From: Proteus columbae
GTDB lineage: Bacteria > Pseudomonadota > Gammaproteobacteria > Enterobacterales > Enterobacteriaceae
Assembly: GCF_009914335.1 (NCBI RefSeq)
Contig: NZ_CP043925.1
Coordinates: 186,001 to 250,000 of the forward strand
Reading direction: 5' to 3'
DNA length: 64,000 nt
In this document: positions 1 through 64,000 of the stretch, piece after piece
Position numbering within the stretch: the first letter of the stretch is position 1
Layout of the letters: each line of letters opens with the position of its first letter
The notes under the pieces: model-generated
What the model was told of the DNA's origin: nothing
Database searches by the model: none
The model's input: the letters and a program-made list of their open reading frames with translations, nothing else
Translations under genes and position numbers: made by a program

Positions 1-396
1 TGATAAGTTAGCGCCACTTACTTACATAATATATCGGATCTACTTGTCAATATGATTAGACATGATTAAATAAGTCTGAGATATTGAATATCAAGCGTGC
101 AAAGTAATAGAATTGAATAACATGATATGATATTTAATCTAATATGATATTTAATATAAGTAATCTGAATTCATCTAACCAGTCAAGTTGCCTTAGAATA
201 ATCTATAGTATTCAGGGAATATAAATTTTTCCAAAGTATGTTCCTAACCCATAAGTTGAAAGTACACTCATACATCGCGAAAATGAATGTCACTTTTCTG
301 GGATAAAGCAGACTGGTCTAATAGTATTAACACTCTCTAACATTATCATTTTAGTTATACCCTTATGTTAGAAAGTTATAATCTGTAATTTTACAC
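1..396. other. AT-rich region upstream of rho
   Basis: No gene is supported here. The stretch is very AT-rich and carries short repeats. The 14-mer ATATGATATTTAAT occurs twice (125-138 and 142-155, 17 bp apart), ATGATTA recurs around 50-70, and GATATTGAATATC near 80-92 is an inverted repeat. The region should contain the rho promoter and part of its untranslated leader. In E. coli trxA lies upstream of rho, but I see no trxA coding sequence in this piece. Confidence 0.5.
355..382 (+). promoter_or_regulatory. Candidate rho promoter
   Basis: TATAAT at 377-382 is a perfect -10 hexamer. The -35 (TTATAC, 355-360, 16-bp spacer) is poor, so this call rests mainly on the -10. It would start transcription near 389, about 90 nt before rho. 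The rho gene is known to be autoregulated through its leader; nothing in the sequence proves that here. Confidence 0.3.
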
Positions 397-468
397 ATGA
401 CGAAACTGACAGCGATTCGCTGTTATACTATTCACGTTCATAGTTCGAGAGTTACCCCGAGTTATTAA
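397..468 (+). CDS. Possible 23-residue leader peptide before rho
   Basis: A short ORF begins with ATG at 397 and ends with TAA at 466-468, 12 nt before the rho start. The predicted peptide has 23 residues with an HSSRVTPSY C-terminus. E. coli has a leader ORF (rhoL) in the same place, but I see no convincing similarity beyond position and the ribosome binding site is weak. It could be chance; listed only because of its position immediately upstream of an attenuated gene. Confidence 0.2.
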   Translation: MTKLTAIRCYTIHVHSSRVTPSY

Positions 469-480
469 GAACCCACCATT

Positions 481-1740
481 ATGAATCTTACCGAATTAAA
501 AAATACGCCGGTATCAGAACTGATAGCACTTGGCGAAAATATGGGGCTAGAGAATCTGGCTCGAATGAGAAAGCAAGACATTATTTTCTCTATCTTGAAG
601 CAACACGCGAAAAGTGGAGAAGATATTTTCGGTGACGGTGTGCTGGAAATATTGCAGGATGGCTTCGGCTTCCTACGTTCCGCAGACAGTTCCTACCTTG
701 CTGGTCCCGATGATATCTACGTTTCTCCAAGTCAAATTCGCCGTTTTAACCTTCGCACTGGTGACACCATCGCAGGGAAAATTCGTCCTCCTAAAGAAGG
801 TGAACGCTATTTTGCCCTCCTAAAAGTTAATGAAGTTAACTTTGATAAACCAGAAAATGCCCGCAGTAAAATCCTCTTTGAAAACTTAACACCTTTACAT
901 GCTAATAATCGTTTACGCATGGAACGTGGTAATGGTTCAACAGAAGACTTAACCGCGCGTGTTCTTGACTTAGCGGCACCAATTGGCCGTGGTCAACGTG
1001 GTCTTATCGTTGCTCCACCAAAAGCAGGTAAAACCATGTTGCTGCAAAACATTGCAGCAAATATTGCTCATAACTACCCAGATTGCGTATTAATGGTACT
1101 TCTGATTGATGAACGTCCAGAAGAAGTGACAGAAATGCAACGCTTAGTAAAAGGGGAAGTTATTGCTTCAACCTTTGACGAGCCAGCTTCTCGCCACGTA
1201 CAAGTTGCAGAAATGGTGATTGAAAAAGCGAAGCGTTTAGTTGAGCATAAAAAAGACGTTATCATCCTGTTAGACTCCATCACACGTTTAGCGCGTGCTT
1301 ATAACACAGTTGTTCCTTCATCAGGTAAAGTGTTAACAGGTGGTGTGGATGCAAACGCATTACATCGTCCTAAACGTTTCTTCGGTGCAGCTCGTAATGT
1401 TGAAGAAGGTGGTAGCTTGACTATCATTGCAACAGCATTAGTCGATACGGGTTCTAAGATGGACGAAGTTATCTACGAAGAATTTAAGGGTACAGGTAAT
1501 ATGGAATTACACCTGTCTCGTAAAATTGCTGAGAAACGTGTTTTCCCTGCGATTGATTACAATCGTTCTGGTACACGTAAAGAAGAGTTACTGACGTCTC
1601 AAGATGAGCTACAAAAAATGTGGATCCTGCGTAAAATTATTCATCCAATGGGTGAAATTGACGCAATGGAATTCCTCATTAACAAGTTAGCAATGACTAA
1701 GACAAATGAAGAATTCTTCGACTTTATGAAACGTTCATAA
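481..1740 (+). CDS. rho: Transcription termination factor Rho
   Basis: Hexameric RNA-dependent ATPase that ends transcription at rut-dependent sites. The 419-residue length equals that of E. coli Rho. The N-terminal Rho_N helical segment is followed by the cold-shock-like RNA-binding domain (GFGFLRS near residue 62). The RecA-type ATPase carries the Walker A APPKAGKT near residue 180 and a Walker B region ([10 protein letters not shown]) near residue 262. The Q-loop/R-loop region includes [20 protein letters not shown] and the HLSRK motif. The ATG start is preceded by a poor Shine-Dalgarno sequence, as in E. coli. It is monocistronic, with a strong terminator about 130 nt downstream. Identification is certain. 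Confidence 0.99.
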
Positions 1741-1876
1741 AGGGTATTAGCAAAGTGATTGAGCTGAGAATAGGATATAAAATATTAAAATAGTGTGCTC
1801 TGTTACAGAATAAGTAATATCACCTCAATTTATATGCTGTTAAGCTCATTTACTTTGTAAGAATGACGATATGATG

Positions 1877-1907
1877 AAAACGCCACAATAGTTGTGGCGT
1901 TTTTTTG
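1877..1907 (+). terminator. Rho-independent terminator after rho
   Basis: The 8-bp stem CGCCACAA/TTGTGGCG (1881-1888 with 1892-1899) has a 3-nt loop, is flanked by AAAA and followed by a run of T. This is a textbook intrinsic terminator about 135 nt after the rho stop. It separates rho from the wec operon. Confidence 0.9.
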
Positions 1908-2149
1908 TTTTTTATGAATGTAATTCAATTTTAGATTGCAATATTTTAGCGAGATGTTGGTATATATATTGCATGTTTTGGTAATTGATAAAAATAGCGA
2001 TGGCATCAATAAAAATAGTTAAGGAAAACTTATAATTGATGAAGGGTGGTGGGTTTTGAATGAACTCGTCGTGGTGAAGCTGGAAAAAAGAATAAAAACA
2101 CATGGAAGCGTAAAATAACCAGCTATATTTATTATAGAGAACAAGTACT
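1908..2149. other. Gene-free region upstream of wecA
   Basis: AT-rich leader between the rho terminator and wecA. TATAAT at 2031-2036 is a possible -10, but no good -35 lies at the right distance. The ECA operon promoter is expected here. Minus-strand open frames crossing this region run into wecA and look like chance. Confidence 0.4.
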
Positions 2150-3238
2150 GTGGATATACTAAAAATGAGCACAAGCGTTTTTTATGTGTTCTTATTTTCT
2201 TTCGCTTTTTTATTTTTGGCTCGTAAAATTGCAAAGAAAATTGGACTCGTGGATAAACCGAATTATCGTAAAAAACATCATGGATTGATCCCCTTAGTTG
2301 GCGGAATATCAGTCTATTTTGGTATTGTTTTCGCATTTTATATTGCAGATATCTATATTCCTCATAAGGAATTGTATCTGGCTTGTGCGGGACTTCTTGT
2401 TTTTATTGGCGCTTTAGATGATCGCTTTGATATTAGTGTCAAAATTAGAGCTACAATTCAAGCTTTTGTTGGGATCGTGATGATGGTGGGTGCAGGGTTA
2501 AAACTCGACACACTGGGTCATGCTTTTGGTCCTTGGGAAATGCATTTAGGGCCTTTCGGCTATATTGTTACACTTTTCGCTGTTTGGGCAGCAATCAATG
2601 CCTTTAATATGGTTGATGGTATTGATGGGTTATTAGGTGGTCTTTCTTGTGTCTCTTTTGGCGCGCTTGGTATTTTATTATATCAAAGTGGCAATTCAGC
2701 TCTTGCATTCTGGTGCTTCTCATTTATCGCGGCAATTTTACCTTATATCCTTTTAAACTTAGGGTTTTGCGGTAAAAAATTCAAAGTCTTTATGGGAGAT
2801 GCGGGAAGTACATTGATTGGATTTACCATTATTTGGTTATTGGTCGCATCAACACAAGCTCAACCTCGCCCTGTTAAAGCGGTAACCGCACTATGGATAA
2901 TTGCTATTCCTCTTATGGATATGGTGGCAATTATGTACCGTCGTTTACGCAAAGGGATGAGCCCTTTCTCACCAGACCGTCAACATATCCACCACTTGAT
3001 TATGCGTGCAGGGTTTACCTCTCGCCAAGCCTTTATTTTAATTACGTTGGCTGCAGCTTTATTAGCCGCGATTGGTATTATCGGTCAAAACCTATCATTT
3101 GTACCTGAATGGTTTATGTTGGCATTATTCTTGCTTGCATTTGTTATGTATGGTTATTGTATTAAACGCGCGTGGCGAGTCGCTCGTTTTATTAAACGAC
3201 ATAAGCGCCGCTTACGTAGAGCAACACAACAGCATTAA
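2150..3238 (+). CDS. wecA: Undecaprenyl-phosphate GlcNAc-1-phosphate transferase WecA
   Basis: Starts ECA synthesis by moving GlcNAc-1-phosphate from UDP-GlcNAc to undecaprenyl phosphate at the inner membrane, making lipid I of the ECA pathway. In many enterics it also primes O antigen. The protein is polytopic with about 11 membrane helices. Family motifs are all visible: GALDDRFDI near residue 86, the NMVDGIDGLLGG loop, GDAGST and the HIHHLIMRAGF cytoplasmic loop. The GTG start gives MDILKMSTSV, which aligns with the E. coli N-terminus; an in-frame ATG at 2165 is a less likely alternative. First gene of the wec operon. Confidence 0.97.
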   Translation: MDILKMSTSVFYVFLFSFAFLFLARKIAKKIGLVDKPNYRKKHHGLIPLVGGISVYFGIVFAFYIADIYIPHKELYLACAGLLVFIGALDDRFDISVKIRATIQAFVGIVMMVGAGLKLDTLGHAFGPWEMHLGPFGYIVTLFAVWAAINAFNMVDGIDGLLGGLSCVSFGALGILLYQSGNSALAFWCFSFIAAILPYILLNLGFCGKKFKVFMGDAGSTLIGFTIIWLLVASTQAQPRPVKAVTALWIIAIPLMDMVAIMYRRLRKGMSPFSPDRQHIHHLIMRAGFTSRQAFILITLAAALLAAIGIIGQNLSFVPEWFMLALFLLAFVMYGYCIKRAWRVARFIKRHKRRLRRATQQH

Positions 3239-3259
3239 TATAAGCAGAGGTTTTTTAAC

Positions 3260-4321
3260 GTGATGAACTCGGAAAATAACGCCTCCCGACAGGGTGAACA
3301 GCCAGATAATGAACTCGATATTCGAGGTCTTTTTTGTGCACTTTGGTCAGGAAAAAGCTGGATTATAGGGTTCGCTCTGCTTTTTGCAGTGATTGCACTC
3401 GGTGCATCTTATTTGATGCAACCTAAATGGAGTGCAATTGCAATGACAGAGAAACCAACGATTAATAACTTAGGCAGTTATTATTCGCAATCTCAGTTTT
3501 TGCGCAATCTTGATACACAGATTAATCCTGCTGCACAAACCTCAGCTTTAACTATTTCAGATGAAGCTTATCAAGAGTTTATTACTCAAATCGCGGCGTT
3601 TGATACACGTCGTGAATTTTGGTTGCAAACGGATTATTTCAAACAGCGCAAAGAGAGTGATGAACAGGCTAATGCTGCGTTATTGGATGAGTTAATTAAC
3701 AATATTCAATTTACGCCTGCCGATGAGAAAAAATTAGTCAATGATCAACTAAAACTTATTGCGGAAACATCAAAAGAAGCGAGCCAATTATTAAATGAGT
3801 ATATTGCTTTTGCTAATAAGAGAGCAGCTACCCATCTTAATGATGAAGTGATAACAGCTTGGGCAACTAGAACTCAATCAATGAAAGCGCTAGTTAAACG
3901 TCAAGAAATGGCGGCTCAATCTGCGTATCAACGCCAAATTAACTTATTAGAGCAATCAATCAAAGTGGCTGAGAAACAAGGCATTTCTCAAAAACAAACC
4001 TCGATTGCGATTGATGAGTTACCAGATTCTAAACTGTTTTTGTTGGGTGTCCCTCTGTTGCAATCACAGCTAGAAACTTTAGTAGCAACAGGTGCTGATT
4101 TTGATAGTGATTATGATCAAAATACGGCAATGTTAGCGACCCTTGCTGTGGGCGCCAAATTACAAGATAGTTTCCAAACTTACCGTTTTCTACGTACCCC
4201 TGAAGATCCTGTGAAACGTGATAGTCCTCGCCGTGCCTTTATGATGGTACTTTGGGGCGCTATTGGTATTTTAGCGGGTGCAGGTGTTGCATTAGTAAGA
4301 CGCAGTTCATTAAAAAAATAA
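3260..4321 (+). CDS. wzzE: ECA polysaccharide chain-length modulator WzzE
   Basis: Polysaccharide co-polymerase that sets the modal chain length of ECA polymerised by WzyE. It has one membrane helix near residues 33-52, a long helical periplasmic domain, and a second helix at the C-terminus preceded by the proline-rich segment RTPEDPVKRDSPRRAF that marks the Wzz family. The GTG at 3260 sits 9 nt after AGAGG; an ATG directly follows at 3263, so either could be used. It lies 21 nt after wecA. Confidence 0.95.
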   Translation: MMNSENNASRQGEQPDNELDIRGLFCALWSGKSWIIGFALLFAVIALGASYLMQPKWSAIAMTEKPTINNLGSYYSQSQFLRNLDTQINPAAQTSALTISDEAYQEFITQIAAFDTRREFWLQTDYFKQRKESDEQANAALLDELINNIQFTPADEKKLVNDQLKLIAETSKEASQLLNEYIAFANKRAATHLNDEVITAWATRTQSMKALVKRQEMAAQSAYQRQINLLEQSIKVAEKQGISQKQTSIAIDELPDSKLFLLGVPLLQSQLETLVATGADFDSDYDQNTAMLATLAVGAKLQDSFQTYRFLRTPEDPVKRDSPRRAFMMVLWGAIGILAGAGVALVRRSSLKK

Positions 4322-4331
4322 TAATTAAATT

Positions 4332-4380
4332 TTGTCATTGATGACAATAACGAGACATCAGGTGTTTCGGCACTTGATGT
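4332..4380 (+). other. Tandem hairpins in the wzzE-wecB gap
   Basis: Two adjacent inverted repeats fill the only sizeable gap in the wec operon. TTGTCAT/ATGACAA lies at 4332-4338 and 4341-4347. A 10-bp stem pairs 4355-4364 with 4371-4380, with one G-T pair and a 6-nt loop TTTCGG. No T-run follows, so they are not classical terminators. They may stabilise or process the mRNA or attenuate transcription. Confidence 0.55.
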
Positions 4381-4448
4381 ATTGAGAATAAGGGCATATT
4401 GCTTTCCCAAAAATAAGCGATATAACAATGAAAAAAAAGAGAGCCACT

Positions 4449-5579
4449 GTGAAAGTGTTGACTGTTTTTGGCACACGCCCTGAAGCGATAAAAATGGCAC
4501 CTTTAGTGCACGCTTTAGCAAATGATGATTCGTTTGAAGCGAAGGTATGTGTTACGGCCCAACATCGAGAAATGCTTGATCAGGTATTAAATCTTTTTGA
4601 GATCAAACCAGATTACGATCTCAATATTATGAAACCAGGACAAGATTTAACGGATATTACCTGTCGTATTTTAGAAGGGTTAAAACCGGTATTAGCGTCA
4701 TTTCAACCTGATGTTGTTTTGGTACATGGTGATACAACAACGACCATGGCAGCAAGTTTAGCCGCATTTTATCAACGAATTCCCGTTGGTCATGTGGAGG
4801 CTGGGCTACGTACTGGCAATCTTTACTCCCCTTGGCCTGAAGAGGCAAACCGTACTATTGCAGGTCATCTTGCAATGTATCATTTCGCACCAACAGAAAC
4901 TGCAAAATTAAATTTGGTACGAGAAGCGGTTGCGGATAAAAATATTTTTGTCACAGGGAATACGGTAATTGATGCGTTGTTTTGGGTAAGTGACAGAGTG
5001 ATGGGCAATCAAACACTCTTAAATGAGCTTGCTGTAAACTATCCATTTATTCAGCCTGATAAGAAAATGATCTTGGTAACAGGACATCGTCGAGAAAGCT
5101 TTGGTGGTGGTTTTGAACGTATCTGCCAAGCTTTAGCTGAAATTGCATTAGCACACCCTGATGTAGAAGTTGTTTATCCTGTTCACTTAAATCCTAATGT
5201 GAGTGAGCCTGTTCAACGGATCCTTCATGGTATTGATAATATTAAGCTGATCCAGCCACAAGATTATCTCCCATTCGTTTATTTAATGAACCATGCTTAC
5301 CTTATTTTGACCGACTCTGGTGGAATTCAAGAAGAAGCTCCTTCATTAGGTAAGCCTGTTCTTGTAATGCGAGACACAACAGAACGCCCAGAAGCTGTTG
5401 AAGCGGGCTCTGTTCGTTTAGTCGGAACAGATACTAAACGTATTGTTAGCGAAGTAACCTCTTTATTGACAGACGAAAACGCGTATCACCAAATGAGTAA
5501 GGCGACAAACCCTTACGGTGATGGTCATGCCTGCCAACGTATTCTTGAAGCATTGAAAAAAAATCAGGTGACATTATGA
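4449..5579 (+). CDS. wecB: UDP-N-acetylglucosamine 2-epimerase (non-hydrolysing) WecB
   Basis: Cytosolic enzyme converting UDP-GlcNAc to UDP-ManNAc, the precursor of the second ECA sugar. It has the GT-B-like epimerase fold with motifs [14 protein letters not shown] at the N-terminus, [29 protein letters not shown] and the C-terminal [15 protein letters not shown] nucleotide site. The GTG at 4449 gives [12 protein letters not shown], matching the E. coli start. An in-frame ATG at 4428 would add seven lysine-rich residues and has no better ribosome binding site. It overlaps wecC by four bases, suggesting coupled translation. Confidence 0.96.
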
Positions 5580-6838
5580 GTTTTGAAACTATTTCTGTTA
5601 TCGGCCTCGGCTACATTGGTTTACCTACAGCGGCAGCTTTTGCCTCTCGTAAAAAAAGCGTCATCGGTGTTGATGTTAATCAGCATGCAGTTGATACGAT
5701 TAATAAAGGTCAAATTCACATTGTTGAGCCTGATCTTGATAAAGTCGTTAAACAAGCGGTTGAAGAAGGTCATTTAAAAGCCTATACCACGCCACAGCCA
5801 GCAGATGCTTACCTTATTGCTGTACCTACACCATTTAAAGGTGAGCATGAGCCTGATTTGGCTTATGTTGAAGCAGCTGCCCGCTCTATCGCACCTGTAC
5901 TGAAGAAAGGTGATCTTATTATTCTAGAATCAACCTCACCAGTTGGTTCTACTGAAAAAATGGCAGAGTGGTTAGCAGAAGCTCGCCCAGATTTAACTTT
6001 CCCTCATCAACAAGGTGAAGATGCTGATATCGATGTTGCTTACTGCCCTGAGCGTGTATTACCGGGTCAAGTGATGATTGAACTTATCCGCAATGACCGT
6101 GTTGTCGGTGGGATGAACCGTAAATCTTCAGAACGTGCGAGTGAATTGTACAAAATTTTCCTTGAAGGTGAATGTGTTATCACCAATGCACGTACCGCAG
6201 AAATGTGTAAGCTGACTGAAAATAGCTTCCGTGATGTTAATATTGCGTTTGCTAATGAATTATCACTGATCTGCGCTGACCAAGATATTAATGTGTGGGA
6301 GCTAATTAGCTTGGCGAACCGCCATCCTCGCGTCAATATTTTACAACCAGGTCCAGGCGTTGGCGGACACTGTATCGCTGTTGACCCTTGGTTTATCGTG
6401 TCACAAAATCCAAAACAATCCCGTTTAATTCACACTGCGCGTTTAGTCAATGATGGCAAACCTGTGTGGGTTATCGACCAAGTTAAAGCCGCTGTTGCAG
6501 ATTGCCTTACTGAAACAGGTAAACGTGCAAACGAAATTAAAATTGCCTGCTTTGGTTTAGCCTTTAAGCCTAATATCGATGACTTACGTGAAAGCCCAGC
6601 GATGAATATCACTAAACAAGTTGCTGATTGGCACAGTGGTACTACGTTGGCGGTTGAACCTAATATTCATGAATTACCAACAAAACTGAAAGGGATCACA
6701 GAGTTAGTATCAACAGAACAAGCTCTGAAAGACGCTGATATTGTCTTAATGTTAGTTGATCACCAACAATTTAAGGCGATCCCTGGTAGTAAAATCACTC
6801 AAAAATGGATTGTAGATACTAAAGGAGTATGGCGTTGA
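5576..6838 (+). CDS. wecC: UDP-N-acetyl-D-mannosamine dehydrogenase WecC
   Basis: Oxidises UDP-ManNAc to UDP-ManNAcA with two NAD per turn, supplying the acidic ECA sugar. The 420 residues have the UDP-glucose/GDP-mannose dehydrogenase layout: an N-terminal Rossmann motif [14 protein letters not shown], a central domain, and the catalytic cysteine in [15 protein letters not shown] near residue 265. The C-terminal UDP-binding domain carries [17 protein letters not shown]. The start ATG overlaps the wecB stop (ATGA). A good Shine-Dalgarno for the next gene is embedded at its 3' end. Confidence 0.97.
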
Positions 6839-7902
6839 AACGCATTCTAGTGACAGGCGGAGCCGGTTTTATTGGCTCTGCTGTTGTTCGACATATTATT
6901 GAAAACACCAATGACAGTGTTGTTGTGGTGGATAAACTAACTTATGCCGGTAATTTAGAGTCATTAGCAACTGTAGCCGACAGTGAACGTTATGCTTTTG
7001 AGCAAGTCGATATCTGTGATAGAGCCGAGCTTGACCGCTTATTTGCTCAATATCAGCCAGATGTTGTGATGCACTTGGCGGCAGAAAGCCATGTTGACCG
7101 CTCTATTGATGGTCCTGCTGCGTTTATTGAAACCAATATTGTTGGCACTTACACCTTATTGGAAGCAGCTCGCCACTTTTGGCAAGTTTTACCACAAGAA
7201 AAGAAAACGGCATTTCGTTTCCACCATATCTCAACCGATGAAGTGTATGGCGATTTAGAAGGCACAGACGACTTCTTCACTGAAACAACGCCTTATGCAC
7301 CAAGTAGCCCATATTCTGCTTCTAAGGCCTCAAGTGACCACTTAGTGCGTGCTTGGTTACGAACTTATGGCTTACCAACTGTAATTACCAATTGCTCAAA
7401 TAACTATGGTCCTTACCATTTTCCTGAAAAATTAATCCCATTAATTATCTTAAATGCGATTTCAGGAAAACCATTACCTGTTTATGGTAAAGGTGAACAG
7501 ATCCGTGATTGGCTCTATGTTGAAGATCATGCTCGTGCGCTCTATTTAGTCGCAACAACGGCAACACCGGGTAAAACCTACAATATTGGCGGTCATAATG
7601 AGCGTCGTAATATTGATGTTGTGAAAACAATTTGTGCATTACTTGAAGAGCTATACCCGAACAAACCCGCAGGCGTTGCTCAATATGTTGATTTAATCAC
7701 GTATGTGAAAGACAGACCGGGTCATGATCTGCGCTACGCCATTGATGCAGCGAAAATTGAAGCTGAATTAGGTTGGAAACCAGAAGAGACATTTGAATCA
7801 GGCATTCGTAAAACCGTGTTGTGGTATTTAAATAACGAAACTTGGTGGAAACGTGTGCTTGATGGCTCTTATGCAGGTGAACGTCTAGGGCTTGGGAACT
7901 GA
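6835..7902 (+). CDS. rffG: dTDP-glucose 4,6-dehydratase RffG
   Basis: Converts dTDP-glucose to dTDP-4-keto-6-deoxyglucose on the way to dTDP-Fuc4NAc, the third ECA sugar. Short-chain dehydrogenase/reductase family: GGAGFIG at the N-terminus binds [12 protein letters not shown] lies around residue 133, and YSASK is the catalytic Tyr-Lys pair. I chose the TTG at 6835 because AGGAG (6823-6827) is 7 nt upstream and the resulting MKRILVTGG matches E. coli RffG. The ATG at 6829, only 1 nt from that Shine-Dalgarno, would add Met-Ala. Overlaps wecC by four bases. Confidence 0.96.
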
Positions 7903-7923
7903 TTAAGTAAAGAAGGATAAATG

Positions 7924-8805
7924 ATGAAAGGTATTATTTTAGCGGGTGGTTCTGGTACACGACTGCATCCGATAACCAAAGGGGTATCGAAGCAGTTATT
8001 GCCTATCTATGATAAGCCCATGATCTATTATCCGCTTTCAGTTCTGATGCTTGCTGGCATTCGAGATATTTTGATCATCACAACACCAGATGATATGACC
8101 TCATTTCAGCGCTTATTGGGTGATGGTTCTGCATTTGGTGTTCGTCTTCAATATAAAATTCAGCCATCTCCTGATGGCTTGGCCCAAGCCTTTATTTTGG
8201 GCGAGGAATTTATTGGTGATGACCATTGCTGTTTAGTTTTAGGCGATAATATCTATTTTGGTCAAGGGTTTAGTCCAAAATTGAAACAAGTTGCACAACG
8301 TGAACGTGGCGCAACCGTGTTTGGTTATCAAGTGATGGATCCTGAGCGATTTGGTGTCGTTGAATTTGACGATGATTTCAAAGTGTTATCCATTGAAGAG
8401 AAGCCAGAACAACCTAAGTCTAATTGGGCGGTGACAGGGCTTTATTTCTACGATAACCGTGTGGTTGATTTTGCCAAACGAGTCAAACCTTCGATTCGTG
8501 GTGAATTAGAAATTACGTCGATTAATCAGATGTATCTTGAATGTGGTGAGCTTAACGTTGAACTACTGGGACGTGGTTTTGCGTGGTTAGATACCGGAAC
8601 TCACGATAGTTTAATTGAAGCCAGTACTTTTGTTCAAACCGTTGAAAAACGTCAAGGATTTAAAGTGGCGTGTCTTGAAGAGATTGCTTGGCGCAATGGT
8701 TGGCTCAGTGATGACCAAGTAAGAGAAAGCGCAAAATCACTGTCTAAAACAGGTTATGGCCGCTATCTATTGGATTTATTACATGTCCGTCCTCGCCAAT
8801 ATTAA
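7924..8805 (+). CDS. rffH: Glucose-1-phosphate thymidylyltransferase RffH
   Basis: Makes dTDP-glucose from dTTP and glucose-1-phosphate, feeding RffG. Nucleotidyltransferase signature [19 protein letters not shown] lies at the N-terminus, followed by [18 protein letters not shown] (metal Asp) and the [19 protein letters not shown] segment. It has 293 residues, the normal family length. Of the tandem ATGs at 7921 and 7924, the second has the better spacing to AAGG (7913-7916). Paralogous to RmlA proteins; the operon context assigns it to ECA. Confidence 0.96.
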
Positions 8806-9496
8806 TTATCTTGAGTGGGAAAGCGAGTATTTCTCCCTCAAAACAGGGCGCCTTGAGTTTGATACACAAGCGCCCGTGTTAACAGACGAACAACTTGACG
8901 CTTTTGCTGTGGTTCAAGCTAAAGTCGCATCTCATGAGCTTTCTCTCATCGATAAACTCAGCCAATTAGGTTTTCAATTTGCGGAAGGTGAAATTGATTT
9001 TAAGCTTTCAATTGGCACAGAAAATGCTTGTAAGAAAGCGACGGAATATTGTTTTAGAAAAGCCAATGAAGATGATATCGATTTATTGATGGCAACGGCT
9101 TCAGAAGCTTTTGTACAAAGTCGTTTTAGAACACCTTGGTATCAAGAAGGCGATAGCAGTCGTTTTTATGCATTATGGGTTAAAAAAGCAGTGTTAGGTA
9201 CGTTCGATGATATCTGTTTACTGACTTATGATGCTGAAAATAACGTGAGTGGTTTTGTCACTTTACGTCAAATATCTGAAAGTGAAGCAAGAGTGGGATT
9301 ACTCGCAGTAATGCCCAACAGAATAGGGCAAGGCATTGGTAAACAACTGATGTCGGTCGCGAAGTTTTGGTGTCAACAACAAAGTATTTCAACCTTATAT
9401 GTTGCAACACAGATCAGCAATATTGCAGCTTCGCGTTTATACACACACAGTGGGGGCTTAATAGAGAGCACCACTTATTGGTTATACAGGGGATAA
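8783..9496 (+). CDS. wecD: dTDP-4-amino-4,6-dideoxygalactose N-acetyltransferase WecD
   Basis: Acetylates dTDP-Fuc4N with acetyl-CoA to give dTDP-Fuc4NAc. A GNAT fold occupies the C-terminal half: the region near [20 protein letters not shown] holds the acetyl-CoA pyrophosphate loop, and the conserved C-terminus is ESTTYWLYR. The N-terminus [14 protein letters not shown] aligns with E. coli WecD, so the ATG at 8783 is the start, inside the last 23 bases of rffH. This overlap suggests coupling. Confidence 0.93.
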
Positions 9497-9497
9497 T

Positions 9498-10628
9498 ATG
9501 ATTCCGTTTAATAAACCACCCGTTGTCGGCACAGAATTAGAATATATGAAACAGGCTATGGAAAGTGGCAAGCTCTGTGGTGATGGCAATTTCACAAAGA
9601 AATGTGAAAAGTGGTTAGAAGAACAATTTCATTGTCATAAAACGCTGTTAACGCCTTCTTGTACAGCATCGCTTGAAATGGCTGCCATCTTATTAGATAT
9701 CAAGCCTGGCGATGAAGTCATCATGCCAAGTTTTACCTTTGTTTCGACCTCTAATGCGTTTGTATTACGTGGCGCAACGATTGTTTTCGTTGATATTCGT
9801 CCAGATACTATGAATATTGATGAAACAAAAATTGAAGCAGCAATCACAAATAAAACGCGCGCGATAGTGCCCGTTCATTACGCAGGTGTTGCGTGTGAAA
9901 TGGATACCATTATGGCGATTGCGAAAAGACATAATCTATTCGTGATTGAAGATGCTGCACAAGGTGTCATGTCAACTTACAAGGGCAAAGCGCTTGGCAC
10001 GATTGGTCATATTGGTTGTTATAGTTTCCATGAGACTAAAAACTACTCATCAGGTGGTGAGGGTGGTGCAACGTTAATTAACGATCCTGAGTTAATCAAT
10101 CGCGCAGAAGTTATCCGTGAAAAAGGCACTAACCGCAGCCAATTTTTCCGTGGTCAGGTAGATAAATATACTTGGCGAGATATTGGTTCTAGCTATTTAA
10201 TGTCAGACTTACAAGCAGCTTATCTGTGGGCTCAACTTGAAGAAGCTGAAAAAATTAATGAGCGTCGTTTAGCATTTTGGCAGATTTACTATGATGCATT
10301 GACACCATTAGCAGAAAAAGGCTTATTGGCGCTTCCAATCGTTCCTGAAGGGTTAGAACACAATGCACATATGTTCTATATCAAACTGAAAGATATCGAG
10401 CAACGTACCGCGTTTAATGACTACATGAAAGAGCATGGTGTCTTAACGGTATTCCACTATGTATCATTACATACCAGCCCAGCAGGTATGAAGTTTGGTC
10501 GCTTTGACGGTGAAGATATTTTCACAACGCAAGAAAGTGAGCGTTTAGTGCGTTTACCTATGTTCTACAACATGACAGAAGAAGAGCAACAGACTGTTAT
10601 TGGTCATATTCGCGACTTTTTTGCTTAA
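9498..10628 (+). CDS. wecE: dTDP-4-amino-4,6-dideoxygalactose transaminase WecE
   Basis: PLP-dependent sugar aminotransferase (DegT/DnrJ/EryC1 family) that converts dTDP-4-keto-6-deoxyglucose to dTDP-Fuc4N with glutamate as donor. The PLP-binding lysine is in CYSFHETKNYSSGGEGG near residue 181. VIEDAAQGV supplies the Asp that contacts the pyridine nitrogen. The 376 residues match the family. The strong AGGGGA lies just before the ATG, one base after the wecD stop. Confidence 0.97.
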   Translation: MIPFNKPPVVGTELEYMKQAMESGKLCGDGNFTKKCEKWLEEQFHCHKTLLTPSCTASLEMAAILLDIKPGDEVIMPSFTFVSTSNAFVLRGATIVFVDIRPDTMNIDETKIEAAITNKTRAIVPVHYAGVACEMDTIMAIAKRHNLFVIEDAAQGVMSTYKGKALGTIGHIGCYSFHETKNYSSGGEGGATLINDPELINRAEVIREKGTNRSQFFRGQVDKYTWRDIGSSYLMSDLQAAYLWAQLEEAEKINERRLAFWQIYYDALTPLAEKGLLALPIVPEGLEHNAHMFYIKLKDIEQRTAFNDYMKEHGVLTVFHYVSLHTSPAGMKFGRFDGEDIFTTQESERLVRLPMFYNMTEEEQQTVIGHIRDFFA

Positions 10629-10630
10629 TT

Positions 10631-11887
10631 ATGTCATTAGCCAAAGCATCAATTTGGACAGCCGGATCAACCCTGATAAAAATCGGGGCTGGTCTGCTTG
10701 TCGTTAAGTTACTTGCTGTCTCTTTTGGTCCAACAGGAGTCGGATTAGCGGGTAACTTTCGTCAATTAATCACCGTACTAGGCGTCTTGTCTGGTGCGGG
10801 TATTTTTAATGGTGTGACGAAATTAATCGCACAATATCAAGATGATGATATTCAACGCAAAAAAGTGTTGGGTACTTCATCATCCATGATTTTGCTGTTT
10901 TCCACACTATTAGCTATTTTATTTCTTCTTTTTTCTGCTCCCATTAGCCAAGTGTTATTTGGTGATGATTATCATCAATATCAGGATATTGTAAGAGCTG
11001 TTGCTTTTATTCAAATGGGAATTGCATATAGCAACTATTTTCTTGCCATATTAAAAGGTTATCGTGATGCGCCAGGTAATGCCTTATCAGTGATTGCAGG
11101 TAGCATTATTGGTGTTTTTGCTTATTATTTATGCTATTTATTTGCGGGTTATCACGGTGCATTAATTGGGCTAGCATTAGTGCCTGCACTTATTTTATTT
11201 CCTGCTACATTTTTAGTAGTAAAGCGTAAACGCTTCGCGTTGAGTGAGCTGAAACCTCACTGGGATAAAGCGATTGCCAGCCATCTTGGCAAATTTACTA
11301 TTATGGCTATTTTGACCTCTATTACGCTCCCAGTCGCTTATATCATGATGCGTAATCTATTGGCTAAATATTATAGCTGGGATGAGGTTGGGATTTGGCA
11401 AGGCGTGAGTAGCATTTCAGATGCTTACTTACAATTTATTACGGCATCTTTCTCAGTTTATTTACTGCCAACACTCTCTCGATTAACACAAAAGAGTGAT
11501 ATCACTAAAGAGATAGTAAAGTCGCTGAAGTTTGTATTACCTGCGGTTGCTGTTGCCAGCTTTATGGTGTGGTTATTACGTGATTTTGCGATTTGGTTAC
11601 TGTTTTCAGATAAATTTGTCGCTATGCGTGATTTATTTGCATGGCAACTTGTCGGTGATGTTTTAAAAGTAGGCGCCTATGTCTTTGGCTATCTTGTCAT
11701 TGCAAAAGCGGCACTACGTTTTTATATCCTTACAGAAGTAAGCCAGTTTGCCTTATTAACGCTATTTTCGCGTTGGCTTATTCCTGAGCATGGCGCACTG
11801 GGTGCAGCTCAAGCCTATATGGCAACGTATATTATTTACTTCCTTCTCTGTAGTTCTGTTTTCGTGATTTATTGCAGGCGCAAATGA
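10631..11887 (+). CDS. wzxE: ECA lipid III flippase WzxE
   Basis: Translocates the undecaprenyl-linked ECA trisaccharide from the cytosolic to the periplasmic face of the inner membrane. A 418-residue polytopic protein of the MOP/Wzx family with about 12 predicted helices. Conserved N-terminal features include the [19 protein letters not shown] helix and [13 protein letters not shown]. Starts 2 nt after wecE. Its stop overlaps the wecF start (ATGA). Confidence 0.95.
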
Positions 11888-12969
11888 CAACTTTGATTTA
11901 CGTACTAGGTTCAGACATTGTGCATCATAACAACACAATGTTACGGTTTTTTAACGACCACCTCGTGACTGAGGCGGGGTTAACGTATAAACCTCGTTTT
12001 ATCGTTGCCAGTAAAAATACTTCACTGCAAGAAAGCTATCCAGCTTTAGATATTGAGTGTTTAGCTGATAAAAAGCAGGTTGCACAGAGAGTGGTTACAT
12101 TGGCAAAAGCCGATACTCACCAACGATTCCTTTTTTTAGGTCAGTTTAATGCGCCTATTTGGTTGGCATTATTGACTGGCAAGATTAAACGTCATCAATT
12201 TTGGTGGCATATTTGGGGTGCTGATTTATATCAGGATTCTAAACAGCTAAAATTTAGACTCTTTTATCTTCTTCGTAAACTTGCTCAAAAGCGTGTGGGG
12301 CGAGTATTTGGTACACGAGGTGATCTAAATTACTTCGCGCAATTTAACGTTAATATTCCAGCCAGTTTGCTCTATTTCCCAACAAGAATGGATCCTGCGC
12401 TGACGGTAACAGAAAAAGCGCCTATTGATGAAAAAAAAATCACCATTATTGTGGGTAATTCAGGGGATAGATCGAATCGTCATATTGAAGCTTTACAGGC
12501 GATTGCAGAGCAATATGGAACACGCGCAAAAGTGATTATTCCAATGGGATATCCTGAAAATAATCACGTTTATATTGATGAAGTAACCCAAGCAGCTAGC
12601 CAGTTGCTTCCATATAATCAGGTTGAAATATTACGTGATAAATTGGCATTTGATGATTATCTTACGTTATTGAAAACATGTGATTTAGGCTATTTTATTT
12701 TCCATCGTCAACAAGGTATCGGCACGCTTTGTCTGCTTATTCAATTTGCGATCCCTTTTGTTATTAGTCGTCAAAACCCATTTTGGCAGGATTTAACTGA
12801 GCAAAATGTTCCTGTTTTTTTCTCGGGTGATAAATTAGATGTTGCGCTAATTGAAGAGGCTAAACGTCAATTGCTGATGCTTGATCGCCAAAATATTGCC
12901 TTCTTTGCACCTAATTTTACGGACGGATGGAAAGAGCTAATTGAGATGAGTACAGGAGAGCCGCAATGA
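11884..12969 (+). CDS. wecF: TDP-Fuc4NAc:lipid II Fuc4NAc transferase WecF
   Basis: Adds the third sugar, Fuc4NAc, to lipid II, finishing the ECA repeat unit (glycosyltransferase family 56). Peripheral membrane enzyme. The N-terminus [17 protein letters not shown] and the blocks [33 protein letters not shown] and [17 protein letters not shown] correspond to those of E. coli WecF. The ATG at 11884 overlaps the wzxE stop by four bases. Length 361 residues. Confidence 0.95.
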
Positions 12970-14330
12970 CATTGGCGGAACTGGGTGGCTTAGCACTTGT
13001 TTATTTTATCTCTTTAAGTTTTATTTTATTGCTGACTTATCAAGAGTTTCGTCGAGTTCGCTTTAATTTTAATGTTTTTTTCTCAATGCTCTATCTGCTG
13101 ACCTTTTATTTTGGTTTTCCACTGACTTGTATGTTGGTATTCCAATTTGATGTCGCAGTTGTATCGGTTGATTCATTATTATACGCGCTATTAGCTTCTA
13201 CCTGCTTCTATGCCATTTATTATGTCACTTATAAGGTAAGGTTGAGAAAACCGGCTAGCGGCCCTTCTAGGTCGTTATTTACCATGAATAGAGTAGAAAC
13301 CAACCTCACTTGGATTTTATTGGCATTAATCGCATTTGTAACCGTCGGAATTTTCTTTCTGCAAAATGGCTTTTTACTCTTTAAGCTCAAAACGTATAGC
13401 CAAATTTTTTCAAGCCAAGTGTCAGGTGTCGCGCTTAAGCGCTTTTTCTATTTCTTTATTCCCGCAATGCTGGTGGTTTATTTCTTAAAACCCACGCAAC
13501 AACGCTGGATTTTCTTCCTTTGTGCGACGGTAGGTTTTGGGATCTTAACTTACATTATCGTGGGTGGAACGCGCGCGAATATCATCATCGCTTTTGCGCT
13601 GTTTTTGTTTATCGGTATTGTTCGTGGCTGGATAACCTTGTGGATGCTGGTTGCAGCAGGGGTTATGAGTATCGTTGGAATGTTCTGGTTGGCATTAAAA
13701 CGCTATGGTCTTGATGTGAGTGGTGCCGAGGCATTCTATACTTTCTTGTACCTTACTCGTGATACGTTCTCTCCTTGGGAAAACTTAGCGTTGTTACTTG
13801 ATAACTATGACAAGATTGAGTTCCAAGGACTTGCTCCGATAATTCGTGATTTTTATGTTTTTATTCCTTCTTGGGTTTGGCCTGAACGCCCAGATGTTGT
13901 ACTGAACTCTGCAAATTACTTTACGTGGGAAGTGCTTAATTACCATGCGGGTCTTGCTATTTCGCCAACCTTAATTGGCTCGTTGGTTGTGATGGGTGGC
14001 GTTGTCTTTATCCCATTAGGTGCCATCGTAGTCGGGTTGATTATTAAATGGTTTGATTGGCTATACCAGCAAGGGTTGAGTGAGAGCAATCGCTATAAGT
14101 CCGCTATCTTACAAGCTTTTTGCTTTGGGGCGATTTTTAATATGATTGTTTTAGCACGAGAAGGGGTCGATTCGTTCGTCTCTCGTGTTGTGTTCTTCTG
14201 TTTAATTTTTGGTTTATGTTTAGTGGTTGCAAAACTGCTTTATTGGTTATTTGAAAGTGCGGGATTGGTACGCAATTACGTGACTCGTCAACTACAAAGT
14301 GAACCTCGTTTAGAGAAAAAGGAAAAGTAA
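12966..14330 (+). CDS. wzyE: ECA polymerase WzyE
   Basis: Polymerises flipped ECA trisaccharide units at the periplasmic side of the inner membrane. It is a 454-residue hydrophobic protein with roughly 11 membrane helices. The conserved [18 protein letters not shown] segment lies near residue 200 and the large periplasmic loop contains [20 protein letters not shown]. Overlaps wecF by four bases (ATGA), and its TAA overlaps the wecG ATG by one base. Confidence 0.95.
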
Positions 14331-15067
14331 TGGGATCCAATTCAATTCCGAAGTATTCAATCCGTGGACATAATATCTGGGGATTTCGCGATATGGCTCA
14401 TTTTCTGGATTATCTCTATGAAGGAGCACAAATAAAAAGTGGCTCTCTGATTGCCATTAACGCAGAAAAAATTCTCACAGCAGAAACAGACTCAGCACTC
14501 AATGAGCTACTCAATGAAGCTGATTATCTTTATGCAGATGGTATCAGTGTTGTGCGAGGTATTCGTCGTAAATATCCTGATGCAAATGTTTCTCGTATTG
14601 CTGGTGCGGATTTATGGGAAGCGTTAATGGAAAGAGCAGGTAAAGAGGGAACACCTGTCTTTCTTGTCGGTGGTAAACCTGAAATTCTTTCGCAAACCGA
14701 AGATAAGCTTAAAGCACAGTGGAACGTAAACATTGTGGGTAGCCAGAACGGTTACTTCACACCACAAGATAGAGAGGCGTTATTTGAGCGTATAAAGGCC
14801 TCTGGTGCGAAGATAGTGACTATAGCCATGGGATCACCTAAGCAAGAGTTGTTTATTCGTGCATGTCGTGAAATTTATCCTGATGCATTATATATGGGTG
14901 TTGGTGGGACTTATGACGTGTTTACGGGTCATGTTAAGAGAGCACCAAAAGCATGGCAAAATCTTGGATTAGAGTGGTTATATCGTTTGTTATCACAACC
15001 AAGTCGAATTAAGCGTCAATTTAAGCTGCTAAAATTCGTTGGGTATTATTATTCCAATAAATTGTAA
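14330..15067 (+). CDS. wecG: UDP-ManNAcA transferase WecG
   Basis: Adds ManNAcA to lipid I to make ECA lipid II (glycosyltransferase family 26, WecG/TagA/CpsF). Family blocks: [56 protein letters not shown] and [18 protein letters not shown]. It has 245 residues, as in E. coli. This is the last gene of the wec operon. No strong terminator immediately follows, but a 9-bp hairpin lies at 15160-15186. Confidence 0.96.
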
Positions 15068-15159
15068 TAGTAATAGCGTCTTTTTTGTTAGGTGGGGCTG
15101 ATTAAACGATTTATTCATGCTTTTATCTAGCATCTTACTTGTTTAATTATTATACTGAT

Positions 15160-15186
15160 GGGGCGTTTAGCGTGTAAAAACGCTCC
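15160..15186 (+). terminator. Weak hairpin between wecG and the tRNA operon
   Basis: GGGGCGTTT (15160-15168) pairs with AAACGCTCC (15178-15186), including one G-T pair, around a 9-nt loop. The following ATTTATCG is not a real T-run, so termination would be partial. It is the only candidate for an end to the wec transcript. Confidence 0.35.
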
Positions 15187-15243
15187 ATTTATCGACGAAA
15201 TGCACAAACTATCGTCAAACAAACTTTTTTTTTCAAAAAGCAC

Positions 15244-15272
15244 TAGACAGACAGAGCGTAAATCCGTACTAT
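15244..15272 (+). promoter_or_regulatory. Promoter of the argX-hisR-leuT-proM tRNA operon
   Basis: TAGACA (15244-15249), a 17-bp spacer and TACTAT (15267-15272) sit just before the first tRNA. The C-rich discriminator CCTCTCCCGC after the -10 is of the type that makes stable-RNA promoters sensitive to ppGpp. Confidence 0.7.
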
Positions 15273-15293
15273 CCTCTCCCGCAACGGCGTGAA

Positions 15294-15370
<77 letters not shown>

Positions 15371-15433
15371 TTAAAGCGTGCTAAGAGTTACGGTGAAGAG
15401 CGTTGTTGTAAGAAGTAATAAGATAGCTGTTAT

Positions 15434-15510
15434 GGTGGCTATAGCTCAGTTGGTAGAGCCCTGGATTGTGATTCCAGTTGTCGTGGGTTCGAGTCCCATT
15501 AGCCACCCCA
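15434..15510 (+). tRNA. hisR: tRNA-His (anticodon GTG)
   Basis: A 77-nt gene with encoded CCA and the extra G at position -1 paired to C73, the identity element for histidyl-tRNA synthetase. The anticodon loop is ATTGTGATT. Nearly identical to E. coli hisR. Confidence 0.97.
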
Positions 15511-15532
15511 TCTTATCTTAGTTATTGTTTAT

Positions 15533-15619
15533 GCGAGGGTGGCGGAATTGGTAGACGCGCTAGCTTCAGGTGTTAGTGTTCTAACGGACGTGGGGGTTCA
15601 AGTCCCCCCCTTCGCACCA
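15533..15619 (+). tRNA. leuT: tRNA-Leu (anticodon CAG)
   Basis: An 87-nt class II tRNA with a long variable arm and encoded CCA. The anticodon loop CTTCAGGTG reads CUG. Third gene of the tRNA operon. Confidence 0.97.
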
Positions 15620-15647
15620 ATAAACAAGATAAGAGCAGTGATGCAGA

Positions 15648-15724
15648 CGGCGAGTAGCGCAGCCTGGTAGCGCAACTGGTTTGGGACCAGTGGGTCGGAG
15701 GTTCGAATCCTCTCTCGCCGACCA
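15648..15724 (+). tRNA. proM: tRNA-Pro (anticodon TGG)
   Basis: A 77-nt cloverleaf with the acceptor CGGCGAG/CTCGCCG and encoded CCA; the anticodon TGG lies in TTTGGGA. Last gene of the tRNA operon and directly followed by an intrinsic terminator. Confidence 0.97.
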
Positions 15725-15728
15725 ATAA

Positions 15729-15759
15729 GAAAAAGCCTCGATTATATCGAGGCTTTTTC
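15729..15759 (+). terminator. Terminator of the tRNA operon
   Basis: AAAAAGCCTCGA pairs with TCGAGGCTTTTT around TTATA, and the 3' arm supplies the T-run. Begins 5 nt after proM. Confidence 0.92.
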
Positions 15760-15800
15760 GTATCTACGATTTACTTTTTAAAAACCGCTATACCATATCT

Positions 15801-15860
15801 ACTTCTACTTCTACTTCTACTTCTACTTCTACTTCTACTTCTACTTCTACTTCTACTTCT
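15801..15860. repeat. Hexanucleotide microsatellite (ACTTCT)10
   Basis: Ten perfect tandem copies of ACTTCT cover 60 bp with no interruption. The tract lies 40 bp after the tRNA operon terminator and about 210 bp before the first GlrR-type site of glmZ. No supportable ORF crosses it on either strand, so it is non-coding as far as I can see. Copy number is likely to vary by slippage. Confidence 0.97.
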
Positions 15861-16073
15861 ATAAGTCGTTACTCTTATCCATATTTTTTATTTCTTGTTA
15901 TGTGTTCCAGATAAGAAAACCAAAATGATGTTTTTAACGGAAATGCCATCCTTGTCACTTAAGGGTTATTAATAATTTAATTTATTACCGAATTTTAATC
16001 TTCATAAAAAGATGAGTTAAATATGTAAAATAATTGATTTTAACTATATGAAATATAAGTCTTTTGTTTTATT
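15861..16073. other. Gene-free spacer between microsatellite and glmZ control region
   Basis: AT-rich sequence with no supportable ORF, RNA or clear terminator. In E. coli aslA and aslB lie in this part of the chromosome; neither is present here. Confidence 0.5.
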
Positions 16074-16187
16074 TGTCGGTAAATGCCAACACTCGCTATT
16101 TTTGGTGTCTCCAATAGGAGACGTTTAACGTATTGATTTTAAATAATTAAATAATCAGTGTGTTTTTCTTGTCGTGAAAAAGAGACG
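16074..16187 (+). promoter_or_regulatory. Three GlrR-type binding sites upstream of glmZ
   Basis: Three repeats of the form TGTC-N10-(G/A)AC(A/G) are present: 16074-16091 (ends AACA), 16106-16123 (ends GACG) and 16170-16187 (ends GACG). Spacings are 32 and 64 bp, about three and six helical turns. From the literature I recall TGTC-N10-GACA as the site of the enhancer-binding response regulator GlrR (QseF) at enterobacterial glmY and glmZ. They lie 200-310 bp upstream of the sigma-54 promoter, typical for an enhancer. Confidence 0.7.
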
Positions 16188-16294
16188 TATATCAGACCTT
16201 ATATTTTCTTTTCTATTTAGCAATAGCATGGTGAAAGCACAAACCATAGCGTCTTTATCATTGAAAATGAGTAAAGCTAGAAAGAAAAACCAAA

Positions 16295-16307
16295 ATTCAA
16301 TAAGTTA
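16295..16307 (+). promoter_or_regulatory. Possible IHF site between GlrR sites and glmZ promoter
   Basis: ATTCAATAAGTTA matches the IHF consensus WATCAANNNNTTR at all but one position. A bend here would bring the upstream GlrR sites to the sigma-54 promoter, as known for such enhancers. One-mismatch matches are common in AT-rich DNA. Confidence 0.4.
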
Positions 16308-16355
16308 TCTTATACTTTTCAGCGATAGGGGATATTTTTAATAAAAAATGAAAAA

Positions 16356-16372
16356 TTGGCACGCTAAATGCA
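16356..16372 (+). promoter_or_regulatory. Sigma-54 promoter of glmZ
   Basis: TTGGCACG-N4-ATGCA gives the GG and GC dinucleotides at the -24/-12 spacing, ending 11 nt before the GlmZ 5' end. It is a near-perfect RpoN promoter. Beyond an AT-rich stretch at 16373-16383 I see no clear sigma-70 promoter in register. Confidence 0.85.
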
Positions 16373-16383
16373 ATATGTATATT

Positions 16384-16587
16384 GTAGATGCTCATTCCAC
16401 TCCTTATGACAGCATATGGCTTCATAAACCTAGGAATGATGCAGAGCCGATTATTCGGTGCCTACGTCCACGTTAACGATGAACATCATTCATCATCAAC
16501 AGGACGAAACGTTGAGTGAGGCACCATCCGTCTGTAGACCTGATTGTATATTTATACGCCTGTATAGTTTTATACAGGCGTTTTTTT
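16384..16587 (+). ncRNA. glmZ: Small regulatory RNA GlmZ
   Basis: Hfq-dependent sRNA that activates glmS translation; RapZ and RNase E control its decay and GlmY protects it. The 5' end GTAGATGCTCATTCCA, the middle GGAATGATGCAGAGCCG and the seed ACGTTGAGTGAGGCACC match E. coli GlmZ as I know it. The length (about 204 nt) and position upstream of hemY are also the same. It ends in a 10-bp terminator hairpin (16557-16566 with 16571-16580) and seven T. A 68-codon open frame overlapping it is spurious. Confidence 0.93.
16557..16587 (+). terminator. GlmZ terminator
   Basis: CGCCTGTATA/TATACAGGCG with a GTTT loop and a TTTTTTT tail. Forms the 3' end and Hfq-binding poly-U tail of GlmZ. Confidence 0.93.
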
Positions 16588-16671
16588 ATATATCAACCAC
16601 TCATCCATTTTGTATTCACCGCATTATCACGCTATTATCCAGCGCAAGGGTAGATTGGAGATAGCATCAAT

Positions 16672-16989
16672 ATGATAAATAAACAAAAAGCATATCTTGC
16701 ACAAGAAAAACTCTTTCTTATAGAGAAGTTTGGCCCATTATTGTTTTTTTTGATCCCTCTTATCATGCTTATTATTGGTGGAAAATCATGGGCTAAATAT
16801 GTGGCTTTTCTTTGTCAGGGGATCGCACTGATTTATATCGTCGTGTTTTATCAAGCGAGAAAACATTATCTGTCATTTAAGCAAGAAAATGAGAAGGGAA
16901 TACCCACTCGCTTTTATCGTATTGCTTGGGTGTATGTGTTTTTGACTTTATGTGTGGAAGTGGTGTTGTTATTTCAACGTGTCTTTTAA
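16672..16989 (+). CDS. Small membrane protein of unknown function
   Basis: I do not recognise the family. The 105 residues begin with a short charged segment and have three hydrophobic stretches, about 20-38, 42-60 and 84-103, separated by a basic loop with KHYLSFKQENEKG. The N-terminus has no signal-peptide cleavage pattern. GGAGA lies about 10 nt before the ATG. A terminator follows 10 nt after the stop, shared with convergent hemY, which supports a real gene. No equivalent sits between glmZ and hemY in E. coli. Function cannot be inferred. Confidence 0.75.
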   Translation: MINKQKAYLAQEKLFLIEKFGPLLFFLIPLIMLIIGGKSWAKYVAFLCQGIALIYIVVFYQARKHYLSFKQENEKGIPTRFYRIAWVYVFLTLCVEVVLLFQRVF

Positions 16990-16998
16990 ATCACATAA

Positions 16999-17033
16999 AA
17001 AAACCCTCAATAATTAATATAAAGAGGGTTTTT
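16999..17033. terminator. Bidirectional terminator between the small membrane gene and hemY
   Basis: AAAAACCCTC (16999-17008) pairs with GAGGGTTTTT (17024-17033) around a 15-nt AT loop. Both arms give a T-run, so it can serve the plus-strand gene and the minus-strand hemCDXY operon. Confidence 0.85.
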
Positions 17034-17080
17034 AGATCAGGCGATTAAACGATTTATGATCACGTTCTTATCGAATAAGC

Positions 17081-18301
17081 TTATTTACTTTTTTTAGGCT
17101 CTTCAAAAATGACAGAATCCTTTTTCAGAGTCATTAATAAAGCATCTTTACGCACTTTCGCCGACTCTTCAGATTTTTTCTGTTTATCTAGTGCATCAGC
17201 AAGCCATGCAAAGTCATGAACATCAGGGCGTTGCTTTAACGCATTACGAAAAGCCTCTTCAGCTTGAGCCCATTTTCCTTGTTGCATCGCTATCTGACCT
17301 AATGTGCTATTGAGTAATGGCGTTGGCCCATGTTGTTTAATTAATGTATTAAGCACTTTCATAATAACATTGGCATCTGTATTTTTTAAACGAGGCAATA
17401 GTAAGATCAAGCGTTCATCATATTGGCGTTTAATACCGTCTAAGATGATCGTTTGAGCGGTATCAGGATCGTTACACTCAATAAGGTGTTCAGCCAAAAC
17501 GACACGCAATGCATTATCATGATGTACTTTACGCGGTTGTGCATTCCACCAATTTTTCAGTCCATCACAGCCATTTTCGGACATCTTCTGTCCCATAATA
17601 CCGATATAGGCTTTTTGGCGTAATTGCTCTAGTTCATCATCTGTGTGTAATGCAATTTTTTGCATGGAAGGAATGATATCAAGCAGTGCTTGCCAAGCTG
17701 CTGTTCGTGTATAAGCGACTTCCGCAAGACGTAACACTTCTGGGTGACGTGGCACTTGATTTAATAACTCATCAACCCCAGTACGCGCAGCGTGATTTTC
17801 GTTTTGTGCTAATAAAATACGCACTCGAGTGATATCAACAGGAAGTTGATTGGTATCGGCCAGCTCAGCTGCACGTTCAAGGTGTTGTTGAACTCGGAAT
17901 TCATCACCACGTTGTTGTGCGGCTTCAGCGGCTAACAGGTAGTTTACAACAGGCTGCTCTGCATAATCTGCATTACGGCTCATTAGTTTTTCAACTTCTT
18001 TAAAATCACCTTCCGCTAATTTCATTAATGCCATGCTGGTTTGTTTGCGTGCGCGATTACGTTTACGGAAAGAAAACCAACTATATGCTTTTGAGCCTGT
18101 ACCAATGAAACGGCGATAACTCCAACCAATCAGTAACAATGCTAATTGTAGTAAAACAAACATAATGACAAGGCTGGTTACACTGGTTTCAATATCCCAA
18201 TCATCAGTTTGTATAAGTACATAACCTTGATGGCCTGCCAATAGTGGGCCAAAAATGATGCCCGCAATAAGCACCACAAAAAGGAGCAGTATTTTTAACA
18301 T
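17081..18301 (-). CDS. hemY: HemY, TPR membrane protein of the hem operon
   Basis: Inner-membrane protein with two N-terminal helices (about residues 3-20 and 41-62) followed by a large cytosolic TPR domain (HemY_N plus repeats such as NYLLAAEAAQQRGD and PLLNSTLGQIAMQQGKWAQAEEAF). It is linked genetically to haem synthesis but its biochemical role is unclear; this is not the Bacillus HemY protoporphyrinogen oxidase. It has 406 residues and starts 4 nt after hemX. Last gene of hemCDXY. Confidence 0.95.
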   Translation of the reverse strand: MLKILLLFVVLIAGIIFGPLLAGHQGYVLIQTDDWDIETSVTSLVIMFVLLQLALLLIGWSYRRFIGTGSKAYSWFSFRKRNRARKQTSMALMKLAEGDFKEVEKLMSRNADYAEQPVVNYLLAAEAAQQRGDEFRVQQHLERAAELADTNQLPVDITRVRILLAQNENHAARTGVDELLNQVPRHPEVLRLAEVAYTRTAAWQALLDIIPSMQKIALHTDDELEQLRQKAYIGIMGQKMSENGCDGLKNWWNAQPRKVHHDNALRVVLAEHLIECNDPDTAQTIILDGIKRQYDERLILLLPRLKNTDANVIMKVLNTLIKQHGPTPLLNSTLGQIAMQQGKWAQAEEAFRNALKQRPDVHDFAWLADALDKQKKSEESAKVRKDALLMTLKKDSVIFEEPKKSK

Positions 18302-18305
18302 AAGC

Positions 18306-19574
18306 TTATTCTCCTTGTTGTGTTACTGGTGCATCAACAGTTGTACTATCAGCTGCAGCATCTTGTACGCTTTCTGATGCATTATGTTCAGCTTCTACAG
18401 CTTGGGCATCTTGGGCTTCAACAGCTTGTGCTTCAGCAACTTGTGGTTCTGCATACTCATTTTGTGCCAGTAAATTGCGAATTTGTTTTTCTACACGTTT
18501 TTCTAGCAATGTCGGGCTCTTCAATTCTGATGGTATTGCAAGCGTAATAGGTTGTTTCTCTAATTCAGAAACCGTATCTAAAAATGCAGTTGTACTTGGA
18601 TCAGAGGTATCAAAATAAGCACGTACCCAAGTGGATACCGCTTCCAGTGATTGCTGATAAGTTTCAGTTTGGTGACGAGGCACGGCTTGAGAAGCAATTA
18701 ATAAACGTGAACGGATATTCTCACGTAAATAGATATCTTGATTCGGTGCTAATAAAGGAACGGCTGCGGTATCACGGCGACGAATGGTAATAAAATCATC
18801 CATAAAGCTTTTCCAGCTTTTGCTTAGATTCTGTTTCCAATCAGAAAGTGAACCTGAAATGGTTTCATCGTTTTTATCCATTGGTGAGCCATTACGCTCA
18901 AGACCAGCTAAACGGAGATTATCAACCTGATTCGCTAACTGGTTTAATTGTAAGATGATGCCATCATTATCAATTTTGGTGAGAGCAGCTAAATTGCTGA
19001 TATCTTCATTAATAGCACGACGGATCTCAAGTAAACTCGGATCGTTCATTTCCGCTAAGCTACTATCAGCACCTTTTAGTAAACTCACGGCTGTCACAAC
19101 ATCTTGATCATTCCATAACTTACGACCTGCCATTTTTACCATAAAATCAGCTTGTGCTAATAGCCAACTTTTGACGTCTGCACTCGAAATAGCGGCAAAG
19201 CGTGTTTGTAGATCTTGAATTTGGCGCTCTGTTGTTTGGCGTTCGTTTTGTAATTTATCGATAGTCTGTTTTTGTGAGTTAAACATACTATCAATATTAT
19301 CAAAGCGTTGTTGATACGTATTTTGGAGTTGTTGTAATTGGGTAAGCTCAGATTTGAGTGATTGATTTTCTACACTCAGCTTTGATGCTTGTTGATTGGT
19401 GTAATAGTAAAGGCTACCACCGATTGCCAAAATAACAAGGATAGCAACAGCACTTCCAATTAGACCTGAGCGCTTGTTATTAACAGGTTTGACTTCCTGA
19501 TAGCGGACATTCTCATCAGCTTTAGCTGCATCTTTTGGCAAGTCATTATCATTTGTATTTTTCTGTTCCGTCAT
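18306..19574 (-). CDS. hemX: HemX, membrane protein of the hem operon
   Basis: Once annotated as uroporphyrinogen III methyltransferase, but no methyltransferase motifs are visible. Residues 1-35 are charged and cytosolic. One membrane helix follows (about 36-58, LIGSAVAILVILAIGGSLYY), then a coiled coil rich in Q and L (65-130) and a HemX domain. The last 50 residues are low-complexity Ala/Glu/Gln with repeats of AEAQ/AVEA, longer and more repetitive than I expect for E. coli. Role unknown; it is co-transcribed with hemC, hemD and hemY. Confidence 0.93.
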   Translation of the reverse strand: MTEQKNTNDNDLPKDAAKADENVRYQEVKPVNNKRSGLIGSAVAILVILAIGGSLYYYTNQQASKLSVENQSLKSELTQLQQLQNTYQQRFDNIDSMFNSQKQTIDKLQNERQTTERQIQDLQTRFAAISSADVKSWLLAQADFMVKMAGRKLWNDQDVVTAVSLLKGADSSLAEMNDPSLLEIRRAINEDISNLAALTKIDNDGIILQLNQLANQVDNLRLAGLERNGSPMDKNDETISGSLSDWKQNLSKSWKSFMDDFITIRRRDTAAVPLLAPNQDIYLRENIRSRLLIASQAVPRHQTETYQQSLEAVSTWVRAYFDTSDPSTTAFLDTVSELEKQPITLAIPSELKSPTLLEKRVEKQIRNLLAQNEYAEPQVAEAQAVEAQDAQAVEAEHNASESVQDAAADSTTVDAPVTQQGE

Positions 19575-19594
19575 ATCGGCGTCTCATTTAGGTT

Positions 19595-20332
19595 CTATAT
19601 TAATGCATGAAATAAAGCATCATTATTGGCACTTTCAGCAACGGTGACAGTTTCCCACCCTAATGTTTTTGCTATTGTTGCTAATCGTTCACTGACCACA
19701 AGTAAATGGCAGTTTAACAGCCATGCTTTTTTAGATTCAGCGACCAGATCAAAGAGTTGTTGTAACATTTCACCACTAGTGACAACAAGCGTATCAACCT
19801 GTGCTTTTTCCCATTGAAGCGCAAAGTCTTCAGGGGAATAATGAATAAATAGGCGTTGGTAACATTCGCATTCATCAACGATTGCGCCTCGTTGGCTCAA
19901 TGTTGTTGCGAGTAAGTCACGACCACCGTTACCTCTAAGCAGTAATATTCGCTTGTTTTTCACCTGATTAAGCTCAGGAAGGTCAAGAAGATCTTCGCTG
20001 GTTTCTCCTTGCTCAGGGTAGCAAATTGGAAGACTGCTTAAATGTTGGAAATCTTTCGCTGTGTTTTGACCTATTCCATAATAGGATAGCGTATCTGGCC
20101 ATGATTGTTGTAATTGATTTAGCTGCCAGTTTGCGTATGACACCGCATTTTTAGAAAGTAAAAATACACAATCACCCGCCCTTAATCCTTTTAGTTTAGC
20201 ATCTAATAAAGGGAGCTCACGACCTGCGGTGATCTCTATTAAAGGTGCTTGAAAGGCTGTTTTTCCCGCATCAATTAAACGCTGGGTTAATGCCTTTCCT
20301 GCTGGGTTGGGGCGAGTAACTAAAATACTCAT
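19595..20332 (-). CDS. hemD: Uroporphyrinogen-III synthase
   Basis: Closes hydroxymethylbilane with inversion of ring D to give uroporphyrinogen III. The 245-residue two-domain HEM4 fold is poorly conserved by nature. Recognisable parts are [15 protein letters not shown] at the N-terminus, [38 protein letters not shown] and [11 protein letters not shown]. It overlaps hemC by four bases, so the two are translationally coupled. Confidence 0.95.
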
Positions 20333-21270
20333 GCAGGTGTGCTGCCTTGATACACTGCCGTTAAAATGGCTCGTGCACCTTTATTTAAAAGCTCTTCAGC
20401 CAATGAGATACCAGCAGTTTCAGCGTCTTCTGGAGACACTAAGCGCTCACCACGCAAAATAGTTTCTCCATCAGGAGAACCGACTAAAGCACGTAACCAA
20501 ATTTTGTCATTTTGCCAAATGGCATAGCTTCCAATCGGAACTTGGCAACCGCCTTCAAGACGAGTATTCATTGCACGCTCTGCTTTAACGCAAATTGCAG
20601 TGCGAGAATGGTTTAGTGCATCTAATAACTGACGCGTTTCATTATCATCTAAGCGACACTCAATTCCCACCGCACCTTGCCCAACCGCGGGTAAAGATTG
20701 CTCAGCAGATAATGGTGTGCGAATACGTTCGTTAAGACCTAGGCGCTTTAAGCCAGCAACGGCAAGAATAATGGCATCATAATCACCATTATCTAATTTC
20801 CCTAAGCGAGTACCGACATTACCCCGTAAATCACGAATAATCAGGTCAGGGCGCTGTGCTTTTAATTGGCATTGGCGGCGTAAACTGGATGTGCCTACAA
20901 TACTACCCGCAGGAAGTTCTGCTAAAGAATCATAATGATTAGAGACAAAGGCATCACGAGGATCTTCGCGTTCACAGATAGTTACTAACCCTAAACCTTC
21001 AGGGAACTCAATAGGAACATCTTTCATAGAGTGAACGGCAATATCTGCGCGTGATCCAAGTAGGGCAAGTTCTAACTCTTTTACAAATAGCCCTTTGCCA
21101 CCTACTTTAGCTAAAGGTGTATCTAAAATGATGTCACCTTTAGTGACCATCGGTATTAATTCGACGACTAAACCTGGATGAGCAAGTTGTAGTTGTTCTT
21201 TCACATAGAGCGCCTGCCACATAGCAAGAGGGCTTTGGCGGGTAGCAATACGGATGGTACTTTTTGACAT
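20329..21270 (-). CDS. hemC: Porphobilinogen deaminase (hydroxymethylbilane synthase)
   Basis: Polymerises four porphobilinogen molecules into hydroxymethylbilane. The 313-residue protein has [14 protein letters not shown] at the N-terminus, the catalytic Asp region [39 protein letters not shown], and the dipyrromethane-cofactor cysteine in [10 protein letters not shown] near residue 242. First gene of hemCDXY, transcribed away from cyaA across a very AT-rich spacer. Confidence 0.98.
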
Positions 21271-22104
21271 AATAGTATTATCTCTTCCGAGCGATTAACG
21301 ATATTTTTGTTTAGAAATAAGGCATTGTTTTAACACTTTAAAGCTCAATTTTCCAGTTAAGGCGCTTTGAGTCGTAATAACAATGAAAGAAATGAGGCCA
21401 TCTTCGAAAAAGAAAAAAAGAAAGAGGAAATAAAAAATAAGTAAATTATTAATAGATACTATCGGGTTTGGTTATTTTTAGAATTTTATTCTTTTTATAT
21501 CTATATAAAAAGTGTGGTTATTTACAAAATCAAAATATTGAGTTAATTTTGTTAACATTTGATAAGTAAGAAGTGAGGCAAATATTATGTTTAATCTGAA
21601 CACATTGATAAAACAACTATTATTTTAAATTTACTTATTTTTCTTATTATTTTTCAATATATAAAAACACGATAAATTTTAACAAAATTATTATTAAATA
21701 AAAGAAAGAGAAATAATGAGAATAGAGAAAATAATTTATTCTTAAATTAAATAAATAATTAATAAAAATTAAATATTATTTAAAATATTATTATCGCAAT
21801 ATTAAAAATAGAATTCTTATTTTAAGTGTAAAAATAAAAAATAATCAAAAATTAAAAATAATTCATGATTATCAATTAGTTGCTTTTATTTTTACTTTTT
21901 TATCTATTTTTTACGTTTTGTCAAAATTTATTTTCAGTTTCATCATTAAGTAAACAGGGGTTTTTGTGGGGTAAAGGGAGGATTGAGATATTTTTTTATC
22001 ATTTTTTCTATAAATAAAAACAATTTATCTTCATGATTATAAAGATATTTATTTGGTGGCTTTACACGATTAAGCGCTTAAATATCACTTTTAGATCTTG
22101 GTGC
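21271..22104. other. Very AT-rich hemC-cyaA intergenic region
   Basis: About 1 kb separates the divergent hemC and cyaA starts. From roughly 21590 to 21910 the sequence is almost pure A/T; for example 21721-21780 contains only three G or C. No ORF is supportable. Such DNA is typically bent and bound by H-NS. The hemC promoter should lie near 21300-21400 on the minus strand, but I could not resolve it. Confidence 0.6.
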
Positions 22105-22121
22105 TATATTTTGAGTTCCTC

Positions 22122-22159
22122 TTTACGCCTTGCGCTCAAGGTGTTAAATTGATCACGTT
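22122..22159 (+). promoter_or_regulatory. cyaA promoter overlapped by a CRP site
   Basis: TTTACG (22122-22127), a 17-bp spacer and TAAATT (22145-22150) form a promoter. TGTTA-N6-TCACG at 22142-22157 fits the CRP consensus TGTGA-N6-TCACA with two mismatches and covers the -10. The block AAGGTGTTAAATTGATCACGTT is, as I recall, conserved at E. coli cyaA P2, where cAMP-CRP represses. A second possible start has an extended -10, TGCTATATT, at 22102-22110. Confidence 0.65.
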
Positions 22160-22267
22160 TCCGAGATTTTGTTAGTAAAGTTTTATCTATTAATATTCCC
22201 TAACTCAACCTTGGTCACTTATAAACTCAGATTCTACTATCTTCTTAGTATTGTTCAGGCGAAACTC

Positions 22268-24862
22268 TTGTATCTTTATATTGAAACACTGAAGCAACGG
22301 CTGGATGCGATTAATCAACTCAGACTGGAACGAGCATTTGCATCGATGTGTGATGTTTTTAAACAGGTCTATGGTTTAATTCCTGTTTTATTGCATTACC
22401 ACCATCCTGAGTTGCCCGGCTATATACAAGGAAATGTTCCTCACGGCACATGTTTCTTTGAACCCGATGACATGCAACGTCAGTGGGCGAATAAGCTGGT
22501 TAACGCATTATGTGATGATCCGATGGATGGATACGCCAATGGAGAGCTGCCAATTACTGGCATCTATTCAATGGGGAGTACCTCTTCTATTGGTCAAAGT
22601 CACTGCTCCGATATTGATATTTGGGTCTGCCATCAATCATGGCTGGATCAAGATGAACGTGCACTTTTACAACGCAAATGCCAATTGATTGAACAATGGG
22701 CTGGCGAACTAGGTATTGATGTTACGTTTTTCTTAATTGATGAAAATAGATTTCGTCACCATGCAAGTGGTAGCTTAGGTGGAGAAGATTGCGGCTCTAC
22801 CCAACATATTCTTTTACTTGATGAATTTTATCGCACAGCAGTACGCCTAGCAGGTAAACGCTTGCTATGGGCGATGGTGCCTATTGAAGAAGAACATCAT
22901 TATGATGAATATGTTAACTCCCTTTATGCTCAAGGTGTATTAACGCCAAATGAGTGGTTAGATCTAGGGGGATTAGGTGAACTTTCTGCTGAAGAGTACT
23001 TTGGCGCAAGTTTATGGCAACTCTATAAAAGTGTCGATTCACCTTATAAAGCCGTACTAAAAAGTATTTTATTAGAAGCCTATTCAGCGGACTATCCTAA
23101 TGGGAAGTTGCTGGCATTAGAAATGAAACAACATCTACACCGTGGCGAAATCGTTAATTACGGTTTAGATGCTTATTGTATGATGCTTGAGCGTGTCACT
23201 CGCTATTTGGTTTCTATTAATGATTTAACTCGCCTTGATCTTATCCGTCGCTGTTTCTACCTGAAAGTGTGTGAAAAATTATCTAACGAAAAAACACAAA
23301 ACGAACCTGAAGGTTGGAGACGACAAGTCTTATCGCAATTGGTCACTCAATGGCAATGGGATAATGAGCGCTTAACAGTACTCGATACACGTGATAGCTG
23401 GAAAATCGAGCGTGTGCGTGATGCACACAATGAGTTATTAGATACGATGATGCAAAGCTATCGTAATCTTATTCGTTTTGCGCGTCGTAATAATTTAAGT
23501 GTCAGTGCAAGCCCACAAGATATCGGTGTCTTAACACGTAAGCTTTACGCTGCGTTTGAAGCATTACCTGGTAAAGTCACACTGGTTAATCCACAAATAT
23601 CACCTGATTTATCAGAGTCACATCTAACCTTTATTTATGTACCACAAGGTCGAGCAAATCGTAGCGGATGGTATTTATATAATCGTGCCCCTGATTTTGA
23701 AAATATCGTTGGACACCAACCATTAGAATATAACCGCTATTTAAATAAATTAGTGGCATGGTCTTATTTTAATGGGCTGTTAACAAAAGAGTCTCGAGTT
23801 TATATTCATCAAGGAGAATCTTCTTGTGATGAAATTAAACTGCATGAATTAGTTAGGGATATGTCGAGCCATTTCCCAATTCGTTTACCTGCACCAACGC
23901 CGAAAGCACTGTATAGCCCTTGTGAAATTAGGCATCTCGCGATTATTGTCAATTTAGAAACTGATCCAACAGAAAGTTTTTCTGATCAAGTGGTTCACTT
24001 TGATTTTAGAAAACTTGATGTCTTTAGTTTCGGTGAAAAAGAGCAGTGTCTTATTGGTAGCATTGATTTGTTGTACCGTAACTCTTGGAATGAAGTTAGA
24101 ACCCTTCATTTCAGTGGCACACAATCTATGTTGGAATCGTTAAAAACGATATTGGGTAAAATGCACCAAGATGCGGCTCCGCCTGCCTCTGTGGAAGTAT
24201 TTTGTTATAGCCAACATTTGCGTGGTTTAATCCGCACTCGTGTTCAGCAGTTAGTTTCAGAATGTATTGAATTGCGATTATCAACGAATCGTTTAGAGCC
24301 AGGTCGTTTTAAAGCTTTACGCATTGCTGGGCAAACGTGGGGATTGTTCTTTGAACGCCTCAACGTGTCGGTACAAAAATTAGAAAATGCTATCGAATTT
24401 TATGGCGCAATTTCGTATAACAAGCTTCATGGGTTGCCAGTTAAATTAGATAAGGACGCCCGCTATTTACCTGCGGTGATTGATGGTTTTGCTTGTGAAG
24501 GGATTATTCAATTCTTCTTCGAAACCACAGAAGATAGTAATGTCTTTAATATCTATATATTAGATGAAGCAAATCGCGTTGAAATCTATTCTCATTGTGA
24601 AGGAAGTAAAGAAGAGTTAGTGAAAGATGTTAGCCGTTTCTACTCTTCATCTCATGATCGATTCACATACGGATCAAGCTTTATTAATTTTAATCTGCCG
24701 CAGTTTTATCAAATTGTGAAAGTGGAAGGATCAACTCAAGTGTTACCTTTTGCAGGTGGATCCTTTGGTAAATTATCCGATCTGGGTAGTAAAGAAACGC
24801 AACCTGAAATGAATGTTGTTACCCACGGATTTACAGATTATAAAGCGGTACAGCACTCTTAA
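22268..24862 (+). CDS. cyaA: Adenylate cyclase (class I)
   Basis: Makes cAMP from ATP; class I enzyme controlled by EIIA-Glc of the PTS. The N-terminal catalytic domain carries [18 protein letters not shown] residues ([16 protein letters not shown]) and the metal-binding SDIDIWVCH pair. The C-terminal half is the glucose-sensitive regulatory domain. The TTG at 22268 gives [17 protein letters not shown], matching the E. coli enzyme, which also starts with TTG. The open frame extends 33 codons upstream without homology. The weak start plus CRP site keep expression low. 864 residues. Confidence 0.97.
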
Positions 24863-24885
24863 TTAAGCACAAGCCAATAAACACA

Positions 24886-24910
24886 AATGGGAGCTTTGAT
24901 AGCTCCCATT
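24886..24910. terminator. Hairpin between cyaA and cyaY (convergent)
   Basis: The 10-bp stem AATGGGAGCT/AGCTCCCATT has a 5-nt loop. It is nested inside a second inverted repeat (AAGCACAA near 24865 with TTGTGCTT near 24922). The T-rich flank is modest on either strand. It probably ends both convergent transcripts. Confidence 0.6.
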
Positions 24911-24930
24911 ATTGTTGTTAATTGTGCTTA

Positions 24931-25254
24931 TTAGAAAGAAAACGCTTCCCCACTTTGTTCTGTTATTGCTTGTGCCAGCATGACTAAAAATTCACCACCA
25001 CTTCTATCACAAATCCATTGTTCATCTTTCCAATCAAAGTGATAGCCACCAGAGCGTGTCGCTAACCAAACTTGATGAAACGCTTCTTGGCGATTAATAA
25101 TAATTTTACTATTATTTTCAAAGGTTAATGTCATTACACCGCCATTGATTTCACAATCAATATCTGCGTCACCTTCATAATTATCAATAGTTTGTTCTAT
25201 TTCTGACAAGAGTTCATCAGCTAATTGGTGAAATTCACTGTCGTTCATCTTCAT
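24931..25254 (-). CDS. cyaY: Frataxin-like iron-binding protein CyaY
   Basis: Bacterial frataxin that binds iron and modulates the IscS-IscU cluster assembly machine. The acidic first helix ([31 protein letters not shown]) is followed by the strand motif [21 protein letters not shown] and [14 protein letters not shown]. 107 residues from ATG 25254; the in-frame ATG at 25248 gives the MNDSEFH start used in E. coli and is equally possible. Convergent with cyaA. Confidence 0.96.
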
Positions 25255-25327
25255 TTCCTATTTGCTTTTCGAGATCTAACTGCGATTATAGAGGATATTA
25301 ACCAAATAAATGACAGGCAGATTTCGA

Positions 25328-25495
25328 ATGAAAACGTATTTACGTTGCACTCTTGCTATAATAACACTGATTTCTCTTTCTGGTTGTGGCTTGAAAGGCC
25401 CTCTTTATTTCCCTCCTGAAGATACTCAGGCAAAAATGACACAGTCATCCCAGCCAACCCAGCAAGTTGAGAGCGACTCAACTCAGACCAATTAG
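25328..25495 (+). CDS. lptM: LPS-assembly lipoprotein LptM (YifL)
   Basis: Small outer-membrane lipoprotein reported to help the LptDE translocon mature. It has 55 residues with a signal peptide ending in the lipobox LSGC, then the family hallmark [12 protein letters not shown] and a short hydrophilic Gln/Thr/Ser tail. The ATG at 25328 gives the MKTYLR N-terminus; an upstream ATG at 25310 would add six residues. Precedes dapF by 41 nt, as in E. coli. Confidence 0.93.
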
Positions 25496-25536
25496 TCAAT
25501 CTTAGAAACGGTAATTTCGTTTCAGGCAGGGGCAAG

Positions 25537-26361
25537 ATGCAATTTTCAAAAATGCATGGTCTTGGCAACGACTTTATGGTGGTCGATGCTGTGACTCAAA
25601 ATGTTTATTTTTCACCAGAGCTAATATGTCGATTAGCGAATCGCCATACTGGTGTTGGGTTTGATCAATTATTGGTGGTTGAAGCACCTTATGATCCTGA
25701 ACTCGATTTCCATTATCGCATTTTTAATGCTGATGGAAGTGAGGTTGCACAGTGTGGTAATGGTGCTCGTTGCTTTGCTCGATTTGTGAGATTAAAAGGA
25801 CTTACAAACAAAAGAGAGATAAAAGTCAGCACGCAGTCTGGCAGAATGACCTTGCATGTTATGGACAATGACGATGTGTGCGTCAATATGGGTGAGCCTG
25901 AATTTGAACCTCAAAAAGTCCCTTTCCGTGCACAAAAGGCAGAAAAGACCTATATTATCAGGGCAATGGAACGCACTGTATTATGTGGTGTAGTTTCAAT
26001 GGGAAATCCTCATTGCGTTATTCAGGTTGAAGACATTAAAACAGCAGAAGTTGAGTTGTTAGGACCGGTGTTAGAGCAACATGAACGTTTTCCTGAACGT
26101 GCTAATATTGGCTTTATGCAAATCGTAGACAGAAGTAATCTTCATTTGCGGGTATTTGAACGTGGTGCAGGTGAAACAAATGCCTGTGGTAGCGGGGCTT
26201 GTGCAGCTGTCGCAATTGGTATTTCACAAGGCTTATTAGATAAACGTGTGAAAGTCAATTTACCGGGTGGATCATTGCTAATTGAATGGAAAGGAGAGGG
26301 TAACTCTCTTTATATGACTGGGCCTGCGACACATATTTATGATGGGATCATTCAGCTATAA
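25537..26361 (+). CDS. dapF: Diaminopimelate epimerase
   Basis: Interconverts LL- and meso-diaminopimelate for lysine and peptidoglycan synthesis. PLP-independent two-base racemase with catalytic cysteines in [13 protein letters not shown] (near residue 73) and [13 protein letters not shown] (near 217). The N-terminus [17 protein letters not shown] is typical. Length 274 residues is normal. First of dapF-yigA-xerC-yigB. Confidence 0.98.
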
Positions 26362-26386
26362 TATTATTTTTTGAGAGGTTATCTGT

Positions 26387-27097
26387 ATGACGGATAAAAA
26401 TGAGCAGTTCTGTTGCCCTGAAACAAACGAGCTTAATGATCAACAAGTGATCCGTTACCTCAGGGAACATCCTGGTTTTTTTATCCGTAATGCAAGCTAT
26501 ATTGAGCAAATGCAAGTTCCTCATCCCGTCAGAGGAACCGTTTCTTTAGTCGAATGGATAATGTCACGTCAACGTAACCGCATCCATTATCTTGAAGAAG
26601 ATATGCGTTTGTTGATAGAACAAGCCTCTGAAAATGAAGCACTGTTTAGCCAACTTTTATTATTAATTTCTGAACTATCCAACAGTGCCTCTCTTCACGA
26701 AATGCTAGAACGTTTAAACCTTTGGGCAAAGGGGTTAGGGCTTTATTCAGTTCAATTACGTCTATTTACCGATCGCTGGCAATTACAGCCACCTTTAGAT
26801 GCACAAGATCTCCCATTATCTCGCCAAGCATTTGAACATTTTCGTATTCAACGTATGGGTGATGATAATCACTATTTAGGTACACTAAATGGGCAAGAGA
26901 TAATGCTATTAATGCCTAATGTACGACGCTCTGGTTCCGTTGCACTTTCATTGTTAGGGCATTATGGGGATTTGGGCGTGATTATTTTTAATAGCCGAGA
27001 TAACCAACATTTTCAGGAAGGGATGGGAACAGTCATGCTGGATAAGCTTGCCCATATTTTACCAGAATTGTTACTTCGTTGGATTGCAAGGCAATGA
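26387..27097 (+). CDS. yigA: DUF484 family protein (YigA)
   Basis: A 236-residue protein of the DUF484 family always found between dapF and xerC; biochemical role unknown. It has an N-terminal helical part with the conserved [15 protein letters not shown] block and [18 protein letters not shown], then a GAF-like C-terminal domain. Its stop overlaps the xerC start (ATGA). Confidence 0.9.
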
Positions 27098-28017
27098 ATC
27101 AACCAATAGATATTCCAGAAACACTCTCTACCGCTATTGAACAATTCCTGCGTTATATTCAAGTTGAACGCCGATTAAGCCCTGTCACAGTAGAAAATTA
27201 TCATCGCCAACTGACTGCATTAGCGCAAATGATGGTGGCAATGAATATCTGCGAATGGAAATCACTGGAAAGTCAACATGTGCGCATGTTATTGGCGAAA
27301 AGTCACCGTAGTGGGTTACAACCCACCAGCCTTGCTTTGCGCTTTTCGGCGTTACGTAGCTTTCTTGATTGGCAAGTGGCACAAGGAATGTTAGACGTTA
27401 ATCCAGCAAAAGGCATTCGCACGCCTAAATCCGGTCGTCACCTTCCTAAAAATATGGATGTCGATGAAGTTAGCCAATTAATGAATATCGACTTAAAAGA
27501 TCCTCTTTCTGTTAGAGATAGAACCATGCTAGAAGTGATGTATGGTGCAGGATTACGTCTATCAGAATTGACTAACTTAAATATTAGCGATATTGACATG
27601 AATGAAGGTGAAGTTCGTGTATTAGGTAAAGGAAGTAAAGAGCGAAAAGTTCCGCTAGGAAGAAAAGCGCTAGAGTGGTTACAAAATTGGTTTCCGATGC
27701 GAGAGCTCTATGCACCTGAGGATAAAGCTGTCTTTATTTCAACCCAAAGTGGTAAGCGTTTATCGGTACGTAGCGTGCAAAAACGTTTTGAACTTTGGGG
27801 TATTAAACAAGGACTAAGTAGCCATGTGAATCCTCATAAATTACGCCACTCGTTTGCCACTCATTTATTGGAATCCAGTGGTGATTTACGTGCTGTACAA
27901 GAGTTATTAGGGCACGCTAATTTATCGACCACACAAGTTTATACCCACTTAGATTTTCAACATTTAGCGAAAGTCTATGATGCTGCTCATCCGAGAGCTA
28001 AGAGAGAAAAATCATAA
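27094..28017 (+). CDS. xerC: Site-specific tyrosine recombinase XerC
   Basis: Works with XerD at dif to resolve chromosome dimers at division. Residues 1-110 form the SAM-like core-binding domain. The catalytic domain shows the full set: Arg in [12 protein letters not shown], Lys in [13 protein letters not shown], His and Arg in [12 protein letters not shown], His in [10 protein letters not shown] and Tyr in VYTHLDF. The ATG at 27094 overlaps the preceding stop. 307 residues. A stand-alone core gene, not a mobile-element integrase, given its context. Confidence 0.97.
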
Positions 28018-28733
28018 TGCGCTTTTATAGAACTCTGACGCAAATTGCAGCGATGACTTTTGATTTAGATGACACGCTGTATGATAATGTGCCAGTAATG
28101 GATAAAACTGAAAAAGAGACGCTGGCCTTTATTCGTCAATATGATGAGCGTTTTAACCAATTCACAGAAAAAGATGTGAATGCCTATAAAAAGCCACTTC
28201 TAGAAAACAATCCTGATATTTTTCATGATATTACACAATGGCGTTGGCTTGCGGCTAGAAATATGTTGTTAGATTATGGTTACAGTGAAGCCAAAGCACA
28301 GCAAGGTGCTGATGAAATTATGGCGCACTTTGCTTATTGGCGTAGCCACATTAATGTACCTAAAAATACTCATCAAGTTCTCACCGAATTGGCACAGAAA
28401 ATTCCATTAATTGCGATCACAAATGGTAATGCAAACCCATTAAGTTGTGGTTTGGGGCAGTATTTTTCACATATTTTAAAAGCCGGTCCCGATGGTCGCT
28501 CTAAGCCTTATCCTGATATGTTTGATAAAGCCTCCTCACTGTTAAATCTTCCACATGAGAAAATCCTACATGTGGGTGATCACCTTGTAACAGATGTTGA
28601 GGGTGCCGTTAATAGTGGATTACAAGCGTGCTGGATTAACCTTGATAACCGTAGCTTGTTTGAAGAAGGTGAAACCAGAGTAATGCCACATATTGAAATT
28701 ACAGATTTAAGCAAACTGATAGAATTGGTTTAA
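28017..28733 (+). CDS. yigB: HAD-superfamily phosphatase YigB
   Basis: HAD phosphatase; the E. coli homologue dephosphorylates FMN. HAD motif I is TFDLDDTLYDN, motif II AITNGN, motif III Lys in GRSKPYPDMF, and motif IV LHVGDHLVTDVEGA. An alpha-helical cap lies between I and II. Starts within the xerC stop (TAATG). 238 residues. Confidence 0.94.
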   Translation: MRFYRTLTQIAAMTFDLDDTLYDNVPVMDKTEKETLAFIRQYDERFNQFTEKDVNAYKKPLLENNPDIFHDITQWRWLAARNMLLDYGYSEAKAQQGADEIMAHFAYWRSHINVPKNTHQVLTELAQKIPLIAITNGNANPLSCGLGQYFSHILKAGPDGRSKPYPDMFDKASSLLNLPHEKILHVGDHLVTDVEGAVNSGLQACWINLDNRSLFEEGETRVMPHIEITDLSKLIELV

Positions 28734-28833
28734 TGTGATGTTCGGTAAGAATGGCACAGATAAACGAGGCTAAAAAAGGCTTTATTTTGCATAGTGCGTA
28801 AATTCCTGTTAGTTTGTTGCTTACTCTCTATTT

Positions 28834-28849
28834 CTGTATATATCCACAG
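28834..28849 (+). promoter_or_regulatory. LexA (SOS) box upstream of uvrD
   Basis: CTGTATATATCCACAG fits the CTG-N10-CAG SOS consensus with the AT-rich alternating core. It lies 28 bp before the uvrD start, as in E. coli where uvrD is SOS-induced. Confidence 0.88.
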
Positions 28850-28877
28850 TATTTTCTTCACTAAATGATTGGTAATT

Positions 28878-31034
28878 ATGGACGTCTCATATCTGCTAGA
28901 AGGCCTTAACGATAAACAGCGCGAAGCTGTAGCCGCACCTCGTATTAATATGCTGGTGTTAGCTGGCGCAGGCAGTGGTAAAACACGGGTACTGGTACAT
29001 CGTATCGCTTGGTTATTATCTGTTGAACAAGCTTCACCTTTTTCGATTATGGCAGTGACGTTTACCAATAAAGCCGCCGCAGAGATGCGCCATCGTATTG
29101 AAGACTTAATTGGTACAAGCCAAGGTGGCATGTGGATTGGTACTTTCCATAGCTTGGCTCATCGTTTATTGCGAGCGCATTATCTTGATGCGAATTTGCC
29201 ACAAGACTTCCAAATTATTGACAGTGATGATCAATATCGCCTTATTCGTCGTATTGTTAAGTCAATGAATCTTGATGATAAACAGTGGCCTGCGCGTCAA
29301 GGTATGTGGTATATCAATGGTAAAAAAGATGAAGGTTTACGTCCTCAACATATTCAAACCTATGGCAATCCAGTTGAAACCACTTGGCTGAAAGTATACC
29401 AAGCTTATCAAGAAGCATGCGATCGCGCAGGGCTTGTGGATTTTGCAGAGCTTTTATTACGTGCTCATGAACTTTGGTTAAACAAACCGCAAATTTTGGA
29501 GCACTACCAAAACCGCTTTACCAATATTTTAGTGGATGAGTTCCAAGATACTAACCGCATTCAATATGCGTGGATAAGAATGTTGGCAGGTCAATCTGGT
29601 AAAGTCATGATTGTGGGTGATGATGACCAATCCATCTATGGTTGGCGCGGTGCGCAAGTTGAGAATATTCAAAATTTCTTAAATGAATTTCCTGGTGCAG
29701 AAACCATTCGATTAGAGCAAAACTATCGTTCGACAAGCAATATTTTAAAAGCGGCGAATGCGTTAATTGCAAATAATAGTGACAGATTAGGTAAAAATCT
29801 GTGGACTGAAGGTGCCGAAGGTGAGCCTATCTCGCTTTATTGCGCCTTTAATGATTTGGATGAAGCCCGCTATGTGGTTGGGCGGATCAAGCGTTGGCAA
29901 GAAGAAGGCGGCGCGCTAACAGATTGTGCCATTCTTTATCGTAGTAATGCGCAATCTCGTGTGATGGAAGAGGCGTTATTACAAGCCGCAATGCCATACC
30001 GTATTTATGGTGGTCAACGATTCTTTGAACGCCAAGAAATCAAAGATGCACTTTCTTATATGCGATTAACCGCTAATCGCCATGATGATGCTTCTTTTGA
30101 GCGTGTTGTGAATACACCAACGCGAGGTATTGGTGATAGAACCTTAGATATTGTTCGCCAAGTCGCAAGAGATAACCAAATTACCTTATGGGAAAGTGCA
30201 TTGCAGGTTATCGAGCATAAAATGTTGGCAGGACGTGCAACCGCGGCAATTCAGCGGTTCTTAGAATTAATTGAGACGTTAGCTTCTGAAACGGCTGATA
30301 TGCCACTACATGTGCAAACAGACCGAATTATTCGTGATTCAGGCTTAAAAGCGATGTATGAGCAAGAAAAAGGTGAAAAAGCTCAAGCTCGTATTGAAAA
30401 CTTGGAAGAGTTGGTCACGGCAACTCGCCAATTTAGTTATCAAGATGAAGACGAAGATTTAATGCCACTGCAAGCGTTTCTTTCACATGCCGCATTAGAA
30501 TCAGGCGAAAGCCAAGCTGATGCATATCAAGATGCTGTGCAGTTAATGACACTTCACTCCGCTAAAGGACTTGAATTTTCACAAGTCTTTATTGTGGGTG
30601 TAGAAGAGGGTATGTTCCCAAGTCAAATGTCGTTGGATGAAGGTGGTCGCTTGGAAGAAGAGCGTCGCTTGGCGTATGTTGGCGTTACCCGAGCAATGAA
30701 AAAGTTAACGCTCACTTACGCTGAAAACCGACGTTTATATGGAAAAGAAGTCAGTCATCGTCCTTCTCGTTTTATTGGAGAATTACCGAAAGAGTGTGTT
30801 GAAGAGGTGCGTTTACGCGCCACGGTTTCCCGCCCTGTGAATCATAGCCGTTTAGGAACTCCAATTATCAGCAATGATACGGGCTATTCGCTAGGACAAC
30901 GTGTGAAACACCCCAAATTTGGTGATGGCACCATTATCAATATTGAAGGTAGCGGTGAACATTGCCGATTACAAATCGCCTTTAATGGTGAAGGTATTAA
31001 ATGGCTGGTGGCAGCATTTGCCCGGCTAGAATAA
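28878..31034 (+). CDS. uvrD: DNA helicase II UvrD
   Basis: 3'-5' superfamily 1A helicase for nucleotide excision and mismatch repair. Motifs in order: Q-motif region LNDKQREAV, Walker A GAGSGKT, Ia VTFTNKAAAEMRHR, II VDEFQDTN, III GDDDQSIYGWRGA, IV QNYRS, V LMTLHSAKGLEF, VI VGVTRAMKKLTL. The C-terminal TTD-like tail YSLGQRVKHPKFGDG is present. The ATG at 28878 gives MDVSYLLEGLNDKQ, as in E. coli. 718 residues. corA, which follows uvrD in E. coli, is not here. Confidence 0.98.
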   Translation: MDVSYLLEGLNDKQREAVAAPRINMLVLAGAGSGKTRVLVHRIAWLLSVEQASPFSIMAVTFTNKAAAEMRHRIEDLIGTSQGGMWIGTFHSLAHRLLRAHYLDANLPQDFQIIDSDDQYRLIRRIVKSMNLDDKQWPARQGMWYINGKKDEGLRPQHIQTYGNPVETTWLKVYQAYQEACDRAGLVDFAELLLRAHELWLNKPQILEHYQNRFTNILVDEFQDTNRIQYAWIRMLAGQSGKVMIVGDDDQSIYGWRGAQVENIQNFLNEFPGAETIRLEQNYRSTSNILKAANALIANNSDRLGKNLWTEGAEGEPISLYCAFNDLDEARYVVGRIKRWQEEGGALTDCAILYRSNAQSRVMEEALLQAAMPYRIYGGQRFFERQEIKDALSYMRLTANRHDDASFERVVNTPTRGIGDRTLDIVRQVARDNQITLWESALQVIEHKMLAGRATAAIQRFLELIETLASETADMPLHVQTDRIIRDSGLKAMYEQEKGEKAQARIENLEELVTATRQFSYQDEDEDLMPLQAFLSHAALESGESQADAYQDAVQLMTLHSAKGLEFSQVFIVGVEEGMFPSQMSLDEGGRLEEERRLAYVGVTRAMKKLTLTYAENRRLYGKEVSHRPSRFIGELPKECVEEVRLRATVSRPVNHSRLGTPIISNDTGYSLGQRVKHPKFGDGTIINIEGSGEHCRLQIAFNGEGIKWLVAAFARLE

Positions 31035-31063
31035 TCCTCGATTAGAATGAATTGGCAAAAAAA

Positions 31064-31110
31064 AGCCAGAAACCCTCGCCCAATGTGGGCGGGGAGCCGT
31101 CACCACTGCT
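31064..31110 (+). other. GC-rich hairpin element after uvrD
   Basis: A markedly GC-rich island in AT-rich surroundings. CCTCGCCCA (31074-31082) pairs with TGGGCGGGG (31086-31094) with a 3-nt loop; GAGCCGTCACCACTGC follows. A small TGGC-A8-GCCA repeat lies just before it. With the terminator at 31121 it looks like a structured 3' UTR, a small RNA, or a leader for the gene at 31229. I do not recognise a known riboswitch class. Confidence 0.4.
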
Positions 31111-31120
31111 TCGATATAAA

Positions 31121-31168
31121 AAAACACCCTTATTTATTTGATAGATAAGCTACGGTGTTTTTTTTAAG
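31121..31168 (+). terminator. Terminator between uvrD and the unknown ORF
   Basis: AAAACACC (31121-31128) pairs with GGTGTTTT (31154-31161), continued by CTTAT (31129-31133) with ATAAG (31145-31149) across a small bulge. A T8 run forms the 3' side. It ends either the uvrD transcript or a transcript that includes the GC-rich hairpin. Confidence 0.8.
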
Positions 31169-31228
31169 GGATGTTCAAGTTGGTTACTTAATAATCTCGT
31201 TATCTATTCTTATTAACGGGATTAATTG

Positions 31229-31624
31229 ATGAAACTCTCTAGCATATTCTTTCATACCGACTCTTTTGTCGCATCTAGCACACGAATTTCTCCTGTTCCT
31301 TTTTCTAGTAATGAATTACTGATCGAAAATACGGAGGAAGTCTTTTGTGATACTTATCATCCCAGTGAACTTATCAATGAATTTGAAGAAGATTTTTATT
31401 GTAAGTTATTGAGACATCAGCGTGATTTTGTTCCTCGAATTAATCTCTATCCTTGGATTGTGATTAACCGTATTCAAGTGATTAATAACTCAATATCAGC
31501 ACTGTCTAGGCGCTCGTGTCGGTATGTGGAAGATATAGCGAAGAATGCACATCTATTAAAGAAAAATCAGAAGAAAAAATGCTCTTCCGCTTTTACTCAA
31601 ATTGGTAATTTAGCGGAAGAGTGA
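31229..31624 (+). CDS. Hypothetical protein, unrecognised
   Basis: I recognise no family. The 131 residues have no signal peptide, membrane helix or metal motif that I can see. The N-terminal third is Ser/Phe rich, the middle acidic (ELINEFEEDFYCK), and the C-terminus basic (LLKKNQKKK). The ATG at 31229 has only a weak Shine-Dalgarno. Its last 14 codons also encode the hairpin that ends rarD on the other strand. No gene sits here in E. coli K-12 except the displaced corA/yigF/yigG block. Could be a Proteus-specific gene or a chance frame. Confidence 0.5.
   Translation: MKLSSIFFHTDSFVASSTRISPVPFSSNELLIENTEEVFCDTYHPSELINEFEEDFYCKLLRHQRDFVPRINLYPWIVINRIQVINNSISALSRRSCRYVEDIAKNAHLLKKNQKKKCSSAFTQIGNLAEE
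31571..31622 (-). terminator. rarD terminator inside the 3' end of the unknown ORF
   Basis: CTCTTCCGCT (31582-31591) and AGCGGAAGAG (31612-31621) form a perfect 10-bp stem with a short inner TTAC/GTAA pair. Read on the minus strand it is followed by GCATTTTTTC, a good T-run 10 nt after the rarD stop. On the plus strand no T-run follows. Confidence 0.8.
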
Positions 31625-31631
31625 GTATGTA

Positions 31632-32525
31632 CTAACTACGTCTTAAACGGCGTTGAGTATAGAGCGCATCAAGTGTAAAGAGGATCAACGCAACCCAAAT
31701 AAAGCCAAAGGTCACTAATCGTTCTGCATCAATTTGTTCACCATATACCATTGTGGCAAGAATAAACATCAAGGTTGGACCAATATATTGGAAAAAGCCC
31801 AAGGTTGATAAACGCAGATGATGCGCCGCTTCTGTAAAGAGCAATAATGGTACGGTTGTAATGATACCAGCTGCGATTAACAGAGTATTTAACGACCAAC
31901 TATTTTCAAGCATATTGCTCGTCGGTGAATGTGTGAAAAATAAGATATAAACTAATGCAACAGGGAATAGCCATAATGTTTCTACCAACATACCTGTTTG
32001 TGCATCGACACCCAATTTTTTGCGCAGTAAGCCATAAAGACCAAAAGTCACGGCGAGGCTTAATCCAATCACGGGGACTGAACCAAAGTGCCAGAGTTGA
32101 ATAAATACACCAGTAAATGCTAACCCTACTGCGACCCATTGCATACGGCGGAAGCGCTCGCTCAAGAAAAGCATGCCAAACAGTACATTAACCAGTGGGT
32201 TAATAAAGTAACCAAGGCTGGCTTCTAGCATATAGCCGTGGTTAACCGCCCATATATAGGTAAGCCAGTTAGTTGCGATAATGACGGCAGTCAGTGCTAA
32301 AAGAAGAATTTTTTTAGGTTGACGTATTAATTGGCGCAAATAAGGCCAATGACGACTGATAGTCATTAAAATCAACATAAAAAAGAACGACCATAAAATA
32401 CGGTGCGTTAAGATCTCTTCTGCGGGCACTTCTTGAATGCTTTTAAAATAGACAGGGGCAATACCCCAGATCAAATAGGCGCCTAAGGCACATAAAACGC
32501 CTTTCATCGTGTTTTTCTGGCTCAT
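31632..32525 (-). CDS. rarD: EamA-family permease RarD
   Basis: Ten-helix inner-membrane protein of the DMT superfamily (two EamA repeats); substrate unknown, linked to chloramphenicol sensitivity in its name only. Conserved blocks are GVLCALGAYLIWGIAPVYFK, EILTHRILWSFFFM, MLEASLGYFINPLVNVLFGM and LSTLGFFQYIGPTLMF. The ATG at 32525 (MSQKNTMKG) aligns with E. coli; the open frame extends 19 codons upstream without similarity. Confidence 0.95.
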   Translation of the reverse strand: MSQKNTMKGVLCALGAYLIWGIAPVYFKSIQEVPAEEILTHRILWSFFFMLILMTISRHWPYLRQLIRQPKKILLLALTAVIIATNWLTYIWAVNHGYMLEASLGYFINPLVNVLFGMLFLSERFRRMQWVAVGLAFTGVFIQLWHFGSVPVIGLSLAVTFGLYGLLRKKLGVDAQTGMLVETLWLFPVALVYILFFTHSPTSNMLENSWSLNTLLIAAGIITTVPLLLFTEAAHHLRLSTLGFFQYIGPTLMFILATMVYGEQIDAERLVTFGFIWVALILFTLDALYTQRRLRRS

Positions 32526-32668
32526 GCTATCTCTGGAATTGATGGAAAGGAAAAGTGTGACGGGGTTCATACCCAATGACATTATCTAATGTGTCATTAG
32601 GCATGTATTTTTACAAGTAATTAATATCAATCTAAGCATCATAGAGTGCAATGAATCTTAACAAAGGC

Positions 32669-33136
32669 TTAACCTACGATATAGGTTGCTGTCCCACTCG
32701 CAATATGAACTTGTTTTTCATTATGTAATTCAACACGAGCAACAGACACTTTATTACCACTGCGTAAAATATGGCTACTTGCAGTAAAACATTCTCCACG
32801 TCCTGGTCTTAAATAATCAACACGTAAATCAATTGTGCCCATGTTAGCAAGTTTCTGTTCGAGTTGCTCTTGGGATATTGGTGCTAAACGTGTTAATGCA
32901 TTACCGACACAAACTAATCCCGCACTAACATCAAGTACAGAAGCAATAAGTCCACCATGTAAGATACGTTGAGCAATATTACCAACAAGTTTATCTTGAT
33001 ACCGAAATTGAATTTCAGCGTAGTCTTGTTCAAAGCGAACTAGCTCTAAGCCGATTAATTGATTAAAGGGCATCTTATAAACAAAAACATGACCAATAAG
33101 TGCTTGAGCCTCTTCTAATGTTAACTGTTTTTCCAT
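32669..33136 (-). CDS. yigI: Hotdog-fold thioesterase YigI
   Basis: PaaI-type acyl-CoA thioesterase family; the E. coli homologue is reported to act on medium- and long-chain acyl-Co[18 protein letters not shown] holds the family's catalytic region, followed by [17 protein letters not shown]. The ATG at 33136 ([15 protein letters not shown]) aligns residue for residue with E. coli MSAVLTAEQALKLVG and has AGGGG upstream. Two ATGs further upstream lack this support. 155 residues. Confidence 0.93.
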
Positions 33137-33369
33137 TTTTAGAACCCCTGACATCACGTTATTAAGTTAATACTATGTTAATAATACATGACAAAATCGT
33201 AATTGCACATTTGTGCTATAAATATAATGGTATAAAAATATACGAGATTTAATGGCAATTACGTGTAAAATATGGGCGCTAAAGTGTAATAAAGCACATA
33301 TATAAGAACTAATTCTAAAGTAAGTACTAACTTTTTATATTATTCAATAATGAGACAGGATAATTAACT

Positions 33370-34245
33370 ATGCGTTACATCCGTTCTTTACTCGCGGTGG
33401 CTTTATTCTATCCAGCATGGGGATTTGCATCCAAAATACCAGCATCATCATCTCCTGCACCGCTTGTTCAGGGCAGTATTATTTCTGGTTTATTACAAGA
33501 ATACGATTCACCTTTTGTTCTTTATCCTTATGAATCCAATTATATTATTTATACGAAAACCTCTGATATGAATAAAGAGGCTATTCAAAGTTATGATTGG
33601 GGGAATAAGGCTAAAAAAGATGAGGTGAAATTTCAACTCAGTCTTGCCTTCCCTTTATGGCGCGGTATTGCAGGTGAAAACTCTGTTTTAGCAGCATCTT
33701 ATACCCAACGCTCTTGGTGGCAATTAAGCAATAAGAAAGAATCTGCCCCTTTCCGTGAGACAAACTATGAACCTCAACTCTTTTTAGGTTGGGCAACAGA
33801 CTATAAATTTGCGGGTTGGACACTACGTGAAATAGAAACGGGTTTTAACCACGAATCGAATGGGCGCTCTGATCCCACATCTCGTAGTTGGAACCGTGCT
33901 TATGCACGTTTTATGGCACAAAAAGGCAATTTGCAGCTTGATTTAAAACCTTGGTATCGCTTTAGTGAAAGTGCTCAACGTGATGATAATCCAGAAATTA
34001 ATCGCTATATGGGCTATTACCGTTTAAAAGCAGGCTATCGCTTAGGCGATAGTGTGATCACTGCGACAGGGCGTTATAACTGGAACAGTGGCTATGGGGC
34101 GGCTGAATTAGGCTGGAGCTACCCAATTACTAAGCATGTACGCTTTTATACTCAAGTATTTAGTGGCTATGGCGAATCAATGATTGATTATAATTTCCGT
34201 CAGACACGGGTCGGTGTTGGCGTGATGCTTAATGATATGCTGTAA
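33370..34245 (+). CDS. pldA: Outer-membrane phospholipase A (OMPLA)
   Basis: Calcium-dependent dimeric phospholipase in the outer membrane that clears mislocalised phospholipids. The signal peptide MRYIRSLLAVALFYPAWGFA is followed by a 12-strand barrel. The active site GFNHESNGRSD...SRSWNR carries the His, Ser and Asn. It has 291 residues; E. coli has 289. Followed by its own terminator. Confidence 0.97.
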   Translation: MRYIRSLLAVALFYPAWGFASKIPASSSPAPLVQGSIISGLLQEYDSPFVLYPYESNYIIYTKTSDMNKEAIQSYDWGNKAKKDEVKFQLSLAFPLWRGIAGENSVLAASYTQRSWWQLSNKKESAPFRETNYEPQLFLGWATDYKFAGWTLREIETGFNHESNGRSDPTSRSWNRAYARFMAQKGNLQLDLKPWYRFSESAQRDDNPEINRYMGYYRLKAGYRLGDSVITATGRYNWNSGYGAAELGWSYPITKHVRFYTQVFSGYGESMIDYNFRQTRVGVGVMLNDML

Positions 34246-34284
34246 TTTTCCCCGTTCTGGGTTAGCATAGCGCTATAAATGATG

Positions 34285-34315
34285 ATGGCACCTTCACATT
34301 GGTGCCTTTTCTTTT
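34285..34315 (+). terminator. Terminator after pldA
   Basis: GGCACC/GGTGCC with an 8-nt loop, followed by TTTTCTTTT. About 40 nt after the pldA stop and 45 nt before recQ, so recQ likely has its own start or depends on readthrough. Confidence 0.8.
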
Positions 34316-34359
34316 ACTCCTCATCATAGTTTTTATCAGCAGCTTTTCAGAGGAACGGC

Positions 34360-36189
34360 GTGTCCACAGCAGAAGTTCTTAATTCAATGCCATCAGCACA
34401 GGCTATTTTGCGAGAAACCTTTGGTTATCAGCAATTTCGCCCTGGTCAGCAAGAAATCATCCATACCATTACAACTGGCAGAGATTGTCTAGTTGTGATG
34501 CCGACAGGGGGTGGTAAATCCCTTTGTTATCAAATTCCCGCGTTATTGCTCGATGGGCTGACTGTGGTTGTTTCGCCACTCATCTCACTGATGAAAGATC
34601 AGGTTGATCAACTTTGCCTTCATGGTATTGAAGCTGCTTATTTAAATTCAACCCAAACGCGTGAAGAGCAGTTTGATGTTCAAATACGTTGTCAAAAAGG
34701 TGAAATAAAACTGCTGTATATTGCCCCTGAACGTTTAATGATGGAGAGTTTTCTTCATCAATTAGTGCAATGGAAACCTGCATTATTAGCGGTTGATGAA
34801 GCGCATTGTATTTCACAATGGGGTCATGATTTTCGTCCTGAATATCGCGGTATAGGATTATTAAGACAATATCTTCCAGATGTGCCGATTATTGCACTGA
34901 CGGCAACGGCGGATAATACAACACGTTACGATATTATTAATCAGCTAGTGTTACGTGACCCCCTGATTCATATCAGCAGTTTCGATAGACCGAATATCCG
35001 CTACACTTTAGTAGAGAAATACAAACCGCTTGATCAACTTTGGCTATTTATTCGCGGTCAGAAAGGAAAATCCGGCATTATTTATTGTAACAGTCGCAGT
35101 AAAGTCGAAGAAACCGCCGAGCGCCTGAGTAAACGAGGATTAAGCATTGCGGGTTATCATGCAGGAATGGAAATAGCACAGCGTGCTAAAGTACAAGAAG
35201 CTTTCCAGCGAGATGATTTGCAAATTGTGGTTGCCACTGTTGCATTTGGTATGGGTATCAATAAACCCAATGTACGTTTTGTGGTTCACTTTGATATTCC
35301 TCGTAATATTGAATCCTATTACCAAGAAACAGGGCGTGCAGGGCGAGATGGATTGCCTGCTGAAGCGGTATTATTTTACGATCCTGCCGATATGGCGTGG
35401 TTGCGTCGTTGTTTAGATGAAAAGCCAGAAAGTGACCAAAAAGCGATTGAAATGCATAAGCTTAATGCGATGGGTGCATTCGCAGAAGCACAAACGTGCC
35501 GACGCTTAGTGTTACTTAATTACTTCGATGAACATCGACAAAATGCCTGCGGTAACTGTGATATTTGCCTTGATCCCCCTAAACAATATGATGGTTTAGT
35601 GGATGCCCAAAAAGCCTTATCCTGTATTTATCGCACAGGTCAGCACTTTGGTATCGGTTATATTGTTGAAATATTAAGGGGGGCGAATAATCAGCGTATT
35701 CGAGATTCTGGACACGATACATTACCTGTTTATGGTATTGGTAAAGCGCAAAGCCATGAACATTGGGTGAGTGTGATCCGCCAGCTTATTCATTTAGGTA
35801 TGGTGACACAAAATATTGTCCATCGCTCTGCATTACAACTGACAGAGATGGCTAGACCAATCTTACGTGGTGAAGTGCCATTACAATTAGCCGTACCTAG
35901 ATTATTAAGCCCGACAAAAAGCCGTAATCAACAAACAAAAAATACCCATAGACAGTACGATAGAAAATTGTTTGCGAAACTACGTAAATTACGTAAGTCT
36001 ATTGCTGATGAAGAAAACATTCCGCCATTTGTCGTTTTTAATGATGTCACATTGATAGAAATGGCAGAGCAGTGCCCCGTTTACCCTGATGAATTGTTAT
36101 TAATAAACGGTGTTGGGCAACGAAAATTAGAACGATTTGGACCCGCGTTTATGACACTCATTCGTGACCATATTGAGGGCTTCGAATAA
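34360..36189 (+). CDS. recQ: ATP-dependent DNA helicase RecQ
   Basis: 3'-5' superfamily 2 helicase of the RecF pathway and fork repair. Walker A is PTGGGKSLCYQ, DEAH box VDEAHCISQWGHDFR, and motif VI QETGRAGRDG. The zinc-binding domain has the four cysteines in CRRLVL...CGNCDICLDPP. A winged helix follows, then the C-terminal HRDC domain. The GTG start with AGAGGA 7 nt upstream gives 609 residues, the E. coli length. rhtC and rhtB, which follow recQ in E. coli, are absent. Confidence 0.97.
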   Translation: MSTAEVLNSMPSAQAILRETFGYQQFRPGQQEIIHTITTGRDCLVVMPTGGGKSLCYQIPALLLDGLTVVVSPLISLMKDQVDQLCLHGIEAAYLNSTQTREEQFDVQIRCQKGEIKLLYIAPERLMMESFLHQLVQWKPALLAVDEAHCISQWGHDFRPEYRGIGLLRQYLPDVPIIALTATADNTTRYDIINQLVLRDPLIHISSFDRPNIRYTLVEKYKPLDQLWLFIRGQKGKSGIIYCNSRSKVEETAERLSKRGLSIAGYHAGMEIAQRAKVQEAFQRDDLQIVVATVAFGMGINKPNVRFVVHFDIPRNIESYYQETGRAGRDGLPAEAVLFYDPADMAWLRRCLDEKPESDQKAIEMHKLNAMGAFAEAQTCRRLVLLNYFDEHRQNACGNCDICLDPPKQYDGLVDAQKALSCIYRTGQHFGIGYIVEILRGANNQRIRDSGHDTLPVYGIGKAQSHEHWVSVIRQLIHLGMVTQNIVHRSALQLTEMARPILRGEVPLQLAVPRLLSPTKSRNQQTKNTHRQYDRKLFAKLRKLRKSIADEENIPPFVVFNDVTLIEMAEQCPVYPDELLLINGVGQRKLERFGPAFMTLIRDHIEGFE

Positions 36190-36207
36190 CGCCAATAAGG
36201 AGAGCCA

Positions 36208-37212
36208 ATGACAACCACCCTATTTAAATATTCGTGGTTATCTCGTGAAAAGCAGTTTTCTGCTTTTACGAACGGCGTCTTATTGGATTTTTGGAGTCAA
36301 CGTGAAGAAGGTGAGTTTATTGGTGTTGATGGCGCCAAAATTCGTTATGTTCATTGGCGCTCACCATCGCACAATAAAGCACTGGTTATTGCTTCAGGTC
36401 GGAGTGAAAGCTATGTAAAGTATCCTGAAGTTGCGTTTGATTTCTTTCACTCAGGCTATGATGTTTTTCTTCTTGATCATCGAGGTCAAGGGCTTTCTGA
36501 CAGACTTCTGGATGATACTCAAAAAGGGCATGTCGAAAAATTTAGTGATTATATTGATGATTTCTCAACTTTCGTTGATACGATTGTTTTGCCTTATCAA
36601 TATAAACATTATTTTGCTTTAGCCCATTCAATGGGTGGCGCAATTTTAGCAGGCTATCTACTTCGGCAGCCTGATGTGTTTAAAGCGGCAGCGCTATGTG
36701 CGCCGATGTTTGGCATTAAATTACCTATACCTCGCTGGGTGGCTAATTTTTTAGTTAACCGAGCAGAACAAAGTCAATCTGAAAGAAATAACTACGCGGT
36801 ATCAACAGGTAAATGGTTTCCACTGCCATTTATCCTTAATGTGTTAACACATAGCCATGAGCGATATCGCCGGTATTTACGTTATTATGCTGATTTTCCA
36901 GAACTACGATTAGGCGGACCGACTTATCATTGGATGGGAGAAAGTCTAAAAATGGGAGATTGGTTAATTGAACATGCGGGAGAGATTAATACCCCTCTAT
37001 TAGTGCTCGAAGCAGAGCAAGATAAGGTGGTAGATAATCAAGAGCTAAGGGCTTTCTGTGAACGTTATAGTCAGTCCAGAACAAGAGAAGAAAAGCAAAA
37101 ATTGCCACTGGTGATTGAGGGTGCGCATCATGAAATCTTGTTCGAAATAGATAAGCTACGCTCACAAGCATTAAATGAAATCTGTGAGTTTTATGATAAG
37201 CATTTATTTTAA
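36208..37212 (+). CDS. pldB: Lysophospholipase L2
   Basis: Alpha/beta hydrolase that cleaves 2-acyl lysophospholipids, acting on the inner-membrane side. The nucleophile elbow AHSMGGAILAGYL holds the Ser. The oxyanion/HG region is LLDHRGQGLSDR, the Asp lies in EAEQDKVVD and the His in IEGAHHEIL. 334 residues. Lies 18 nt after recQ and 12 nt before yigL. Confidence 0.95.
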   Translation: MTTTLFKYSWLSREKQFSAFTNGVLLDFWSQREEGEFIGVDGAKIRYVHWRSPSHNKALVIASGRSESYVKYPEVAFDFFHSGYDVFLLDHRGQGLSDRLLDDTQKGHVEKFSDYIDDFSTFVDTIVLPYQYKHYFALAHSMGGAILAGYLLRQPDVFKAAALCAPMFGIKLPIPRWVANFLVNRAEQSQSERNNYAVSTGKWFPLPFILNVLTHSHERYRRYLRYYADFPELRLGGPTYHWMGESLKMGDWLIEHAGEINTPLLVLEAEQDKVVDNQELRAFCERYSQSRTREEKQKLPLVIEGAHHEILFEIDKLRSQALNEICEFYDKHLF

Positions 37213-37224
37213 TCAGGAATGTGT

Positions 37225-38025
37225 ATGTATTCGATAGTCGCTTCAGATCTTGATGGCACACTGTTATCACCTAATCATGTATTAACTCCCTATACGCAAG
37301 AAACCCTGCATCTACTTATTAATAAAGGCGTGCATTTTGTATTCGCAACAGGTCGTCATCATGTTGATGTTGCTCAAATTCGTGATGGATTAGGCATTAA
37401 CGCTTATATGATAACCTCTAATGGCGCACGAGTGCATAACACTCATGGCGACCTTATTTTTAGCCAAGATCTTGAGCCTGAAATTGCTTATGACTTGTCT
37501 TTGTGTGTTTTTGATCACCCCGAAATTGAAACGAATATTTACGCTGGCGACTATTGGTATGTCAATAAAGAAATGCCAGGAGCTTGTGAGTTCTTCCGGG
37601 AATCGGATTTTAATTATGAACTGTTTTGTAAAACAGGGTTTCCGACCACCAATGTCTGTAAGGTCTTCTTCACCTCTGATGATCATGAACTATTGTTGAC
37701 ACTGGAAAGTGAAATTAATCAGCGCTGGGGTGATAAGGTCAATGTGAGTTTCTCACTGCGTAATTGCTTAGAAGTGATGGCGGGTGGTGTATCTAAAGGT
37801 GAAGCTCTCGAGAAAGTGGCTAAATTGATGCAACACACTGCCAAAGATGCAGTTGCGTTTGGTGATGGTATGAATGACAAAGAGATGCTACAGATAGCTG
37901 GTAAAGGTTGCATTATGGAAAATGCGCATCAGACATTAAAAGATTTACTCCCAAATATGGAAGTGATCGGAACTAATGCTGATGAAGCTGTGCCTCATTA
38001 TTTACGTAAATTATACCAAGTGTGA
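37225..38025 (+). CDS. yigL: Cof-type HAD sugar phosphatase YigL
   Basis: HAD-IIB phosphatase; the E. coli homologue hydrolyses PLP and sugar phosphates and helps cells survive phosphosugar stress. Motif I is ASDLDGTLLSP, motif II TSNGARV, motif III Lys in MAGGVSKGEAL, and motif IV FGDGMNDKEML. The ATG at 37225 lies 6 nt after CAGGA; the ATG at 37219 touches the Shine-Dalgarno and is unlikely. 266 residues. Confidence 0.95.
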   Translation: MYSIVASDLDGTLLSPNHVLTPYTQETLHLLINKGVHFVFATGRHHVDVAQIRDGLGINAYMITSNGARVHNTHGDLIFSQDLEPEIAYDLSLCVFDHPEIETNIYAGDYWYVNKEMPGACEFFRESDFNYELFCKTGFPTTNVCKVFFTSDDHELLLTLESEINQRWGDKVNVSFSLRNCLEVMAGGVSKGEALEKVAKLMQHTAKDAVAFGDGMNDKEMLQIAGKGCIMENAHQTLKDLLPNMEVIGTNADEAVPHYLRKLYQV

Positions 38026-38036
38026 TCCTCCCTAAA

Positions 38037-38074
38037 AGAAAAGGCGAACAACGTGATATTGTTCGCCTTTTTTA
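38037..38074. terminator. Terminator between yigL and mscM
   Basis: AAGGCGAACAA (38041-38051) and TTGTTCGCCTT (38059-38069), a perfect 11-bp stem, followed by TTTTT and preceded by AAAA. It serves both convergent genes. It also marks the junction between two regions that are far apart in E. coli. Confidence 0.92.
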
Positions 38075-38095
38075 TATTCCAATGGAATAGATTAA

Positions 38096-41000
38096 TTACA
38101 ATCCACCGACTTCTCTTGGTGTTGCACGCATAGAGCTGCGGATTGTATTGCCCATCATATCCACTCTGGCTTGGAATGGTGGGAACGGTAATGGGATGCC
38201 GTGCTCTGCAAAGGCTAAGAGAATATTTTGGTGGATCTCGTGTCTTGCTGGCATTCTGTGCCCCATCTCTGCGGCATAAACACGTAATTCAAAAATCTGA
38301 ATACCTTGCTGTAAATCGACCAGATAAACCTCTGGTGCTGGGTTTTCTAAAATCATCGTAGAGCGTTTTGAGGCTTCTAATAACACATTTGTTACTTGCT
38401 CACTGTTACAGTCTGCTGGAGCAGGGATGGTCATTACGATACGAGTGACTGAATCTGAGAGTGACCAGTTAATAAATTGCTCTGTAATAAACGCTTTGTT
38501 CGGTACGATAATTTCTTTTCTATCCCAATCGGTTAACGTGGTTGCCCGTGTGTTGATCTTAGAAATATTTCCGGTCAAATTCCGAATAGTGACGGTATCG
38601 CCAATACGGATTGGTTTTTCAAATAAGATCATCAAACCTGAAATGATGTTGGCAAAAATTTCTTGTAAGCCAAAACCTAACCCAACACCCATTGCCGCCA
38701 CTAGCCACTGTAATTTTGACCACTCAATCCCTAATAAAGAGAAACCCACAATACTCCCAATTAAGGTGATGGTGTATTTGGTCATCGTGGTAATGGCGTA
38801 ACCTGTACCCGGTGTTAAATCAAGATGCTGTAAAATGGCCAACTCAAGTAAAGCAGGGAGATTTCGTACTAATTGGGTTGTAATAATAATGACAAGGATT
38901 GCCACTAAAATAGAACCCATCGTAATAGGTTGCACCGTGTTAACACCATTTATCGATGAGGTGACGTCCCAAAGTCGGATATTATCAACGAAAGAGAACG
39001 CAGTATTTAATTCAGACCATAATAAGATCATCGAGACTAATGCAATCATCGTTAGAATAGAGCGAACTAAACCAATAGATTGCGCACTGATAGCATCAAG
39101 GTCTATTTCTTGAGCTTCAATTTCAAGCCCTACTGTGCTCTCACCACTGCTCCCAACAATCGTATTTTCATCTTCACCTTTTGCACGCTGAGCCAGAATT
39201 TCTGCACGCTTTTGTTTAGCTCGTTCAAAGGCTAATTTTCGGCGCTGAATAAGCATCCATCGCTGAATAATGTGGTAGATAATCAGTAGAGCAAACCAAA
39301 TGGCGACAGACATTTCTAAACGACCGAGTAAGACAATCGATGTAGAAAGGTAACCTAAGACGGCGGCTAAACCTGCAATAACCGGAGCAAGCAGTAAGAA
39401 CCACCATAAAATGGTATTGATAAGGTTATCGCCAGATCCATGTTTATCAAGATAAAGTGGGACGTGAGCTTTTTTAAGGCTAGAGGTAATAAAGCTTAGG
39501 GCGATACAGAGCAGTAAGAAACAGAAACGACCAACCGTCGGTGCAAATTCTCTATCACTATAATATTCAAAGGTAATTAATGACATCATCAGCGGCACGA
39601 TGACAAAAATAGAAAGCTGGTAAAAGCGCATCGCTTTTTTAACACGGCTCTCTTTCCATTTAAATTGAGCAATAAATAGACCGTTATGACGTGCAAAGGT
39701 TGCACTTATCATAAATAACCATAGCACAGGTGCTGCTGCTGTGACCCCATATCCAATCGCTCCCGCCATTGGATAACGCCATTCAACACTTTGTAAGCCA
39801 TAACCTACGGCAGACCATAACAGAGGTAATGGCAACGCAATTAAAATAGACCAAAAGACAGTGCGTATCGTCAGTGAAAAGTGATCCTGTGTGACTTTAC
39901 CAATACGGTTGCTGACTCTTTCAAGAAAGGCGTTGTAATGTTTTCGAGTGCGCAGGCTAAAGCCCACAATTGATAAAGTGACGAATAGAAATAGGAATGT
40001 ATCCTGATTTTTAAGCATGCTGACAGCAGCATGACCTAATTGTGAGAAGGTATCTAGCGAAAGCAATCGAGTGATATCTTTGACTAATAAAACCGGATAA
40101 TTAAATTTGATGGGGCTGATATCAGCAACCCAGAACATATAACGGTTTGTGGCGTCTTTTGTCTCTTTTAATGCATCCGCTAATTGTGTTGTTGCCACTT
40201 TTAGTTTTGTTAACTCAAGAATTTGAGAGTCATAACCGGATAACAACGAATTCAATAATTCATGACGTGCTTGGATAAGAGAATCAAAAATATATTGCTG
40301 AGCTTCAGGCAATTTAGAGCCATCTGCGGTTTCTGGCGGCTGGATCTTACTTAAGTTTTCCAGCATATCCTCATAGCCTAAACGCTCGACACGTAACTGA
40401 ATAATATCTCTATCAAGTTCTTGTGAACGAGGCATTTCAGGTAAGCGGGAAAGCTGTGTTCTTAATGCTTCGCCTAATGCTGTTGAGCCACTTAACCACT
40501 GTGCTTGTTCTCGAATAGTGGTAAGCGTTTGACGAACTTGTTGTGTCTGCTGGGTGGTAATGCGTTGTTTTTCTGATAACTCACTCATTTCCTGTGTTTG
40601 TTTATTCAGGATCTGAGAAAGTTCACGGTTAGTTTGGATCTGTTTTGTCAGAAACTCAGGGAGCTCACCACCTTTCTCCGCTAACATCTCTGTTTTTTCT
40701 AATGCCAGATCAGCCACTTCTTGGCGCTTTATATTTAATAAGCTGCGCAATTGTTGTAGTTGCACATCAAGACGCTGATAGCGTTTTTTAAATAATTCTA
40801 AGCGAAGGCGAGCAATTTCTTGGCGGTTATTAGCCGAAAGTTGTGCCATTTCAAGCTCATTAACCATCGCTTTACGTGCGGTGACTTCAGCTTGTGTTAG
40901 CTTATTTTGTGCCTCTGTTAACGGCGTTGTTGACGCACTGGCAGCTGCGAGTCTTGCTGTTGCATCGCTGAGTAAACGGCGCGCTTCAGAAAGCTGTTGG

Positions 41001-41431
41001 GGTAATAAGTTTAAAGATTCGCTAATTTCTCGGCTTTTATCTTGCTCTTGTTGCTGAAGCCTTGCTTGTTCCATTAATTGGCTACTGATTTGAATAATTT
41101 TCTGTTCTAAATCAGGGATGCTAATTTTTTCTGGAATAGTAGGAACAGCATGGCTTTCTTCTAGAAGCTTAGTTCTTAGCTCTTGCGTGATTTGAGGGTA
41201 ATCATCAATGGTTTTTTGATAATTATCTGCATTCGTTTGCGCTTTTTCACCATCATTAATCCAATTGATAGTGCCTTGTAGCGCCTGGACTGCCTCAATA
41301 TCTTGAGGATTGGTACTTCCTTCAAGTTGTTTAATATCTTGACGTAATTTCTCCACATCCGCTGATATTGCAGATGTGCTTAACGAAAGCGTCAAAAAGA
41401 GCGAGAAGAAAAGACTGATTATCAGGCGCAC
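38096..41431 (-). CDS. mscM: Miniconductance mechanosensitive channel MscM (YjeP)
   Basis: Large MscS-family channel that opens under membrane tension. The 1111 residues begin with a signal peptide (RLIISLFFSLFLTLSLSTSAISA). A long helical periplasmic domain rich in Gln/Leu heptads spans about 25-460, then about 11 membrane helices. The C-terminal MscS core is visible as MGVGLGFGLQEIFANIISGLMI and FEKPIRIGDTVTIRNLTG. E. coli MscM has 1107 residues. It precedes psd on the minus strand reading order psd then mscM, as in E. coli. Confidence 0.96.
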   Translation of the reverse strand: MRLIISLFFSLFLTLSLSTSAISADVEKLRQDIKQLEGSTNPQDIEAVQALQGTINWINDGEKAQTNADNYQKTIDDYPQITQELRTKLLEESHAVPTIPEKISIPDLEQKIIQISSQLMEQARLQQQEQDKSREISESLNLLPQQLSEARRLLSDATARLAAASASTTPLTEAQNKLTQAEVTARKAMVNELEMAQLSANNRQEIARLRLELFKKRYQRLDVQLQQLRSLLNIKRQEVADLALEKTEMLAEKGGELPEFLTKQIQTNRELSQILNKQTQEMSELSEKQRITTQQTQQVRQTLTTIREQAQWLSGSTALGEALRTQLSRLPEMPRSQELDRDIIQLRVERLGYEDMLENLSKIQPPETADGSKLPEAQQYIFDSLIQARHELLNSLLSGYDSQILELTKLKVATTQLADALKETKDATNRYMFWVADISPIKFNYPVLLVKDITRLLSLDTFSQLGHAAVSMLKNQDTFLFLFVTLSIVGFSLRTRKHYNAFLERVSNRIGKVTQDHFSLTIRTVFWSILIALPLPLLWSAVGYGLQSVEWRYPMAGAIGYGVTAAAPVLWLFMISATFARHNGLFIAQFKWKESRVKKAMRFYQLSIFVIVPLMMSLITFEYYSDREFAPTVGRFCFLLLCIALSFITSSLKKAHVPLYLDKHGSGDNLINTILWWFLLLAPVIAGLAAVLGYLSTSIVLLGRLEMSVAIWFALLIIYHIIQRWMLIQRRKLAFERAKQKRAEILAQRAKGEDENTIVGSSGESTVGLEIEAQEIDLDAISAQSIGLVRSILTMIALVSMILLWSELNTAFSFVDNIRLWDVTSSINGVNTVQPITMGSILVAILVIIITTQLVRNLPALLELAILQHLDLTPGTGYAITTMTKYTITLIGSIVGFSLLGIEWSKLQWLVAAMGVGLGFGLQEIFANIISGLMILFEKPIRIGDTVTIRNLTGNISKINTRATTLTDWDRKEIIVPNKAFITEQFINWSLSDSVTRIVMTIPAPADCNSEQVTNVLLEASKRSTMILENPAPEVYLVDLQQGIQIFELRVYAAEMGHRMPARHEIHQNILLAFAEHGIPLPFPPFQARVDMMGNTIRSSMRATPREVGGL

Positions 41432-41453
41432 AAAGGTTACTCCGAATTACGTG

Positions 41454-42350
41454 TTATTCACTGATGGCATTATTGTCATTACCAGCGACATTGATGATGG
41501 AACCCAATTGTTCCCCCATTAATGTAACGGAGCCATTCATAAGATCTTTATTCAGTTGAACGGTATTTTCTGGGAAAAGGTTGATGACAGTTGAGCCTAA
41601 CTTAAATCGGCCCATTTCTTCACCTTTTTTCAAGAATATCGCTCCTGCTTTATCCGCTTGAGGATATGTCCAACGTTTAATAATACCTTCACGAGGTGGC
41701 GTTACCATGCCACACCAAGCCGTTTCAATACTACCAACAATTGTTGCACCCACTAGAATTTGTATCATTGAACCAAATTGAGTTTCAAAGAGGCAAATAA
41801 TACGTTCATTACGTGCAAATAAGTTAGGGACATTAGCCGCTGTTAATGGATTAACAGAGAAGAGATCGCCTGGAACATAAATCATCTCTTTTAATAAACC
41901 ATCGCAAGGCATGTGAACGCGGTGGTAATCACGAGGTGAAAGATAAGTCGTAATAAACTGACCATTACGGAATTTATCTGCTAGCATAAAATTACCTGCA
42001 AGTAACGCTTTAAGGGTGTAATGATGTCCTTTGGCTTGCAGAATTTGATCGTCTTGAATAAGACCGAGTTGGCTTACTGTGCCGTCAGCAGGCAGTGCGA
42101 GTTTGTCATCACCTTCAACGATAGGGCGAACACCATCTTTTAAAGTACGAATAAAGAAATCGTTGAATGTTGAATAAGCTTGGAATTGGCTTTCTTTCGC
42201 TTCATTCATATCGACTTTATAGGCTTTCGCAAAAGCTTTGATAACAAACTGGGTAATTGCACCCGCTTTTTTGTTGGCAAACCAACCTGCTAATTGTGTG
42301 AGCCATAATTTAGGCAATAAATACTGTAGTTTAATTTTTAGCTTGTCCAA
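41454..42350 (-). CDS. psd: Phosphatidylserine decarboxylase proenzyme
   Basis: Makes phosphatidylethanolamine at the inner membrane. It is self-cleaved at the LGST motif ([11 protein letters not shown]) to create the pyruvoyl prosthetic group on the Ser. Conserved blocks include [26 protein letters not shown] and GDLFSVN. No ATG fits. Homology to [17 protein letters not shown] places the start at TTG 42350 (8 nt after AGAGG) or the ATT just before it (42353). The open frame runs further to another TTG at 42389. 298 residues from the chosen start. Confidence 0.95.
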
Positions 42351-42438
42351 AATGGCAACCTCTGGGATTGAACGATAAAAAATAGACAAAAGGGGTCTAT
42401 TGTACCCACCCTTAATCGGGTTGTCAGTGAATCAATTA

Positions 42439-43497
42439 TTAAGTGTCTAAATTAATATTCTTACGAACTTTCACCTGACTCATACTTTCTAAAATACGAT
42501 GGTAATTTTCAAAGCGCGTTTCTGAGATCTCACCGTTATTTACGGCTTCACTAATTAGGCAACCTGGATCGTCTAAGTGCTTACAATCGCGGAATTTACA
42601 ACCACCAAGGTACGGTCTGAATTCAATAAACCCTTTTGTTACTTGCTCTGGCGTTAAGTGCCATAAACCAAATTCACGTACACCCGGAGAGTCAATGACA
42701 TCTCCTCCTTGTGGGAAATGGTAAAGGCGTGATGCTGTTGTGGTATGCTGGCCTAAACCTGAGTTATCAGACACCTGATTAACTAGAATACTTTCTTCCA
42801 TTGGTGGTAATAAGGTATTGAGTAAGCTTGATTTTCCGACCCCAGATTGCCCCGCAAAAATGGAGATACGACCAATCAACTCTTGTGTCAATGCATCAAG
42901 ACCTTCTTTGGTGTAGCTAGAGACTTCAAGAACACGATAACCAATATCTTTATAAGTTTGCATCCATTCACTGACAGTCTTACGGCTTTTCTCGTCTAAC
43001 ATATCGATTTTATTGAGTACAATCAGAGGCTCAACGTTTAAAGTCTCACATGCGACAAGGTAACGGTCGATAATATTTAAAGAAAGTTCAGGCAAAATAG
43101 CCGAAACGATAATAATTTGATCAATATTAGCTGCAATAGGCTTAATGCCATCATAATAGTCAGGACGAGTAAGTACTGAAGTTCGTTCGTGTACAGCTTC
43201 TACAATACCATTTACGCGGACATTTTCTTGTGTTTGTAGCGCAGGACGCCAAACAACTTTATCACCCGTTACCAGTGATGAAATTGTGCGTCGAATATTG
43301 CATCGTGTAATAGTGCCGTCAGCAGCTTCGATATCTGCATGTTGACCAAAACGGCTGATCACTAAGCCTTCGGTCGCTTCGCCTAATTGCGTATCGTCTA
43401 ATTCAACGTGGTTTTTTTTCTCTTTGCTCTGCAAACGCTTTTTATGATTTTCTTGTACTCGGCGTTGCTGGCCTTTAGATAATTTACGTTTTGTCAC
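42439..43497 (-). CDS. rsgA: Ribosome small-subunit GTPase RsgA
   Basis: Circularly permuted GTPase that checks 30S maturation. The basic N-terminal tail leads into an OB fold, then GTPase motifs in permuted order: G4 NKID, G1 [11 protein letters not shown] and G3 DSPGVREF. The C-terminal zinc knuckle is [14 protein letters not shown]. 352 residues. Divergent from orn, with which it shares a 115-bp promoter region. Confidence 0.97.
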
Positions 43498-43612
43498 CGA
43501 TCCTCACTTGTATTATTCGGTTAGATGTTCTTCTGTCGTGCTTATTGAGTAAACGCGCTATGATAAACGCTAAAATATCATGTCTCACACTTAGAAACAG
43601 CTAGGATATATT

Positions 43613-44158
43613 ATGTCAAAAAGCGAGAACAATCTGATCTGGATAGATCTGGAAATGACAGGTCTTGATCCTGAATGTGACCGTATCATCGAAATTGCCA
43701 CTATCGTGACAGATCCTCAACTTAATATTTTAGCCGAAGGCCCTGTAATTGCAGTACACCAATCTGATGAACAATTAAGTTTAATGGATGAATGGAATAC
43801 ACGTACCCATACTGGTAGTGGCTTAGTTGAGCGCGTAAAAAACAGTTCATATGATGATAATTCAGCACAAAAAGCGACAATTGAATTCCTAGAAAAATGG
43901 GTACCAAAAGGCGTATCACCTATCTGTGGTAATAGTGTGGGGCAAGATAGACGTTTTCTATACCGTTACATGCCAGAGCTAGAGCAATATTTTCACTACC
44001 GTTATCTTGATGTGAGTACATTAAAAGAATTAGCACGTCGTTGGAAACCTGAAATTTTAGAAGGTTTTGAGAAAAAAAATACTCATCAGGCATTGGATGA
44101 TATTCGTGAATCTATTGCAGAGCTAGCTTATTATCGTAAAACCTTTATTAAAGAGTAA
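43613..44158 (+). CDS. orn: Oligoribonuclease
   Basis: DEDDh 3'-5' exonuclease that degrades 2-5 nt RNAs including pGpG; essential in E. coli. Exo I is [12 protein letters not shown], Exo [15 protein letters not shown] region with [10 protein letters not shown], and Exo [13 protein letters not shown]. It has 181 residues, identical in length to the E. coli enzyme. Directly upstream of the glyVXY tRNA operon. Confidence 0.97.
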
Positions 44159-44246
44159 AAAGCGTGCATTCATGATTGATATTGCATCATTATGATGATT
44201 TTATCGGCATGTAATCAAAAAAACGTATTTTTTTGTTGATAAGGGC

Positions 44247-44274
44247 TTGCGGTTAAGCATTTTTCTCGTATAAT
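44247..44274 (+). promoter_or_regulatory. Promoter of the tRNA-Gly operon
   Basis: TTGCGG (44247-44252), 16-bp spacer, TATAAT (44269-44274), then a GC-rich discriminator GCGCTTCCC. A leader hairpin CCCGTAC/GTACGGG (44281-44287 with 44306-44312) precedes the first tRNA. Confidence 0.75.
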
Positions 44275-44324
44275 GCGCTTCCCGTACCGATGAAGAATTT
44301 CGTTTGTACGGGTGTAAGAAAGAC

Positions 44325-44400
<76 letters not shown>

Positions 44401-44436
44401 ATCTTTCTTAGACAGTTATTAGTAGTGTTATGCGAC

Positions 44437-44512
<76 letters not shown>

Positions 44513-44547
44513 AATCTTTCATTTATAATTGTCAAAACTTACCAAAT

Positions 44548-44623
<76 letters not shown>

Positions 44624-44668
44624 AGTTTTTCTCTTCTAGTTTTATTCTTCTAATCAAAAATCAATACG

Positions 44669-44995
44669 TTATCCTAATAGTCTACGGCTAAGTAGCGCTT
44701 TCATATCTCGTCTACCATCAGTAATGACGTAAATAATAATTTGTTGTCCTAATACTCTGTAAATCACCCGATAGGGTTTAAATAGAATTTGTCGAAATTC
44801 ACGAATACCTAACGTTTGTAATTCATTAGGAACAGTTCCCTTCTTTGGAAAATTAGTTAAATTGTCTGCTACTGCTAGTAACTCATCTAATACATAATCT
44901 GCATTTTCTGGGCAGTCATGTTCAGAAATATAGTTATGAATATTTTCTAAATCTGCCTCGGCATCTTTAGTAACTACGACCTTGTATGATGCCAT
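44669..44995 (-). CDS. ParE/RelE-superfamily toxin
   Basis: Toxin of a type II toxin-antitoxin pair. The 108-residue small basic protein has the family pattern: an N-terminal strand ASYKVVVTKDAEADL, two helices (ENIHNYISEH, NADYVLDELLAVADNL), then REFRQILFKPYRVIYRV, IIIYVITDGRRDM and LLSRRLL. The C-terminal Arg/Asp pattern is closer to ParE than to mRNA-cutting RelE, so the target (gyrase or ribosomal mRNA) is not decided. Starts 5 nt after the antitoxin stop, clearly one operon. Confidence 0.88.
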   Translation of the reverse strand: MASYKVVVTKDAEADLENIHNYISEHDCPENADYVLDELLAVADNLTNFPKKGTVPNELQTLGIREFRQILFKPYRVIYRVLGQQIIIYVITDGRRDMKALLSRRLLG

Positions 44996-45000
44996 TCTTT

Positions 45001-45270
45001 CTACTTCCTTTTATTTTTTAAACGCTGAACAACACTTTTTATATCACTGACTTCGCCTGATTCAACTTGTTGTTGACCTAATGCTAATATTTTCAGTAGA
45101 GCTAACATTTCCTGAGTTTCTTCATAAGATTCAATATCTTGAATGACTGCTTTAGCTTCGCCATTTTGAGTAATAATCATAGGGGAGCCAGATTCGGTAA
45201 GTTTTACCATTACTTCAGCCATATTGGCCTTTAAATAGCTAATTGGTTTAATTTGTTCTGAATAACGCAT
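45001..45270 (-). CDS. Phd/YefM-family antitoxin
   Basis: Antitoxin for the downstream ParE/RelE toxin. The Phd/YefM DNA-binding N-terminus is YSEQIKPISYLKANMAEVMVKL followed by the family block PMIITQNGEAKAVIQDIESYEE. The charged C-terminus would wrap the toxin. The ATG at 45270 has GGAGG 5 nt upstream; the ATG at 45282 lies before that Shine-Dalgarno and is unlikely. 89 residues. Phd proteins repress their own operon, and a palindrome lies just upstream. Confidence 0.88.
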   Translation of the reverse strand: MRYSEQIKPISYLKANMAEVMVKLTESGSPMIITQNGEAKAVIQDIESYEETQEMLALLKILALGQQQVESGEVSDIKSVVQRLKNKRK

Positions 45271-45281
45271 ATTCACCTCCA

Positions 45282-45329
45282 TAAATTAAGTCTTAATTTA
45301 GACCAAAAAAAGACTATGCTCGCTAGTCT
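45282..45329 (-). promoter_or_regulatory. Operator palindromes of the toxin-antitoxin operon
   Basis: TAAATTAAG-T-CTTAATTTA (45282-45300) is a perfect 9-bp-arm palindrome 12 bp before the antitoxin start. A second inverted repeat AGACTA-N7-TAGTCT lies at 45311-45329. The layout is that of Phd-type autorepression with two operators; this is inference from position and symmetry. Confidence 0.6.
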
Positions 45330-45745
45330 AATAATGTGTAGCCTAAAATACAACCAAAAAAAATCTTCATTTATTCTCTCGCTTTTTTAAATATCGACTA
45401 CACTGTTTTAGGGTGCAGATTAGGGAATTTTACTTAATACTCGTAAAGAGAGTGTGTTGGATTATTGTTCAAAAAAGAAAATGTCATTAATACATGTAAG
45501 ATCAAGCTATTTTTTTGTGATCTATCTTTGATCTTTGCTTGCATTTCTATTTTGACAGCACTAGAATGTGCGCCTTTCCTCATTTCGAGGGGAAATTAGA
45601 GGCAAGATCATTTTTTAGGTTTCAGGCCTTTATTCTGTTAAACATGCATTGAATAGTATTTTAGAAAAAGAAAAGGGTTTCTCAGGCTTTTCTTTAAAAA
45701 AACGTGATATATATTCTACTATTCTTAAAATCTTCCCAAATCGAT

Positions 45746-45754
45746 TTATCCACA
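45746..45754 (+). promoter_or_regulatory. DnaA box 1 (TTATCCACA)
   Basis: Perfect match to the strong DnaA consensus. Part of a three-box cluster. Confidence 0.75.
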
Positions 45755-45810
45755 GTGAGATGCTAATAACCACTGCATCTAAGCACTATTTATTTTTTTA
45801 CTGCACAGAG

Positions 45811-45819
45811 TTATCCACA
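45811..45819 (+). promoter_or_regulatory. DnaA box 2 (TTATCCACA)
   Basis: Second perfect 9-mer in the same orientation, 65 bp after the first. Confidence 0.75.
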
Positions 45820-45856
45820 AGCACGTATCATTAAGTGATAAGGATATTATTCTCTT

Positions 45857-45869
45857 CAATAAATTGATT
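45857..45869 (-). promoter_or_regulatory. IHF site in the DnaA-box cluster
   Basis: CAATAAATTGATT is an exact match to YAANNNNTTGATW, the reverse complement of the IHF consensus. E. coli datA needs an IHF site for its function. Confidence 0.6.
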
Positions 45870-45974
45870 GGATTTTATATCTAATTGATAACTAAGTTTA
45901 TTTTAATTTTTTAAATTTTGAGTCTTAGTTCGCTTGAATTTTTTTTTCATGTTGATAGGCAAGGGATTTTTATT

Positions 45975-45983
45975 TTATTCACA
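45975..45983 (+). promoter_or_regulatory. DnaA box 3 (TTATTCACA)
   Basis: Matches the relaxed consensus TTATNCACA, same orientation as boxes 1 and 2, 106 bp after the IHF site. Confidence 0.6.
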
Positions 45984-46027
45984 GAGGAAATTAATGGTTA
46001 TTCGTAATGCGTTTATCCTGTTAAAAA

Positions 46028-47182
46028 TTAAGCGTCACGAGGTAAGCCTTTAGTTATCGCCCTTACTAAGCGTTTTTGTTGTGAAGTCTGTATTTTTACT
46101 TCTTTTTCATTTCTCTTCGCTGTCTGCTGTGCAATCGCCCAGTTTAAATGTTCATCTAAAACATCACTCAATCCAAAGCGTTCTTGCAAGGCAAGTATAA
46201 TTTTATCTTGATAAGGTGCATTTCCTAACGCCACGCTAATATTTCTAAGCCAACGTAAATAACCAATACGGCGGATCGGCGAACCTTCAGTGATACGCAG
46301 AAATTTATCTTCATTCCATTGAAAGAGATCGAGTAATTCTGGGGTATGAAGTGCTCTTCTTGGTGAAAAATCTTCTTCGTCAGTCAGTGATGAAAAACGA
46401 TTCCAAGGACAGATAAGCTGGCAATCATCACAACCATAAATGCGATTACCCATTAGAGGGCGAAATTCTTCAGGAATAGCACCATCGAGTTCGATAGTGA
46501 GATAAGAAATACAGCGACGAGCATCAATAGTATAAGGTTCAACAATGGCACCTGTCGGACAGGTTGTCATACAGGCGACGCATTTACCGCATTGCTCTTC
46601 AACTGGGCTATCAATAGGTAACGGCAAATCAATCAGTAGTTCACCAAGGAAAAACCAAGAGCCTGCTTGATTATTAATAACAAGTGAGTGTTTACCAACC
46701 CAGCCAAGTCCTGCCTTAACAGCTAATGGGCGTTCCATAATAGGGGCTGAATCAACGAAAGGACGAAAGTTGACTACCCCTTGATATTCAAATTGCTGAC
46801 AATATTGTGAAATTTTTTCGCCGAGTTTTTTAAGACGCTGCCTTAATACTTTGTGATAATCTCGACCAAGTGCATAACGGCTGATATAGCCTTGTTCTGG
46901 GTTATTTAAGGTTCGTGCAAAAGCCGCATCCGTGGGGAGATAATTCATTCTGACACTGATAACGCGTAATGTACCCGGAACCAGCTCATGAGGTCTGGCT
47001 CGTGTCATTCCATACTTTTCCATCCATGCCATTTCACCATGATATTGCTTATCTAACCAAGCTTGCAGGCGAGGTTCTTCAAGTGATAAGTCAGTATCAC
47101 ATATCCCTGTTTGTTGAAAACTTAGCTCAGAACCCCATAATTTAATGTTTTGAGCGAGAAGATTAAGATCGAGTGATGACAT
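46028..47182 (-). CDS. queG: Epoxyqueuosine reductase QueG
   Basis: Last step of queuosine synthesis on tRNA: cobalamin-dependent reduction of epoxyqueuosine. Two [4Fe-4S] clusters are bound by CGKCVACMTTCP and by the GCDDCQLICPW cysteine set. The catalytic-domain block RPFVDSAPIMERPLAVKAGLGW is present. The C-terminal HEAT-like helices end in KGLPRDA. 384 residues. In E. coli nnr follows divergently; here the next plus-strand gene is tsaE. Confidence 0.97.
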   Translation of the reverse strand: MSSLDLNLLAQNIKLWGSELSFQQTGICDTDLSLEEPRLQAWLDKQYHGEMAWMEKYGMTRARPHELVPGTLRVISVRMNYLPTDAAFARTLNNPEQGYISRYALGRDYHKVLRQRLKKLGEKISQYCQQFEYQGVVNFRPFVDSAPIMERPLAVKAGLGWVGKHSLVINNQAGSWFFLGELLIDLPLPIDSPVEEQCGKCVACMTTCPTGAIVEPYTIDARRCISYLTIELDGAIPEEFRPLMGNRIYGCDDCQLICPWNRFSSLTDEEDFSPRRALHTPELLDLFQWNEDKFLRITEGSPIRRIGYLRWLRNISVALGNAPYQDKIILALQERFGLSDVLDEHLNWAIAQQTAKRNEKEVKIQTSQQKRLVRAITKGLPRDA

Positions 47183-47406
47183 GAATAAACCGAATCAGTA
47201 GGTAAGAGGTGAGTCCTAAGAGCGCGCAGTGTATCATAGTGAGGCGGTAGGAAAAATCCTCGCAATAAATAGATTTATGGTATGGTTATTTGATAGTAAT
47301 TTCGATAACTATTTGCCTTAAGAAAACATATAAAGCTTAGTATTTGATGTTCTCCAACGATCTCTCTTTATTAAGCCGTTATAACTTAACAATAGATTAT
47401 ATAAAT

Positions 47407-47874
47407 ATGAAAGAATGGGTTGTTACATTAGAAGATGAAGCGGCAACAGTTGAACTAGGGCGTACTGTTGCAATAGCGACGGATCATAGCGGATTGATCA
47501 TTTATTTATATGGCGATCTTGGTGCTGGAAAAACAACCTTTAGCCGAGGCTTTTTACAAGCGCTTGGTCATCAAGGGCATGTTAAAAGCCCAACATATAC
47601 ATTAGTTGAGCCCTATATGCTTTCGCCAAATCCCGTTTATCATTTTGATCTCTATCGTTTAGCTTCCGCTGAAGAGCTGGAATTTATGGGAATACGCGAC
47701 TATTTTGAACAAGATGCGTTATGTCTTATTGAATGGCCATCTCAAGGCGAAGGCTTTTTACCTAACGCAGATTTAGAACTTCATTTAAGCTACGAAGATG
47801 AAGGTCGAAAAGCGCGTTTTGTTGCCCTTTCACCAAGAGGGAACACTGTTTTATCCCGTATTCAGTCTGCATAA
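47407..47874 (+). CDS. tsaE: tRNA threonylcarbamoyladenosine ATPase TsaE
   Basis: P-loop ATPase that works with TsaB and TsaD to make t6A37 in ANN-decoding tRNAs. Walker [28 protein letters not shown], the YHFDLYRL block and ECW-like IEWPSQ are all present. The ATG at 47407 gives [11 protein letters not shown] and the normal length of 155 residues. The open frame runs 21 codons further upstream without similarity. First gene of the tsaE-amiB-mutL-miaA-hfq-hflXKC cluster. Confidence 0.95.
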
Positions 47875-47887
47875 AGGAATATTGATT

Positions 47888-49213
47888 ATGTCGAGTCTCA
47901 TCACTACTGTGAGTCAAAGTCAGCGCTATGTTGTTGCCTTTCTGTTGGTTGTTTTGTCTTTATTTTTTGTGCAAATAGCACAAGCCGCTACTGTGACAGA
48001 AGTAAAAGCAGAAAACGGTATTTCAGCAACAACCCTTACATTTACTTTTAGTGATGGGAAGCCTAGTTATCGATATTACTCATTAAAAAGCCCTGACCGT
48101 TTGGTGATGGACTTTAAACAGAGCACAAAAGTCACGGGATTACCAGCAACATTAGGCAATGGGCAGTTAGTCCATAAAATTCGCTCAACGCAATCAAAAG
48201 ATAGCCAATACCAAAGTATGGTTGTTGAGCTTGCTCAGCCGGTTGTGGTGACTGAAAGTTTGATGAATGTAAGTGGTGGCTATAAGTTAGTGCTTACTAT
48301 CAAAGCTATGAATGCTCGACAAAATAGCAATGCCCAATCGACAGTAAGTGTTGTTGCGTTATCACCAACAGCAACGACATCACATTCAAGTGTAAATACA
48401 AATCGGGAAATGGCGCCTTTAATGACTAAGCCAGTAACCGAAGTTACGCCTGTTGTTCCCATTGCAAAACCACGCACCACACCTTCAAAACCGCAAGCAG
48501 GCTCTCGCCAAATTATTATTGCGATAGATGCTGGTCATGGTGGGCAAGATCCCGGTGCGATTGGCCAGAAAGGTAATCGTGAAAAAGACGTGACGTTAAG
48601 TGTGGCAAGAAAGTTGGAAGCTCGCTTACGTAATGATCCTATGTTTAAGCCTGTTCTAACACGCAGCGGCGATTATTTTATCTCAGTTGCGGGGCGTTCT
48701 GAAGTCGCCCGTAAGCAAAGTGCAAATATGTTAGTGTCTATTCATGCAGACTCAGCACCAAATCGTAGTGCAAGAGGCGCTTCTGTATGGGTGCTTTCTA
48801 ATCGTCGTGCAAACAGTGAATTAGGTAAGTGGCTTGAGCAAAGCGAGAAACAATCTGAATTACTCGGTGGTGCTGGTGATGCATTAGATGGCGCTGATCC
48901 TTATCTAAGTCAAACCGTCCTTGATTTGCAATTTGGTAATTCACAGCGAGTAGGCTATGACGTTGCCGTTGCCGTATTGTCTGAACTAAGAAAAGTGGGG
49001 TCATTACATAAGAAAACACCAGAGCATGCGAGCTTAGGTGTTTTGCGTTCACCTGATATCCCTTCAATTTTAGTTGAAACAGGCTTTATCAGTCATGCGT
49101 CAGAAGAGCAATTACTGATTTCTGATGCTTATCAAGAGAAACTTGCGGCATCTATTCACGCTGGTTTAAGAAATTATTTTCTGGCTCACCCTTTACAAAA
49201 CGCGCCTAATTGA
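47888..49213 (+). CDS. amiB: N-acetylmuramoyl-L-alanine amidase AmiB
   Basis: Periplasmic amidase that splits septal peptidoglycan when activated by EnvC. The signal peptide ends near FVQIAQA|ATVTEV. An AMIN domain (about 33-130) and a low-complexity linker follow. The Amidase_3 domain has zinc ligands in IDAGHGGQDPGAIG, the downstream Glu in NREKDVTLS and His in SIHADSAPN, and the catalytic Glu in VETGFIS. 441 residues from the ATG at 47888, 13 nt after tsaE. No LysM repeats. Confidence 0.95.
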   Translation: MSSLITTVSQSQRYVVAFLLVVLSLFFVQIAQAATVTEVKAENGISATTLTFTFSDGKPSYRYYSLKSPDRLVMDFKQSTKVTGLPATLGNGQLVHKIRSTQSKDSQYQSMVVELAQPVVVTESLMNVSGGYKLVLTIKAMNARQNSNAQSTVSVVALSPTATTSHSSVNTNREMAPLMTKPVTEVTPVVPIAKPRTTPSKPQAGSRQIIIAIDAGHGGQDPGAIGQKGNREKDVTLSVARKLEARLRNDPMFKPVLTRSGDYFISVAGRSEVARKQSANMLVSIHADSAPNRSARGASVWVLSNRRANSELGKWLEQSEKQSELLGGAGDALDGADPYLSQTVLDLQFGNSQRVGYDVAVAVLSELRKVGSLHKKTPEHASLGVLRSPDIPSILVETGFISHASEEQLLISDAYQEKLAASIHAGLRNYFLAHPLQNAPN

Positions 49214-49236
49214 TTGAGTAGAATGGAATAAAGGTA

Positions 49237-51249
49237 ATGGCGATAAATTTATTACCTCCTCAGCTTGCAAACCAAATTGCCGCAGGGGAAGTTGTTGAAA
49301 GACCCGCCTCTGTTGTTAAAGAGTTGCTGGAAAATAGTTTAGACGCAGGCGCGACCTCAATTGATATTGATATCGATAAAGGTGGCGCCAAGCTAATTCG
49401 CATTCGTGATAATGGATGCGGTATCAATCGTGATGATTTGAAGCTAGCACTTGCTCGCCATGCAACTAGCAAAATATCAAGTCTTGACGATCTCGAAGCC
49501 ATAATGAGTATGGGTTTTCGTGGAGAAGCATTAGCGAGCATTAGCTCAGTTTCTCGGTTAACGCTGACATCGCGTACTCAAGATCAAGAAGAGGCATGGC
49601 AAGCTTACGCCGAAGGCCGAGATATGGCTGTGACGGTTAAGCCTGCGGCTCATCCCGTAGGAAGTACGGTTGAAGTCCTTGATCTGTTTTATAACACACC
49701 AGCAAGGCGTAAGTTTTTACGTACTGAAAAAACAGAGTTTGCACATATTGATGAAGTGGTGCGCCGCATTGCGTTATCGCGCTTTGATGTCTCCATCAAT
49801 CTTACTCATAACGGTAAACGTGTTCGGCAATACCGTGCAGTGAAAGATGAAAGTCAGCAAAATCGCCGTTTGAGTGCGATTTGTGGTAATAATTTTGTCA
49901 ACCAATCAATGCAGTTATCGTGGGAACATGGTGATTTAGCAATAAAAGGTTGGGTAGAACATCCTTTATCACCTGTGCAAAGTAGTGAAATTCAGTATTG
50001 TTATGTGAATGGACGAATGATGCGTGATAGATTGATTAATCATGCTATTCGTCAAGCCTATGATGGGTATTTGCAAGGAGAGCAGCAACCCTCTTACATC
50101 TTGTATTTAAGCGTTGATCCTCACCAAGTTGATGTTAACGTCCATCCTGCTAAACATGAAGTTCGCTTCCATGAATCTCGTTTGGTTCATGATTTTATCT
50201 ATCAAGGTGTACTGAGTGTTTTACGACAAGCAACGCAAGAGTCTTTATCACTCACTTCAGATGATGAAGAAGAACACGAAACAGCGTTAAACTTTCCTGA
50301 AAATCGTCAAGTTGCGGGTGAAAACGTATTTTCTCAGCCTTATCAAGCACCAGTAGCTCAAACTCCGAAAAATACATCATCATCACACCAATACAGTGAA
50401 CGAGAGCGCAACAATAATTCACCTCAAAAGCAAGCCTCTCAATTTGGAGATCGTCGTCAGTTTGGTGAGAGTTATCAACGGACACAAGGCGCGCTTTATC
50501 AAAAAATGATACAAGAAAGTGTATCTACATCAAAAGATAAAGAGAAAATACCACTATTTCCTGACCGTGCCCCATTGAATTTAGGTGAAATCGTTCATAC
50601 AACTAATAATATCGAAGAAGATACTATTTCGGTGATGCCTCGTTCTGTCAATGCGAAAGATGGACGAACTGATTATACTTTTGGGCGAGTATTGGCAATT
50701 TATCAGCACAAATATGCGTTAATAGAATCTTCACAAGGTCTTGGGTTGTTATCATTGGAAGAAGCAGATTTTCTGTTAAAATGTGCGCAATTACTGCCTA
50801 AAGATGAAACATTGAAGCCACAACCTTTGCTAGTGCCTTTAAAGTTGGCATTGAGTAAAGAGGAGATTAGCGTATTCAATCAGTTTCAATCGCTAATCAG
50901 TCATTTTGGGATCGTTATCGAAATTTCTCACGGTAAAGCAACAATACATGCTGTGTCGTTACCTTTGCGCCAGCAAAATTTACCTGTGTTACTGACAGCA
51001 TTATTAGCCTATTTGTCAGTAGAGCAATCTTGTACTGAGCAACAACTTGGACAGTGGTTTGCAAAACAATTAGGTGCAGAGCAAGCACAGTGGTCGCAAG
51101 CTCAAGCAGTAGGACTATTGGCTGATATTGAAAGACTTTGTCCGCAATATGTCAGACGGCCAGCAAAAAACTTATTACAATTAATAGAATTACAACCGGT
51201 GGTAGCGGCATTAAATAATGAGCGAAGTAAACACGCAAATAAAACCTAA
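49237..51249 (+). CDS. mutL: DNA mismatch repair protein MutL
   Basis: GHKL ATPase linking MutS to MutH and UvrD. N-terminal motifs: ENSLDAGA (motif I), DNGCGI (II), [13 protein letters not shown] (III) and the [15 protein letters not shown] segment near residue 300. The C-terminal dimerisation domain follows a poorly conserved linker (about 340-480) rich in Gln, Ser and Asn. At 670 residues it is longer than E. coli MutL (615), mostly in that linker. Overlaps miaA by 32 bases. Confidence 0.96.
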
Positions 51250-52159
51250 AGCAATTTTCCTAATGGGGCCTACAGCGTCAGGTAAAACGGCATTAGCAAT
51301 TGCACTAAGACAAAAGCTGCCTGTAGATATTATTAGTGTGGACTCTGCGCTTATCTATCGTGGTATGGATATTGGTACTGCAAAGCCAGATGCGACAGAG
51401 CAATCGCTTGCGCCACATCGATTAATTGATATTCTAGACCCCGCATTACCCTATTCCGCAGCTGATTTTCGACGTGATGCATTAAATGCCATGGAAGAAA
51501 TTACCGCAGCTGGGCGAATTCCACTATTAGTGGGCGGGACTATGCTATATTTTAAAGCGTTACTTGAAGGTCTATCGCCTTTACCCAGTGCAAATCCTGA
51601 TGTTCGTGCTGAAATAGAGAAAAAAGCAGTAGAACAAGGGTGGGAGGCAATACATAAAGAGTTAGCATTAGTTGATCCTGTTGCAGCACAACGGATCCAT
51701 CCTAATGATCCTCAACGACTTTCTCGTGCACTAGAAGTTTACCTGATTTCAGGTAAGACAATGACGGAATTGACAAAAATATCAGGCGAGTCTTTGCCCT
51801 ATGATGTTTATCAATTTGCGATTGCTCCGAAAGATAGAAATGTTCTTCACCAACGCATTGAAGCTCGTTTTAAACAGATGTTAACGTGTGGATTTGAAGA
51901 TGAAGTAAAATCATTATATGAACGGGGCGATCTGCATGAAGATTTACCTTCTGTACGTTGTGTCGGTTATCGCCAGATGTGGTCATATTTATCTGGCGAA
52001 ATAGATTATGATGAGATGGTTTATCGAGGGATCTGCGCTACCCGGCAATTAGCGAAGCGACAAATCACCTGGTTAAGAGGTTGGAATGACATTCACTGGC
52101 TTGATAGTGAAGATCCAAAACAATCTCTTGACACTGTTTTGCAGGTAGTTAGTGCATAG
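51218..52159 (+). CDS. miaA: tRNA dimethylallyltransferase MiaA
   Basis: Puts a dimethylallyl group on A37 of UNN-decoding tRNAs. P-loop [37 protein letters not shown]; and the [15 protein letters not shown] block; a C-terminal [11 protein letters not shown] and [20 protein letters not shown] bind tRNA. 313 residues. The start lies inside mutL. Confidence 0.97.
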
Positions 52160-52268
52160 ATGGTAGGTTTGTGTAAAATTGATAGTTGCCAAAGCGCAAT
52201 TTTTGAGTAGTTCATTTTTCGAACCAATTGGGTTCTAATATAAAACAACAAAATAAGGAAAACATAGA

Positions 52269-52556
52269 ATGGCTAAGGGGCAATCTTTGCAAGATCCTTT
52301 CTTGAACGCATTACGTCGTGAAAGGGTTCCCGTTTCTATCTATTTGGTAAACGGCATTAAATTGCAGGGTCAGATCGAATCTTTTGACCAATTTGTTATT
52401 TTGCTGAAAAACACAGTAAGTCAGATGGTATACAAACATGCTATCTCTACCGTGGTACCTTCGCGTCCTGTTTCTCATCATAGCAATACAGGTACGAACC
52501 AAACTGGTACAGGCTACAATGGTGGCGCTGCTCAGCAGGATGATGTTGCAGAGTAA
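52269..52556 (+). CDS. hfq: RNA chaperone Hfq
   Basis: Hexameric Sm-like protein pairing sRNAs with mRNAs, including GlmZ encoded in this window. Sm1 [22 protein letters not shown] and Sm2 with the [12 protein letters not shown] signature are intact. The disordered C-terminal tail is short and rich in His/Asn/Gly/Thr (total 95 residues against 102 in E. coli), ending with the acidic DDVAE tip. Confidence 0.98.
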
Positions 52557-52581
52557 TAATTCAATATTATTCTTGATATAA

Positions 52582-52618
52582 GAAAAACATAGGTAGGGAG
52601 ACTTTACCTATGTTTTTT
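52582..52618 (+). terminator. Terminator after hfq
   Basis: AAAAACATAGGTA pairs with TACCTATGTTTTT around a 9-nt loop, with a T6 tail. It lies between hfq and hflX within an otherwise continuous cluster, so it probably attenuates rather than stops expression of hflX. Confidence 0.8.
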
Positions 52619-52650
52619 CCTGTTTTTATAAAGTCCAAGAGGTTTCGCCT

Positions 52651-53934
52651 TTGTTTGATCGTTATGAAGGTGGCGAATTAGCCGTTTTAGTGCACGTCTT
52701 CTTTTCTCAAGAAAAGAACGTTGATGATTTGCAAGAATTTGAATCTTTGGTGACATCTGCGGGTGTTAAACCGGTTCAGATTATTACAGGAAATCGTAAA
52801 GCACCTCATCCTAAATATTATGTGGGTGAAGGTAAGGCAGAAGAAATTGCCGAGGCTGTAAAAGCAAGTGGTGCAGATGTTGTTTTATTTAATCATGCAC
52901 TGACACCTGCACAAGAGCGAAATCTGGAAAGACTTTGTGAATGCCGTGTGGTTGATCGCACGGGAGTTATCCTTGATATCTTTGCTCAAAGAGCAAGAAC
53001 TCATGAAGGAAAGCTACAGGTAGAACTCGCCCAGTTACGTCACTTATCAACCCGTTTAGTCAGAGGGTGGACTCACCTTGAAAGACAAAAAGGGGGGATC
53101 GGGTTACGAGGACCAGGCGAAACTCAGCTAGAAACAGACCGCCGCTTACTCCGAGGTAAAATTAGTCAAATTCTAATGCGATTGGGTAGGGTTGAGCGTC
53201 AGCGTGAACAAGGACGGCAAGCGCGGAGTAAAGCTGATATTCCAACATTATCCCTTGTTGGTTACACGAATGCAGGGAAATCGAGTTTATTTAATCACAT
53301 TACCTGTTCTGATGTGTATGCAGCAGATCAGCTCTTTGCAACATTAGATCCGACACTAAGACGTATTCAAGTTGATGATGTGGGAACCGTTGTATTAGCC
53401 GATACTGTTGGATTTATTCGACATTTACCTCACGATCTTGTTGCTGCTTTTAAAGCGACTTTGCAAGAAACACGAGAAGCGACCTTACTTCTTCATGTTA
53501 TTGATGCAGCAGATAGCCGTTTTGAGGAAAATATTCATGCCGTTGAAAGTGTATTAGAAGAGATTGATGCTCAAGAAATACCAACACTGCATGTTATGAA
53601 CAAAATTGATCTTCTTGAAGACTTCACTCCAAGAATTGATCGAAATGAAGAAAACTTACCCGTTAGGGTTTGGGTTTCTGCACAAACAGGCGAAGGTATT
53701 CCTCTGTTGTATCAGGCGTTGACAGAACGTCTTTCAGGTGAGATCGCACACTTTGAATTACGTTTACCGCCAGAAAATACAGGGCGCTTACGTAGCCGTT
53801 TTTATCAATTACAGTCAATAGAACGTGAATGGATTGAAAAAGACGGTAAAGTTGGGCTAATCATACGTATGCCTATGGTAGACTGGCGCCGCCTTTGCAA
53901 GCAGGAACCAAATTTATTGGATTACGTGGTCTGA
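52651..53934 (+). CDS. hflX: Ribosome-associated GTPase HflX
   Basis: Splits stalled 70S ribosomes after stress. The N-terminal HflX domain ([34 protein letters not shown]) precedes a glycine-rich linker ([20 protein letters not shown]). The Obg-like G domain has G1 [13 protein letters not shown]3 [10 protein letters not shown] and G4 NKID. The TTG start lies 8 nt after AAGAGG and gives MFDRY as in E. coli. 427 residues. Confidence 0.96.
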
Positions 53935-54026
53935 AACTCGGCCATAATAATGAACATTAACTGAGAGCTGGCGACGAAATCGGCTCTTAAGCCTGATAAA
54001 TCTAATCATAATAATGGAGCTAGAAC

Positions 54027-55301
54027 ATGGCGTGGAATCAGCCCGGTAACAACGGACAAGACCGCGACCCGTGGGGTAACCGAAACAGCGGCAATAATAA
54101 TGGCGATGGCAACGGTAACTCTAACGGCAATCAAGGAGGTCGGAATCGCGGAGCATCAGATCTCGATGATATGTTCCGTAAACTGAGTGAAAAGCTTGGT
54201 GGTTTCGGCGGTAAAAAAGGTGGAAACTCCTCTTCTGGGCAAAATGGCGGTCCTCGTAGCAATGCTGGAAATCTTTTGATTTCTCTTGCATTAGGTGCGG
54301 TAGTCGTGGTTTGGGCTGCAAGTGGTTTTTATACCATCAAAGAGGCAGAACAAGGCGTAGTGACTCGTTTTGGTAAATTTTACCAAATCGTTGAACCTGG
54401 TCTGAACTGGAAACCGACTTTTATTGATGAAGTTCAGCCTGTTAACGTAAAAACTATCCGTGATTTAACCACGGGTGGTATGATGTTAACGTCAGATGAA
54501 AACATGGTTCAAGTTGAGATAAACGTGCAGTATGTTGTCTCCGATCCAGAAACATTCCTGTTTAACCTGACAACACCAATTAACAGCTTAGGTCAGGCAA
54601 CTGACAGCGCAGTACGTGGCGTTATTGGTCGTTCAGAAATGGAAAAAATTCTGACTTCTAACCGTTCAGAAATTCGTGACCAAACACGTCAAGAATTAGA
54701 AGAGACTATCCGTCCTTATAACATGGGTATCTCGATTGTGGACGTCAACTTCCAAGTTGCTCGCCCACCAGAAGCGGTAAAAGCGGCATTCGATGACGTA
54801 ATCGCTGCCCGTGAAGAAGAGCAAAAAACAATTCGTCAAGCTGAAGCGTATAAAAACGAAGTGTTACCGTTAGCAAAAGGTAACGCGCAACGTATGATTG
54901 AAGAAGCGACTGCTTATAAAACCAGTGTGGTGATGAAAGCAGAAGGTGAGGTAGCAAGCTTTGCTAAAATCTTACCTGAATATCGTGCTGCTCCTGAAAT
55001 TACTCGCGAGCGTCTTTACATTGAAACGATGGAAAAAGTGCTATCAAAAACACGTAAAGTTATCGCTAATGATAAAGGTAACAGCATGTTAGTGCTGCCT
55101 TTAGAGCAAATGTTACGTCAGCAACCTCAATCTGCACCATCGAATACGTTTGAGGCGCCAGCTCGTGTAACGGCACCTGCTCCAGCTGCAAATCCAGCAC
55201 CGGCACAAAAACCAGCAACAACGACTTATGGTAATGGTGGATATGGTAGTAATAATGGCGGTTATGGTCAGCCTTACGGCAATAATCAAGGAGGACAATA
55301 A
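54027..55301 (+). CDS. hflK: HflK, FtsH modulator
   Basis: Type II inner-membrane protein that forms the cage-like HflKC complex around FtsH. The N-terminal cytosolic tail is Gly/Asn rich. One membrane helix lies near residues 84-105 (LLISLALGAVVVVWAASGFY), followed by an SPFH/band 7 domain (EAEQGVVTRFGKFYQIVEPGLNW). The C-terminus is a low-complexity Pro/Ala then Gly/Tyr/Asn tail. 424 residues. Two bases separate it from hflC. Confidence 0.96.
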   Translation: MAWNQPGNNGQDRDPWGNRNSGNNNGDGNGNSNGNQGGRNRGASDLDDMFRKLSEKLGGFGGKKGGNSSSGQNGGPRSNAGNLLISLALGAVVVVWAASGFYTIKEAEQGVVTRFGKFYQIVEPGLNWKPTFIDEVQPVNVKTIRDLTTGGMMLTSDENMVQVEINVQYVVSDPETFLFNLTTPINSLGQATDSAVRGVIGRSEMEKILTSNRSEIRDQTRQELEETIRPYNMGISIVDVNFQVARPPEAVKAAFDDVIAAREEEQKTIRQAEAYKNEVLPLAKGNAQRMIEEATAYKTSVVMKAEGEVASFAKILPEYRAAPEITRERLYIETMEKVLSKTRKVIANDKGNSMLVLPLEQMLRQQPQSAPSNTFEAPARVTAPAPAANPAPAQKPATTTYGNGGYGSNNGGYGQPYGNNQGGQ

Positions 55302-55303
55302 TC

Positions 55304-56308
55304 ATGCGTAAAGTTATCGCTGTTGTTGCAGTTATTATTTTAGCGTTGTTGTACTCTTCTGTATTTGTCGTTCAACAGTATGAGCGTGGTATTATTTTAC
55401 GCTTTGCGAAAGTTGTACGTGATGCTGAAAATAAACCTGTTGTTTATGAACCTGGTCTTCATTTTAAAATTCCATTTATTGAGAATGTGAAAAAACTGGA
55501 TGCGCGTATTCAAACTATGAATATCCAGCAAGACCGTTTCTTATCAGGTGAGAATAAAGACTTATTAGTCGACTCTTATCTGAAATGGCGTATCAGTGAT
55601 TTCAGCACCTACTATCTGGCAACAGGTGGTGGTAATACAACGCAAGCGGAAACATTACTGCGTCGTAAATTCAGTGACCGCTTACGTTCTGAGATTGGTC
55701 GTATGAGCGTAAACCAAATTATTACGGATTCTCGTGGTCGTTTAACCATTGATGTTCGTAATGCACTGAATGAAGGTACTCCATCTCGTGATTCAAGTGC
55801 TGCTGATGATGCGATTGCCATTGCTGCGAAGAAAGTAGCTGAAGAAACCAAAGGTCAAGCGCCTGCTATCAATATGAACAGTATGGCGGCTTTAGGTATT
55901 GAAGTGATTGACGTTCGAATCAAGCAAATCAACTTACCTATGGAAGTTTCTGAGGCGATTTATCAGCGTATGCGTGCAGAGCGTGAAGCCGTTGCTCGTC
56001 GTCACCGCTCACAAGGTCAAGAGCAAGCTGTGAAAATTCGTGCAGCTGCGGATAAGACCGTAACAGAGACACTTGCTGAATCTGAGCGTGAATCATTACG
56101 TCTTCGCGGTGAAGGTGATGCCCAGGCGACTAAACTGTTTGCTGATGCGTTCAACCAAGATCCAGACTTCTATGCCTTCATTCGTAGCTTACGTGCTTAT
56201 GAAAAGAGCTTTAACCAAGATGGTAATGACGTCATGGTGTTAAGCCCAGATAGCGATTTCTTACGCTATATGAAAGCACCAACAAAAGCGCGAGCGATTG
56301 AAGAGTAA
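55304..56308 (+). CDS. hflC: HflC, FtsH modulator
   Basis: Partner of HflK in the same membrane complex. The N-terminal helix (VIAVVAVIILALLYSSVFVV) leads to an SPFH domain (QQYERGIILRFAKVV), with the coiled-coil segment AEREAVARRHRSQGQEQAVKIRAAADK. 334 residues. Last gene of the cluster; a terminator follows. The small gene yjeT that follows hflC in E. coli is not seen. Confidence 0.96.
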   Translation: MRKVIAVVAVIILALLYSSVFVVQQYERGIILRFAKVVRDAENKPVVYEPGLHFKIPFIENVKKLDARIQTMNIQQDRFLSGENKDLLVDSYLKWRISDFSTYYLATGGGNTTQAETLLRRKFSDRLRSEIGRMSVNQIITDSRGRLTIDVRNALNEGTPSRDSSAADDAIAIAAKKVAEETKGQAPAINMNSMAALGIEVIDVRIKQINLPMEVSEAIYQRMRAEREAVARRHRSQGQEQAVKIRAAADKTVTETLAESERESLRLRGEGDAQATKLFADAFNQDPDFYAFIRSLRAYEKSFNQDGNDVMVLSPDSDFLRYMKAPTKARAIEE

Positions 56309-56342
56309 TTTCCAAACGTATTAAACCGTTTGAGTAAATAAT

Positions 56343-56379
56343 AAAATCCTCCACCTTAAAAAGTGGGGGATTTTTTTTG
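56343..56379 (+). terminator. Terminator after hflC
   Basis: AAAATCCTCCAC pairs with GTGGGGGATTTT (one T-G pair) around an 8-nt loop, followed by a T-run. Ends the hfq-hflXKC transcript. Confidence 0.9.
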
Positions 56380-58063
<1,684 letters not shown>

Positions 58064-58090
58064 TTTGCATTAAATTGGTTTGATGTGAAC

Positions 58091-58124
58091 ATCGTCCCTG
58101 AAAATGACAGGGGCGATTTTTTCG
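58091..58124 (+). terminator. Terminator after purA
   Basis: ATCGTCCCT (58091-58099) pairs with AGGGGCGAT (58109-58117, one T-G pair), followed by TTTTT. Confidence 0.88.
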
Positions 58125-58143
58125 TATCTGTTTGTTGGTTAAA

Positions 58144-58305
58144 TTGGGATAAAAATACGTGTTACATATAAGATAAGACAGCTTTACACTCGGTTTTGCT
58201 TCTGTTCTATCAGTAACGCGTAAAAAACAGTAAGACAATGTTATTGTTGTAATATCAGAAATAAGAAAGCGATCTGTTGAAAATCGACAGTATCGCTTTT
58301 TCTTT
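58144..58305 (+). ncRNA. Candidate small RNA between purA and nsrR
   Basis: A promoter-like TTGGGA (58144-58149), 17-bp spacer and TATAAG (58167-58172) predicts a start near 58179. A terminator-type hairpin (AAAGCGAT-CTGT with ACAG-T-ATCGCTTT, 58266-58299) with a TTTTTCTTT tail follows. No ORF of more than a few codons fits between. The resulting RNA would be about 125 nt. No known family recognised; purely inferred from signals. Confidence 0.4.
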
Positions 58306-58489
58306 GTCTGTGATATCGCTATTATTTTGTTAATAGTCAAGTGAGAGACGGAAATAACTCACTTTTGAGCATATCTTTGCTAAATGTCCAAAAATTAAAC
58401 ATAATATTGCTTAATAAAATGATATTCTCATTAATAATTACTGATCCCTTAACGACTTTAATAGGGAAAACCACTTTTCAGAGGTCATT

Positions 58490-58918
58490 GTGCAATTAAC
58501 CAGTTTTACAGATTATGGATTGCGAGCATTGATATATATGGCTTCACTGCCAGAAGGCAAAATGACGAGTATCACTGAAGTGACACAAGTCTATGGTGTC
58601 TCGCGTAACCATATGGTGAAAATTATTAATCAACTTAGCCATTTAGGTTTTGTTGAGGCTATTCGCGGTAAAAATGGAGGGATCCGTTTAGGCAAGCCTG
58701 CAACAAACATCATCGTGGGTGAGGTTGTTCGTGCTTTAGAGCCACTTTCATTAGTAAACTGTAGTGCTGAGTTTTGCCACATTACCCCAGCTTGTCGACT
58801 AAAACTGGTGTTAAATCAGGCAATTGAGCAGTTTTTGAAAGAGTTAGACCGTCACACACTCGCCGAGCTAGTTGAAAATAATAGCTCCTTATATAAATTG
58901 TTATTAGAAGATGTTTGA
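58490..58918 (+). CDS. nsrR: Nitric-oxide-sensing repressor NsrR
   Basis: Rrf2-family repressor whose [Fe-S] cluster reacts with NO, derepressing NO-detoxifying genes such as hmp. The winged helix-turn-helix lies in the first 70 residues ([34 protein letters not shown]). The three cluster cysteines are in [14 protein letters not shown]. The GTG start after GAGG matches E. coli. 142 residues. Leads the nsrR-rnr-rlmB cluster. Confidence 0.96.
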
Positions 58919-58957
58919 GTCTACTATTTCATCAAATCTGATAGCTTGGAGGTCATA

Positions 58958-61450
58958 ATGTCAAAAGATCCTTTTCAGGATAGAGAAGCAGAGAAATACG
59001 CCTCTCCAATTGCTAGTCGTGAATATATTTTAGAAGAAATGAAAAAACGCACGGCACCAATGAGTCGTGAAGATTTAGCACAGGCGTTAAAAATTTCTGG
59101 TGAAGAAGACTTAGAAGCGTTGCGTCGCCGTTTAAGAGCAATGGAACGTGATGGTCAATTAGTTTTTACCCGTCGCCAATGCTACGCATTACCTGAACGC
59201 CTTGATTTGTGGAAAGGCAAGGTAATCGGTCACCGCGATGGTTATGGTTTTTTACGTGCAGAAGGTCAAAAAGATGACCTCTATCTTTCACAAGATGAAA
59301 TGAAAAAAACTATGCATGGCGATGTGATCCTTGCTCAACCTTTAGGTATGGATAGAAAAGGTCGCCGTGAAGGTCGTGTTGTTCGTGTTATTGAACCTCG
59401 AAATAACCAAATTGTAGGTCGCTATTTTATTGAGTCAGGTATGGGATTTGTTGTACCTGATGATAGCCGTTTAAGCTTTGATATTCTTATTCCTAAAGAA
59501 GATATCATGGGCGCACGAATGGGAAATGTGGTTGTTGTTGAAATCACAACAAGACCTACTCGTCGCACTCAAGCAGTAGGACGTATCGTTGAGATCCTAG
59601 GCGAAACGATGGGAACAGGTATTGCAGTAGAAATTGCTCTGCGTACTCATGAGATCCCTTATACATGGCCTGAAAAAGTCACAAAAGAAGTTGCTGATTT
59701 AAAAGAAGAAGTACCAGAGTCAGCTAAGCAAGGACGTGTTGATTTACGCAAATTACCATTAATTACCATTGATGGTGAAGATGCACGAGATTTTGACGAT
59801 GCGGTTTATTGTGAACGTAAGAAAGGCGGAGGCTGGCGTTTATGGGTCGCAATTGCGGATGTGAGCTATTATGTGCGTCCACAAACGGCATTAGATACAG
59901 AAGCGCGTAGCCGAGGAAACTCTGTTTATTTTCCTTCTCAAGTAGTGCCGATGTTGCCAGAAGTTCTGTCTAATGGATTGTGTTCATTAAATCCACAAGT
60001 TGACCGCTTATGTATGGTTTGCGAGATGACGGTTTCTGAACAAGGGCGTCTTTCTTCTTATAAATTCTATGAAGCAGTAATGAGTTCTCATGCACGAATG
60101 ACTTACACCAAAGTGTGGAAAATCATTCAAGGCGATGAGGAACTGCGTGAACACTATAAACCTATCGTTCAAGATATTGAGCATTTATATGAATTGTATC
60201 AAGTGCTAGATAAGGCGCGTGAGCAACGTGGTGCGATTGGTTTTGAATCAGAAGAAGCGAAGTTTATCTTTAATGCAGAGCGTCGTATTGAGCGTATTGA
60301 GCCAGTGGTTCGTAATGATGCACACAAATTGATTGAAGAGTGCATGATCCTTGCTAATATCGCAGCCGCTCGCTTTGTTGAGAAAAACGAAGAACCTGCA
60401 CTTTATCGTATTCATGATAAGCCTAAAGAAGAGAGTGTCCTGAATTTGCGTTCAGTCTTTAATGAATTAGGGTTAACGTTGCCAGGAGGCTTAACGCCAG
60501 AGCCAGCAGACTACGCGCGTGTTATGAAAGAGGTTGAAGAGCGCCCTGATCGTGAAATGCTGCAAACCATGATCTTACGTTCTATGAAGCAAGCGATTTA
60601 CGATCCTGAAAATCGTGGACACTTTGGTTTAGCATTGAAATCTTATGCTCACTTTACCTCGCCAATTCGTCGTTACCCTGACTTAGCCTTGCATCGCGCA
60701 ATTAAATATCAAATTGCGAAACAAGCAGGTCACGGTTCACAGCGTTGGACACCAACAGGTGGCTACCATAGTGATATGGACACCATGTTGCAATTAGGCG
60801 AGCACTGCTCTTTAACTGAGCGCCGTGCTGATGAAGCAACACGAGATGTCGCTGATTGGCTGAAATGTGACTTTATGCTGGATCAAATTGGTCAACAATT
60901 TACAGGTATTATCACCAGCGTAACGGGCTTTGGTTTCTTTGTCCGCTTAAACGATCTGTTTATCGATGGTTTGGTGCATGTTTCCACATTAAATAATGAT
61001 TACTATCAATATGACAATGTTGGTCAGCGCTTGATTGGTGAGTCTTCAGGGCAAGTTTATCGCCTTGGTGATGAAGTGGAAGTGAAAGTGGAAGCAGTGA
61101 GTATGGATGAACGTACTATTGACTTCTCTTTAATTTCAACAACACGTACCGCGCGTAATCCGGGTAAAACAGCCCGTGTTCGTGGCCTCAAAGGTGAAAA
61201 AGACAAGAAAAACGCAAGTTCTAGTAAGTCTCGTCGTCGTGATGCAAGCAAAGACAAAAACTTTGAGCCAGATAGTGCTTTCAAAAAAGGCAAATCATCA
61301 GGTCGAGGTAATGCGAGCAAAGACAAAGCTGTAAAAGACCAAGTTGCGAAAGATAAAGCAAGTAGCAAACGTAAGAAAGCATCATCACAAACCAAAAAGA
61401 TAGAGGCAAAACTTAAAGCTAAACGCGCAGCCAAACGCGATAACGCATAA
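58958..61450 (+). CDS. rnr: Ribonuclease R
   Basis: Processive 3'-5' exoribonuclease that degrades structured RNA. Domains: N-terminal winged helix ([30 protein letters not shown] region), two cold-shock domains ([29 protein letters not shown]), the RNB catalytic domain with [14 protein letters not shown]1 domain ([15 protein letters not shown]), and a Lys/Ser-rich basic tail (about the last 100 residues). GGAGG lies before the ATG at 58958; 830 residues. Confidence 0.97.
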
Positions 61451-61474
61451 AGTTTCGTTCTTCTGGTTCTTTTT

Positions 61475-61500
61475 AAAAGGCGGAGACTCCGCCTTTTATC
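61475..61500 (+). terminator. Terminator after rnr
   Basis: AAAAGGCGGA/TCCGCCTTTT with a GAC loop. The T-run is only the 3' arm itself, so readthrough to rlmB 40 nt later is likely. Confidence 0.75.
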
Positions 61501-61539
61501 TGTTTTGTGCCTTTTATTTTTTAATGAGTAAGCACCGCT

Positions 61540-62283
61540 ATGAGCGAAGAAATTATTTATGGTATTCACGCAGTAACCGCATTACTTGAGCGTGATCCTG
61601 CACGTTTTAAAGAAGTTTATGTATTAAAAGGGCGTGAAGATCGCCGTTTAACACCTGTTATTCATGAATTAGAAGCTCAAGGCATTCTAGTTCAAGTGGC
61701 TAATCGCCAATGGTTAGATAGCCAAACAGAAGGTGCTGTTCACCAAGGTATTATTGCTAAAGTAAAACCAGGTCGTCAGTATCAAGAACAAGATTTACCA
61801 GACTTATTAGCTAAAGTTGATACACCTTTCTTATTAGTGCTAGATGGTGTTACTGATCCCCATAATTTAGGGGCTTGTTTACGTAGCGCAGATGCAGCTG
61901 GTGTGCATGCTGTTATCGTTCCAAAAGATCGTTCTGCACAATTAAACGCAACAGCCAAAAAAGTGGCTTGTGGTGCAGCAGAAAGTGTACCTTTAATTAA
62001 AGTGACTAACCTTGCTCGTACATTACGTTTCCTGCAAGAAGAGAACGTTTGGATTGTCGGCACAGCAGGCGAAGCAGATCATACTTTATATCAAAGCAAA
62101 CTCACTGGCCCAATGGCATTAGTGATGGGCGCTGAAGGTGAAGGTATGCGTCGTTTAACTCGAGAGCATTGTGATGAGCTGATTAGTATCCCAATGGCGG
62201 GTACGGTGTCTTCACTCAACGTTTCTGTGGCAACCGGCGTTTGCTTATTTGAAGCGATGCGCCAGCGTATTATCGTGAAATAA
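61540..62283 (+). CDS. rlmB: 23S rRNA (Gm2251) 2'-O-methyltransferase RlmB
   Basis: SPOUT-class methyltransferase for G2251 in the peptidyl-transferase P loop. The N-terminal SpoU substrate-binding domain ([15 protein letters not shown]) precedes the catalytic knot domain: motif 1 [21 protein letters not shown], motif 2 [11 protein letters not shown] and motif 3 [17 protein letters not shown]. 247 residues. Confidence 0.97.
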
Positions 62284-62397
62284 TTGCGTGAAATAATCGC
62301 TGATTTTATTTTATTCTCTATACTCCCTTGAGTTTTATTGACCGCGGGGGTATAGTTACGCGTCAATTTTTTCAGTCACAACTTAAACAAGTTCCTT

Positions 62398-62432
62398 GCC
62401 TCCATGGGTGGTGACTGACCCTGACAGGAGGC
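62398..62432 (+). promoter_or_regulatory. Candidate S6:S18-binding leader of rpsF
   Basis: GCCTCC (62398-62403) pairs with GGAGGC (62427-62432), enclosing GGGT/ACCC (62406-62409 with 62418-62421). It lies 28 nt before the rpsF start and is followed by AATCCGTAAGGAG. A structured leader bound by the S6:S18 complex is known in this place; the fit to that motif is from memory. Confidence 0.5.
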
Positions 62433-62438
62433 TGATAA

Positions 62439-62858
<420 letters not shown>

Positions 62859-62866
62859 TTAGTGCT

Positions 62867-63419
<553 letters not shown>

Positions 63420-63459
63420 TAGGTATATAGTCCATTAATGACTTGTAGAGGATAAGGTA

Positions 63460-63909
63460 ATGCAAATTATTCTGCTTGATAAAGTAGCGAATCTGGGTAG
63501 CCTGGGTGATCAGGTTAACGTAAAATCGGGCTATGCTCGTAACTATTTAATCCCACAGGGTAAAGCTGTTTCTGCGACTAAGAAAAACATCGAGTTTTTC
63601 GAAGCGCGTCGTGCTGAGTTAGAAGCTAAATTAGCTGAAACTTTAGCAGCAGCTGAAGCTCGTGCAGCGAAGATCAATGCACTGGGTTCTGTCACTATCA
63701 GCTCTAAAGCGGGTGACGAAGGTAAACTGTTTGGTTCAATCGGTACTCGTGACATCGCTGATGCAGTAACTGCAGCTGGCGTTGAAATGTGTAAGAGCGA
63801 AGTTCGCCTGCCAAATGGCGTTCTGCGTACTACTGGTGACCACGAAGTTCACTTCCAAGTTCACAGTGACGTATTCGCTGAACTGAATGTTATCATTGTT
63901 GCTGAATAA
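63460..63909 (+). CDS. rplI: 50S ribosomal protein L9
   Basis: Elongated two-domain 23S rRNA-binding protein. The N-terminal domain is [32 protein letters not shown] (family signature), then a long connecting helix rich in Ala/Glu, then the C-terminal domain. 149 residues. Last gene of the operon. Confidence 0.98.
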
Positions 63910-63940
63910 TCTCTGATTAAACAGTTAATGTTGATAAAGA

Positions 63941-63969
63941 AAAACGCCAGCTAAGCTGGCGTTTTTTTT
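63941..63969 (+). terminator. Terminator after rplI
   Basis: AAAACGCCAGC/GCTGGCGTTTT with a TAA loop and T8 run. Ends the rpsF-rplI operon. Confidence 0.93.
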
Positions 63970-64000
63970 GGGATAAATAAATGCTTTTTTTACTATGGTG

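Follow-up and report, generated by a model that had tools for sequence, protein, structure and literature searches.

In Escherichia coli, the datA locus lies between the glyVXY tRNA genes and queG, and its boxes 2 and 3 for DnaA, both in the same orientation, enclose an IHF-binding site (IBS). According to the excerpts available from PMC5742627, the order box 7-box 2-IBS-box 3 is essential for hydrolysis of DnaA-ATP. The spacing between the IBS and the boxes has been reported to matter, and box 4 has been described as stimulatory but not essential, as far as the excerpts from PMC10380432 go. Furthermore, the accessible part of PMC10950094 reports that read-through transcription from the glyVXY promoter (PglyVXY) regulates datA and is required for IHF to depart from it; removal of PglyVXY, or insertion of a terminator behind glyY, led to more IHF binding at datA. 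The conservation of datA among E. coli strains is treated in PMC4585315, and that of DARS2 over species in PMC4245941 and PMC8682772 (excerpts in each case). In the literature at hand, partly in excerpt, we came across no description of datA from Proteus or related bacteria, nor of a separate promoter before datA; other papers may treat its conservation.

Results

The present study deals with a 64-kb stretch of a Proteus chromosome, called the window hereafter, in which a preliminary description had proposed a datA equivalent between glyVXY and queG. The segment very probably represents datA in Proteus, orthologous to the E. coli locus, judging by synteny, by the order, orientation and spacing of its DnaA boxes, by their conservation across the order Enterobacterales, and by the distance from the presumed oriC, which together support the proposal well. 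The gene order orn-glyVXY-datA-queG is common to the Proteus locus and E. coli, so that the segment occupies the place expected of datA. On the left, a promoter recognized from its sequence (44247 to 44274, plus strand; TTGCGG-N16-TATAAT followed by GCGC) precedes three tRNA-Gly(GCC) genes (glyVXY, 44325 to 44623, plus strand), which both ARAGORN and the Rfam tRNA model identify; orn lies further upstream as well. On the right, queG (46028 to 47182, minus strand) matches E. coli queG and is 99% identical to that of Proteus columbae, a match that marks the genome as a Proteus. No credible gene was found from the end of an antitoxin open reading frame (45282) to queG, in line with the gene-free stretch of the preliminary description. 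If oriC is the mioC-mnmG-like interval, the locus is 312 kb from it (7.6% of the genome), i.e., close to the origin.

The three DnaA boxes of the preliminary description were found again in one orientation, all on the plus strand: box 1 (45746 to 45754) and box 2 (45811 to 45819) both read TTATCCACA, and box 3 (45975 to 45983) reads TTATTCACA. A weak site, TACTGCACA, with two misfits, lies beside box 2 at 45799 to 45807 (plus strand) and is equated by its position with the low-affinity box 7 of E. coli. All four sites are identical in 20/20 Proteus genomes, in agreement with the expectation that the boxes be kept in close relatives. The distance from box 2 to box 3 is 164 bp in the window and in 17 of the 20 genomes altogether, and 165 bp in the other 3. 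For comparison, we used the glyVXY-queG interval of E. coli 536, which is the datA locus according to the excerpts from PMC10950094 and PMC5742627. Counted from its box 2, this interval has an exact match to the IHF consensus at +65 and TTATTCACA at +161, and a weak box likewise stands beside box 2; the corresponding Proteus distances, 67 and 164 bp, agree within 2 to 3 bp. The two loci differ in box 1, which is perfect in Proteus but reads ATATCCACA in E. coli 536, and in box 4, which in E. coli datA is inverted and lies beyond box 3. No such inverted box-4-like site was found within about 40 bp beyond box 3 in any of the 20 Proteus genomes.

Two IHF consensus-like sites lie between boxes 2 and 3. 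The preliminary description had pointed to an exact match to WATCAANNNNTTR on the minus strand at 45857 to 45869; the match is indeed there, but it is not the conserved one. Among the 20 Proteus genomes it is exact in 9, carries 1 to 2 mismatches in 8 and 5 to 7 in 3, and owing to this poor conservation it was rejected as the datA IBS. The homologous predicted IBS lies 21 bp further on (45878 to 45890, minus strand); it reads TATCNNNTTGATA in 20/20 Proteus genomes, a single base away from the strict consensus WATCARNNNNTTR, whereas the E. coli 536 site is exact. Its offset from box 2 is E. coli-like, and since spacing is reported to be important in E. coli, this favors 45878 to 45890 as the IBS. 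At offsets of 62 to 69 from box 2, an IHF match with at most one mismatch was present in 41/58 genera, against 6/406 background windows. Both sites may bind IHF, and the genome encodes IHF alpha and beta, both above the NCBIfam cut-offs. Between the IBS and box 3, a further block, CTTG-N-TTGA-N-CAA (45929 to 45962), is conserved in a 58-row alignment. It was considered as a terminator or RNA structure and rejected, as the 58 rows gave no consensus fold and 12 single folds disagreed; nor did any recognized site fit the block in this alignment.

The boxes had been said to be improbable by chance, which holds for their clustering and not for their number, the latter being near the random expectation. 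The window contains two perfect boxes against 0.80 expected (two or more occurred in 16 of 100 shuffles), nor is it enriched in the relaxed box TTWTNCACA (13 versus 10.3 expected). Genome-wide, perfect boxes (69) are barely more frequent than the reversed pattern (62). The listing of these 69 boxes includes five pairs within 250 bp, compared with about 0.3 expected at random by simple arithmetic from the 69 boxes, and the datA pair is the only one of the five with both boxes in one orientation. Besides, the pattern TTATCCACA-N142-160-TTATNCACA has a single match in the 4.11-Mb genome, at datA, and its reversed control has none. Three of the other four pairs, whose neighbors were named by eye, lie in the mioC-mnmG-like interval (the oriC candidate), before a mutH-like open reading frame (the DARS2 candidate) and before an nrdD-like one. 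The candidate oriC and DARS2 thus resemble datA in their tight pairs of perfect boxes, but differ from it in the opposed orientations of the boxes and in their neighbors. Directly before the nrdD-like frame, a tight cluster at C1:316129 to 316204 comprises two perfect boxes and one TTATACACA.

The arrangement is kept across the order. A box 2/box 3 pair (TTATCCACA/TTATNCACA, 154 to 165 bp apart) adjoins queG in 116 of the 122 Enterobacterales loci compared, which overlap in part, and four of the six loci without this standard pair have box 2 and a box 3 with one misfit. In L120 (genome G069) and L153 (G032), no DnaA box cluster was seen in the stretch adjoining queG. The 122 loci comprise 41 named Enterobacterales loci, E. 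coli 536, the window, 19 further Proteus genomes and 60 other family genomes, these last being taken from 91 with QueG matches, with the window's own genome and G082 counted apart. Some genomes are counted twice among them: L108 equals L197, L110 equals L171, L111 equals L230, and L002 is probably L089. For Proteus and for three related genera designated g90, g13 and g138, counts per genome therefore replace the merged-locus counts, and L192 and L193 were dropped, being second matches in two genomes that L191 and L190 already represent. Genus labels (Xenorhabdus for g13, Photorhabdus for g138, Morganella for g93) were assigned by eye from likeness to the named loci, and to call g90 Providencia is a guess. 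The end of the box-7 site together with box 2, ACAGA[CG]TTATCCACA, is exact in 41/41 named Enterobacterales loci. The same sequence adjoins queG in 21/22 Vibrionaceae loci (L045 to L080) and in 0/17 other gammaproteobacterial loci. The remainder of the Vibrionaceae locus has another arrangement, in most cases with an inverted TGTGGATAA or TGTGAATAA nearby and TTTTCCACA further on; it is possible that this locus represents a rearranged datA, as far as its sequence tells.

A toxin-antitoxin pair (44669 to 45282, minus strand), outside datA, separates glyVXY from the datA segment in the window, as had been described. It consists of a ParE-like protein (44669 to 44995; Pfam PF05016) and a Phd/YefM-like protein (45001 to 45282; PF02604), and matched no defense system listed by PADLOC. 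The insert is sporadic, being present in 4/20 Proteus genomes (that of the window, G149, G150 and G156); alignment of the remaining ones to the window breaks at about 44645 and picks up again at about 45356. The tRNA genes are 1.1 kb from box 1 in the window, against about 0.4 kb where relatives lack the insert. In a genome of a different genus (L154, G034), what by eye resembles the beginning of the same Phd-type antitoxin gene is situated a short way upstream of datA.

On datA's side of the insert we found a predicted second promoter of the tRNA class, P2 (45539 to 45574, plus strand; TTGCAT-N17-TAGAAT-GTGCGCC), a new element that the preliminary description had missed. As the insert is upstream of P2, it parts datA from glyVXY and not from P2. 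Sequence and conservation identify P2 as a stable-RNA-class promoter, presumably active, that faces datA, with no tRNA gene and no credible open reading frame in between. P2 was likened to the form of the glyVXY promoter, TTGCNN-N16-TATAAT-GCGC; both TTGC and TATAATGCGC occur in 91/93 extracted glyVXY promoters, the extraction having itself required TTG and a hexamer resembling a -10 element. A strict P2 pattern, TTGC-N19-[CTG]A[GT][AT]AT at 60 to 420 bp upstream of box 2, was present in 20/20 Proteus, 24/24 g90, 28/28 Xenorhabdus-like (g13) and 12/12 Photorhabdus-like (g138) genomes, i.e., 84/84, and in 8/24 other loci with no tRNA-Gly genes within 300 bp. On the opposite strand it occurred in 0/118 loci, and in dinucleotide shuffles in 19/2360; the P2 patterns were devised after inspection of the loci, and these controls speak for specificity rather than independent discovery. 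An initial pattern had missed 1 of 66 loci (L210), which the strict one recovers. A looser pattern, widened afterward to admit variants already seen, matched in 17/23 genus groups (opposite strand 0/115, shuffles 41/2300, 360 bp further upstream 8/112; three loci with less than 300 bp upstream of box 2 omitted) and was absent from Pragia, Limnobaculum (L035), G034, G046, G113 and G148. Therefore, such a promoter is not universal at loci with displaced tRNA genes. That the strict pattern occurred in 0/62 tRNA-adjacent loci says little, because the interval from the tRNA to box 2 is short there.

In g90, the -35 and -10 elements of P2 are invariant in 24/24 genomes amid a largely free, diverging spacer and leader, as selection on the promoter itself predicts. 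Against this stands a generic sigma-70 scan, whose output does not include P2. We also considered whether the region is a multi-copy stable-RNA promoter and rejected this, as the genome holds no second copy and the next best match is 19 bases long. Several further features were seen by eye. In Photorhabdus and G057 (L007, L111 and L126), apparent remnants of a tRNA-Gly 3′ end and a shared TGTTGAATCAATGAA lie between P2 and datA. G014 retains a P2-type promoter in front of a tRNA-Gly gene that adjoins datA. In the 1.6-Mb genome G080 (L163), the tRNA-Gly genes appear to have been lost, with orn, datA and a glyVXY-type promoter behind orn remaining. As to its history, the likeliest reading of these sequences is that P2 is a promoter that has outlived its tRNA gene.

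Three GATC sites (45500, 45519 and 45530; span 45500 to 45533), in steps of 19 and 11 bp, lie just upstream of P2. They stand at -39, -20 and -9 from its -35 element in 20/20 Proteus genomes with the same spacing, and the 11-bp pair is kept in 24/24 g90 genomes. In the window, 11-bp GATC pairs occur only twice among 194 GATC sites, and three or more sites fall within 129 of 63,940 60-bp stretches. Few or no GATC sites lie near P2 in Xenorhabdus-like loci (none in 32/33), in Photorhabdus-like loci (none in 14/15) and in Morganella, for which one locus was scored. SeqA and Dam are both encoded in the genome.

Discussion

We hold it highly probable that the segment at 45.74 to 45.99 kb is the datA of this chromosome, with an E. 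coli-like mechanism, as homology implies, and with P2 as its likely source of transcription. By analogy with E. coli, IHF would bend the DNA at 45878 to 45890 and bring DnaA-ATP on boxes 7 and 2 together with that on box 3, whereupon DnaA would hydrolyze its ATP and re-initiation would be restrained. Where the tRNA genes are distant, P2 would serve to supply the transcription by which datA is kept free of IHF ahead of initiation; the same analogy indicates that it probably provides the read-through transcription of datA in Proteus. With the read-through control described for glyVXY (PMC10950094, in the part available) it shares an upstream promoter of the stable-RNA class directed into datA. 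The E. coli promoter, however, makes tRNA, whereas the predicted P2 is followed by no tRNA and is placed downstream of both glyVXY and the toxin-antitoxin insert. Proteus datA thus differs from that of E. coli in its more distant tRNA genes and in a separate promoter with GATC sites. These observations suggest that transcription of the site may be part of datA control.

Other readings were weighed against this one. That the boxes are a chance cluster without function has next to no probability: although the box counts, in the window and in the genome, are near random, the order, orientation and spacing of the boxes are conserved across the order and their arrangement occurs once in the genome, and this conservation already disfavors chance. 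It is very unlikely that the locus merely titrates DnaA and does not promote the hydrolysis of DnaA-ATP. Such a role would accord with the older view of datA found in the excerpts from PMC5835720 and with the single mismatch of the Proteus IBS; yet the position of the IBS and the box 7-box 2-IBS-box 3 order are kept in Proteus.

The remaining alternatives concern P2. The core could be datA and P2 could drive an undescribed small RNA from the stretch that runs from 45575 to box 1, its effect on datA being incidental. This we consider improbable, though worth keeping in mind, since conservation extends over about 50 bp behind P2 in the Xenorhabdus-like g13; a short inverted repeat also follows the presumed start in g90. 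On the other hand, the g90 leader shows little conservation otherwise, in contrast to its invariant promoter, and no terminator-like site was found in a scan of 44100 to 46100. An RNA family between glyY and queG was looked for in Rfam without success, the four matches obtained being the three tRNAs and a sub-threshold YrlA overlapping them. Unlikely, too, is the idea that P2 is a functionless leftover of a tRNA-Gly gene that was lost or moved. The apparent tRNA-Gly ends in Photorhabdus and G057 and the G014 promoter, noted by eye above, are what it would lead one to expect; a functionless relic would hardly be expected to keep its -35 and -10 elements in every g90 genome while spacer and leader diverge, or its pattern throughout the genomes of four genera.

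The GATC sites invite a speculation about timing. Soon after initiation, the passage of the replication fork would leave the GATC pair beside the -35 element hemimethylated, and SeqA would bind there and silence P2. Transcription of datA would then stop, IHF would bind and DnaA-ATP would be hydrolyzed; on remethylation, P2 would become active again and IHF would be expelled ahead of the next round. That SeqA times P2 is a guess, and we doubt that P2 is a dedicated timer promoter of datA silenced in this way by GATC hemimethylation and SeqA after fork passage. If it were, the activity of datA in Proteus and g90 would be coupled to fork passage, and the timer would there be a candidate for the 'unidentified factor' mentioned in the available part of PMC10950094.

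Taken as a site defined by its sequence, datA is extended here from E. coli to nearly every examined locus of the order. Where the tRNA genes have moved, four well-sampled genera, and several others though not all, retain a tRNA-type promoter before datA. This retention lets the recent claim that datA is controlled by transcription through it be tested against evolution. If P2 acts on datA, read-through transcription would be part of the locus and not a by-product of the tRNA operon, and the growth-rate control of stable-RNA promoters would be wired into the timing of replication.
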